Origin: Flavobacteriaceae bacterium
GTDB lineage: Bacteria > Bacteroidota > Bacteroidia > Flavobacteriales > Flavobacteriaceae
DNA length: 40,574 nucleotides
Assembly: GCA_022425945.1 (NCBI GenBank)
Contig: JAKMEK010000045.1
Location: 1-40,574, forward strand
Direction: 5' to 3'
A program made the position numbers and the translations under genes. This document shows positions 1-40,574 of this stretch, piece after piece (position 1 is the stretch's first letter; each line of letters starts with the position of its first letter). The notes beneath the pieces are model-generated. The model searched no databases, was not told the origin of the DNA, and saw nothing but the letters and a program-made list of their open reading frames with translations.

Positions 1-273
1 GCCGAACAAACCGCTTTTCCAGACCGAAATTTTCGCTATAATTTCATCGAAAACGGCGCGATTGTAAATGCCTTAGTAGACATTAGTCGTCCGCCAAGCG
101 CTTATCATCTAGTGAATTTTGACCTTAGTACAAAAGTGGGGAAAGGAATTGAACTCCGACTAGTCATCGACAATATTTTTAATTCGGATTACCGCAACTA
201 TTTGAATAGACTTCGTTATTTTGCAGAAGATACCGGAAGAAATTTTCGGTTGGAGTTGAGCTATATTTTTTAA
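1..273 (+). CDS. TonB-dependent receptor, C-terminal end (partial)
   Basis: This is the last 90 residues of an outer-membrane TonB-dependent receptor whose start lies outside the window. Frame 1 is open from the first base to the TAA at 271-273. The sequence shows alternating beta-strand pattern, the receptor-family segment VIDNIFNSDYRNYLNRLRYF, and a final strand RNFRLELSYIF ending in phenylalanine, the usual outer-membrane insertion signal. The segment after DNIF closely resembles the last two barrel strands of siderophore/metal-type receptors. The substrate cannot be read from this fragment. A small membrane protein follows after 6 bases, so the two are probably co-transcribed. The PepSY protein on the opposite strand is a frequent neighbour of iron receptors, which makes an iron-related role plausible but unproven. 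Confidence 0.9.
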   Translation, partial: AEQTAFPDRNFRYNFIENGAIVNALVDISRPPSAYHLVNFDLSTKVGKGIELRLVIDNIFNSDYRNYLNRLRYFAEDTGRNFRLELSYIF

Positions 274-279
274 GAACCC

Positions 280-444
280 ATGATATTTACTTTACTAGCA
301 GTTGGCGTTATTTCTGGAGCGGTTGCTGCCTATATTTCAGAACGCAAAGGCAGATCCCATATTGAAGGGTTTCTTTTAGGATTTATGTTTGGTTTAATCG
401 GTGTTTTAATTGCTCTAATACTTGCCCGAAAAGACAACGATTAG
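280..444 (+). CDS. Small two-helix membrane protein
   Basis: A 54-residue ORF from ATG to TAG that starts 6 bases after the receptor stop codon. It has two hydrophobic helices (about residues 2-19 and 30-49) separated by a charged turn (SERKGRSH), and ends with a short charged tail ARKDND. The pattern of a glycine-rich hairpin with a conserved ERKGRS-type turn is seen in many small hypothetical membrane proteins of bacteria, with no assigned function known to me. The close spacing and same strand suggest an operon with the upstream receptor. It ends 2 bases before the end of the convergent PepSY gene, so there is no room for a separate terminator. Function unknown. Confidence 0.65.
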   Translation: MIFTLLAVGVISGAVAAYISERKGRSHIEGFLLGFMFGLIGVLIALILARKDND

Positions 445-446
445 GT

Positions 447-1139
447 TCATTTTTTCTTTCGCCAACCAGCGGTTACAAAGGCCAAAGCAAAGCCACTCAA
501 CACAGTAAATAGTCCAAGCAACGAGAACGCCCGTAAAAGAAGGGTGTTGAAATTATCACGTCCCTGATAGTCCATGGTGTGCGTCATCCACAAGAAGTCA
601 AACCAACGCCATTTTGAATGTCGAATACGTTGAAAAGTGCCACTTCGAGCGTCGACATAAGCTACAGGATTTCCCTCTCCGATGAGTTCAATACGAAAGG
701 CGGGTAAAGGTCGCCCTCGGTATTCATTGTGCGGTCCAATCTTAGTAATGCGTTCTGTTTTTTTAGGGGTATACTCAGGTAGGATATTGGCTTTTACTAC
801 GGCGACTGCTTCTTCTGGGCTAATCTCCTTGATGACTTTTCCGTTTTCTAGATTCAATAAGATCGAGTCATTCACCCAAAAAAAAGGGTTTTCTCCGATT
901 GTTTTTATCTCTAGGGCATGAATAGGAAAGGAAAGCGCTTGAAAAAGAGAATCTGAAATTATAGCCCCATTAATCGCTACAAATTCAACTTTTTTTCTGT
1001 AATGATCTCCGTGAATTTCATCAATGTCTGTCCAACTAAAATAGAGGCCAGAAATGGTCCAAAACAAAAATTGAATTCCGATAAAGATCCCTAAAAAACG
1101 ATGGGTTTTTCTGAACTTGTTTATGGTTGTATACCTCAT
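447..1139 (-). CDS. PepSY-associated transmembrane protein
   Basis: An inner-membrane protein of about 230 residues with the PepSY_TM layout: an N-terminal helix following the motif KTHRFLGIFIGIQFLFWTIS, a long periplasmic part containing a PepSY-like segment (roughly residues 85-175, with AFRIELIGEGNPVAYVDARSG), and a C-terminal helix (LLLRAFSLLGLFTVLSGF). Members with several such helices include ferric-siderophore reductases; short single-unit members like this one are of unknown function. The longer ORF begins with GTG at 1157, but the ATG at 1139 overlaps the TGA of the upstream ABA4-like gene as ATGA, which indicates translational coupling, so I chose 1139. It is the last gene of a three-gene leftward operon. 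The convergent TonB receptor makes a metal-uptake link possible. Confidence 0.85.
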   Translation of the reverse strand: MRYTTINKFRKTHRFLGIFIGIQFLFWTISGLYFSWTDIDEIHGDHYRKKVEFVAINGAIISDSLFQALSFPIHALEIKTIGENPFFWVNDSILLNLENGKVIKEISPEEAVAVVKANILPEYTPKKTERITKIGPHNEYRGRPLPAFRIELIGEGNPVAYVDARSGTFQRIRHSKWRWFDFLWMTHTMDYQGRDNFNTLLLRAFSLLGLFTVLSGFALAFVTAGWRKKK

Positions 1140-1567
1140 TTTTTTAGCCTTAAACACCCCTCGCTAGCAAGGGCGTAAATCAATATTCCCACAGGGCCCA
1201 GCATAAAGGTGCAAAGCAAAGGAAGTAAGAGGAGTCCGTGGATTATGTTTTTTTTCTGGCCATCGCGAAGCATCCAGCAGCCTACCCAATAGTCAAAGGC
1301 GAGATAGTGCATCCATCCAGCAGCTGCGGCTGCAGGAGAGGCATTGTGGTAGAGGCTCAAAATTCCGTCAAGACTGGTGAAGTCGGCATCTCCAAGGCCT
1401 CCATCGCTGATCAAAAAGAAGAGATAAAAAAAGCTAAGCAAAAGTGGAATAAAAGGAAAATGAATAAGCTTTTGGGTGAGTGTTGACTTGGGCGCGAATA
1501 AGAGCGGTAGCCAATTCAAAAGAATAAAAACATTGGCAATAGAAAATAGTGTATATGTATTACTCAT
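1136..1567 (-). CDS. ABA4-like family membrane protein (DUF4281)
   Basis: 143 residues with about four transmembrane helices. The conserved features of the ABA4-like family are visible: the motif GWMHYLAFDYWVGCW (about residues 84-98), the GPVGILIY segment near the C-terminus, and the helix spacing. In plants ABA4 is needed for neoxanthin formation from violaxanthin; the role of bacterial homologues is not established. It starts 1 base after the stop of the upstream oxygenase gene and its stop overlaps the start of the PepSY gene, so the three genes form one operon. Whether it handles carotenoids here is inference only. A 2-oxoglutarate-dependent oxygenase as operon partner suggests modification of a small or lipid-soluble molecule. 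Confidence 0.85.
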   Translation of the reverse strand: MSNTYTLFSIANVFILLNWLPLLFAPKSTLTQKLIHFPFIPLLLSFFYLFFLISDGGLGDADFTSLDGILSLYHNASPAAAAAGWMHYLAFDYWVGCWMLRDGQKKNIIHGLLLLPLLCTFMLGPVGILIYALASEGCLRLKK

Positions 1568-1568
1568 A

Positions 1569-2513
1569 TTATTTTTTTATTAATCCGAGTTCAATCAGAC
1601 GTTCGGTTAAATATTCTCCTGCGGTGCAATCTTCGAATGCTTTTGGTTGTTTTTCCGAAACACAGCTAGGCAGGCAATTGAGGGGCATGTCCGGACTTGG
1701 GTGCATAAAAAAAGGAATTGAATAGCGCGAACTCCCCCATTGTTCTTTTGGAGGATTGATCACTTGATGTTGCGTAGATTTTAGGAAGTTGTTGGTTAGT
1801 CGTGCCATCATATCTCCTAAATTAATGATTAATTCTCCTTCTTCTGCAATGGCATCAATCCATTTGTTTTCTTTGGTTAACACCTGTAAGCCTCTTCCTT
1901 GAGCTCCCATTAATAGGGTAATGAGATTGATGTCTCCATGTGCCGCAGCACGAACCGCATTTTTTGGCTCATGGGTGATGGGAGGATAATGGATGGGGCG
2001 AAGAATCGAATTTCCATAGCTTACGAAGTGATCAAAATAATCTTCTTCGAGCTTTAGGTGTAGGGCGATAGCCTGTAAAACAGACCGTCCTGTTTTTTCC
2101 AACAGCTGAAAAACCTCTTTCCCGATTGCATTAAATTCTGGAACTTCTTTGACCAAAACATTTTCAGGATACATGGGACCTGTTGTTGGGATATTGTATT
2201 GTCCAAAATGCCAGAACTCTTTTAGGTCTCCTTCTTTCTTCCCTTTGGCGCTTTCTTTTCCAAAGGCAGTATAGCCTCGTTGACCGGCCATACCTTCAAT
2301 TTCATAGCCACTTTTGATTTCCTCAGGCAAGGCAAAGAATTTTTTGATTTCTCGATAGAGTATTTTTGTGTGCTCTTCGGTTAAATAATGTCCTTTTAAT
2401 ATGACAAAACCAATCTCTTCAAAGGCCTCTCCTAGGGTAGAGATGAAGGCTGCTTTTTGTGTTGGATCATTGGATAGAAAATCTGCTAAGTCGACACGAG
2501 GAATGTTTTTCAT
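1569..2513 (-). CDS. Isopenicillin N synthase-like 2-oxoglutarate/Fe(II) oxygenase
   Basis: 314 residues, the usual length for the isopenicillin N synthase/flavanone hydroxylase-like family of cytosolic non-heme iron enzymes. The N-terminal DIOX_N-like part (residues 5-120) includes the conserved IGFVILKGH. The catalytic core shows the iron-binding triad H192-x-D194 (AHGDINLITLL) and H249 (KSTQHQV), followed by R263-x-S265 (SSRYSIPFF), which binds the 2-oxoglutarate carboxylate. It oxidises an unknown substrate using molecular oxygen. Presence of the RxS motif favours a 2-oxoglutarate-dependent enzyme rather than a true penicillin-forming enzyme, although isopenicillin N synthase also keeps this motif. 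It is the first gene of the operon with the ABA4-like and PepSY genes. Upstream lies a micro-gene with its own terminator. Confidence 0.9.
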   Translation of the reverse strand: MKNIPRVDLADFLSNDPTQKAAFISTLGEAFEEIGFVILKGHYLTEEHTKILYREIKKFFALPEEIKSGYEIEGMAGQRGYTAFGKESAKGKKEGDLKEFWHFGQYNIPTTGPMYPENVLVKEVPEFNAIGKEVFQLLEKTGRSVLQAIALHLKLEEDYFDHFVSYGNSILRPIHYPPITHEPKNAVRAAAHGDINLITLLMGAQGRGLQVLTKENKWIDAIAEEGELIINLGDMMARLTNNFLKSTQHQVINPPKEQWGSSRYSIPFFMHPSPDMPLNCLPSCVSEKQPKAFEDCTAGEYLTERLIELGLIKK

Positions 2514-2551
2514 GAGGTATAGAGTGTTTATTAAAAGTACGAGAAAAATAA

Positions 2552-2577
2552 AAAAGCAGACCCATCGGTCTGCTTTT
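2552..2577 (-). terminator. Rho-independent terminator after the micro-gene
   Basis: A perfect 11-bp stem (AAAAGCAGACC at 2552-2562 against GGTCTGCTTTT at 2567-2577) with a 4-base loop. Read leftward it is followed by a T-rich run (TTTTTTATTTTTC). It lies 25 bases downstream of the micro-ORF stop and about 40 bases upstream of the oxygenase start, so it either ends the micro-gene transcript or acts as an attenuator for the oxygenase operon. Confidence 0.8.
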
Positions 2578-2602
2578 ATGTTAAAATAGATAAGGAGTAG
2601 GA

Positions 2603-2665
2603 TTAAGAAGCCTTGATATAAGGCGGCTTTTGTCCGTTACTCCCCAAATGTTGTTTATAAGACAT
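2603..2665 (-). CDS. 20-residue micro-ORF with strong Shine-Dalgarno
   Basis: A short ORF, ATG at 2665 to TAA at 2603, encoding the 20-residue peptide MSYKQHLGSNGQKPPYIKAS. It is basic, polar, lacks a hydrophobic segment and has no run of one amino acid that would mark a classic attenuation leader. The case for translation rests on the context: AAAGGAGGTG at 2670-2679 with 6 bases between AGGAGG and ATG, which is an almost ideal Shine-Dalgarno sequence, while neighbouring genes have none. A promoter box lies 63 bases upstream and a terminator 25 bases downstream, so it can stand as an independent transcription unit. I do not recognise the peptide. It could be a functional small protein, a leader peptide, or part of a structured regulatory RNA. 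Confidence 0.6.
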   Translation of the reverse strand: MSYKQHLGSNGQKPPYIKAS

Positions 2666-2669
2666 AAGA

Positions 2670-2679
2670 CACCTCCTTT
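2670..2679 (-). promoter_or_regulatory. Shine-Dalgarno of the micro-ORF
   Basis: Read leftward the sequence is AAAGGAGGTG, 4 bases from the ATG at 2665 (6 bases from AGGAGG). It is complementary to most of the 16S rRNA anti-Shine-Dalgarno tail. In Bacteroidota that tail is known to be held by ribosomal proteins bS21, bS18 and bS6, so such sequences are rare and rpsU of Flavobacteriales is a known exception. Confidence 0.75.
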
Positions 2680-2697
2680 CTACATTAAGTTAAACAT

Positions 2698-2713
2698 CAC
2701 TGTTGTCACAGTG
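2698..2713 (-). repeat. Hairpin in the 5' leader of the micro-gene
   Basis: A perfect 6-bp inverted repeat, CACTGT (2698-2703) and ACAGTG (2708-2713), separated by 4 bases. It lies just downstream of the predicted transcription start and could shield the 5' end or be part of a structured leader; it could also be a small operator. Confidence 0.5.
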
Positions 2714-2727
2714 CGAACTGCTCTTCA

Positions 2728-2735
2728 CAAATTTA
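2728..2735 (-). promoter_or_regulatory. Promoter -7 box of the micro-gene
   Basis: On the minus strand the box reads TAAATTTG, a full match to the Bacteroidota TAnnTTTG -7 consensus. Transcription would start near 2720, giving a leader of about 55 bases before the ATG at 2665. No clear TTG -33 element is visible at the usual spacing. Confidence 0.55.
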
Positions 2736-2758
2736 GCAGAAAAAAGAACGCCTAAAAA

Positions 2759-4027
2759 CTATTTAACGATTTTTTTGAGGGTCAGTCCTTGCACCAAAAT
2801 AGTAAACAATACGACCGCATAGGTCAGAAATAAAATCAGTGATTTTCCATCCCCGAGTGTGTCCGGTAAGTTTAGCGCTAATGCAATACTCAATCCACCA
2901 CGAAGGCCACCCCAAGTAATGATTAGGGCAGTTTTGGGTTCAAACTTTTTGCGTAACGACAATAAACTAATGGGAACGGTAACGCCAATCCAACGAGAAA
3001 AAACGACCCAAATAACCACAAAGAATGAGAGAATAAAAAAGCTACTTTGTACTTCTTTAAAGAGAGGGATAATTTCAATTCCAATTAGAATGAATAGAAT
3101 AGCGTTAAGGGTTTCATCGATCAAATGCCAAAATTTGTACACATAGTCTCCCATGGCTTTTTGTACACCTTCTTCTACATCATCTGTGTCGATATTGCGG
3201 TTTAGAAAAAGCCCCATTACGACTATCCCAAGAACGGCCGAAAAATGGAAATAGTGGCAAATTAACGGGAGGAGTAAAACCATCGACAATGTCACCAACA
3301 CCTCCAGCTCTACATGTTCGTTTTCAATGTATTTTAAGAGTTTAAGACCCAAGTATCCCATGAGAGCACCCAAGGCAATTCCACCAATGACTTCAGTCAC
3401 AAATAAGACACCAACACTGGCCGCAGTAACATTTTCTACACCTTCTACTTTGATGCTCAAAAGGGTCAAGAAGACCACTACGCCAATTCCATCGTTAAAC
3501 AGCGACTCTCCTGCGATTCGCGTTTCCGTGATGGATGAAAGGTTCATTTTTTTGACCATTGCTAAAACAGCAATGGGATCAGTTGGGGCGATTAGCGACC
3601 CGAAAAGCAAGCAATCTACATAGGTAAGCCCATAAGAGCTCATCCCGAGAAAGGGTTGTTGAACAAGCCAGTAAAGTCCGCTTCCAACGGCAAAGGTCGA
3701 GAAGAGAACGCCAAAGCTAGCCAAGAACAAGATGGTTGTTTTGTCCTTGAGTAATTCATGAACATTTACGCCGATTGCACCAGCAAAAAGCAAAAAGGGA
3801 AGCATTACGTTAACAAGCAATTCGCTGAAATCAAATGTTTGCGTTAAGGCCGTTGCTTTATCCAGAAAAGGAGGGTAAAGCGTTCCAACCCCCAAAATGA
3901 TAAACGAAAGAACCAAGGCTTGAATCATTAGCCCGATGGTTAGCGGAAGTTTTAAAATACGAAGGTTTATAAGGGAAAAGGCTGATGCGATGACCAGCAA
4001 AACAGTAGAAATTTCGAGAACGTGCAT
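2759..4027 (-). CDS. Sodium (cation):proton antiporter, CPA1/NhaP type
   Basis: 422 residues, polytopic inner-membrane protein with about 12 hydrophobic helices. The CPA1 family signatures are present: LLFGSLIAPTDPIAVLAMVK (about residues 140-159) and AGESLFNDGIGVVVFLTLL (about 168-186), the latter carrying the ND pair of the ion-binding site, and the late motif WGGLRGGLSIALAL (about 371-384). It exchanges Na+ or another monovalent cation for protons, helping salt and pH homeostasis, which fits a marine flavobacterium. It lacks the long cytoplasmic tail of eukaryotic or NhaP2-type members, so it is a compact version. The start ATG at 4027 is 38 bases after the ribE stop. A short palindrome GTATCAAGATAC lies at 4041-4052 upstream. 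Confidence 0.92.
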   Translation of the reverse strand: MHVLEISTVLLVIASAFSLINLRILKLPLTIGLMIQALVLSFIILGVGTLYPPFLDKATALTQTFDFSELLVNVMLPFLLFAGAIGVNVHELLKDKTTILFLASFGVLFSTFAVGSGLYWLVQQPFLGMSSYGLTYVDCLLFGSLIAPTDPIAVLAMVKKMNLSSITETRIAGESLFNDGIGVVVFLTLLSIKVEGVENVTAASVGVLFVTEVIGGIALGALMGYLGLKLLKYIENEHVELEVLVTLSMVLLLPLICHYFHFSAVLGIVVMGLFLNRNIDTDDVEEGVQKAMGDYVYKFWHLIDETLNAILFILIGIEIIPLFKEVQSSFFILSFFVVIWVVFSRWIGVTVPISLLSLRKKFEPKTALIITWGGLRGGLSIALALNLPDTLGDGKSLILFLTYAVVLFTILVQGLTLKKIVK

Positions 4028-4065
4028 AAATATAGTTTAGGTATCAAGATACAAATTTTGTTGAA

Positions 4066-4653
4066 TTACCTGATTTGTTGCATTTTGGTGATGTATTTTC
4101 CCACCACATCAAATTCTAAATTTACCATTGTGCCTTTTTTAAAGGTGTGGAAATTGGTGTGTTCATAGGTGTAAGGGATGATGGCCACGGAGAAGGTATT
4201 AATCCCAGAGTTTACCACAGTAAGACTAGTTCCATTGATCGTAATCGATCCTTTTTCAATGGTAATGTTTTTTTGGGCGGGGTCATATTCAAACGAAAAA
4301 ACCCAACTTCCTCCTTCTTCCTTTACTTCAGTACATTGCCCCACTTGGTCTACATGGCCTTGAACGATATGACCATCTAGTCGAGCACCTAATTTCATGG
4401 CGCGTTCAAGATTGACCTTCGTTCCAACTTCCCATGTCGATAGATTTGTTTTGTCAAGCGTTTCTTTGATGGCTGTAACGGTGTATTGATTGCCATCAAT
4501 CTTAACAACGGTTAAACACACGCCATTGTGCGCCACACTTTGATCTATTTTTAATTCAGAGGTAATGGAACTTTCCAAACTCAGGTGCACGTTTTCATTC
4601 TCTTTTTCTAGTTTGGTGATGGTACCAAAATCTTCTATAATTCCTGTAAACAT
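4066..4653 (-). CDS. ribE: Riboflavin synthase, alpha subunit
   Basis: 195 residues. Catalyses dismutation of two 6,7-dimethyl-8-ribityllumazines to riboflavin, the last step of riboflavin synthesis, in the cytosol as a trimer. Two lumazine-binding repeats are visible: residues 1-97, starting with the hallmark MFTGIIEDFG and containing HNGVCLTV, and residues 98-195 with LDGHIVQGHVDQVG and INGTSLTVV. The ORF can be extended to 4707, but the conserved N-terminus MFTGIIE fixes the start at the ATG at 4653, and a perfect -7 box on the minus strand (4684-4691) lies within the extension. It is divergent from pdxA with only 53 bases between the two starts. Length is normal for the family. Confidence 0.97.
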   Translation of the reverse strand: MFTGIIEDFGTITKLEKENENVHLSLESSITSELKIDQSVAHNGVCLTVVKIDGNQYTVTAIKETLDKTNLSTWEVGTKVNLERAMKLGARLDGHIVQGHVDQVGQCTEVKEEGGSWVFSFEYDPAQKNITIEKGSITINGTSLTVVNSGINTFSVAIIPYTYEHTNFHTFKKGTMVNLEFDVVGKYITKMQQIR

Positions 4654-4671
4654 AAGCTCGTTGATATTGTT

Positions 4672-4679
4672 TAACTTTG
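4672..4679 (+). promoter_or_regulatory. Candidate pdxA promoter -7 box
   Basis: TAACTTTG matches the TAnnTTTG consensus exactly. Transcription would begin near 4686, giving a leader of about 20 bases before the pdxA ATG at 4707. No convincing TTG at the -33 position. Confidence 0.5.
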
Positions 4680-4683
4680 TAAT

Positions 4684-4691
4684 CAAAAGTA
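4684..4691 (-). promoter_or_regulatory. Candidate ribE promoter -7 box
   Basis: On the minus strand this reads TACTTTTG, an exact TAnnTTTG match. Transcription would begin near 4677, about 24 bases before the ribE ATG at 4653. It faces the pdxA box at 4672-4679, so the two predicted transcripts overlap at their 5' ends by roughly 10 bases. Confidence 0.5.
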
Positions 4692-4706
4692 GCAAATAAT
4701 CAGGCA

Positions 4707-5729
4707 ATGGAAGGAAGAGAGCGTAAAATTAAAGTAGGGATTTCTATTGGTGACCCAAATGGAGTGGGCATTGAAATTATCTTGAAAATGTTTGAAGACA
4801 AACGCATGTTTGATTTCTTCACTCCTGTTGTTTTTGCCAGCACCAAATTACTCAGTTTTCAGCGGAAGCACTTTAACCTCCAAACATCTTTTTCTCCTTT
4901 TGTATTGGGAAAGAAAGCGAGCATTAACCAACTCAATATTGTTGAGGTATTGAAGAAACCCTTTACAACTACTTTTGGAGAAGAAACCGCTGAGGGAGGC
5001 GGGGTAGCCTTGGCTTCTTTCAAGGCAGCCACGCAAGCACTAAAGCAAGGGGAGGTCGATGTTTTGGTGACGGCTCCACTCAACAAGCACAACATACAAG
5101 GCGATACGTTTTCTTTTCCTGGACACACCGATTTTTTGGCTAAAGAACTCAAAGGAGAAAGTCTTATGTTCATGGTGACAGATGAGCTAAAAGTTGGGCT
5201 ATTAACAGACCATATCCCAGTTAGTGAAGTGGCACAATCCATAACACCTGAACGAATCAAGAAGAAGGTTGCCAACATGAAAGCATCTTTGCAGCATGAT
5301 TTTGGTATAGCAAAACCAAAAATAGCATTGTTGGGAATTAACCCACACACTGGAGACAATGGTGTCATAGGAGAGGAAGACGACACCGTTCTTCGTCCAA
5401 CATTAAAAGAAATATACGCCAAAGGCACCTTGGTTTTTGGTCCTTATGCTGCGGATAGTTTTTTTGGAACAGACCTGCCCGCAAAGTTTGACGCTGTTTT
5501 GGCCACCTATCATGACCAAGGCTTAATTCCTTTTAAAACCCTCACCTTTGGAAAAGGGGTTAATTTCACTGCAGGACTAGACAAGGTGCGTACTTCTCCA
5601 GATCATGGGACAGCCTTTGATATAGCTGGAAAAGGGCTTGCCGATACAGCTTCTTTTAAAGAAGCGGTCTTCATGGCCCGTGAGATCTTTTTCAATCGCC
5701 AAAGCCATGCCGAATACAGCATTGATTAA
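4707..5729 (+). CDS. pdxA: 4-hydroxythreonine-4-phosphate dehydrogenase
   Basis: 340 residues. Oxidises 4-phosphohydroxy-L-threonine with NAD(P)+ in the DXP-dependent pathway to pyridoxal 5'-phosphate; the product is condensed by PdxJ. Family motifs are clear: the N-terminal GISIGDPNGVGIEI (about residues 11-24), FSFPGHTDFLAKEL with the metal-binding histidine (about 134-147), NPHTGDNGVIGEEDD (about 212-226), ATYHDQGLIPFK (about 268-279) and GVNFTAGLDKVRTSPDHGTA (about 286-305), the last two carrying further metal and substrate ligands. Length is typical. It starts with ATG, is divergent from ribE, and is followed by a 73-base gap with the promoter of the DUF177-rpmF pair. Its product supplies PLP, which alanine racemase encoded downstream needs. 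Confidence 0.97.
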   Translation: MEGRERKIKVGISIGDPNGVGIEIILKMFEDKRMFDFFTPVVFASTKLLSFQRKHFNLQTSFSPFVLGKKASINQLNIVEVLKKPFTTTFGEETAEGGGVALASFKAATQALKQGEVDVLVTAPLNKHNIQGDTFSFPGHTDFLAKELKGESLMFMVTDELKVGLLTDHIPVSEVAQSITPERIKKKVANMKASLQHDFGIAKPKIALLGINPHTGDNGVIGEEDDTVLRPTLKEIYAKGTLVFGPYAADSFFGTDLPAKFDAVLATYHDQGLIPFKTLTFGKGVNFTAGLDKVRTSPDHGTAFDIAGKGLADTASFKEAVFMAREIFFNRQSHAEYSID

Positions 5730-5775
5730 CTGCAATAAAACTATGGGTAAAAGCAGTTTAGAAAAATATTTTTTG

Positions 5776-5783
5776 TAAATTTG
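5776..5783 (+). promoter_or_regulatory. Promoter -7 box for DUF177-rpmF
   Basis: TAAATTTG is an exact match to the Bacteroidota -7 consensus, with TTTAG about 16-17 bases upstream as a weak -33 element. Transcription would begin near 5790, about 13 bases before the ATG at 5803. Confidence 0.6.
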
Positions 5784-5802
5784 CCCCCTCATTGACAAGA
5801 AC

Positions 5803-6321
5803 ATGGAAGCATTGACCGAATTTGTCATCCCGTTTGTAGGGCTCAGAGAAGGTCAGCACTCCTTTGATTTTGACATTGAAACAACGTTCTTTAACGCATT
5901 TGAATTTAGTGATTTCACGACTGCTTCTCTAAAAGTAAGTTTGCTTTTTGAAAAGAAACCCAGTATGATGAACCTAAAATTTACGGTAAATGGCACGGTT
6001 GGATTGACCTGTGATGTATCAAACGAAGTTTTTGATTACACCATCAATACTAACCTTGACTGGATCGTAAAATTTGGCGAAGATTATGACGATGACCACG
6101 ATGAATTTTTAATTCTACCGCATGGGAGTTATCAGGTCAGTGTAGCACAACCGATCTATGAAATGATCGTGTTGGCGGTACCGGTTAAAAAAGTTCATCC
6201 AGGTGTATTGGACGGCTCATTAAATTCAACATTATTAAAACGACTAGAAGAATTACAACCCAAAGAGGAAAAGTTATCCAATAACGACCCTCGGTGGGAT
6301 AAACTAAAAGATTTATTATAA
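5803..6321 (+). CDS. DUF177 (YceD-like) protein
   Basis: 172 residues of the DUF177/YceD family, the usual partner of the L32 gene. The N-terminal VIPFVGLREGQHSFDFDIE and the central GTVGLTCDVSNE match the flavobacterial form of this family, though the second cysteine of the CxxC-type motif seen in some members is missing (only one Cys, in TCD). In other bacteria and plants YceD homologues help 23S rRNA accumulation, so a role in ribosome assembly is likely. The C-terminal part is acidic and charged (EELQPKEEKLSNNDPRWD). It sits 17 bases before rpmF with its own promoter, forming a two-gene unit ended by a terminator at 6561-6588. Confidence 0.9.
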   Translation: MEALTEFVIPFVGLREGQHSFDFDIETTFFNAFEFSDFTTASLKVSLLFEKKPSMMNLKFTVNGTVGLTCDVSNEVFDYTINTNLDWIVKFGEDYDDDHDEFLILPHGSYQVSVAQPIYEMIVLAVPVKKVHPGVLDGSLNSTLLKRLEELQPKEEKLSNNDPRWDKLKDLL

Positions 6322-6338
6322 CCTAAAACAGGACTAAA

Positions 6339-6536
6339 ATGGCACATCCTAAACGGAAAATATCGAAAACCAGAAGAGATAAAAGAAGAACTCACGTAAA
6401 AGCGTCTCATTCTCAAATTGCGGTTGACAAAACCACAGGAGAAGCGCATCTTTATCACCGTGCACATTGGCATGAGGGTAAATTATTTTACAAAGGGAGA
6501 GTCTTGATTGACAGCGCTGAAGAAGCGACTGCCTAG
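6339..6536 (+). CDS. rpmF: 50S ribosomal protein L32
   Basis: 65 residues, basic at the N-terminus ([19 protein letters not shown]) as in all bacterial bL32 proteins, a component of the large ribosomal subunit. The central segment [20 protein letters not shown] is the flavobacterial form; the zinc-binding cysteines of some L32 proteins are absent, as in a zinc-independent version. It is preceded by the DUF177 gene, the standard pairing, and followed by a Rho-independent terminator. In many flavobacteria the next gene is fabH followed by accB and accC; here fabH is missing at this place. Confidence 0.97.
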
Positions 6537-6560
6537 TAAATCACCTTCTCTAAAGAACAT

Positions 6561-6588
6561 ATGCTCTCCTTTTTGGGGAGCATTTTTC
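6561..6588 (+). terminator. Rho-independent terminator after rpmF
   Basis: Stem ATGCTCTCC (6561-6569) against GGGGAGCAT (6575-6583), 9 bp with one G-U pair, 5-base T loop, followed by a T run at 6583-6587. It separates DUF177-rpmF from the accB group. Confidence 0.8.
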
Positions 6589-6598
6589 ATATAAAAGG

Positions 6599-6629
6599 TT
6601 TTGTTTGGAACAAAAAACGGTTATCTTCA
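6599..6629 (+). promoter_or_regulatory. Candidate promoter of the 97-residue protein-accB-accC unit
   Basis: TTTTG at 6599-6603 and TATCTTCA at 6622-6629, separated by 18 bases, approximate the Bacteroidota -33 and -7 elements (the -7 box matches six of the eight positions including the two free ones). It lies between the rpmF terminator and the next gene. Confidence 0.4.
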
Positions 6630-6664
6630 CTTAGCAAATCGTTCATGGAAAAGACAATAAATCA

Positions 6665-6958
6665 ATGAATCGGGATCGCTTAACAACAACCAAAGCAGTT
6701 GCTACTGTCGTCGGAAGTTATCTGCTAAAACCACGCTCAACCAATAAAACCCTTCAGGGAATAGTGGTTAAAGCAATGGGTCAACAGGGTAGTTTGTATA
6801 AACTGTTTTTAACCCCTGAGGCAATCCATGTAGCTAGCCAAACACTCAACAAAATTTTCACTACACAAAACATCAAGACCACTCCTATGAGCATGGTTTT
6901 GTCTGTAGATGATCTACTATATAATTTAACTCAAAACAAGGTCGATTACCGACGATAA
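6665..6958 (+). CDS. Hypothetical protein, 97 residues, upstream of accB
   Basis: I do not recognise this protein. It is small, basic (N-terminus MNRDRLTTTKAVATVVGSYL, C-terminus NKVDYRR) and soluble by appearance, with no signal peptide, cysteine pair or known motif. It ends 14 bases before accB on the same strand, so it is likely to be co-transcribed with accB and accC. A 7-codon ORF (6645-6668) overlaps its ATG as ATGA. In many Flavobacteriia the place between rpmF and accB is occupied by fabH, so this gene takes that position, but nothing in its sequence resembles a ketoacyl-ACP synthase. Codon use does not stand out from neighbours. That it is a real protein is likely from position and length but not certain. 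Confidence 0.6.
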   Translation: MNRDRLTTTKAVATVVGSYLLKPRSTNKTLQGIVVKAMGQQGSLYKLFLTPEAIHVASQTLNKIFTTQNIKTTPMSMVLSVDDLLYNLTQNKVDYRR

Positions 6959-6972
6959 AAATCACAGTACCA

Positions 6973-7470
6973 ATGGACATTAAAGAAATTCAAAATCTAA
7001 TTAAGTTTGTGGCCAAATCTGGCGCTTCCGAAGTAAGTCTTGAAATGGACGATGTTAAGATCACAATTAAAACAGGAGGTGATGAGAAAGTCGTGGTTGA
7101 TCCTGCGAACTACATTCAACAATTACAACCCGTAAATACTGTATTACCAAACCAAGCCATCGCTGCTCCGCCAGTTGCCGCTCCTGCTGCCCCTGCTGCC
7201 CCTTTAGCAGAACCAGATGAGGCAGACAAATACATCACCATAAAATCGCCTATTATTGGAACGTTTTATCGCAAACCCTCTCCAGATAAGCCATTATTTG
7301 TTGAGGTTGGACAACAAGTTGGAGAAGGAGATGTTTTATGTGTTATTGAGGCCATGAAATTGTTCAATGAGATTGAATCAGAAATTAGCGGTAAAATTGT
7401 TAAAATATTGGTTGACGATTCTTCTCCTGTAGAATTTGAGCAACCTTTATTCTTGATTGACCCATCGTAA
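6973..7470 (+). CDS. accB: Acetyl-CoA carboxylase biotin carboxyl carrier protein
   Basis: 165 residues, the biotin-bearing subunit of acetyl-CoA carboxylase, which makes malonyl-CoA for fatty acid synthesis. The N-terminal region (1-55) begins MDIKEIQNLIKFVAKSGASE, typical of AccB. A proline/alanine-rich flexible linker follows (about 62-82). The biotinyl domain (about 86-163) contains the motif EAMKLFNEI with the biotinylated lysine at K129, and the PTFYRKPSPD-like thumb region reads GTFYRKPSPDKPLFVEVG. It is followed after 21 bases by accC, so carrier and carboxylase are made together. BirA and the carboxyltransferase subunits are not in this window. Confidence 0.97.
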   Translation: MDIKEIQNLIKFVAKSGASEVSLEMDDVKITIKTGGDEKVVVDPANYIQQLQPVNTVLPNQAIAAPPVAAPAAPAAPLAEPDEADKYITIKSPIIGTFYRKPSPDKPLFVEVGQQVGEGDVLCVIEAMKLFNEIESEISGKIVKILVDDSSPVEFEQPLFLIDPS

Positions 7471-7491
7471 ACGGAAACCAAATTTATTTTT

Positions 7492-8832
7492 ATGTTTAAA
7501 AAAATATTGATTGCCAATCGGGGTGAAATTGCTTTACGCATTATTCGAACCTGTAAAGAGATGGGAATTAAATCGGTTGCAGTGTATTCTACTGCAGATG
7601 CCGAAAGTTTGCATGTGAAATTTGCCGACGAAGCAGTGTGTATAGGCCCTCCTTCTAGTGCAGAGTCCTATTTAAAAATGGCAAATATCATTGCAGCCGC
7701 AGAGATAACAAATGCTGATGCGATACACCCAGGCTATGGGTTTTTGTCTGAAAATGCCAAGTTTTCAAAAATGTGTGCAGAGCATGACATTAAATTTATT
7801 GGAGCATCTTGCGATATGATCAATAAAATGGGAGACAAGGCTTCGGCCAAGGCGACCATGAAAGCTGCCGGAGTTCCAACCATTCCTGGCTCAGAAGGGA
7901 TATTAAAAGATTTCGAAGAGACACAAAAATTAGCGATTGAAGCTGGCTATCCTGTGATGTTGAAAGCAACTGCAGGAGGAGGTGGAAAAGGAATGCGTGC
8001 AGTTTGGAAAGAAGAAGACCTTAAAAAAGCATGGGACAGCGCTCGTCAAGAGGCAGCGGCTTCTTTTGGAAATGATGGCATGTACCTTGAAAAGCTGATC
8101 GAAGAACCGCGTCATATTGAAATACAAATTGTTGGGGACAGCTTTGGGAAAGCTTGTCATTTGTCAGAGCGCGATTGTTCTGTACAACGCCGACACCAAA
8201 AATTGACAGAAGAAACTCCTTCACCATTCATGACAGATGAGTTACGTGAACGCATGGGAGAAGCAGCGGTTAAGGCCGCAGAATTCATTCAATATGAAGG
8301 AGCAGGAACTGTTGAGTTTTTGGTCGATAAGCACCGAAACTTTTTCTTCATGGAGATGAATACTCGAATTCAGGTAGAGCACCCTATCACGGAACAGGTA
8401 ATTGACTTTGACCTCATTCGTGAGCAAATTACAGTAGCGGCTGGGATTCCTATTTCGGGAAAGCATTATTTGCCAAAAATGCACTCGATAGAATGTAGGA
8501 TTAATGCAGAAGATCCTTACAACGATTTTCGTCCTTCACCAGGAAAAATCACCAACTTACATATTCCAGGAGGACATGGTGTTCGCCTAGATTCTCACGT
8601 ATATTCAGGCTATATCATTCCGCCCTATTACGATTCAATGATAGCTAAATTGATTACTACTGCGCAAACCCGTGAGGAGGCCATTAATAAAATGAGACGT
8701 GCCTTAGATGAGTTTGTCATTGAAGGGATTAAAACAACCATTCCATTCCATCGTCAACTGATGGATCATCCAGACTACATTAAGGGAGATTATACGACCA
8801 AGTTTATGGAATCGTTTGAAATGGATAACTAA
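7492..8832 (+). CDS. accC: Acetyl-CoA carboxylase, biotin carboxylase subunit
   Basis: 446 residues, close to the 449 of E. coli AccC. ATP-dependent carboxylation of the biotin on AccB. The three parts of a biotin carboxylase are visible: the N-terminal Rossmann-like domain starting [17 protein letters not shown] with [13 protein letters not shown] (about 80-92), the ATP-grasp domain with the glycine-rich loop [13 protein letters not shown] (about 161-173) and [14 protein letters not shown] (about 284-297) containing the metal ligands and catalytic residues, and the C-terminal domain with ECRINAEDP. It lacks any carboxyltransferase fusion. The gene ends in a strong bidirectional terminator at 8831-8863 shared with the convergent asd gene. 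Confidence 0.97.
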
Positions 8833-8863
8833 AAAAAAGACCGCAATTTGCGGTCTTTTTTTT
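8831..8863. terminator. Bidirectional terminator between accC and asd
   Basis: GACCGCA (8839-8845) and TGCGGTC (8849-8855) form a perfect stem with a 3-base loop, flanked by an A8 run on the left and a T8 run on the right that extend the pairing. The symmetric layout can stop transcription of accC rightward and asd leftward. Confidence 0.9.
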
Positions 8864-8901
8864 GTCAATTCTCCAGTATGGAGGAGAGAGATTCTATTGG
8901 C

Positions 8902-9891
8902 TTATAAAAGGCCTTTATCGACTAAATATTCCGCAATTTGTACGGTATTCGTTGCAGCTCCTTTGCGTAAATTATCGGACACAATCCAAAGATTAAAGGC
9001 ATTGTCTTGTGAAAAATCTTGACGAATTCTTCCAACAAAAACATCATCTTTTCCCTCAGCATAGATGGGCATAGGATAGGTATTGGTGTCTGGATTGTCT
9101 TGTACAACCACTCCCGGGCTATTGTGGAGCAATTGTCTGATGTCGCTTACGGAAGTAGGCTTTTTTAATTCTACATTAACAGATTCACTGTGTCCGCCAA
9201 CAACGGGAATACGGATAGCAGTTGCAGTGATTCGAATGGTATCGTCTCCCAATATTTTATGGGTTTCACGTACTAGTTTCATTTCTTCTTTGGTGTATCC
9301 GTTTTCTTGGAAAACATCGCAATGAGGTAAGGCATTTCGGTGAATTGGGTAAGGGTATGCCATGTCTCCCTTTTCGCCATTGTATTCGTTTTCCAACTGT
9401 TGTACTGCAGCAACTCCAGTTCCAGTGATAGACTGGTAGGTAGAAATTACCAAACGGTCTATCCCATAGTTTGTTTGTAATGGTGCTAAGGCGACCAACA
9501 TTTGTATAGTTGAGCAGTTTGGATTTGCAATGATTTTATCTTCAGCGGTGAGCTCTCCTGCATTGATTTCAGGTACAATTAGCTTTTTGGAAGAATCCAT
9601 TCGCCAAGCAGAGGAATTGTCGATCACTGTTGTTCCAGCAGCTGCGAATTTAGGCGCCCATTCAAGAGAGGTTTCTCCACCTGCAGAAAACAAAGCAACA
9701 TCGGCTTGCATATCAACGGCGGTTTGTAAGCCCACAACACTATAGTCGGTTCCATTATAGGACACCTTTTTTCCAACCGAGCGTTCAGACGCAACGGGGA
9801 TTAATTCAGTCAAAGGAAAATTTCTTTCAGCCAATACTTTCAGCATTACTTGGCCAACCATTCCGGTAGCTCCTACAACAGCAACTTTCAT
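8902..9891 (-). CDS. asd: Aspartate-semialdehyde dehydrogenase
   Basis: 329 residues from the conserved start MKVAVVGATGMVGQ. Reduces aspartyl phosphate to aspartate semialdehyde, the branch point to lysine/diaminopimelate, threonine and methionine. The Rossmann glycine motif GATGMVG (7-13), the active-site cysteine C126 in ANPNCSTIQ, and the late RIPVVGGHSESVNVEL segment with the catalytic histidine are present. Two upstream starts are possible in frame: ATG at 9921, which would add ten residues (MPTLAKNLKD) and is preceded by AGGAGG at 9929-9934 with 7-base spacing, and one at 9960. I report the family start, but the Shine-Dalgarno before 9921 is a real alternative. The gene is convergent with accC and lies downstream of alr. 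Confidence 0.95.
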   Translation of the reverse strand: MKVAVVGATGMVGQVMLKVLAERNFPLTELIPVASERSVGKKVSYNGTDYSVVGLQTAVDMQADVALFSAGGETSLEWAPKFAAAGTTVIDNSSAWRMDSSKKLIVPEINAGELTAEDKIIANPNCSTIQMLVALAPLQTNYGIDRLVISTYQSITGTGVAAVQQLENEYNGEKGDMAYPYPIHRNALPHCDVFQENGYTKEEMKLVRETHKILGDDTIRITATAIRIPVVGGHSESVNVELKKPTSVSDIRQLLHNSPGVVVQDNPDTNTYPMPIYAEGKDDVFVGRIRQDFSQDNAFNLWIVSDNLRKGAATNTVQIAEYLVDKGLL

Positions 9892-9928
9892 ATCTTTTAA
9901 ATTTTTGGCTAAAGTAGGCATTAATCTC

Positions 9929-9934
9929 CCTCCT
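9929..9934 (-). promoter_or_regulatory. Shine-Dalgarno-like site before an upstream asd start
   Basis: Read leftward it is AGGAGG, followed after 7 bases by ATG at 9921, in frame with asd. Such sites are unusual in this window, so it may decide the asd start in favour of 9921 rather than 9891. Confidence 0.45.
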
Positions 9935-9987
9935 AACAAGGTGAATTTTCGAAACACCAAAAAACTAACAAAATGTTACAAAAAAAA

Positions 9988-11076
9988 CTATTTTAAGATA
10001 GTTCGCTGAATACGTGGAGACAAGGAGGTCATTAATTCATAAGAAATTGTACCCGCCTGTTCCGCAAAATCACTAGCCGTATGTTGTTGGTCGAAGATGA
10101 TCGCTTGGTCACTGGGTTGACAGCTAATTTCTGTGAGGTCAACCATGAGCATATCCATACAAACATTTCCAACAATTGGAGCACGATTTCCATTGATCCA
10201 AACACCCCCAACTCCTTTTCCAAATTGACGACTAATTCCATCTGCATGCCCTAAAGGCAATACACCAATGCGGCTATCTCTTTCTGCAATCCATCCTTGG
10301 TTGTATCCAACGCTATCTCCTTTTTGTACATTGTGAATTTGAACAATTGTTGATGATAGCTGTGCAATGGGAAGCAATAACTGATCCCAAGCAGCTTGAT
10401 TGGCAAAACCATATAGGCCAATACCTGTTCTAACCAAATCAAGGTGTAACTCTGGATAGTTAAAAATCCCGGAGGTGTTCAATAAATGAAATAGCGGAGG
10501 GCTTGAGTAGGTTTTTTTTACTTTTTCTTTAATGGACAAAAAGGCAGTGATTTGCTTTTGGGTAAAGTCGCAAGGGCGAGTATTTTCAGATGCCCCCAGG
10601 TGCGAATAGACACTTTTCAGCTGAAAGGGATAGTCCAGTTTTTTTGACAGAAAATGGTCTACTTCTGTTCCCGATAAACCAATTCTATTTAAACCCGTAT
10701 TGCATTTGAGGTGGACGGGGTAGTTGGTTTTGTTTTTTTGATTTAAAGCTTTTGCGAATGCTTCGATAAAGGGAGGCGTAAATAAAGCCGGTTCCAAGGC
10801 GTAATCAATGATGCTGTCGATGCTTTCATATTGTGGGTAAAAGACAATGATAGGACATTCAATACCAGCATTCCTCAAAGCGATTCCCTCTTGGGCATAG
10901 GCCACAGCAAGCCAATCGGTTCCTAAATCAAGGAGGTGTTTAGCGATCGTTACTGCTCCTAGTCCGTAGGCGTCTGCTTTCACCACTGACATCATTTTAG
11001 TGGATGCGGCAAGTCGCCCTTTTATGGTCGTGTAGTTGTGCGTGAGCTTTGTTAAGTCTAGGTGAAGTTGCGTCAC
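9988..11076 (-). CDS. alr: Alanine racemase
   Basis: 362 residues. PLP-dependent conversion of L- to D-alanine for peptidoglycan. The PLP lysine is K33 in MSVVKADAYGLG, followed by the TIM-barrel motifs HLKCNTGLNRIGL and VRTGIGLYGF, and the C-terminal beta-domain with the catalytic tyrosine in DSVGYNQGW (about 250-258) and NVCMDMLMVDLTE. Length is typical of a free-standing Alr; in many Bacteroidota Alr is fused to a MurF domain, which is not the case here. It starts with GTG at 11076, overlapping the TGA of tdk as GTGA, so it is translationally coupled to thymidine kinase. Its PLP comes from the pathway that includes PdxA, encoded nearby. Confidence 0.96.
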   Translation of the reverse strand: MTQLHLDLTKLTHNYTTIKGRLAASTKMMSVVKADAYGLGAVTIAKHLLDLGTDWLAVAYAQEGIALRNAGIECPIIVFYPQYESIDSIIDYALEPALFTPPFIEAFAKALNQKNKTNYPVHLKCNTGLNRIGLSGTEVDHFLSKKLDYPFQLKSVYSHLGASENTRPCDFTQKQITAFLSIKEKVKKTYSSPPLFHLLNTSGIFNYPELHLDLVRTGIGLYGFANQAAWDQLLLPIAQLSSTIVQIHNVQKGDSVGYNQGWIAERDSRIGVLPLGHADGISRQFGKGVGGVWINGNRAPIVGNVCMDMLMVDLTEISCQPSDQAIIFDQQHTASDFAEQAGTISYELMTSLSPRIQRTILK

Positions 11077-11693
11077 GTTTTATTTTTTTTAGCGGAATTA
11101 TCTTTAGCGTCTGCTTTTTGCTTTTTTAATTTAAAAAATGCAGCCCTACTCAATGGCTCATAGGCTTCTTTTTCACCCAGAACAACCAAAGAGTCCTCTT
11201 GTGATTTACGATAACTATATTGTGCCAAGTTACCGGTTTGGGTACATACGGCATGTACTTTGGTTACATATTCGGCAGTTGCCATTAGCGCCGGCATGGG
11301 GCCAAAAGGGTTTCCTTTGAAGTCCATGTCAAGACCAGCCACAATTACACGTATTCCACGGTTAGCCAAATCGTTACAAACTTGTACAATTTCATCATCA
11401 AAAAATTGAGCTTCATCGATGCCAACCACATCACAGTCATTGACCAACAAAGGAATGTTTGCTGCAGCAGGAACTGGAGTTGATCTAATCTGATTGAGGT
11501 CGTGAGATGTTACCAATTCATCGTCGTAGCGATTATCTACGGTTGGTTTAAAAATTTCGACCTGCTGTTTGGCAATTTGGGCGCGTTTTAAACGGCGAAT
11601 CAATTCTTCCGTTTTTCCAGAAAACATGGAACCACAAATTACTTCGATCCAGCCGAATTGTTCATTTTGATTTACCGTATTTTCTAAAAACAT
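11073..11693 (-). CDS. tdk: Thymidine kinase (type II)
   Basis: 206 residues. Phosphorylates thymidine to dTMP in nucleotide salvage. Walker A is GSMFSGKT (residues 21-28), Walker B-like DEAQFFDD follows in VVGIDEAQFF, and the lasso region is HAVCTQTGNLAQYSYRK. The zinc-binding cysteine pairs of many type II kinases are largely lost: only one Cys remains in the lasso, so the lasso is likely held without zinc. The ORF extends to 11792, but the family start MFLENTVNQNEQFGWIEVI is the ATG at 11693 and a perfect -7 box lies at 11741-11748 in the extension. The stop overlaps the start of alr. Confidence 0.95.
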   Translation of the reverse strand: MFLENTVNQNEQFGWIEVICGSMFSGKTEELIRRLKRAQIAKQQVEIFKPTVDNRYDDELVTSHDLNQIRSTPVPAAANIPLLVNDCDVVGIDEAQFFDDEIVQVCNDLANRGIRVIVAGLDMDFKGNPFGPMPALMATAEYVTKVHAVCTQTGNLAQYSYRKSQEDSLVVLGEKEAYEPLSRAAFFKLKKQKADAKDNSAKKNKT

Positions 11694-11740
11694 TTTTGTA
11701 ATTTCACCAAAAGGTGTAGTTGTACTTCGCCTTATAATAA

Positions 11741-11748
11741 CAAAGGTA
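11741..11748 (-). promoter_or_regulatory. Promoter -7 box of tdk-alr
   Basis: On the minus strand this reads TACCTTTG, an exact TAnnTTTG match. Transcription would begin near 11735, about 40 bases before the tdk ATG at 11693. It supports the shorter tdk start. Confidence 0.55.
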
Positions 11749-11778
11749 TCAAAACAATTTGTTCTTAAGAATCGTTCC

Positions 11779-12378
11779 ATGCTTAATCCCATTAAAAAAG
11801 AATTAAATCGTCTTGCGCACGAAATTTTAGGGCAAAATGATTCGTTAAATGCGCAAGAATTGCTCGAAAAAGTCCAAGAACTTTACAAGCAATTGATTCT
11901 GATTGATCATCTTCAAAAGACAGAAGCACCCCTGGAAACCGTTCCCGAAGAAGTGGCTCCTCTAATGGAAACGATTACTGAAATCGTGACTGAAATACCT
12001 TTGGATCAAGAATCAGCCGCAATTGAAGACCTTTTTGCTTCGGTAACAAATCCTGTTTTTGTAAAAAAAGAAGAGGATCAAGAAAAACCTTCTGAACCAG
12101 CTCCAGCTGTTCCAGAAAGCAGCCAACCTAAAAGCTTGAATGATTTCTTAGGGAAAGGAATTCAAATAGGATTAAACGATCGTTTGGCCTTTATTAAAAA
12201 CCTTTTTGAGGAAAGTTCAGAAGACTATCAACGTGTACTTTCTCAGGTTCAGACCTATTCCAGTTGGGAAGAAGCACATCAGTTCATCCAAGAAATGATC
12301 AAACCCGATTACAATAATTGGGAAGGAAAGGAAGAGTTTGAAGCTCGCTTTTTAAAATGCATAGAAACAAACTTTTAA
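11779..12378 (+). CDS. Conserved flavobacterial hypothetical protein
   Basis: 199 residues, cytoplasmic by appearance. Three parts can be seen: an N-terminal helical region (1-50, with LNAQELLEKVQELYKQL), an acidic, proline-rich low-complexity linker (about 50-128), and a compact C-terminal domain (about 128-199) starting LNDFLGKGIQIGLNDRLAFI and ending PDYNNWEGKEEFEARFLKCI. From memory, proteins with this C-terminal domain occur widely in Flavobacteriia, often near tdk and rsmI, and have no assigned function. It is divergent from tdk and is the first gene of a rightward run of four tightly packed genes through recJ. Confidence 0.85.
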   Translation: MLNPIKKELNRLAHEILGQNDSLNAQELLEKVQELYKQLILIDHLQKTEAPLETVPEEVAPLMETITEIVTEIPLDQESAAIEDLFASVTNPVFVKKEEDQEKPSEPAPAVPESSQPKSLNDFLGKGIQIGLNDRLAFIKNLFEESSEDYQRVLSQVQTYSSWEEAHQFIQEMIKPDYNNWEGKEEFEARFLKCIETNF

Positions 12379-12388
12379 ACAGTTCAAA

Positions 12389-12745
12389 ATGAAGCTTAAA
12401 TCGACACTCTATTGGGGAGCTACCCTTTTACTTTCCTTCATGATGATCGGAAGTGCCGGCATGTATTTTTTTAATTATCCGGCTGTTAAACTCGAATTTA
12501 CGGGCTTGGGTTTTCCCACTTATCTTGTCTATTATATCGCTTGTGCTAAAATTTTAGCAGTTCTTGTTATCCTAAATAACCGAATGAAAAAGCTGGTCGA
12601 ATGGGCTTATGCAGGATTGTTTTTTGAATTTATTCTAGCGACCCTTGCACATGTATATCACCGAGATGCGGAGCATATTGTTCCCATCGTTGCTATTCTA
12701 TTTTTGCTTATTTCGTATTGTTACAAAGATCATGTAAGAACCTAA
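12389..12745 (+). CDS. DoxX-like family membrane protein
   Basis: 118 residues with four transmembrane helices (about 5-27, 43-63, 70-88 and 93-113), matching the DoxX_2/DoxX-like family, with the typical SAGMYFF and GFPTYLVYYIACAKILAV segments. The biochemical role of this subfamily is not established; the wider DoxX family is linked to redox and membrane stress functions. It begins 10 bases after the preceding gene and its stop codon is directly followed by the ATG of rsmI, so it belongs to the same operon. Confidence 0.85.
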   Translation: MKLKSTLYWGATLLLSFMMIGSAGMYFFNYPAVKLEFTGLGFPTYLVYYIACAKILAVLVILNNRMKKLVEWAYAGLFFEFILATLAHVYHRDAEHIVPIVAILFLLISYCYKDHVRT

Positions 12746-13423
12746 ATGACGAAACTCTACCTTATACCTACCCCTATTGGGAATTTAAAAGACATCACCC
12801 TTAGGGCGATAGAGGTTTTGCAAGCTGCCGATGTTATTTTAGCGGAAGATACCCGAACCAGCGGGAAACTAATGAAGCATTTTGACATTACTGCACCATT
12901 ACAAAGCCACCATATGCATAATGAGCATAGTACCGTTCCACGAATCATTACCCAGTTAAAAAACGGAAAAACCATAGCCCTAATCTCAGATGCGGGTACA
13001 CCAGCCATTTCTGATCCTGGCTATTTACTGGTTCGTGAAGCCATTCAAAATGATATTCCAGTGGAGTGTTTACCTGGCGCAACAGCTTTTGTTCCTGCTT
13101 TGGTGCAAAGTGGCCTTCCAAATGATCGTTTTATTTTTGAAGCTTTTTTACCACCCAAGAAAGGGAGGCAAACGCGCATGGAAAAACTCGCCGAGGAAGA
13201 GCGAACGGTTGTTCTCTATGAATCTCCGCATAAACTTTTGAAAACCTTGAATCAGTTCAAAGCGCTTTGCGGTGAAACACGTCAAATTTCGATTTCTCGA
13301 GAATTGACCAAATTACATGAAGAAACCTTTCGCGGAAGCTTAGAGGAGGCCATACATTACTTTGAGCAAAAGACCCCAAAAGGGGAGTTTGTATTGTGTT
13401 TAAGCGGAAAATCAAAAAAGTAA
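12746..13423 (+). CDS. rsmI: 16S rRNA (cytidine-1402-2'-O)-methyltransferase
   Basis: 225 residues. Methylates the ribose 2'-O of C1402 in 16S rRNA, near the decoding centre, using S-adenosylmethionine. Family features: N-terminal LYLIPTPIGNLKDITLRAIE, ILAEDTRTSGKLMKHF (about 32-47), the SAM-binding loop ALISDAGTPAISDPGY (about 76-91) and LPGATAFVPALVQSGL. It starts on the base after the DoxX-like gene's stop. It is somewhat shorter than the E. coli protein (286), lacking part of the C-terminal extension, as is common in Bacteroidota. recJ follows after one base. Confidence 0.96.
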   Translation: MTKLYLIPTPIGNLKDITLRAIEVLQAADVILAEDTRTSGKLMKHFDITAPLQSHHMHNEHSTVPRIITQLKNGKTIALISDAGTPAISDPGYLLVREAIQNDIPVECLPGATAFVPALVQSGLPNDRFIFEAFLPPKKGRQTRMEKLAEEERTVVLYESPHKLLKTLNQFKALCGETRQISISRELTKLHEETFRGSLEEAIHYFEQKTPKGEFVLCLSGKSKK

Positions 13424-13424
13424 A

Positions 13425-15116
13425 ATGCGTTGGCAAGCTCTGCCCCTTCCCGAAAAAACAACGGTTAGTCTCCTTCAGCAAGAAGTAGGACTCTCCTCTA
13501 CAATGGCAAGTTTACTCGCACAGCGAGGAATGAAAACTTTTGCAGCGGTTAAAGATTTCTTTCGCCCTAAATGGGAAGATCTTCACGATCCTTTTTTAAT
13601 GCAAGACATGAGTGCAGCTGTTGAACGAATCAATACAGCCATTGCACAGGAGGAAAAAATAATGGTATTTGGCGATTATGATGTTGACGGAACCACATCT
13701 GTTGCCTTGATGACCTCTTTTTTACTCAACCTTACTAACCAAGTCACCCCATATATTCCCGATCGTTACAAAGAAGGGTATGGTGTTTCCTATCAAGGTA
13801 TTGACCATGCAGCAAGCCTTGGAATATCTCTTATTGTTGCGCTGGATTGTGGTGTAAAAGCAGTAGACAAAGTAGCGTATGCGAAAGATAAAGGGATAGA
13901 CTTTATCATTTGCGACCACCATTTACCTGGAAAAGCACTTCCGGCTGCCGTGGCATTGTTGGATCCAAAACGACAAGATTGTTTCTATCCCTTTGATGAA
14001 TTATGTGGCTGTGGAATTGGGTTTAAATTGATTCAGGCGATTACCATAAATAGAGCAATGGATACGGAGATCTTGCCACCTTATCTAGATTTGGTAGCCA
14101 CGGCCATTGCTGCCGACATTGTTCCCATGGTGGGAGAAAATAGAACCTTGAGTTTTTTTGGTTTAGCTCAGTTGCGCAATAATCCACGTCCGGGCATCAG
14201 CGTCTTTTTAGAGAGCCTAAAAAAGCAAGTAACCATTACAGATTTGGTGTTCAAAGTTGCCCCCAGAATAAATGCTGCTGGACGCATGGATCATGCGCTC
14301 AAAGCTGCGCGTCTTTTGATGTGCAAAACAAAAGAAGAAGCCACCCTATTGGCGCTCCCAATCGAAACACTCAATACTAACCGAAGAGCCACGGATGAGC
14401 AGATCACCAAAGAAGCGCTACGTCAAATAGAAGAACGAAAGGAGCAGGAATTCCCTGCAACGGTTGTTTTTCATGATGACTGGCACAAAGGAGTTGTGGG
14501 AATTGTTGCCTCCCGTGTAATCGAAACCCATTATCGTCCTACGGTTGTTCTTACTAAAGTCAAAAACACCTATGTTGGTTCAGTCCGCTCAGTGAAGGGG
14601 TTTAACGTATACCAAGCTTTAGCAGCCTGTGAGACACATATGTTACAGTTTGGAGGACACAAATATGCAGCAGGCTTAACGTTACATGAAGATCAATTAG
14701 TGGCTTTTAAAGAGGCCTTTGAAACTGTTGTAGCGCAGACAATACTTCCAGAGCAAAAAATGCCAACCGCCGTCTTTGATCTTAGCCTTCCCATAGAAGA
14801 AGTCAATGCAAAATTGTACAGAATCATAGAACAGATGGCCCCTTTTGGCCCCAAAAACATGCGTCCCGTATTTTGTAGCCAGAACTGTATTGATAGTGGC
14901 GGGAGTAAATTGGTTGGAAAAGACAGTAGTCATCTTCGATTGTCTATACAGACAATCCATGGCCCTTTAATTGGGATTGGATTTGGTTTAGGAAAACACT
15001 TTAAGCGCATTCAAAAAGGGGAAGCATTTGATGTCTTGTACACGGTTGACCAAAATGAATGGAATGGTCAGCTTTCATTACAACTAAAGGTAAAAGACAT
15101 TCGTTTTCCTTCTTAA
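13425..15116 (+). CDS. recJ: Single-stranded-DNA-specific exonuclease RecJ
   Basis: 563 residues, normal RecJ length. A 5'-3' exonuclease acting on single-stranded DNA in recombination and mismatch repair. The DHH phosphoesterase motifs are in place: D84-Y-D86 in FGDYDVDGTTS, D141 in ALDCGVKA, and D164-H165-H166 in IICDHHLPG, all metal ligands. The DHHA1 domain has FGGHKYAAGLTL (about 410-421) and a C-terminal OB-fold-like part (about 455-563) completes the protein. Its ATG lies one base after the rsmI stop. It is convergent with pgi, with only 10 bases between the stops and no visible terminator. Confidence 0.97.
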   Translation: MRWQALPLPEKTTVSLLQQEVGLSSTMASLLAQRGMKTFAAVKDFFRPKWEDLHDPFLMQDMSAAVERINTAIAQEEKIMVFGDYDVDGTTSVALMTSFLLNLTNQVTPYIPDRYKEGYGVSYQGIDHAASLGISLIVALDCGVKAVDKVAYAKDKGIDFIICDHHLPGKALPAAVALLDPKRQDCFYPFDELCGCGIGFKLIQAITINRAMDTEILPPYLDLVATAIAADIVPMVGENRTLSFFGLAQLRNNPRPGISVFLESLKKQVTITDLVFKVAPRINAAGRMDHALKAARLLMCKTKEEATLLALPIETLNTNRRATDEQITKEALRQIEERKEQEFPATVVFHDDWHKGVVGIVASRVIETHYRPTVVLTKVKNTYVGSVRSVKGFNVYQALAACETHMLQFGGHKYAAGLTLHEDQLVAFKEAFETVVAQTILPEQKMPTAVFDLSLPIEEVNAKLYRIIEQMAPFGPKNMRPVFCSQNCIDSGGSKLVGKDSSHLRLSIQTIHGPLIGIGFGLGKHFKRIQKGEAFDVLYTVDQNEWNGQLSLQLKVKDIRFPS

Positions 15117-15126
15117 GCCAAAAAAC

Positions 15127-16764
15127 TCAGCCTTTCAAACGTTTTAATAAGGCTGTTGTTGACCCGTCGTGGGGAGCAATTGTATCGCCAGAAATATCTT
15201 CTAAAACTTTATTGGCCAATTGTTTTCCCAATTCTACACCCCATTGGTCGTAACTAAAAATGTTCCAAAGAATTCCCTGCACAAAAATTTTCTGTTCATA
15301 CATGGCAATCAATTTTCCAATACTCTCTGGACTAAGTTTCTCAATTAAAAGTGTATTGGTGGGTTTGTTCCCTTCGAAAACTTTAAAGGGTGCAAGTTGA
15401 TTGATCTCGGCTGCATCAAGTCCTTTGGCATTCAATTCTTCCTTAGCTTCACCGAGGGTTTTTCCGCGCATCAAGGCTTCGGTTTGTGCTATAAAGTTTG
15501 CCATCAGCTTGTCTTGGTGTTCTTGTTCCCCATAGAGGGAAGTTTTAAATCCAATAAAGTCTGCAGGGATTAATTTTGTCCCTTGGTGAATGTGTTGGAA
15601 AAAAGCATGCTGTGCATTGGTTCCAGACCCTCCCCAAATGATGGTTCCTGTTTGGTAATTCACAGCGTCTCCATTGCGGTCTACTCCTTTTCCGTTACTT
15701 TCCATAATGCCCTGTTGTAAGTAGGCGGGGAGGTTTCGCAGGTATTGAGTATATGGAATAATTGCTTCGCTTTCTGCTTTCCAGAAGTTGTTGTACCAAA
15801 CACTAAGCAAGGAAAGAACCACGGGAATATTTTCTTTAAATGGAGTGCTTTTAAAATGTTCATCCATTTTATGTGCTCCCAACAGTAGGGCATTAAAATG
15901 ATCAGGACCAATGGCTAAAGCGATGCTTAAACCTACTGCACTCCACAAAGAAAAGCGACCACCAACCCAGTCTTTCATTGGAAAAACATTGTCTGAATGA
16001 ATCCCAAATGCAGCGATTTTTTCTTCATTTGTGGATACTGCCACAAAGTGTTTTGCGATAGCTTCTTCGGGAGCATGGGTCAAAAACCATTTCCGAATGG
16101 TACTTGCATTACTTAGGGTTTCTTGGGTGGTAAATGTCTTGGAAACAATTACAAATAAGGTTGTTTCTGGATCCAAGGTTTTGATGACTTCACGTACATG
16201 GTCTCCCTCCACATTCGAGACAAATTGAACGTTGAGGTGATTTTTGTAGAAGGCGAGTGCTTCGGTCACCATGGCAGGACCTAGATCAGATCCACCAATA
16301 CCAATATTGACTACATGCGTAATGGCCTTCCCTGTATAACCTTTGTGTTCTCCCGAGATTACCTGATTACAAAAACTTTTTATTTTGGCATTCACGGCAT
16401 GAATTTCTGGAACAACATCTAAACCATCGAGATAAATTTGCGTTTCTTCAGGAACACGAAGGGCCGTATGTAGAACAGCTCTATCTTCAGTTTGATTAAT
16501 GGTCTCACCGCTAAAATAAGCCTCCATAGCTTCTTTTAAACCAACTTCATTGGCCAGGTCTTCCAATAAAGACATTGTTTCTTGGGAAACACGGTTTTTG
16601 GAAAAATCAACTAAAAAATCCTCCCACTCAATAGAGAAGTCTTCAAAGCGATTGGTATTTTCTTCAAAATGCTGCTGAAGAGAAATGTTTTTTGTTGCTT
16701 CAAAATGTGCAACTAGTTTTTTCCAGCTTTGGGTGCTTGTTGGATTTATGTTTGGTAATGCCAT
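15127..16764 (-). CDS. pgi: Glucose-6-phosphate isomerase
   Basis: 545 residues, typical for the long bacterial Pgi. Interconverts glucose 6-phosphate and fructose 6-phosphate; the latter is the substrate of GlmS encoded near the right end. The two signatures are present: VGGRFSLWSAVGLSIALAIG (phosphoglucose isomerase signature 1) and GILWNIFSYDQWGVELGKQL (signature 2), as well as the active-site glutamate and histidine region QQGIMESNGKG and HAFFQHIHQGTK. The first gene of a leftward unit would be the upstream M23 or DUF3108 gene, since the M23 stop is only 3 bases from the pgi start. Confidence 0.97.
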   Translation of the reverse strand: MALPNINPTSTQSWKKLVAHFEATKNISLQQHFEENTNRFEDFSIEWEDFLVDFSKNRVSQETMSLLEDLANEVGLKEAMEAYFSGETINQTEDRAVLHTALRVPEETQIYLDGLDVVPEIHAVNAKIKSFCNQVISGEHKGYTGKAITHVVNIGIGGSDLGPAMVTEALAFYKNHLNVQFVSNVEGDHVREVIKTLDPETTLFVIVSKTFTTQETLSNASTIRKWFLTHAPEEAIAKHFVAVSTNEEKIAAFGIHSDNVFPMKDWVGGRFSLWSAVGLSIALAIGPDHFNALLLGAHKMDEHFKSTPFKENIPVVLSLLSVWYNNFWKAESEAIIPYTQYLRNLPAYLQQGIMESNGKGVDRNGDAVNYQTGTIIWGGSGTNAQHAFFQHIHQGTKLIPADFIGFKTSLYGEQEHQDKLMANFIAQTEALMRGKTLGEAKEELNAKGLDAAEINQLAPFKVFEGNKPTNTLLIEKLSPESIGKLIAMYEQKIFVQGILWNIFSYDQWGVELGKQLANKVLEDISGDTIAPHDGSTTALLKRLKG

Positions 16765-16767
16765 AGT

Positions 16768-18033
16768 TTAATTCATTGCGAGTGATGATGTCTTTTCTTT
16801 TTCAAAAAGAAGACATTCGAGTTCAATTGAGATCGGTTCTATATGTGTAAAGAATTGTTTTTTCAACTCTTTGGAAATGGGTTTAGCTTCAGGCAATTTT
16901 TGTTTGAAGGGATCGACCTGTCGACCTTTTTTCCAAAAGCGATAGCATACATGCGGACCTGAGGTGTTTCCAGTCATTCCTACCCATCCAATAACATCAC
17001 CTTGTTTTACATATTGGCCTACTTTTACCTTTCGGCGTTTCATGTGGAGGTATTGGGTAGAATAGGTACCGTTGTGTTTTACTTTTACGTAATTTCCGTT
17101 TCCTCTAGTGTAGCTTGCTTTTTCTACTCTTCCGTTGGCGGTCGCCATAATGGGAGTCCCAACCGGTGCGGCATAGTCAGTTCCCTTATGGGGTTTTACA
17201 CGTCCGTAGTAAGCGATTCTTCGTTTGAGATTATAGCGCGAAGAGATACGACTAAATTTGACGGGAGACTTTAAAAAAGCGCGTCGTAAATTTTTGGCAT
17301 TATCATCAAAATAATCCACAATTCCCTTAATGCTATCGGTTTGAAATTCATAGGCATATAGCCCTTTTCCTCGGTGTTCGAAATAGGCTGCTTTTATTTT
17401 TTCTATCCCTACTGATATGCTATCATCAACAAATTTTTCGGTGTAGATTACCTTGAATCGATCTCCTTTATCAAGACGAGTAAAGTCAATGGTCCAAGCA
17501 TATACATCGGAAAGGAAATAGGTGAGGTTAACATTGTAACCACTGTTCTGCATGGTTTCGTAAAGAGAGCTTTGTATCGTTCCGGTTGCTTGTAATTCGA
17601 CTGTTCGAATAGGTTTTTTGACCTGTTTTCCGTAAATACTATCACTCAGTTGAATAACGCTATAACCCAATGCATCGGGGTGATAAATAAAGGCTTTTGG
17701 AGTGCTAACGCTATCATTTTTACTGTACAATAGGGTGTAGGGTTTTCCTAGCTGAAGTTTTCGAACACTTACTTTTCCTTTGATTTTTTGCAGCACTTCA
17801 TACACCTGAGGGTAATCTATTCCATTGCGTTCCAAAATTGCACCAAAGGTATCACCACGTTTTATTTTTAATTGCTTAGCAGTATATTGATTAAAGTCAA
17901 AGCCATAACGCATGTCGGGCTCAATTTCTGCCACTGTTTGGGCTTCTTTTTCTTCTTCTACGTGGGGTTTGGTTTTGTTACCACAACCCAATAGACCAAG
18001 ACATAGTATGAGAGAAAAAAGGTGTATTCGCAT
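16768..18033 (-). CDS. M23 (LytM-type) peptidase, lipoprotein
   Basis: 421 residues. The N-terminus MRIHLFSLILCLGLLGCGNK has a lipobox with the lipidated cysteine at C17, so the protein is membrane-anchored. A linker and a LysM/OapA-like region (about 45-105) precede a central region and the C-terminal M23 domain (about 275-377). Zinc and catalytic residues visible are H282-x3-D286 (HKGTDY), H330 (QYLHMK) and H361. The usual HxH pair is H361-V-C363 (GPHVCYRFW), so the third zinc ligand would be a cysteine; from memory this variant recurs in flavobacterial relatives. It probably cleaves peptidoglycan crosslinks or activates an amidase. It is followed by pgi after 3 bases. Confidence 0.92.
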   Translation of the reverse strand: MRIHLFSLILCLGLLGCGNKTKPHVEEEKEAQTVAEIEPDMRYGFDFNQYTAKQLKIKRGDTFGAILERNGIDYPQVYEVLQKIKGKVSVRKLQLGKPYTLLYSKNDSVSTPKAFIYHPDALGYSVIQLSDSIYGKQVKKPIRTVELQATGTIQSSLYETMQNSGYNVNLTYFLSDVYAWTIDFTRLDKGDRFKVIYTEKFVDDSISVGIEKIKAAYFEHRGKGLYAYEFQTDSIKGIVDYFDDNAKNLRRAFLKSPVKFSRISSRYNLKRRIAYYGRVKPHKGTDYAAPVGTPIMATANGRVEKASYTRGNGNYVKVKHNGTYSTQYLHMKRRKVKVGQYVKQGDVIGWVGMTGNTSGPHVCYRFWKKGRQVDPFKQKLPEAKPISKELKKQFFTHIEPISIELECLLFEKEKTSSLAMN

Positions 18034-18108
18034 ATCGAGAACAAATTTCGCAAACTTTTAAGGGGGAGGAAAGCCTTTTAACGCTTTTATTACAAAAGTT
18101 AACAACAG

Positions 18109-18918
18109 TTATTGTACGATTATTTCAAAGGGATGTCGGAGGTTTTTAACGTTTTCTAAATCACAATCAATTGATCCTACGCGAAGATCTGCCCGCAATT
18201 TAATGGGGAGTTTATTCGCATCATCACTCACCCAGAGGGTTACACTTTCTTGCTCACTAAAAACACGTCCACTTTGGACAAAGGGCCGAAGCTTTAGGCA
18301 ACGCACTTTCCCAAATTTGGTATCAAGAGTCTCTTTGCCTAGAAAGCGCAGTTTAAAAAGGTAGTTTTCATCATCGAAAAACATGTTGAGGGAAATGTCT
18401 TCTCCCTCCACTAATTGGTCGGTTGCATAAAAATTGCGCAAGTAGTAGAAGGCGGAAATGAGATCTTGGGCATTCTCATTGATGCTGTGTTGCGCTTTTT
18501 TCTTTTTCTTTTTATTGTTCACTTTTGCGATTTTGCTCTGGTGATCAAAATCAATTTCTACATCCTTGGTATAACCCCCTTCGTCGATGTCGCGAATAAA
18601 CTTTCGCGGTAAGCCATCTTGCTGTCCAAAATAGCTCTGATAATAATCCTCTACTTTAAAAAAAAATCGCGCTAAACCGGTCGTTCTCCCATAACCTTTG
18701 GCATGAAAAACAGGAACTAAATCCAGGGTGTCGGCTTTTAGTTCAAGGGTAATTCGGCTGGCGTTGAAAACACCATAATGAATACGAAACTCAAACCACT
18801 CCCCATCTTTAAAGGCTTCTAAAGGCTCTTCTTTTGGCAACAAGTTGTTTTCTTGTGCATAACCACAGTAAAGCGGAAAAACGAGTAAAAGGAGTACAAT
18901 TGTTTTTTTCATAAGCAT
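18109..18918 (-). CDS. DUF3108 domain secreted protein
   Basis: 269 residues with an N-terminal signal peptide (KKTIVLLLLVFPLYCGYAQ; cleavage probably before QE), and a DUF3108 domain over most of the mature part, with FKDGEWFEFRIHYGVFNASR (about 35-54) and RFFFKVEDYYQSYFG. The predicted fold is a beta-barrel of the lipocalin-like type found in the envelope; its function is not known. A lysine stretch KKKKKKAQ lies at about 136-143. The start may be the ATG at 18918 or the one at 18912 (two codons later, MKKTIV), and both give the same signal peptide. It lies 75 bases upstream of the M23 gene and is followed by it in the same direction. Confidence 0.88.
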   Translation of the reverse strand: MLMKKTIVLLLLVFPLYCGYAQENNLLPKEEPLEAFKDGEWFEFRIHYGVFNASRITLELKADTLDLVPVFHAKGYGRTTGLARFFFKVEDYYQSYFGQQDGLPRKFIRDIDEGGYTKDVEIDFDHQSKIAKVNNKKKKKKAQHSINENAQDLISAFYYLRNFYATDQLVEGEDISLNMFFDDENYLFKLRFLGKETLDTKFGKVRCLKLRPFVQSGRVFSEQESVTLWVSDDANKLPIKLRADLRVGSIDCDLENVKNLRHPFEIIVQ

Positions 18919-18974
18919 GCTCTTGAAAGCAATTTACTCAAAGCAATTAAGCTATCCAATGCTTTAAATCTTAA

Positions 18975-20777
18975 TTAACTTTTATTGTTTTGCTGTAAAA
19001 AGTCAAACAACTGTTTTCCTTTCTTTTCTCCAAGAACAGCCACTAGTTCGTTCACGGGTGTTTCTTTGATGCGTTTAAAGGACTTGAATTTTCGTATCAA
19101 GGTCTCTTTTGTTTTAGGGCCAATTCCAGGAATTGCGTCTAGTCCAGATTTGAGGGCACCTTTACTGCGTTTGTTTCGGTGTAAGGTAATGCCAAAACGG
19201 TGGGCTTCATTGCGTAAGAATTGAATGACTTTTAAACTTTCTGATTTTTTATCAAGATAAAGGGGAATTGGGTCTTCCGGAAAATAGATTTCCTCCAAGC
19301 GCTTGGCGATTCCAACAATGGCTATTTTTCCCCTCAAGCCCAAAAGATCTAAACTTTTTAGGGCAGAGGACAACTGTCCTTTTCCTCCGTCGATGATGAT
19401 GAGTTGGGGCAAGGACTTCCCTTCGTCCATTAGGCGCTTGTAACGTCTAAAGACCACTTCTTCCATGGAGGCAAAATCATCGGGTCCTTCAACTGTTTTG
19501 ATGTTGTAGTGACGATAATCTTTTTTATAGGGTTTCCCATTGCGAAAGACCACACAGGCTGCAACGGGGTTAGATCCTTGAAGGTTGGAGTTGTCAAAAC
19601 ATTCGATATGTCTGGGCTCTTCAGACAAACGTAAATCGGCTTTTATTTGCGTCATTAGGCGATTGGTGTGACGATCGGGATCAACAATCTGCATTTGCTT
19701 GAAGCGTTCCATTCGGAAGTATTTAGCATTGCGTTCAGACAAGTCAATCAAATGTTTTTTATCTCCTAATTGCGGTACAGTTACCTTTATTTTTTTCCCC
19801 AAATCGAGCACAAAAGGAAGGTATACCTCTGGAGATAGCGAGTGAAAGCGTTGACGAATTTCGATGATGGCTAACGACAATAGTTCTTCAGGACTTTCAT
19901 CTAGTTTCTTTTTGATTTCAATGGTATGTGATCGAATAATTGCTCCATGCGATAGCTGTAAAAAATTCACATAGCCATATGCCTCGTCGGTGATAACGGA
20001 GAACACATCAACATTCGAAATTTTTGGATTTACAATGGTTGACTTTGATTGATAGTTCTCCAGCACATCTAGCTTTTCCTTGATTTTTTGTGCCGCTTCA
20101 AACTCTAAGTTTTCGGCCAATTGATGCATTTGCTTTTTGAAGTTCTGCAATGAATCTTTAAAATTCCCCTTAATGATTGAGCGGATGGCCTTGATGTTTT
20201 CGTCGTATTCTTCTTGACTGACTTTGTCTTCACAGGGGGCATGACAGTTCCCTAAATGATACTCTAAACAAACTTTGTATTTCTTTGCTTCGACCTTTTC
20301 TTTTGAAAGATCAAAGCGACAGCTACGCAGGGGATAAATTCCTCGAATCAGCTCTAAAAGCGTGTATACCGTTTTGATATTGGTGTAGGGCCCAAAATAG
20401 TCCGAGCCGTCTTTGATGACTTTTCGGGTCACAAAAATCCTCGGAAAGCGTTCTTTTTTAATGCAAATCCACGGATACGTTTTGTCGTCTTTAAGTAAAA
20501 CATTGTACCGCGGCTTGTATTTCTTGATGAGGTTGTTTTCCAACAGCAAAGCGTCCATTTCACTAGCAACTACAATGTGTTCAATACGAACAATTTTTTT
20601 TACAAGGATTTGTGTTTTCTGATTGTCATGGGTTTTGGTGAAGTAAGAACTCACCCTTTTTTTTAGGTTCTTGGCTTTGCCGACATAGATGATGATGTTT
20701 TTTTCATCAAAATATTGATACACCCCTGGGCTGGAGGGAAGGGTTTTAACCTGTAACGAAAGATCAGCTTGTTCCAT
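18975..20777 (-). CDS. uvrC: Excinuclease ABC subunit C
   Basis: 600 residues, full UvrC length. Makes both incisions around DNA damage in nucleotide excision repair with UvrA and UvrB. Parts visible in order: the GIY-YIG endonuclease domain (about 12-95, with PGVYQYFDEKNIIIYVGKAK), a cysteine-rich region (C...C at about 151-181 including CLEYHLGNCHAPC), the UVR domain binding UvrB (about 205-240), the RNase H-like 5'-incision domain (about 380-540, with ECFDNSNLQGSNPVA), and C-terminal helix-hairpin-helix motifs (about 550-590, with LDAIPGIGPKTKETL). The four-cysteine cluster suggests the iron-sulfur or zinc type seen in many UvrC. It is divergent from the folate ligase gene. Confidence 0.97.
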   Translation of the reverse strand: MEQADLSLQVKTLPSSPGVYQYFDEKNIIIYVGKAKNLKKRVSSYFTKTHDNQKTQILVKKIVRIEHIVVASEMDALLLENNLIKKYKPRYNVLLKDDKTYPWICIKKERFPRIFVTRKVIKDGSDYFGPYTNIKTVYTLLELIRGIYPLRSCRFDLSKEKVEAKKYKVCLEYHLGNCHAPCEDKVSQEEYDENIKAIRSIIKGNFKDSLQNFKKQMHQLAENLEFEAAQKIKEKLDVLENYQSKSTIVNPKISNVDVFSVITDEAYGYVNFLQLSHGAIIRSHTIEIKKKLDESPEELLSLAIIEIRQRFHSLSPEVYLPFVLDLGKKIKVTVPQLGDKKHLIDLSERNAKYFRMERFKQMQIVDPDRHTNRLMTQIKADLRLSEEPRHIECFDNSNLQGSNPVAACVVFRNGKPYKKDYRHYNIKTVEGPDDFASMEEVVFRRYKRLMDEGKSLPQLIIIDGGKGQLSSALKSLDLLGLRGKIAIVGIAKRLEEIYFPEDPIPLYLDKKSESLKVIQFLRNEAHRFGITLHRNKRSKGALKSGLDAIPGIGPKTKETLIRKFKSFKRIKETPVNELVAVLGEKKGKQLFDFLQQNNKS

Positions 20778-20836
20778 GAAGCAAAGGAGGTTCTAACCCA
20801 AAAATAATGCTTTTCTTTGTGAGCACACTTCATGTA

Positions 20837-21397
20837 ATGGATAAAAAAAAGCTGCGGCAATATTATAAGGATAAACGAAAATCGATTCAGGATGATTCCA
20901 ATGCTTCCTTTAGCCTTGCCATAGCCAATCGACTACTTGAACTCCCCCTTTGGGAACACACTTATTTTCATCTTTTTTTAAGCAGTCGACAATTGGGCGA
21001 GGTAGATACGGACTATATCTTGACCCTTCTGCAGGGCAGAGATAAACAGGTCGTTGTTCCGCGTATGCAAACAGAACACGAGCTAAAACATATTTTATTG
21101 ACAGATGCTACTCTTATAGGCATCAATCGTTGGGGAATTCCAGAACCGCAAGAGGGAATTGAGGTATTGCCCGAACAATTGGATGTTGTTTTTGTCCCTT
21201 TGCTAGCATTTGATGAAATGGGAAATCGTATTGGGTACGGGAAAGGATATTACGATCGATTCTTGGTTAAATGTAAACCGAGTTGTCTCAAAATTGGGGT
21301 GTCGTTTTTTCCGGCTGAAAAAAGTATTCCGCGAGAATCTACAGATATTGGTCTTGATTATTGCGTAACACCCGAGCAAGTGTACTCTTTTCGTTAG
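20837..21397 (+). CDS. 5-formyltetrahydrofolate cyclo-ligase
   Basis: 186 residues from the ATG at 20837 (MDKKKLRQYYKDKRKSI). ATP-dependent conversion of 5-formyl-THF to 5,10-methenyl-THF, recovering folate from a dead-end form. The family signature NRIGYGKGYYDRFLVKC (about 134-150) contains the phosphate-binding loop, and FLSSRQLGEVDTDYIL resembles the substrate-binding region. An in-frame ATG at 20807 would add ten residues not seen in the family, so the shorter start is preferred. Its TAG stop overlaps the lspA stop on the other strand (TTAG, bases 21394-21397). Often called YgfA or Fau. Confidence 0.93.
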   Translation: MDKKKLRQYYKDKRKSIQDDSNASFSLAIANRLLELPLWEHTYFHLFLSSRQLGEVDTDYILTLLQGRDKQVVVPRMQTEHELKHILLTDATLIGINRWGIPEPQEGIEVLPEQLDVVFVPLLAFDEMGNRIGYGKGYYDRFLVKCKPSCLKIGVSFFPAEKSIPRESTDIGLDYCVTPEQVYSFR

Positions 21398-22038
21398 CTA
21401 AAAATTTTTTTGTTGAAAAAAAGTAAAATAGCCACCCCAGAACTGATGCAGGTATCGGCTATGTTGAATACATACTCGAAAAAGGTGTATTCTTCACCTC
21501 CAATGACGGGTAACCAACTAGGCCAAGTCCAAGAAACCAAAGGGAACTGTAACATATCGACCACATGTCCATAGAAAAATGGTGCATAACCTTCTTCAGG
21601 AAATAAGCTGGCTACTTGGCCGTAGCTATGAGAAAATAGCACCCCATAAAATAACGAGTCAATTAGGTTGCCAATTGCCCCAGCAAAAATGAGGCAAAGT
21701 GCCCAACGTAGCAATTGTGGACTTTCTTTTCTTAAAAGAGTGCGCAACCAAATGCCCAAGAATCCAATGGCAAACAGACGGAATAAAGTCAGTAATAATT
21801 TGGCAAAATCTTCATCGAGAAAGGGAATGATATCATTTATTTTGGTTCCCCAAGCCATTCCTTTGTTTTCGATAAACAATAGCTTAAAAAACCCCCAATC
21901 TACAATGGCCGCTTCACCATAAACTGAAAGAGGATAGTTTAGTTTAATGTATAGTTTAGAGGCTTGATCAATTCCGACGAGAAGCAGAATTAAGAAGAGT
22001 GCACTTTGCAGTGTTATTTTGGGAAGTTTAAATTTCAT
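21394..22038 (-). CDS. lspA: Lipoprotein signal peptidase
   Basis: 214 residues from the ATG at 22038. An inner-membrane aspartic peptidase that removes signal peptides of prolipoproteins; several lipoproteins are encoded in this window. Four helices are visible. The catalytic aspartates lie in GNLIDSLFYG and FNIADTCIS, matching the two conserved LspA motifs, and NKGMAWG carries the conserved asparagine. It is longer than the usual 160-170 because of a periplasmic insertion between the third and fourth helices (about residues 130-175, with FPEEGYAPFFYGHVVDML), which is typical for Bacteroidota. A TTG at 22056 would add six residues; the ATG is preferred. It overlaps the convergent folate ligase gene by 4 bases. 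Confidence 0.94.
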   Translation of the reverse strand: MKFKLPKITLQSALFLILLLVGIDQASKLYIKLNYPLSVYGEAAIVDWGFFKLLFIENKGMAWGTKINDIIPFLDEDFAKLLLTLFRLFAIGFLGIWLRTLLRKESPQLLRWALCLIFAGAIGNLIDSLFYGVLFSHSYGQVASLFPEEGYAPFFYGHVVDMLQFPLVSWTWPSWLPVIGGEEYTFFEYVFNIADTCISSGVAILLFFNKKIFS

Positions 22039-22062
22039 TGGATCAAGAAAGTTCAAAAGTAG

Positions 22063-22686
22063 TTATTTTCTGTTTGAATTGATGAAAATATTTCCGCGCT
22101 TACTTTCAAGGAGCAGGGCCGCTTGCTCTTTAGGTGAGTTTTGACCGCTAATTTCCCCTTTGGTAGTCTTGGCAGAAACGCCATTTTGAAGCCCTGTTAC
22201 ATTGATGTGGGCTGTATTGGTTCTTATCCTTCCGCTTGAAAAAGGACTCTTTAGTTCTATTAAACCGTCCTCTAATTGGATGTTCAACTTTGTGAAGATG
22301 CCCTTTAACATCATTTTAGCCGTACCCGCTTTTATACCAAAAACCAGTTGTTCAGGATAGTGTATTTCAAAGGTCGATGCCATTATTTTATGGGCACTTA
22401 GTTTATCGTGAAAAGGGGTAAAGCTAGGGCTTAGTTGCTCTTCAAGTCGAATTGTTTTTCCATCGATAAAATAACGCAGTACCACATCTTTTTGATACTC
22501 TCCTTCAGTACTATGAATGACTTCCACAAAGTTGGTGGTGGTTGCCTGTACGGTTATTGTGTTGGCAAAAGGAAGCACAAGTGAAATATCTTCTAGACTA
22601 GCGGCTTCCCAACGATAACTTTGACGTTGTTGTCCAAAAGCAGGAGCTATAAGGAAGCAGGTGAAAAGGAGACGAACTAAAACTAT
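22063..22686 (-). CDS. Secreted hypothetical protein (beta-strand repeats) with no normal start codon
   Basis: An open frame of 207 codons ending at 22063. The first visible standard start is GTG at 22578, which would cut off a clear signal peptide: the same frame upstream reads IVLVRLLFTCFLIAPAFGQQ. No ATG, GTG or TTG stands in frame before it. The nearest ATG (22694) is in the frame of the upstream dksA-like gene, ATG CAA AAA TAG; a -1 slip on the A5 tract there would give MQKIVLVRLLF, a normal signal peptide. ATA at 22686 is the other candidate. The mature part resembles secreted DUF4097-like beta-repeat proteins (RIRTNTAHINVTGLQNG, ESKRGNIFIN), with no known function. It lies between the dksA-like gene and lspA. 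Confidence 0.6.
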   Translation of the reverse strand: MVLVRLLFTCFLIAPAFGQQRQSYRWEAASLEDISLVLPFANTITVQATTTNFVEVIHSTEGEYQKDVVLRYFIDGKTIRLEEQLSPSFTPFHDKLSAHKIMASTFEIHYPEQLVFGIKAGTAKMMLKGIFTKLNIQLEDGLIELKSPFSSGRIRTNTAHINVTGLQNGVSAKTTKGEISGQNSPKEQAALLLESKRGNIFINSNRK

Positions 22687-23066
22687 TTTTGCATGTTTTT
22701 TGCCTCGATACTCAAGGTTGCATGCGGCACTAAGATCAGGCGCTGTTTTTGAATTAATTTACCCGTTACACGGCAAACCCCATAGGTTTTATTTTCGATT
22801 CGCATCAAGGCGTTTTTAAGATCACGAATAAATTTTTCTTGACGAAGGGCCAATTGAGTATTGGCTTCTTTCGACATGGTTTCAGATCCTTCTTCAAAGG
22901 CCTTAAAGGTAGGTGAAGTGTCATCAGTACCGTTGTTTCCATTGTTCATGTAAGAACTCTTAAGCAAATTGAGGTCTTCATTTGCTTTTTCAATCTTTTC
23001 TTCGATCAATGCTCTAAACTCCTCGAGATCTTTGTCGGAGTAACGATTTTTTACTACTGTTCCCAT
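22683..23066 (-). CDS. TraR/DksA-family protein
   Basis: 127 residues. Similar to DksA/TraR proteins that bind the RNA polymerase secondary channel and modify transcription together with ppGpp. The N-terminal coiled-coil-like helices (about 10-90) and the C-terminal globular end (about 92-125, with NKTYGVCRVTGKLIQKQRL) are visible. The four cysteines of the zinc finger are reduced to one (C98), as is common in the flavobacterial form. The highly conserved segment DDTSPTFKAFEEGSETMSKE (about 48-67) lies at the place of the coiled-coil tip. The gene lies 3 bases after ileS and ends with ATG CAA AAA TAG, where the signal-peptide gene downstream seems to begin. Confidence 0.9.
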   Translation of the reverse strand: MGTVVKNRYSDKDLEEFRALIEEKIEKANEDLNLLKSSYMNNGNNGTDDTSPTFKAFEEGSETMSKEANTQLALRQEKFIRDLKNALMRIENKTYGVCRVTGKLIQKQRLILVPHATLSIEAKNMQK

Positions 23067-23069
23067 ATG

Positions 23070-26000
23070 TTATGCTTTTTGCAGGTTAACAATTGTGTCA
23101 ATTTCATCAAACGTGATAATTTCACCGGAGCTTAACTCTTTCTCAACGATCACTTTTTCGGTTAACGTTTCTTGCTGAATATAGCTCAAGTGCTTTGCAA
23201 ATACCTTTTCAAGGTGTTTGTCTTCTCTCAAATATAAAACAATTTTATCAGTCACTTCAAAACCAGCATCTTTTCTTAAGTTTTGAATTCGGTTAATCAT
23301 TTCTCTTGCAATACCCTCCTCGATTAGCGTTTCATCCAGTTGGATGTCAAGGGCAACTGTCAACCCGTTTCCGTTGGCCACTAACCAGCCTTCAATGTCT
23401 TTAGATTGAATGATCACATCGTTAGGTTCCAACTCGGTTTCTTCTCCCCCAATGCTGACAGTTATGTTTTTATTGGCTTCTAAACTTTTGATTTGTTCTT
23501 CCGCTAAGCCATTGATTACTCCAACTGCTGCTTTCATGTTTTTTCCAAAACGCGGACCAAGTGCTTTAAAATTTGGTTTTATTTCTTTCACCAAAATATC
23601 ACTCGCATCATCGAGTAATTCAATGGATTTTACGTTGATCTCAGATTGAATCAAATCGGCAACACGTTCAATGGCTTGCTTTTCACTTGCATTGCGCACA
23701 GGAATCATTATTTTTTGTAGCGGTTGACGCACCTTGATCTGTTCTTTTTTACGCAATGAAAGTGCGAGGGAAGAAATGGTTCTTGCCTTGCCCATGCGGT
23801 CTTCTAAATCTGGATTACGGAATTCTTCTTTAGCTACAGGGAAGTTTGCTAAGTGAACCGAAGCAAATAACTCAATATCGGTTGCTTCACATAAATCGCG
23901 GTATAAACGATCAGCATAAAAAGGCGCAACAGGAGCCATTAGTTTACTGATGGTCAATAAACAATCGAACAAGGTTTGATAGGCAGCAATTTTATCTTGG
24001 GCATATTCTCCTTTCCAGAATCTTCTTCTAGAGAGACGAACATACCAATTGCTCATAATTTCTTGCACAAACTCAGCGATTGCCCTAGCGGCTTTGGTAG
24101 GCTCGTAGTCGTTATAAGCCGCATCCACCTCGGCAATCAATCGGTGGAGTTCAGAGATGATCCATTGATCCAATTCTGCGCGCTCGTTTACCGGAATAGC
24201 CGCTTCTTTATAACTGAAGCCGTCGATATTGGCATAAAGTGTGAAAAAAGAGTAAGTATTGTGTAGGGTACCAAAGAATTTTCGTGAAACCTCTGCAATA
24301 CCATCTAGATCAAACTTCAAGTTATCCCAAGGATTCGCATTTGAAATCATGTACCAACGGGTGGCATCTGCTCCATACTTTTGCAAGGTTTCGAAGGGGT
24401 CTGCAGCATTCCCTAAACGTTTGGACATTTTTTGTCCATTTTTGTCCAGTACAAGTCCATTGGAAACAACATTTTTGTATGCAATAGAATCAAAGACGAG
24501 TGTTCCAATAGCATGTAGAGTGTAGAACCAACCGCGTGTCTGGTCTACTCCCTCAGCGATATAGTCTGCAGGAAAGGCCTCGTTTTGGTCTATTTTTTCT
24601 TTGTTTTCGAAGGGGTAATGCCACTGAGCATAGGGCATCGAACCAGAGTCAAACCAAACATCGATGAGATCACTTTCGCGCTGCATGGGTTGCCCATTTG
24701 GGCTGCATAATACAATTGGATCGACACTGTTTTTGTGCAGGTCGATAAGGTCGTAATTTTCTTCGCTCATGTTCCCTACCTCAAAATCTTTGAAAGGGTT
24801 TTCTTGCATAAAACCAGTCGTAATTGCTTCTTCAATGGCCTGTACAAGTTCTTCTACAGATCCAATGATGCGCGTTTCTTTTCCGTCTTCTGTTCGCCAT
24901 ATCGGAAGCGGAATCCCCCAAAATCTTGATCGCGACAGATTCCAGTCGTTGGCATTGACCAGCCAGTTGCCAAAGCGACCTTCTCCAGTTGATTTTGGTT
25001 TCCAGTTGATTTTATTGTTGTGCTCAACCATTTTATCCCGAACATCAGTTACTTTCACAAACCATGAGTCGAGGGGGTAATATAAGATGGGTTTATCGGT
25101 TCGCCAGCAGTTAGGATAGGAGTGAACATACTTTTCTACTTTAAAGGCTCTGTTTTCTTCTTTTAAGCGAATGGCGATTTCTACATCGACAGATTTTTCA
25201 GGTGCTTCGCCTTCAGGATAATATTCATTCTTGACATACTTCCCGCCAATATCCGGAAGTCCCGCGTAGAATTTTCCTTGCAAATCTACCAAAGGTACAT
25301 GATTGTCATTGGCGTCTTTTACCAATAAAGGAGGAACAGGAGGAGTTGCTTCTTTAGCGACTTGAGCATCATCTGCACCAAATGTTGGCGCAGTGTGAAC
25401 GATACCCGTACCGTCTTCTGTGGTCACAAAATCACCGGCAATTATTCTAAAGGCATTTTCTGCATTTTCAAGGGGGAGGGGTGCGTCATGCCATAATTGC
25501 TCGTAACGAATTCCAAGAAGTGCTTCTCCTTTTATTTCAGTTGAAATGAAGTATGGAATTTTTTTGTCTGCAGAGGTATAGTCCGCTAAAAGCGTTTGAT
25601 TTTCTACGGCTGTATATTTTCCCGAGAATTGTTTTCCAACCAAAGCTTTGGCCAAAAGAACTTTTGTGGGAAGGAAGGTGTATTGATTGTAGGTGTGAAC
25701 AACGACATAGTCAATCTTCTTTCCAACCGTTAAAGCAGTGTTGGACGGAAGTGTCCAAGGTGTAGTGGTCCAAGCTAAAACATAGAGATCCTCTTCGCTC
25801 TTTAGGGCGGAGGGTAGGCTACTAGGAAGGGTCTTAAACATGGCCGTCACAGTTGTGTCGGTTACATCTTGATAAGTCCCGGGCTGATTAAGTTCATGTG
25901 AGCTTAGCCCAGTTCCTGCTTTTGGTGAATAGGGTTGAATGGTATAGCCCTTATACAGCAATTCTTTATCGTAAATCTGTTTTAACAACCACCAAACAGA

Positions 26001-26471
26001 TTCAATGTACTTGGATTTATAGGTAACATATGGGTCTTCCATGTCGACCCAATACCCCATTTCTTGCGTTAATTTGTTCCACACGTCAGTATAACGCATG
26101 ACGGCGTTTTTGCAGGCTTCATTGTAGTCTTCGATGCTAATGCTTTTTCCAATGGCGTCCTTGGTGATGCCAAGTTCTTTCTCGACCCCTAATTCTACCG
26201 GTAAACCATGGGTGTCCCATCCTGCTTTTCGCTTCACTTGGAACCCTTTTTGGGTTTTGTAGCGACAAAAAATATCCTTTATAGCACGTGCCATGACATG
26301 ATGAATTCCTGGCATGCCATTGGCCGACGGAGGTCCTTCATAAAAGACATAGGGTGGCTGCCCCTCGCGGGTACTTACACTCTTTTCAAAAATCGATTCT
26401 TCCTCCCAAAAAGAAAGTATATCTTGCGCTACAGCAGCGAGGTTGAGTTGCTTATGTTCCTTAAAGCCCAT
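23070..26471 (-). CDS. ileS: Isoleucyl-tRNA synthetase
   Basis: 1133 residues, a class I aminoacyl-tRNA synthetase. The HIGH-type motif is GIHHVMAR (HHVM at 57-60) and the KMSKR motif is in NGQKMSKRLGN (about 682). The long editing domain (about 200-410) and the extended C-terminal part are of the eukaryote-like IleRS2 type, as is the motif GLPVELGVEKELG. This type is generally less sensitive to mupirocin than the E. coli-type enzyme, which is knowledge of the family, not something tested here. It is the first gene of a leftward unit with the dksA-like, secreted-protein and lspA genes. The 79-base gap upstream separates it from the GNAT gene, with TAATTTCG (minus strand) as a weak promoter box. 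Confidence 0.97.
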   Translation of the reverse strand: MGFKEHKQLNLAAVAQDILSFWEEESIFEKSVSTREGQPPYVFYEGPPSANGMPGIHHVMARAIKDIFCRYKTQKGFQVKRKAGWDTHGLPVELGVEKELGITKDAIGKSISIEDYNEACKNAVMRYTDVWNKLTQEMGYWVDMEDPYVTYKSKYIESVWWLLKQIYDKELLYKGYTIQPYSPKAGTGLSSHELNQPGTYQDVTDTTVTAMFKTLPSSLPSALKSEEDLYVLAWTTTPWTLPSNTALTVGKKIDYVVVHTYNQYTFLPTKVLLAKALVGKQFSGKYTAVENQTLLADYTSADKKIPYFISTEIKGEALLGIRYEQLWHDAPLPLENAENAFRIIAGDFVTTEDGTGIVHTAPTFGADDAQVAKEATPPVPPLLVKDANDNHVPLVDLQGKFYAGLPDIGGKYVKNEYYPEGEAPEKSVDVEIAIRLKEENRAFKVEKYVHSYPNCWRTDKPILYYPLDSWFVKVTDVRDKMVEHNNKINWKPKSTGEGRFGNWLVNANDWNLSRSRFWGIPLPIWRTEDGKETRIIGSVEELVQAIEEAITTGFMQENPFKDFEVGNMSEENYDLIDLHKNSVDPIVLCSPNGQPMQRESDLIDVWFDSGSMPYAQWHYPFENKEKIDQNEAFPADYIAEGVDQTRGWFYTLHAIGTLVFDSIAYKNVVSNGLVLDKNGQKMSKRLGNAADPFETLQKYGADATRWYMISNANPWDNLKFDLDGIAEVSRKFFGTLHNTYSFFTLYANIDGFSYKEAAIPVNERAELDQWIISELHRLIAEVDAAYNDYEPTKAARAIAEFVQEIMSNWYVRLSRRRFWKGEYAQDKIAAYQTLFDCLLTISKLMAPVAPFYADRLYRDLCEATDIELFASVHLANFPVAKEEFRNPDLEDRMGKARTISSLALSLRKKEQIKVRQPLQKIMIPVRNASEKQAIERVADLIQSEINVKSIELLDDASDILVKEIKPNFKALGPRFGKNMKAAVGVINGLAEEQIKSLEANKNITVSIGGEETELEPNDVIIQSKDIEGWLVANGNGLTVALDIQLDETLIEEGIAREMINRIQNLRKDAGFEVTDKIVLYLREDKHLEKVFAKHLSYIQQETLTEKVIVEKELSSGEIITFDEIDTIVNLQKA

Positions 26472-26550
26472 AGGGATTGATCTAAAGCAGCGAAATTAAG
26501 GAATTTTATACATTTATGCTTTAACTAATTAACAACAAACGCATTATTCT

Positions 26551-27144
26551 ATGGCATTTGATTTTTCTGGGGAATTAATTCTTGAAAATGAAAGGGTTCG
26601 ACTACGTCCATTGAGTGAAAATGATACTAAAAACTTGTTGGTATTTTCTCAGAATGAGCCCTCTTTATGGGAATATTCTCTTCAAGCTGCGGCCGGTGAG
26701 CAGGCTTTGAAAGCCTATGTTACTAATGCATTGCAAGGGCGGACGAACGAAAAGGCTTATCCCTTTTTGGTTTTTGACAAACGTACTCAAGAAGTTGCAG
26801 GCAGCACGCGTTTTTATCAGTTCGACTTCTACCACAAATGTGTGAGTATTGGTTTCACATGGTATGGGAAGGAATTCCAACGTACCGGTTTAAACCGTCA
26901 ATGTAAATTCCTTTTACTCAGTCATGCTTTTGATGTTTTAGACATGGAACGAGTGGAGTTTCGTGCAGATGCGCGCAATCAAAAAAGCATAGAGGCCATG
27001 TTGGCCTTGGGTTGTGTCTTGGAGGGGACCTTAAGGAGTAATTGTCGTGCTAGTGAAGGAAGGAGAGACAGTGTGGTGTTGAGTATTTTAAAGTCCGAGT
27101 GGGAAAATGGAGGAAGAGAAAGCTTGAAAGCAAAGATACACTAG
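26551..27144 (+). CDS. GNAT-family N-acetyltransferase (RimJ/RimL-like)
   Basis: 197 residues with the GNAT fold: ERVRLRPLSENDTKNLLVFS at the N-terminus, a central strand region VGAGSTRFY-like (read here as VAGSTRFYQFDFYHKCVSIG), and motif A approximated by FQRTGLNRQCKFLLLSHAFD, followed by MERVEFRADARNQKSIEAML and LGCVLEGTLR, the classic end of RimJ/RimL-type acetyltransferases. It likely acetylates an amino group on a protein or small molecule using acetyl-CoA; the substrate is unknown. It is divergent from ileS, and its TAG stop shares the sequence CTAG (27141-27144) with the stop of the convergent TonB receptor gene. Confidence 0.9.
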   Translation: MAFDFSGELILENERVRLRPLSENDTKNLLVFSQNEPSLWEYSLQAAAGEQALKAYVTNALQGRTNEKAYPFLVFDKRTQEVAGSTRFYQFDFYHKCVSIGFTWYGKEFQRTGLNRQCKFLLLSHAFDVLDMERVEFRADARNQKSIEAMLALGCVLEGTLRSNCRASEGRRDSVVLSILKSEWENGGRESLKAKIH

Positions 27145-29630
27145 AAATTCACGTTTAGTCCGAGGTTTAAACTTCTCCCCGGTGCTGAGATCCCCGAAGC
27201 AAAACTGCGGTAATGCACATCAAAAATATTTTCTAAAGAGATATTTAGCCCTACCCCACTGCTAAGTTGATAGTTGCCAAAAAGAGAAAAGGTGGTCCAT
27301 TTTGGTGATCCTGCATAGACAATTGTTGTCCCATCATTGGATAGAATTGGTGTTTCTTCGAGGCTGTCTTCACCGCCTAAACTGTACGTATCAGGATTTT
27401 TTGCACCATTGTGCTGCATGCGTAAACGAAGACTCAATGCTTCTTTCTCAAAGCTGATATCTGCCCCACCGAAGAAGGGAAGAATGGAGGGAAGAGGTCC
27501 AATCATATCGTTTTCTGAAGCGTCAGTATAGGTTATGTTTCCAGAGGCCGAAAGATTTTCATTAAGGTTCCATTTTCCTTCAAAAGAAAACCCATAGATC
27601 CGTGCATTGCCAATATTAGCATTGGCCATGGTTGTTACAATTTCGTCTGTAAAGACAACAGTTTCCACTTCTGTTGTAGATAGATCGCTTCGGATGCTGT
27701 AGGCCATTCGTCCAATATAATCCAGCAAAGAGGAGTTATAAAACCGAAGATTGAGATTTAAACGATTATTGGTCGGTACAAAAGAAATTCCACCATCAAT
27801 GTTGTAAACAAATTCGGGTTGTAAATTCGGGTTGGGAACTAAAAGTGTGCCATGGTTTTCCCTGATTTTCCCTAGGTCATCTATATTGGGTGCCCTGAAC
27901 CCGTTAGAGAACAAAAGGTTCATTCTCCAAGATCTCTGTGGACGATAGGAAAGCGACAGACTGCCTGTCAAGGCGTTGTTCTTTACGTTCACTCTATTGA
28001 GGCGAGAATCAATCAGTGCCTGCTCTTTCCACGAGGCTTTCAAATGGGTAGAGGTGTACCTGGCCCCCAGAGCAAAGGTTGTTTTAGGGTTGATGTCCAA
28101 GCGGTAATTTCCATAAATCGCAGCTGTGTTGTATTGGCTTCCATCAGAAGGATAACGCGTTGGAATGGGCTGCGAATTTTCAAGGCCAATGATGTTAGTT
28201 CCCTCAACGATGAGGGCATTGGAAATTGCCGTTGACGAGATATTGTTTCGAATCAATTCAAAGCCATAGGCGAAACTGTTTTTTCCTTTCTTAGCAAATT
28301 CAAAATCGCCATTTAGCCCAAAAACGTCAACATTTTCTTTTTGGGTTTCTCGATTGAGACTATTAAAGCGACGTTGTATTCTCGATTCTTCAACTTGTTG
28401 AAAAGCGGTTGTGATGGTTCCTTTATAGAGGAATTTTTTCTTGGGGAAAAGTTTGACTTGAGGTGAAATTAATAGCCGTTCTTGCGGCCCGTAATTCCAC
28501 TCAGCAAATCGTAGCCTGCCATCACGGTATTCGTTTAATCTATCAAACCGAGGAATGTTGGAGGAGGTGGAATAATGAATGTTCAATAAAAATTGTGATT
28601 CCATTGGTAAGGTTACGGCAAATTTCTGAAGGATATCCCACTGCGTATAACCCGTGTTTTTTTGAATTGTTGGATTTGGGTTAACACTTGGACTTACCAA
28701 AAAGTGACGTTCAGAATTAGCAGAATAGAGTGGGACCAAACCCCATTCTTGATAGCCGTGTCGACGATTTCCTCCCATACGAACATCTCCAAAATCGGAA
28801 TAACTTACACTGGTATAACTCCCCCATTTTTTAAAACTCATTTCAGTTTCCAAATGATGGTTCAATGCATTTTGAGCACTGGCATAACGTGAAGAAAGGG
28901 TGCTATTGAAGCGTTTAGCGTTGTTGATTTTTGGTGTTTTGGTGTAGTAATGTACCACGCCACCCAAGGCATCAGATCCATATCCAACAGAAGAGGAGCC
29001 ATAAATGATTTCTACTCGTTCAATGCTATTGGGGTCTATGGTAATAGCATTTTGTAAATGCCCTGATCGATAAATGGCGTTGTTGAGTCGAACACCATCA
29101 ACTACCAATAAAACACGGTTAGCCTCAAAGCCTCTTAAAACAGGGCTCCCTCCACCTGCTTGCGATTGTTGCAACCGAACACTGGGTGCTATTTGCAGTA
29201 ATTCTGCACCTGTTCTAGGTGTAAATTTATTTATGCTCGCTTTATTAATGATGCTGACTTTTTCAGCAATTTTCTCGGATTGTGCTGCAGTACGAGCAAC
29301 GGATAAGATGATTTCGGATAATTTTTTTTCATCCAAAAACAAGGCAATCACATAGCTCCTTCTTTTGATTTCTTTTTGCGTTAGTGAGAGTGACTCATAG
29401 CCCATCATCTTAATAGACAAGACATCTGATGGATTAAAGTCGGACAAGTCGAAAGTGCCTTTGTTGTCACTCGAGCTGTATCTGCTGTTGTCTTCACTAA
29501 CGATGAACACCTCTTCTAAAGGCTGCTGTGTGAAGGCGTCAATAATGGTTACGCTTTGGCCAAAAAGACCTTGGTAAAAAAGGCAACTTAAAAGCAAAAA
29601 ACATAAGGATGGTTTAGTCAAAAACGTCAT
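27141..29630 (-). CDS. TonB-dependent outer-membrane receptor
   Basis: 829 residues from the ATG at 29630. Signal peptide LCFLLLSCLFYQGLFGQS, then a CarboxypepD-regulatory-like domain (about 25-100, with AFTQQPLEEVFIVSEDN), a plug domain (about 120-235, with SPVLRGFEANRVLLVVDGVR and YGSSSVGYGSDALGG), and a 22-strand barrel ending in LNLGLNVNF. The plug and the late VPNPNLQPEFVYNIDGGI segment resemble heme/haemoglobin or vitamin B12-type receptors; the substrate is not proven. A long ORF starts at 29711 but the signal peptide sets the start at 29630. It overlaps the end of recO by 17 bases and shares its stop with the convergent GNAT gene. Promoter may lie inside recO. Confidence 0.95.
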   Translation of the reverse strand: MTFLTKPSLCFLLLSCLFYQGLFGQSVTIIDAFTQQPLEEVFIVSEDNSRYSSSDNKGTFDLSDFNPSDVLSIKMMGYESLSLTQKEIKRRSYVIALFLDEKKLSEIILSVARTAAQSEKIAEKVSIINKASINKFTPRTGAELLQIAPSVRLQQSQAGGGSPVLRGFEANRVLLVVDGVRLNNAIYRSGHLQNAITIDPNSIERVEIIYGSSSVGYGSDALGGVVHYYTKTPKINNAKRFNSTLSSRYASAQNALNHHLETEMSFKKWGSYTSVSYSDFGDVRMGGNRRHGYQEWGLVPLYSANSERHFLVSPSVNPNPTIQKNTGYTQWDILQKFAVTLPMESQFLLNIHYSTSSNIPRFDRLNEYRDGRLRFAEWNYGPQERLLISPQVKLFPKKKFLYKGTITTAFQQVEESRIQRRFNSLNRETQKENVDVFGLNGDFEFAKKGKNSFAYGFELIRNNISSTAISNALIVEGTNIIGLENSQPIPTRYPSDGSQYNTAAIYGNYRLDINPKTTFALGARYTSTHLKASWKEQALIDSRLNRVNVKNNALTGSLSLSYRPQRSWRMNLLFSNGFRAPNIDDLGKIRENHGTLLVPNPNLQPEFVYNIDGGISFVPTNNRLNLNLRFYNSSLLDYIGRMAYSIRSDLSTTEVETVVFTDEIVTTMANANIGNARIYGFSFEGKWNLNENLSASGNITYTDASENDMIGPLPSILPFFGGADISFEKEALSLRLRMQHNGAKNPDTYSLGGEDSLEETPILSNDGTTIVYAGSPKWTTFSLFGNYQLSSGVGLNISLENIFDVHYRSFASGISAPGRSLNLGLNVNF

Positions 29631-30333
29631 GTAAAATAGATAGGGATTTCGGTTTCGAAAATCCAAGCAAATGTAATTCAAAATAGTTGACCATTGCCTC
29701 GAGAAGTTCACGTCTGGAATGTTGATTAATTTTTGGCGTTTTTATCTCAGCAAAATTCATGCCCAACAGTTCTTGTAACAAATCAACACTATTCCCTTTG
29801 AGGTGTTTTCCCGTTGGCTTAAAAGCGGTGAAGCAGCCGCTTTCCAAGCTGAAATAGTGTGCTTCTTCATGATCCAAATAAGGATAGAAACCCAAGAATT
29901 GTGAGAGTTTCAACAAGAAGAGAAGATGGAAATTGGCAATGTCTTCATTGCTGTCTAACCAAAGAAGTGCATTTTCAATAAACTCAAATAGCAGGGGATT
30001 GGTTTCTTCCTCGTTTAAACTTTTATGTATGATTTCGGAAAGAAATAAAACAATGGCATTTTTTTTAATGTTGGTGTAGAGTTCCTGATAGGGGTGAAGA
30101 ATTTTAACTTCTTTAAGAAAGTTTAAACCGCCTTTATTTTTATGTTGGAACTGAATCTCTAGCTGAGTCAACGGAAGGAAATACGCCTTTCGAATTCCGC
30201 CTTTACGTGCGCTTAAAATTCCTTTTAACAAGAACGATTGTTTTCCAAGTGCTTCTGTATAACAATGAGCAATGAGGCTGGTGTCATTGTACTTTAGCGT
30301 GTGGAGAACAATCGCTTTGGTTTGGATCAGCAT
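29614..30333 (-). CDS. recO: DNA repair protein RecO
   Basis: 239 residues. Helps RecF-pathway repair by loading RecA onto SSB-coated single-stranded DNA with RecR. The N-terminal OB fold (about 1-80, starting MLIQTKAIVLHTLKYNDTSL) and the helical C-terminal domain are visible. The cysteine zinc cluster is reduced, with one Cys left in SLESGCFTAFKP, as in other Bacteroidota. The start is 9 bases after the gdhA stop, so it may be read with gdhA, and it overlaps the following TonB receptor gene by 17 bases. Confidence 0.94.
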   Translation of the reverse strand: MLIQTKAIVLHTLKYNDTSLIAHCYTEALGKQSFLLKGILSARKGGIRKAYFLPLTQLEIQFQHKNKGGLNFLKEVKILHPYQELYTNIKKNAIVLFLSEIIHKSLNEEETNPLLFEFIENALLWLDSNEDIANFHLLFLLKLSQFLGFYPYLDHEEAHYFSLESGCFTAFKPTGKHLKGNSVDLLQELLGMNFAEIKTPKINQHSRRELLEAMVNYFELHLLGFSKPKSLSILHDVFD

Positions 30334-30342
30334 AAAAAAGGA

Positions 30343-31683
30343 TTAAACGACCCCTTGTGCTAGCATGGCATCAGCTACTTTTACAAAGCCAGCGATATTG
30401 GCTCCTTTTACATAATTGGTGTATCCATTTTCGGTCCCGTAGGCTACACAGGATTGATGAATATCACCCATGATGATTTGAAGCTTGCTATCCACCTCTT
30501 CTCTTGACCAGCTATAACGCAATGAGTTTTGTGCCATTTCTAATCCAGAAACGGCTACTCCTCCTGCGTTTGAGGCTTTTCCCGGGGCAAACAATAGTTT
30601 GTTTTCTGTAAAGTAGTGAATTGCATCAGGAGTAGTGGGCATATTAGCTCCTTCACCGACACAAATACAGCCATTGAGGACCAATTGTTTTGCGTCTTCT
30701 AAGTGAAGTTCATTTTGTGTTGCACAGGGTAGAGCAACATCACAGGGAATTCCCCAAGGAGTTTTTCCTTTGTGAAATTCTGCTGTAGGATATTTTTCAA
30801 TATACTTATGGATACGCTCACGTTGAACGTTTTTCAATTCCATGACATGGTTTAGTTTTTCGGTTGTAATGCCTTCTTTGTCGTAAATAAAACCAGAAGA
30901 ATCGGAAAGAGTTAAGACTGTTCCGCCCAATTGGATTACTTTTTCTGCAGCATATTGGGCAACATTCCCTGAACCTGAAATGACCACTTTTTTATTTTTA
31001 AAGCTATCGCCTTTTGTGGCAAGCATGTGCTGGCTAAAATAAACGGTTCCATAGCCGGTTGCCTCAGGACGAATTAATGAACCACCCCAGCTTACCCCTT
31101 TTCCGGTAAGTACTCCAGTGAATTCTGTTTTTAAACGTTTGTACTGTCCAAACAAATAGCCGATCTCGCGACCTCCAACCCCAATATCTCCCGCAGGAAT
31201 ATCTCGGTTTGGACCAATATGACGAAAAAGTTCCGTCATAAAACTTTGACAAAAGCGCATAACTTCTGTATCAGACCTCCCTTTTGGATTAAAGTCAGAG
31301 CCTCCTTTTCCGCCACCCATGGGGAGGGTAGTTAGACTATTTTTAAATACCTGCTCAAAGGCTAAAAACTTCAATACACTCAGGTTTACCGACGGATGAA
31401 AACGCAAACCTCCTTTATAGGGACCAATGGCCGAATTCATTTGAACACGATAACCCCGGTTTACTTGAATTTCTTCTTGGTCGTCAATCCATGCTACACG
31501 GAAAGAAACCACACGTTCTGGTTCTACCATCCGCATCAATATATTTTGACCGTAATAGATGTCATTTTTCACAATATAAGGAATCACGGTTTCGGCAACT
31601 TCGGTTACCGCCTGCATAAACTCAGGCTCATTTTGATTCCGGCTACTGACTTCTTCTAAGAAGGCTTGGATGATTTTTTCCAT
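30343..31683 (-). CDS. gdhA: NADP-type glutamate dehydrogenase
   Basis: 446 residues, the length of hexameric bacterial NADPH-dependent enzymes. Converts 2-oxoglutarate and ammonium to glutamate. The substrate-binding lysine is in LPMGGGKGGSDFNPKG (about 117-132), preceded by the GPYKGGLRFHPSVN motif, and the Rossmann region holds VVISGSGNVAQYAAEK (about 228-243). The C-terminal APGKASNAGGVAVSGLEM region is present. A perfect -7 box (31703-31710) lies about 20 bases upstream of the ATG, so it has its own promoter downstream of radA. Confidence 0.97.
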   Translation of the reverse strand: MEKIIQAFLEEVSSRNQNEPEFMQAVTEVAETVIPYIVKNDIYYGQNILMRMVEPERVVSFRVAWIDDQEEIQVNRGYRVQMNSAIGPYKGGLRFHPSVNLSVLKFLAFEQVFKNSLTTLPMGGGKGGSDFNPKGRSDTEVMRFCQSFMTELFRHIGPNRDIPAGDIGVGGREIGYLFGQYKRLKTEFTGVLTGKGVSWGGSLIRPEATGYGTVYFSQHMLATKGDSFKNKKVVISGSGNVAQYAAEKVIQLGGTVLTLSDSSGFIYDKEGITTEKLNHVMELKNVQRERIHKYIEKYPTAEFHKGKTPWGIPCDVALPCATQNELHLEDAKQLVLNGCICVGEGANMPTTPDAIHYFTENKLLFAPGKASNAGGVAVSGLEMAQNSLRYSWSREEVDSKLQIIMGDIHQSCVAYGTENGYTNYVKGANIAGFVKVADAMLAQGVV

Positions 31684-31702
31684 GACAAAAAAGTTTTTTA
31701 CA

Positions 31703-31710
31703 CAAATTTA
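31703..31710 (-). promoter_or_regulatory. Promoter -7 box of gdhA
   Basis: On the minus strand this reads TAAATTTG, an exact TAnnTTTG match. Transcription would begin near 31696, about 13 bases before the ATG at 31683. Confidence 0.6.
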
Positions 31711-31730
31711 GTTTCTGTAAGGTAATTTTT

Positions 31731-33092
31731 TTAACCGAATAAGTGATCAACGACCTCTTCAATTTTACTTAATTTAATGATTTTGATCCCTGTTTTTGGG
31801 AAGTCCTCTTGCTTAAATTTGGCAGTTATAATTGTTTCAAAACCGAGTTTTTCGGCCTCTCGAATCCGTTGATCCAACTTGGGAACCGGTCGCAGTTCTC
31901 CCGAAAGTCCAATTTCTGCAGCAAAACAAGTGTTTTTTTCAAGCGCAATATCATGATAACTGGATAAGATTGCAGCAATCACAGCAAGGTCAAGCGCAGG
32001 ATCTTCACTGCTTATTCCACCCGTTATATTGAGGAAAACATCCTTGGAGCCCAGTTGAAAGCCAGCGCGTTTTTCTAATACGGCGAGGAGCATGTTGAGT
32101 CGTTTGGCATTGAATCCTGTTGTGCTTCGTTGAGGTGTTCCGTATACGGCCGTACTCACCAATGCTTGCACTTCCAGCATTAGGGGTCTGATGCCTTCCA
32201 TGGTACTTACAATGGCATGACCGCTCATCTCAGCTTGGTTTTGGGAAAGGAGCAACTCACTAGGGTTGTTTACGCCGCGTAAACCGCTCGACAACATTTC
32301 ATAAATACCAATTTCTGCGGTAGAACCAAAGCGGTTTTTTTGAGCACGCAAAATACGGTAGATGTGGTTGCGGTCTCCCTCGAAATGCAGTACCGTATCG
32401 ACCATATGTTCCAAGACTTTTGGTCCAGCGATGTTTCCATCTTTGGTAATGTGTCCAACCAAGATTACAGGGGTATGGGTTTTTTTGGCAAATTGAATCA
32501 GTTCGGCGGTGCATTCTTTTATCTGAGAGACACTTCCAGGACTGCTTTCAATATAACTTGTTTGAAGGGTTTGGATAGAATCAATAATGACAACATCTGG
32601 TAAAAGTTCCCCTATTTGGTGGAAGATTTTTTGCGTTTGTGTTTCGCTAAGTACATAACAGTTTTCATTGCTAGCGCTTATGCGGTCTGCGCGCAATTTT
32701 ATTTGTCGCTGACTTTCCTCTCCTGAGACATAGAGAACTTTTTGTTGGAGTAGGAGGGATATTTGTAGTAGAAGGGTAGATTTCCCTATCCCGGGTTCTC
32801 CGCCCAAGAGGGTTACCGAACCTGGAACTAATCCGCCACCCAGCACTCTGTTGAGTTCTTCGTCTCGGCAGCTTAAGCGTTGTTCATTTTGTGTTTCAAT
32901 TTGGGTAATGGGCATGGGTTGAGCTGCTGAGGACTCTTTTTTTTGGGGGGCTTCCCAGCCTTTAGCCGCAGGTTTTTCAATGATTTCCTCTACCAGGGTA
33001 TTCCATTCTTTACAGGCATTGCATTGCCCTTGCCATTTAGCGTGTTGACTTCCACACTTTTGACAAAAAAAAGCTTTTTTGACTTTACTCAT
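31731..33092 (-). CDS. radA: DNA repair protein RadA
   Basis: 453 residues from the ATG at 33092 (MSKVKKAFFCQKCG). A RecA-like ATPase of the RadA/Sms family acting in branch migration during recombination. The N-terminal zinc finger is C-x2-C...C-x2-C (CQKCGSQHAKWQGQCNAC), Walker A is GGEPGIGKSTLLL, the RadA-specific motif is KNRFG (AQKNRFGSTAEIG), and the Lon-protease-like C-terminal domain includes AVLEKRAGFQLGSKDVF. A longer ORF begins with TTG at 33125, but the promoter elements TTTTG and TAATTTTA (33096-33103) with a 19-base spacer lie there, so I chose the ATG at 33092. The -7 box ends 3 bases before the ATG, giving little or no leader. Confidence 0.96.
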   Translation of the reverse strand: MSKVKKAFFCQKCGSQHAKWQGQCNACKEWNTLVEEIIEKPAAKGWEAPQKKESSAAQPMPITQIETQNEQRLSCRDEELNRVLGGGLVPGSVTLLGGEPGIGKSTLLLQISLLLQQKVLYVSGEESQRQIKLRADRISASNENCYVLSETQTQKIFHQIGELLPDVVIIDSIQTLQTSYIESSPGSVSQIKECTAELIQFAKKTHTPVILVGHITKDGNIAGPKVLEHMVDTVLHFEGDRNHIYRILRAQKNRFGSTAEIGIYEMLSSGLRGVNNPSELLLSQNQAEMSGHAIVSTMEGIRPLMLEVQALVSTAVYGTPQRSTTGFNAKRLNMLLAVLEKRAGFQLGSKDVFLNITGGISSEDPALDLAVIAAILSSYHDIALEKNTCFAAEIGLSGELRPVPKLDQRIREAEKLGFETIITAKFKQEDFPKTGIKIIKLSKIEEVVDHLFG

Positions 33093-33095
33093 GCC

Positions 33096-33127
33096 TAAAA
33101 TTAACGAAGCCTTTTGGGCTGTCAAAA
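33096..33127 (-). promoter_or_regulatory. Candidate radA promoter
   Basis: On the minus strand TTTTG is followed after 19 bases by TAATTTTA at 33096-33103 (seven of eight positions match TAnnTTTG counting the free ones), then GGC and the radA ATG at 33092. The spacing suits the Bacteroidota -33/-7 promoter and predicts a leaderless or nearly leaderless mRNA. Confidence 0.5.
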
Positions 33128-33138
33128 TAAAACGAGGC

Positions 33139-34107
33139 TTAGTTTTTACGATTTACGAGCGGTAAAAGCAGGAAAGATAAACTTCCAAAAAACAGCACCA
33201 TGATGGTTTGGGCAGACCACATGATCCATCCAAAGGCGAGGCTAGATTCTTTTGAGATGCCATAACTAATCAAGACCAAGGAGACAGAAAAAGGGTAGAT
33301 GCCTATTCCTCCATTGGTGGCTGAGATGGCTAATGCACCAACTATAAAACCAATTAAAATGGGCTCAAAACCTAAAGATTGGGTTTCTGGCAAGGAAAGT
33401 TTGATGATGTAGAACATTGCGATATACATCGTCCAAATAAAGACGGTATGAAAAAGATAAGCCCATTTTTTCTTCATGTGGACAAGGGTTAAAAACCCCT
33501 CAGAAAGTCCTTTTAAGAGCGAAAGAATTTTCTGCGCAAAAGGATGAGCGGTTTTTTTTAATTGCTGAAAAATAATGTAAATAAAACCAGTTGATAGTAC
33601 CAGAAAGAGAAGTATGGACCAAGGATTTACCGAACGCTCTTGTAGCATGGAGTAAATCACATCAGATTCCATTAAAAGCGCGATTCCAATGGTGATGAGT
33701 AGCATGAATAGGTCTACCGTGCGCTCAGCGATAATGGTTCCGAAGCTTTTTTCGAAGGGAATTTTCTCATAGGTTTGCATAACCGTTGCGCGGAAAAGTT
33801 CTCCGGAACGAGGGACACCAAGATTGGCTATATAGGTGATGAAAATCGCTAAAACATTATTGATTAATCGAGGATGGTAGCCCAGAGGATTAAGCATAAA
33901 ATTCCATCGATAAGCCCGCGAGAGGTGACTAAGCAAGCCCAAAATCAAGGACAAGAAAATATAGCCATAATCAGCCTCTTTGATGGAGTTGTAAATGGTG
34001 ATACGGTCCTGTGCTGTAGTATTTTTTAGGGATAGATAAATGAATAACACCCCAATGAGTAATGGGATGATTGTTTTAACAATTTTAGCTTGTGCAGTTT
34101 TTTTCAA
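33139..34107 (-). CDS. Lysylphosphatidylglycerol synthase TM-region / flippase-like membrane protein
   Basis: 322 residues with about eight transmembrane helices, of the UPF0104 family (lysylphosphatidylglycerol synthase transmembrane region, without the C-terminal synthase domain). Typical features are AYRWNFMLNPLGYHP, NLGVPRSGELFRATVMQTYE and FIVGALAISATNGGIGIYPF. The family is linked to lipid flipping or glycolipid transport; the substrate here is unknown. The start codon is TTG at 34107, 2 bases after the panD stop, so it is translated with the pantothenate genes. Confidence 0.9.
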   Translation of the reverse strand: MKKTAQAKIVKTIIPLLIGVLFIYLSLKNTTAQDRITIYNSIKEADYGYIFLSLILGLLSHLSRAYRWNFMLNPLGYHPRLINNVLAIFITYIANLGVPRSGELFRATVMQTYEKIPFEKSFGTIIAERTVDLFMLLITIGIALLMESDVIYSMLQERSVNPWSILLFLVLSTGFIYIIFQQLKKTAHPFAQKILSLLKGLSEGFLTLVHMKKKWAYLFHTVFIWTMYIAMFYIIKLSLPETQSLGFEPILIGFIVGALAISATNGGIGIYPFSVSLVLISYGISKESSLAFGWIMWSAQTIMVLFFGSLSFLLLPLVNRKN

Positions 34108-34109
34108 AC

Positions 34110-34460
34110 CTAATAAAGCAAATTAGTTGATTCATCAGGAAAAACAAGCAAGGGGCTCATTTCTTTTGCTGCCTCAAAAGGAAGGCTGCAATAGCTAATG
34201 ATGATGATTACATCTCCCTTTTGCACTTTCCGTGCTGCGGGGCCATTAAGCGTAATATCTCCAGATTTTCGTTCCCCTTCGATTACATAGGTTTCAAGGC
34301 GTTCACCATTGTTAATGTTAACAATTTGGACCTTTTCTCCTGCAATTAGGTTGGCTGCATCCATCAATTCTCGATCTATGGTGATGCTGCCAATATAATT
34401 TAAATCAGCGCCTGTAACGGTAACGCGATGTATTTTAGACTTTAATACTTCAATTTGCAT
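34110..34460 (-). CDS. panD: Aspartate 1-decarboxylase
   Basis: 116 residues. Makes beta-alanine from aspartate for pantothenate. The proenzyme cleaves itself between G24 and S25 (NYIGSITID) and the serine becomes the pyruvoyl group. K9 and Y22 in the usual positions and [20 protein letters not shown] and [13 protein letters not shown] are typical. Length is normal. It lies 12 bases after panC and 2 bases before the next gene, so panC, panD and the membrane protein form one unit. Confidence 0.97.
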
Positions 34461-34472
34461 GCGGCAAAGATA

Positions 34473-35312
34473 TTAAAAATTGACGTTGTCAATTAACCGA
34501 ACGCCTCCCAATTTTACTGCGATAAAAGCACGAGCAGCTTGGCGATGGTTGATTGTGGTTATGGGTTGTAAAGATTGGGCGTCTGCGATACAGAAATAAT
34601 CTAGCCTAAAGTCAGGGTTTTGGTCAAAAGTAGACTGGACAATATGGTTGATGTCTTCTATTGAGGAATTGTTTTTTAGTGCAATTGTTTTGTTAAGGGT
34701 AGCATAAATTAAGGCCGCTTGAGCCCTGTCTTTCTCACTTAAACGTGTGTTTCTGGAACTCATTGCTAGGCCATCTTTTTCTCTGATAATGGGGCATTTA
34801 ACAATGTTTACAGGGAGTTTCTCTTGTAACACTAGCTGTTGAATAATGCACAATTGCTGGTAGTCCTTTTCTCCAAAATAGGCACGAGTGGGTTTAAATC
34901 CACTCAACAGCTTATGGACGATGGTTGCAACTCCTTGAAAATGCCCTTCTCGTTCTGCTCCCTCCATGGTGGTTTCCAATAGTCCAAATGTATATCGGTT
35001 CGAACAAGCTTCGTCTGGATAAACGTCTTTTACTTCTGGAGCGTATACAAGAATTTGGTTTCCATAAGGAGCCAATTTCTGTAAGTCTTCTTCTAGTGTT
35101 TTTGGATAGCTGTTGAGGTCTGAAGCGTCGTCAAATTGCGTAGGATTCACAAAAATAGACACAATTACACAGTCATTTTCGCTTACTGCCTTGTCTACGA
35201 GTGTCAAGTGACCAAAATGTAGGGCACCCATCGTGGGTACAAGCCCAATAGAATCGCGGCTTTGCTTCTTAATAAAGCTGTTTAGCGTGAGCTGTTCTTT
35301 AAAAACCCTCAT
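34473..35312 (-). CDS. panC: Pantoate--beta-alanine ligase
   Basis: 279 residues. Joins pantoate and beta-alanine with ATP via pantoyl adenylate, the last step of pantothenate synthesis. The HIGH-like nucleotide-binding motif is GLVPTMGALHFGHLTLV (about 23-39), followed by VNPTQFD (about 56-62), the FGEKDYQQLCIIQQLV (about 146-161) region, and the KMSK-like AMSSRNTRLS. Length is typical. It is the first gene of a leftward unit with panD, and its product PanD supplies beta-alanine directly. It is divergent from the GT5-like gene with a 101-base gap. Confidence 0.97.
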   Translation of the reverse strand: MRVFKEQLTLNSFIKKQSRDSIGLVPTMGALHFGHLTLVDKAVSENDCVIVSIFVNPTQFDDASDLNSYPKTLEEDLQKLAPYGNQILVYAPEVKDVYPDEACSNRYTFGLLETTMEGAEREGHFQGVATIVHKLLSGFKPTRAYFGEKDYQQLCIIQQLVLQEKLPVNIVKCPIIREKDGLAMSSRNTRLSEKDRAQAALIYATLNKTIALKNNSSIEDINHIVQSTFDQNPDFRLDYFCIADAQSLQPITTINHRQAARAFIAVKLGGVRLIDNVNF

Positions 35313-35371
35313 TTAGGAAAAGATTAACAGGCTAAAAGTACTGTTTTTTCTAATGATCGGAAGATTTTTTG

Positions 35372-35379
35372 TAATTTTG
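35372..35379 (+). promoter_or_regulatory. Candidate promoter -7 box of the GT5-like gene unit
   Basis: TAATTTTG is an exact TAnnTTTG match. Transcription would begin near 35385, about 29 bases before the ATG at 35414. A clear -33 TTG is not seen. Confidence 0.5.
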
Positions 35380-35413
35380 CTAAACTTTCGTAATAGAAGG
35401 CTAACACGATTTT

Positions 35414-36214
35414 ATGCAAAATAAAAAAGTACTTGTAATTTCCTCGGAAGTTATACCCTATCTTCCTCAAACAGAACGATCTATCAATTCGTTTAAAATC
35501 CCCAAGCAAATTAATGATGCAGGAGGGCAAACACGAATATTCATGCCTCGCTATGGATTAATCAATGAGCGTCGTCATCAATTACATGAAGTTATCCGTT
35601 TATCGGGAATGAACCTCGTGATAAATGACATGGATATGCCGCTGATTATAAAAGTAGCTTCTATCCCAAAAGAGCGGATGCAGGTCTACTTCATTGACAA
35701 TGAGGAATACTTCAAGCGTAAGGAAATGTTGCACGACAAAGACGGGGCCTTGTTCCCGGATAACGATGAGCGAATGATTTTCTTTACCAAAGGAGTTATT
35801 GAAACAGTGAAAAAACTGAATTGGTCTCCAGACATCATCCATTTACACGGATGGTTTACCTCACTTTTTCCACTTTACATGAAAACGTATTTTTCTCAGG
35901 ACCCAATTTTTGAACAGAGTAAAATTGTTTCCTCTATTTATCCGGAAGATCTAGGTGGAACGCTTGATCCAGCTTTGAAAGATAAAATTGCTTTTGATCA
36001 AATAACAACCGATCTGTCTTCTTTATCCACTCCGGGCTATAATCAACTGATGCAATTGGCCATTGACCATTCGGATGGTTTGGTTGTAGCAGGCGATACA
36101 CATTCTCCTCAATTATTGAAGCAAATTGAAGGAAGTAGTAAGCCTACTTTATCTTTTGCAGATAGCAAAGAAGAGACTGCACATGTCGATTTCTTTAACA
36201 CTAACTTCCTATAA
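35414..36214 (+). CDS. Half-length glycogen/starch synthase-like protein (GT5 N-terminal domain only)
   Basis: 266 residues. The sequence resembles the N-terminal domain of GT5 glycogen synthases: MQNKKVLVISSEVIPYLPQT, a segment ending AGGQTRIFMPRYGLINERRH and HLHGW at 143-147. The C-terminal half, which carries the rest of the active site, is absent, and the N-terminal KxGGL motif that binds ADP-glucose is replaced by QTERSINSFKIPKQ. It is therefore unlikely to make glycogen. From memory, a protein of the same size and place (between panC and a DUF4270 gene) is common in Flavobacteriia, so it is a conserved family with an unknown role, not a fresh truncation. It is followed after 7 bases by the DUF4270 gene. 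Confidence 0.85.
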   Translation: MQNKKVLVISSEVIPYLPQTERSINSFKIPKQINDAGGQTRIFMPRYGLINERRHQLHEVIRLSGMNLVINDMDMPLIIKVASIPKERMQVYFIDNEEYFKRKEMLHDKDGALFPDNDERMIFFTKGVIETVKKLNWSPDIIHLHGWFTSLFPLYMKTYFSQDPIFEQSKIVSSIYPEDLGGTLDPALKDKIAFDQITTDLSSLSTPGYNQLMQLAIDHSDGLVVAGDTHSPQLLKQIEGSSKPTLSFADSKEETAHVDFFNTNFL

Positions 36215-36221
36215 TAGCCCC

Positions 36222-38045
36222 ATGGAAATTGCTCAAAAGACATTCCTCTTAGGAGTTCTCAGTCTTCTTTTCGTTGGCTGTAACCAAGAATTCAACACCG
36301 TAGGTGTAGACCTTATCGCGACAGACCAATTTGATATTGCCAAGCGCGAATTTCCTGTGTTTGTCTCGATTGATTCGTTGACCGATGTACAGTCTGATCA
36401 ATTGTCTGTTGTGCATTTCGGGTCGAATAATTTTAATTTTATTGGACGTAGAGAAGCCAATTTCACGTCTCAATTGTCCATTTTTGAAAACCAACGTTTT
36501 GGAATATTTGCCCAAGAAACAGAAGAGGCTGGGGATTCAACCAACATCAATGTCATTGATGAGAGAGAACGTGTCACCGAAGTTTTTTTAGAAATTCCTT
36601 TTTTGAATAACCAGAACGATGACGATAACGACGGAGTAATCAATGCTTTTGATGTGGACTCAAGTTCTACTGAAAGTGATTCTGATGGAGATGGCGTGTC
36701 AGACCTTCTTGAATCTCAAGCAGGCACAAACCCCTTGGATCAAGACTCGGACGGAGATGGTATAAATGATGATGTAGACACTGACAACTCGGGTTACGAT
36801 GCTGCCAACAAAGTTTACGAAATTGACTCTATCTTTGGCAATAGATCAGCAACATTTAACCTGAAGGTCACCGAGTTAGATTATTTTTTCAATCCTCTTG
36901 ATCCCAACAATAATTTTGAATCGCCCAGCACTTATTTTTCTGGAAGAGATTTTTATGAAGAAGGTTTTGCTACCCGAGTCCTTCATGACGAAAGCATTCA
37001 GCTTAATTTTGATGAATTACGGTTTAATTTCACTGAAGATGATCCAGAAACTACAGATGTTGATGAAACAACTCAGGTAGAAACACGACTATCTCCCCGC
37101 ATTCGCGTGCCACTAGAAACTTCATTTTTTCAGGAAAAAATACTTGATGAGGAAGGAAATGAGTCGCTTAAAAACACCAATAATTTCATCAACCACATAA
37201 AAGCGATTAACGTTCGTATGGAGAATCCCTCAGATGATCTGTATTTTCTCCTCAATTTAACTGGAGCTCGAATTGTTGTTTCCTATGATTACGATGTATA
37301 CAATGATCAAGACACGCCAGACGACACCAGTGATGACACTACTGATGTGGCTCAAAACACCATGAGTATTGGTCTTTCAGGGGTGCGGATTAACCACTTT
37401 AAAAATGAAGTAGGAGAGAGCCAAAGTGTTGCTATTTCACCCAATGAAAAGTTTCTAGTTAAAGGTGCGTTGGGAACCCGTGCTTCACTTCGTTTGTTTG
37501 ATCAAGACGATTCCACGCAAGTTTTAGAAGACATGCGAACTGAAAACATTTTGATTAATGAGGCAAGCCTGAGTTTTTATGTAGACCCTTCTGCAGTTGC
37601 GAATTGGTCTGAAAATGATCGGATTGCCGAGCGATTATACCTTTACAAATTAGCAGATAACTCACCTTTGGCAGATTATTTTTCTGACCCAACTTCGAGC
37701 AGCAATGCGTTAGAAAACAAGACCATTCATAGCGGTATTTTAGAATACCAAGATGGCGTTCCCTATCGCTACAAGTTTCGTGTTACCCAACATATTACTG
37801 AATTAATCCGCTCTTCATCAGATGATTTAGTTGAAAACGAACCACTTGGTTTAGTGGTTACTTCCGACATAAACATGTTGGCGACTAGGAAAGGAGTTCT
37901 TGCTGGCGATACAGTAGAGGTCGACTATCCTTTTGGTGCCTTAATCAATCCTTTAGGAACTCTCTTGGTTGGTCCAAATCCTTCAGAAGAACTGATGGAC
38001 AAGCGCCTTAAACTTGAGATCATTTACACCGACCTCTCCAATTAA
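36222..38045 (+). CDS. DUF4270 lipoprotein with calcium-binding-type repeats
   Basis: 607 residues from the ATG at 36222. The N-terminus EIAQKTFLLGVLSLLFVGCN carries a lipobox with the lipid cysteine in VGC, so the protein is a lipoprotein. The DUF4270 domain fills most of the mature part (YLEIPFL-type start as VFLEIPFLNNQ and the C-terminal QHITELIRSSSDDL). About residues 130-190 hold aspartate-rich stretches, NDDDNDGVINAFDVD, DSDGDGVSDLLESQAGTNP and DSDGDGINDDVD, which look like thrombospondin type 3 or calcium-binding repeats. A longer ORF starts at 36126 inside the upstream gene but lacks this signal peptide at its start, so 36222 is chosen. Function unknown; probably surface or outer-membrane located. 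glmS follows after 8 bases. Confidence 0.9.
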   Translation: MEIAQKTFLLGVLSLLFVGCNQEFNTVGVDLIATDQFDIAKREFPVFVSIDSLTDVQSDQLSVVHFGSNNFNFIGRREANFTSQLSIFENQRFGIFAQETEEAGDSTNINVIDERERVTEVFLEIPFLNNQNDDDNDGVINAFDVDSSSTESDSDGDGVSDLLESQAGTNPLDQDSDGDGINDDVDTDNSGYDAANKVYEIDSIFGNRSATFNLKVTELDYFFNPLDPNNNFESPSTYFSGRDFYEEGFATRVLHDESIQLNFDELRFNFTEDDPETTDVDETTQVETRLSPRIRVPLETSFFQEKILDEEGNESLKNTNNFINHIKAINVRMENPSDDLYFLLNLTGARIVVSYDYDVYNDQDTPDDTSDDTTDVAQNTMSIGLSGVRINHFKNEVGESQSVAISPNEKFLVKGALGTRASLRLFDQDDSTQVLEDMRTENILINEASLSFYVDPSAVANWSENDRIAERLYLYKLADNSPLADYFSDPTSSSNALENKTIHSGILEYQDGVPYRYKFRVTQHITELIRSSSDDLVENEPLGLVVTSDINMLATRKGVLAGDTVEVDYPFGALINPLGTLLVGPNPSEELMDKRLKLEIIYTDLSN

Positions 38046-38053
38046 TTATACCT

Positions 38054-39901
38054 ATGTGTGGAATTGTTGCCTATATTGGAAATCAGCAAGCTCAGCCTAT
38101 TGTCATTAAAGGACTGAAGCGATTGGAATACCGTGGATATGACTCTACCGGAATCTCATCTCATGATGAGGAGAGTCTTCATACCTTGAAAACAGCCGGT
38201 AAAGTAAGCGATCTTGAAGCCATCATTGCTACCGTTCCTGCCAATACTGCAACCGTAGCTTTAGGCCATACGCGTTGGGCCACTCACGGTGTGCCAAATG
38301 ATGTAAATGCGCATCCACAAACATCAAATTCAGGGAACCTTGTGATTGTTCACAACGGAATCATTGAAAACTATGCTTCTTTAAAAAAAGAACTGCAGCA
38401 CCGCGGGTTCACTTTCCAGTCGGATACCGATACTGAGGTGTTGATCAATTTAATCCAGGACGTTCAAGACAAGGAAAACGTCAAGTTAGGGAAAGCTGTT
38501 CAAATTGCGCTTTCTCAAGTAATTGGCGCCTATGCTATTGTTGTTTTTGATCGTCGAAAGCCCAATGAGCTTGTTGCAGCCCGACTTGGAAGCCCACTGG
38601 CCATTGGAATAGGAGATGAGGAGTTTTTTGTAGCATCAGATGCCACTCCTTTCATTGAATACACCAAAAATGTAATCTACCTAGAAGAAGAACACTTGGC
38701 CATTATTCGCCGAAACAAGGCCATTAAAATCCGTAAAATTGAGGATGACCTAGAAGTTGAGCCTTATGTTGAAAAACTCCAGCTCAGCCTAGAGAACATT
38801 CAAAAAGGAGGCTATGATCACTTTATGCTCAAAGAAATATTTGAGCAGCCTAAGGCGATTCAAGACACCCTTAGGGGGCGTTTGTTATCACAAGAAGGGG
38901 TAATCACCCTTTCGAGTTTGCGTGAGCATGAAAATCGTTTTCTCAAAGCCAAGCGTATCCTTATCGTTGCCTGCGGTACCTCATGGCATGCTGGTTTGGT
39001 TGCCGAGTATTTAATAGAAGACTTTACCCGTATTCCTGTTGAAGTTGAATACGCCTCAGAATTCCGTTACCGTAATCCAATCATTTATCCAGATGATGTG
39101 GTGATCGCTATTTCTCAATCTGGAGAAACAGCGGATACCATTGCTGCCATCAATATCGCCAAAGAGAAAGGCGCCTTTGTTTATGGTATTTGTAATGTGG
39201 TGGGGTCCACTATTTCTCGCATCACCCATACAGGTTGCTATACCCATGCAGGCCCAGAAATTGGGGTGGCTTCAACCAAAGCATTTACAACTCAAATTAC
39301 AGTGATTGCCCTAATTGGTTTGTATTTAGGAAAAGCCAATGGAACCTTGTCTCGTTCTCAGTACCAAGAATATGTGACCGAATTGGAATCCCTCCCCAAC
39401 AAGGTGGAGTCAATTTTTGCCTCTCAAACATACATAGAAGAAGTTGCCGCTTCTTTTGAGACCTCCCAGAATTGTATTTATTTAGGAAGAGGATACAATT
39501 TCCCAGTAGCCTTGGAAGGTGCTCTAAAGTTGAAAGAAATCTCTTACATTCATGCTGAAGGCTATCCTGCCGCTGAAATGAAACATGGTCCAATCGCACT
39601 TATTGACAAAGAAATGCCTGTGGTGGTGATTGCAACTAAAAAAGGCTATTACGAAAAGGTGGTCTCTAATATTCAGGAAATTAAATCCCGGGAAGGACGC
39701 ATCATTGCCATTGTGAGCAAAGGAGACACTCAGGTCAAAGAATTGGCGGATTATTGTATTGAAATCCCTGATTCTTCGGAATCATTTGCACCGATTTTGT
39801 CAACCATTCCTTTACAGCTTTTATCGTATTATATCGCCGTTCAACGTGGTTGTAATGTCGACCAGCCAAGAAACTTAGCCAAGTCGGTTACGGTGGAGTA
39901 A
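38054..39901 (+). CDS. glmS: Glutamine--fructose-6-phosphate aminotransferase
   Basis: 615 residues. Converts fructose 6-phosphate and glutamine to glucosamine 6-phosphate, the first step to UDP-GlcNAc for peptidoglycan and LPS. The N-terminal glutaminase nucleophile is Cys2 (MCGIVAYIGN), with the YRGYDSTGIS and HTRWATHGVPNDVNAHPQ motifs; two SIS sugar-isomerase domains follow (about 290-430 and 460-605), with SQSGETADTI and the C-terminal DQPRNLAKSVTVE. The substrate comes from Pgi, encoded in this window. It lies 8 bases after DUF4270 and is the last gene before the AT-rich right end. No glmS ribozyme-like segment is obvious in the short leader. Confidence 0.97.
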   Translation: MCGIVAYIGNQQAQPIVIKGLKRLEYRGYDSTGISSHDEESLHTLKTAGKVSDLEAIIATVPANTATVALGHTRWATHGVPNDVNAHPQTSNSGNLVIVHNGIIENYASLKKELQHRGFTFQSDTDTEVLINLIQDVQDKENVKLGKAVQIALSQVIGAYAIVVFDRRKPNELVAARLGSPLAIGIGDEEFFVASDATPFIEYTKNVIYLEEEHLAIIRRNKAIKIRKIEDDLEVEPYVEKLQLSLENIQKGGYDHFMLKEIFEQPKAIQDTLRGRLLSQEGVITLSSLREHENRFLKAKRILIVACGTSWHAGLVAEYLIEDFTRIPVEVEYASEFRYRNPIIYPDDVVIAISQSGETADTIAAINIAKEKGAFVYGICNVVGSTISRITHTGCYTHAGPEIGVASTKAFTTQITVIALIGLYLGKANGTLSRSQYQEYVTELESLPNKVESIFASQTYIEEVAASFETSQNCIYLGRGYNFPVALEGALKLKEISYIHAEGYPAAEMKHGPIALIDKEMPVVVIATKKGYYEKVVSNIQEIKSREGRIIAIVSKGDTQVKELADYCIEIPDSSESFAPILSTIPLQLLSYYIAVQRGCNVDQPRNLAKSVTVE

Positions 39902-39903
39902 CG

Positions 39904-40260
39904 TTGGAAGGTGGTTATACTTACCCCCTAAGACTACAAGTAAAATTCTCAATTTCAATTACTACTACTAAATTGAGGGAGTCAAATTATTCTGAATACC
40001 TAGAGTATTTATTCAAACGTATCTGTGAATATAAGGATAACAATCTTACCCCTATTGGGTATAAAAAGATATCTGAAATCTTCAATGAGGAGGGGTTAAA
40101 AACACCTTGTGGGAGTGTGATGAAGAACAATCATGTTTATTATGTCTAAAGGAAAGGAAAGATTATAGAAGAACGAATCAATAAAAAGAATGTTGTTTTA
40201 ATAAAACCTATTATTGATGTGTCTCAACACTCTTTTTATTATGAGAAGGTTTTGGGATAA
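39904..40260 (+). pseudogene. Decayed recombinase-like fragment
   Basis: The open frame from 39904 (TTG) runs to a TAA at 40147-40149 and then continues in the same frame to a TAA at 40258-40260. The first part has SEYLEYLFKRICEYKDNN, YKKISEIFNEEGLKTPCGS and NHVYYV, which resembles the recombinase domain of large serine recombinases (the pattern Ia..LN..G..TP.G..w....V). After the stop the frame reads RKGKIIEERINKKNVV, as expected for the continuation of that pattern. No good start codon exists near the first conserved residues (VKFSISITTTKLRE; GTA where ATG is expected). I take it as a remnant with a broken start and an in-frame stop. The exact origin is not certain. Start and end are approximate. 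Confidence 0.45.
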
Positions 40261-40327
40261 ATTAGAAAAGAAAATATGAAATGGATAATTAGCTTACTTA
40301 TCTTTTAAAAAGGGTTAACATATCGAG

Positions 40328-40358
40328 AAGACGTCAAAATGACGTCTTGATGACGTTA
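40328..40358. promoter_or_regulatory. Operator-like repeat upstream of the XRE regulator
   Basis: A perfect inverted repeat AAGACGTCA (40328-40336) and TGACGTCTT (40340-40348) with 3 bases between, followed by a third half-site TGACGTTA (40351-40358). It lies 33-63 bases before the XRE start and is a good candidate for the binding site of that protein. It does not look like a terminator, since no T run follows directly. Confidence 0.55.
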
Positions 40359-40378
40359 TTATTTTTAGTCAGTAAAAA

Positions 40379-40386
40379 TATCTTTG
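40379..40386 (+). promoter_or_regulatory. Promoter -7 box of the XRE gene
   Basis: TATCTTTG is an exact TAnnTTTG match, ending 4 bases before the ATG at 40391. The transcript would start at or very near the ATG, so the mRNA is likely leaderless. Confidence 0.55.
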
Positions 40387-40390
40387 AAGA

Positions 40391-40574
40391 ATGAAATTAG
40401 GAACAACAATTAAAGAATTGAGAAAAAAGAAAGGGTTAACACAACTTGATCTTTCTGAAAAATCAGGATTATCGTTGAGAACAATTCAAAGGATTGAAAA
40501 CAATGAAAATAAACCATCAGTATATTCCTTAAGAAAGCTAGGAGAAGTTCTTGACTACACGTTTAACCTTAAAG
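40391..40574 (+). CDS. XRE-family HTH transcriptional regulator (partial)
   Basis: The first 61 codons of a regulator cut off by the window edge. The N-terminus MKLGTTIKELRKKKGLTQLD and the recognition region LSLRTIQRIENNENKPS form a Cro/C1-type helix-turn-helix (about residues 6-58). The protein probably represses or activates genes from the operator-like repeat 33-63 bases upstream, possibly its own. It is the first gene of the accessory-looking region, with higher AT content than the upstream chromosome. A similar flavobacterial protein carries a membrane domain after the HTH, but the end is not visible here. Confidence 0.85.
   Translation, partial: MKLGTTIKELRKKKGLTQLDLSEKSGLSLRTIQRIENNENKPSVYSLRKLGEVLDYTFNLK

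Follow-up and report, generated by a model that had tools for sequence, protein, structure and literature searches.

Why should a flavobacterium keep an almost ideal Shine-Dalgarno (SD) sequence in front of an open-reading frame (ORF) of only 20 codons? In the Bacteroidia the anti-Shine-Dalgarno (ASD) of complete ribosomes is described as hidden in a bS21/bS18/bS6 pocket, and depletion or mutation of bS21 raises the translation of strong-SD reporters but not of others (PMC9976891). The same source reports that F. johnsoniae rpsU is autoregulated via bS21-lacking ribosomes and an extended SD, that Y54A raises strong-SD reporters, and that wild-type ribosomes form unusually stable 70S initiation complexes on rpsU mRNA (PMC9976891). 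From a screen of all protein-coding genes in 200 Flavobacteriales it concluded that SD-dependent control is limited to rpsU, as SD hits were rarer than mock hits and rpsU was the typical single outlier (PMC9976891); what the earlier note took as its premise on Flavobacteriales rpsU agrees with this account. The window analysed here, a stretch of 40,574 nucleotides, is part of a 1.83-Mb draft genome (85.7% complete) of Candidatus Arcticimaribacter, a marine genus placed in the NS5 marine group (PMC9122927).

Direct reading of the window sequence gives a self-contained micro-gene unit of ~190 bp on the minus strand (2550-2735). The unit and its flanks are laid out as follows, the promoter box being one that we take to be a -7 box by its fit to the Bacteroidetes promoter consensus:

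2759-4027: Na+/H+ exchanger gene (PF00999), flanking the unit
2728-2735, minus strand: putative promoter -7 box TAAATTTG, of the Bacteroidetes type TAnnTTTG
2698-2713, minus strand: 5' hairpin CACTGT-GACA-ACAGTG, from direct reading and two-sided pair changes
2669-2681, minus strand: extended Shine-Dalgarno AGAAAGGAGGTGT, able to pair over 13 nt with the 16S 3' tail ACACCUCCUUUCU
2670-2679, minus strand: the AAAGGAGGTG core inside AGAAAGGAGGTGT, from direct reading
2603-2665, minus strand: 20-codon ORF MSYKQHLGSNGQKPPYIKAS and stop, with the ATG at 2665 and the stop at 2603-2605
2587-2596, minus strand: 3' element TCCTTATCTA just past the stop, with UAGAAAGGA in the SD as its complement, one bulge aside
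2550-2573, minus strand: intrinsic terminator GCAGACC-GATG-GGTCTGC plus T6 (stem 2556-2573), from direct reading
1569-2513: 2OG-Fe(II) oxygenase gene (PF14226/PF03171), flanking the unit on the other side

The promoter box, hairpin leader, SD, 20-codon ORF and terminator listed in the earlier note were all re-read in the sequence, and its near-ideal SD was borne out, the complementarity to 16S extending over 13 nt and so exceeding AAAGGAGGTG. Beyond that list, we found the conserved TCCTTATCTA directly past the stop codon. The region 2541-2720 (minus strand) folds at -50.1 kcal/mol, compared with -34.2 kcal/mol for shuffles (z = -4.6, 0/200 shuffles as good).

A search with the peptide alone found a match in 9 of 19 genomes of the genus, its own included, and in 199 family genomes returned its own match and two chance-level matches (E ~0.7). 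With a covariance model built on nine units (R1), the unit was found in 17 of the 19 genus genomes and in 13 of 299 family genomes, counting its own in both cases; kept whole in those 17, and with its own promoter and terminator, it stands alone as the earlier note had proposed. A second model built on 28 units (R2), applied to 397 family genomes, had matches in 37 at E <= 0.01, 17 of them strong (E <= 8.7e-11) and 20 weak (E 5.9e-4 to 0.0077), the strong matches belonging to nine genera, the window's and eight more, with genomes of 1.3-2.2 Mb. Among 395 genomes sampled from the order 11 were matched by R2, with the window's own the sole clear unit and the other ten weak (E 9.9e-4 to 0.0086). 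These larger R1 and R2 searches of the family and order ran under stricter filters, which lose some weak matches. The weak R2 matches were rejected as members, since nearly all of the 19 viewed were plain terminators and none combined the hairpin motif with an SD.

A pattern scan of named genomes, which required GACAAYAG, ARAGGAGG and an ATG 4-6 nt behind, matched at least 118 stretches. Among the pattern matches listed, R2 confirms 90, 87 near full length and three cut at the stretch end; the window and these 87 make up the 88 units studied below. In the 87, the letters and spacing required by the pattern are partly conserved through hit selection, from which the wider 13-nt match is exempt. 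Record labels of the confirmed units read Flavobacteriaceae, Flavobacteriales, Flavobacteriia/Flavobacteria, Bacteroidetes and Candidatus Arcticimaribacter, and three carry the submitter labels Crocinitomicaceae or Cryomorphaceae. Viral contigs gave five pattern matches, none of which matched R2 at E 0.001, leaving phage carriage unsupported.

The unit is most often found beside the same gene: its upstream neighbour is the exchanger cluster in 63 of 88 loci and a riboflavin-synthase-like gene (by eye) in seven, the remaining loci having other upstream genes or none called. The micro-gene is thus inherited mainly in place, yet is not tied to one neighbour. It does not behave as a transcription attenuator or leader peptide, as it has its own terminator and the downstream gene varies by clade. 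In G001 (a single 2.03-Mb contig) and G013 the exchanger orthologue is retained (73% and 72% identity, respectively), with no unit adjoining it (R2, filters off) and other sequence there instead, and with no unit elsewhere (R1, E 0.1); being absent from these two genomes, the unit is dispensable. At both loci (L293 in G001, L291 in G013) the oxygenase is also missing beside the exchanger, and the next gene is probably an ion channel (by eye). Of the 85 units with enough upstream sequence, 66 have a promoter box TAnnTTTG no more than 60 nt before the GACAA of the 5' hairpin and 78 have the looser TAnnTTT there, and the distance from the start of the box to GACAA is 26-29 nt in 64 of 67 occurrences.

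Two side observations concern variant units. One draft (UBA11891) holds two micro-gene types on two contigs (L219 and L223), reflecting either a mixed bin or two copies. Seven units (L169, L190, L210, L215, L227, L247 and L249) encode a divergent peptide type (MSI.KNSK...) and have other neighbours, six of the seven with common flanking gene clusters; three carry the 3' element CACTCCTTTCTAA, which resembles the 16S tail more closely than the common 3' element does.

No Rfam family reaches its gathering score in the window, the best match at 2300-2900 scoring 28.3 bits against a threshold of 58.7, and five family peptides have no Pfam or NCBIfam match at E 1. A literature search of titles and abstract openings found no description of the unit, in line with the suggestion that it may be undescribed. 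We conclude that it is a real, conserved gene family, missing from the libraries searched. ORFs of 20 codons are as a rule left unannotated, and the micro-gene was for this reason presumably absent from the published 200-genome screen.

What sets the unit apart is the strength of its SD. The 16S tail GGAACACCTCCTTTCTAG was read in five of the 19 genus genomes (8 copies), with no copy in the window's own draft; all SD energies, from duplexfold and not free_scan, use this tail as inferred from genus members and assumed for other genera. AGAAAGGAGGTGT forms 13 consecutive base pairs with ACACCUCCUUUCU, next to a start codon whose use is suggested by the coding constraint described below, at -21.8 kcal/mol, compared with -17.6 kcal/mol for rpsU of the same genome on the same tail. 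All 88 units lie at or below -17.1 kcal/mol (median -21.8), a level of about -17 kcal/mol that only 3 of 22,111 ATGs elsewhere in the same stretches attain. Similarly, among the 29 units found by R1, 28 are at or below -17.1 kcal/mol and one, L040 (G289), is at -14.6, so that every unit in both sets pairs with 16S beyond -13 kcal/mol. The gathering pattern required ARAGGAGG, and for 87 units only the extension beyond this core is therefore independent. The GGAGG-ATG spacing is 5-6 nt in 88/88 units, where the pattern allowed 4-6, and likewise 5-6 nt in the 28 units of alignment A3 (L040 left out), which were found without the pattern.

The motif AGARAGGAGGT occurs twice in the 1.83-Mb draft, once in the micro-gene and once 8 nt before the rpsU ATG. 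A reversed control pattern also occurs twice, and in other genus genomes AGARAGGAGGT has 1-5 sites, with the reversed pattern present at a similar frequency. Nothing can be concluded from the counts alone; the telling point is the location of the two sites, not their number. By eye, none of the 19 other genus sites viewed is built like the micro-gene: one belongs to rpsU and six lie inside a frame open across the whole stretch, and some genus sites are the 16S tail on the opposite strand. Judged from sequence, the micro-gene is a second extended-SD gene in Flavobacteriales beside rpsU.

Several lines of evidence point to translation of the ORF. Of the 88 units, 83 have an ORF of 19-21 codons and five a longer one, and none falls below 19; four units (L150, L152, L155 and L146) have lost the stop, and their reading frame continues through the 3' element to 25-26 codons. 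For the peptide consensus and the substitution tests seven of the 88 units were dropped (N, or an ORF above 21 codons). The remainder share M-[SF] (78/81), Y in third position (61/81), L at alignment column 8 (70/81) and P at column 17 (70/81), and most end in L, F or I (76/81). On a tree built for 80 distinct units, kappa values of 1-4 give nonsynonymous/synonymous ratios of 0.53-0.77, and the first codons give 0.88; the ratio alone is weak evidence because the +1 control frame also gives 0.75 (+2, 1.8). Changes to stop number 0 in frame, compared with 17 (+1) and 20 (+2), a count which used only rows with 19-21-codon ORFs and is to be taken together with the ORF-length counts. Stronger coding evidence than the ratio comes from the column-shuffle test: in a set of 51 distinct ORFs of 20 codons, differing codons have a mean BLOSUM score of 0.79, compared with -0.07 (sd 0.35) for shuffled columns; 4/200 column shuffles and 1/200 within-codon shuffles reach the observed score. 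The earlier note had named a lack of conservation, or synonymous and nonsynonymous changes at equal rates, as grounds for giving up the gene; when these comparisons were run, ORF and SD proved to be kept and nonsynonymous changes to fall below expectation. The ORF is therefore probably translated, with its frame and length under selection and its residues moderately so. A purely non-coding RNA, suggested by the near-invariance of the leader and 3' parts, is weakened by this upkeep of the reading frame.

On balance, we favour the reading that this is a micro-gene for a ~20-residue peptide, whose exceptionally long SD-ASD helix would make its mRNA a second client, beside rpsU, of ASD-free ribosomes, chiefly those lacking bS21. 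As the ASD is hidden in complete ribosomes, such an mRNA should be served by ribosomes in which it is free. That bS21-lacking ribosomes would translate it preferentially, as the earlier note proposed, is compatible with what is known of rpsU biochemistry, from whose published behaviour we extend the idea to the micro-gene, and if it holds, the output of peptide would reflect how many 30S subunits are incomplete or damaged. A further role of the peptide in trans, in ribosome assembly or hibernation, would be a guess.

The RNA itself is also conserved in structure. Within A3, two-sided changes occur at three of six pairs of the 5' hairpin (97% of cells paired), at four of seven terminator stem pairs (100% paired) and at one of ten pairs of the helix between the SD and the 3' element (92% paired). 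The whole structure is 95.9% paired over these 28 sequences, a figure that falls to 89% with shuffled partners and to 41-57% when the structure is slid along. The covariation score and the number of two-sided cells were above all 500 shuffles, the number of pairs with a two-sided change was matched by 19/500, and further pair types in the same alignment did not rise above shuffles (436/500). A hairpin inside the ORF is predicted in nine units of the window's clade. The terminator loop CGATGG, present in 86 of 88 units and in 0/31 other terminators of the same stretches, was considered as a special site and dropped: ordinary flavobacterial terminators carry it, and the model used to confirm the members includes it, so we make no claim for the loop. 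L127 and L131 are ordinary terminators of other Flavobacteriaceae with CGATGG, and others are similar, which suggests a family-wide terminator style.

The 3' element reads exactly TCCTTATCTA in 61 of the 88 units. In the form [TC]C[CT]T[TC] it stands 1-10 nt past the stop in 82, at 3 or 4 nt in 59. Pairing of the SD with its own 3' element averages -10.8 kcal/mol over 86 units, compared with -9.5 kcal/mol for swapped partners (0/5000 permutations as low), and -9.7 versus -8.0 kcal/mol in 15 representatives (1/5000), four of which go in the opposite direction; these partner-swap permutations leave some relatedness between units. The duplex of SD and linker beats shuffled linkers (<=10/200 as good) in 58 of 85 units. 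RNAfold, by contrast, speaks against control of SD accessibility by the element: the SD core has an unpaired fraction of 0.27 with the native and 0.26 with the shuffled linker, and the native linker lowers it in just 37 of the 85 units. A fold-back of the element on the SD is thus a plausible but unproven prediction, and self-masking of the SD by it has mixed support. As a weaker inference, TCCTTATCTA might fold back on the SD and keep the message shut unless a free ASD competes, and a terminating ribosome would then cover TCCTTATCTA, so that the SD stays open.

The same features could mean that the ~165-nt RNA is the effector, a translation-gated dual-function RNA in which translation of the ORF would cover or expose TCCTTATCTA or the hairpins, and these would act on other RNAs or on a protein. 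Such a role would explain why the leader and the 3' parts vary hardly more than the ORF, or even less, why the element keeps its place just past the stop in 82/88 units and co-varies with the SD, and why the ORF is nearly fixed in length with its residues drifting. However, the residues are under some constraint, and in the four units that have lost the stop the ORF passes straight through the element, and we consider this explanation unlikely.

Returning to the reading of a second client of bS21-lacking ribosomes, bS21 is present in 19/19 genus genomes, and the genus rpsU leaders have an AGGAGG-type extended SD in 17/17 (L044 and L057 left out). Among the micro-gene genomes of other genera, rpsU was found in 14 of 15. 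Its SD is strong (-17.7 to -20.6 kcal/mol) in G038, G154, G156, G195, G202, G289, G341, G343 and G368, is weak at -9.9 in G070, and has all but disappeared from G083 (-1.3), G099 (-1.5) and the two G307 copies (-2.2 and -1.5), in a comparison which leaves out G266 and in which the G307 draft is 7% contaminated. The published range for rpsU SDs, computed with another program than ours, is -14 to -21 kcal/mol (PMC9976891). The four carriers with a weak or lost rpsU SD span three genera and keep the micro-gene SD at -21.2 (G070), -17.6 (G083), -21.9 (G099) and -21.9 kcal/mol (G307), and the micro-gene SD is therefore maintained independently of that of rpsU. G289 shows the reverse trend, its micro-gene SD core AAAGGAAG being weakened (-14.6 kcal/mol) beside a strong rpsU SD (-17.7); this unit, L040, is possibly in decay.

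Residue 54 of bS21, assuming F. johnsoniae numbering, is Y in the window's genus and H in L279 (G099), L289 (the second copy of G307) and L288 (G083). These H54 copies have lost the extended rpsU SD in genomes which keep the micro-gene SD; the other rpsU copy of G307 (L283) has Y54 and is likewise without an extended SD. At ~20 residues the peptide is not bS21 itself, which excludes an autoregulatory loop of the rpsU kind. Mimicry of bS21, suggested by a likeness to LRxxRQxxP noted by eye, was rejected, as in 13 of 15 sampled units 21-287 of 300 shuffles were as good; the exceptions were L177 (1/300) and L176 (5/300).

A plainer possibility is an ordinary small-protein gene with a strong SD by happenstance, translated by all ribosomes and with no link to bS21. 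It would account for the gene's own promoter and terminator, and a long SD need not mean selectivity, since wild-type ribosomes too are very stable on rpsU mRNA (PMC9976891). We find it quite unlikely nonetheless, because so long a match is kept across nine genera, far beyond background, in an order where the published screen has SD hits below mock hits and rpsU as the typical lone outlier (PMC9976891). Very unlikely, in our assessment, is a decoy for the 16S tail, with the RNA holding ASD-free 30S subunits via the long helix and the peptide irrelevant. Perfect complementarity over 13 bp at -21.8 kcal/mol would suit a decoy, but the ATG is kept at 5-6 nt in 28/28 A3 sequences, there are no premature stops and there is a coding signal, and on general reasoning a decoy could work only if it were about as abundant as the free subunits. 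A type I toxin mRNA of the hok or AapA kind, in which the 3' end would mask the SD, is scarcely credible, for despite the SD-complementary 3' element, short ORF and own terminator, the peptides are polar by eye without a membrane-spanning stretch and the R1 search of the genus gave one match per genome.

The micro-gene as a second client of ASD-free ribosomes is the reading we retain. In genera g66 and g82 rpsU itself has dropped the extended SD, and we suggest, tentatively and with more doubt than confidence, that control by bS21-lacking ribosomes has been extended from rpsU to the micro-gene, in some genera (g66, g82) apparently transferred to it, with the peptide reporting or acting on incomplete 30S subunits.

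The closest known counterpart is rpsU, with which the micro-gene shares an SD-ASD helix of 9-13 consecutive base pairs, beyond -13 kcal/mol and directly before the start codon (PMC9976891), both being found in organisms otherwise nearly SD-free. Unlike rpsU, it codes for a ~20-residue peptide and not for bS21, and is a stand-alone micro-transcript with a conserved hairpin, an SD-complementary 3' element and a terminator. Its 16S match is also longer than that of rpsU in the same genome (-21.8 versus -17.6 kcal/mol). SgrS/SgrT is a dual-function small RNA with an internal small ORF, and resembles the unit as a short independent transcript combining a structured RNA with a micro-ORF; the micro-gene differs in that its ORF lies behind an extreme SD in an SD-poor lineage. 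The type I toxin mRNAs hok and AapA have a 5'-3' fold-back, of which the complementarity between the 3' element and the SD is reminiscent, but the micro-gene peptide is polar (by eye) and its fold-back is unsupported by equilibrium folding.

The bS21-lacking ribosome of F. johnsoniae is a well-documented specialized ribosome among bacteria, concluded to serve rpsU alone (PMC9976891). If a second, conserved gene matches 16S over an even greater length, this would show that the bS21 pathway has further outputs, and suggests that annotation-limited screens of protein-coding genes can miss extended-SD micro-genes. At ~190 bp, the unit would offer a compact test system for this specialized-ribosome pathway.
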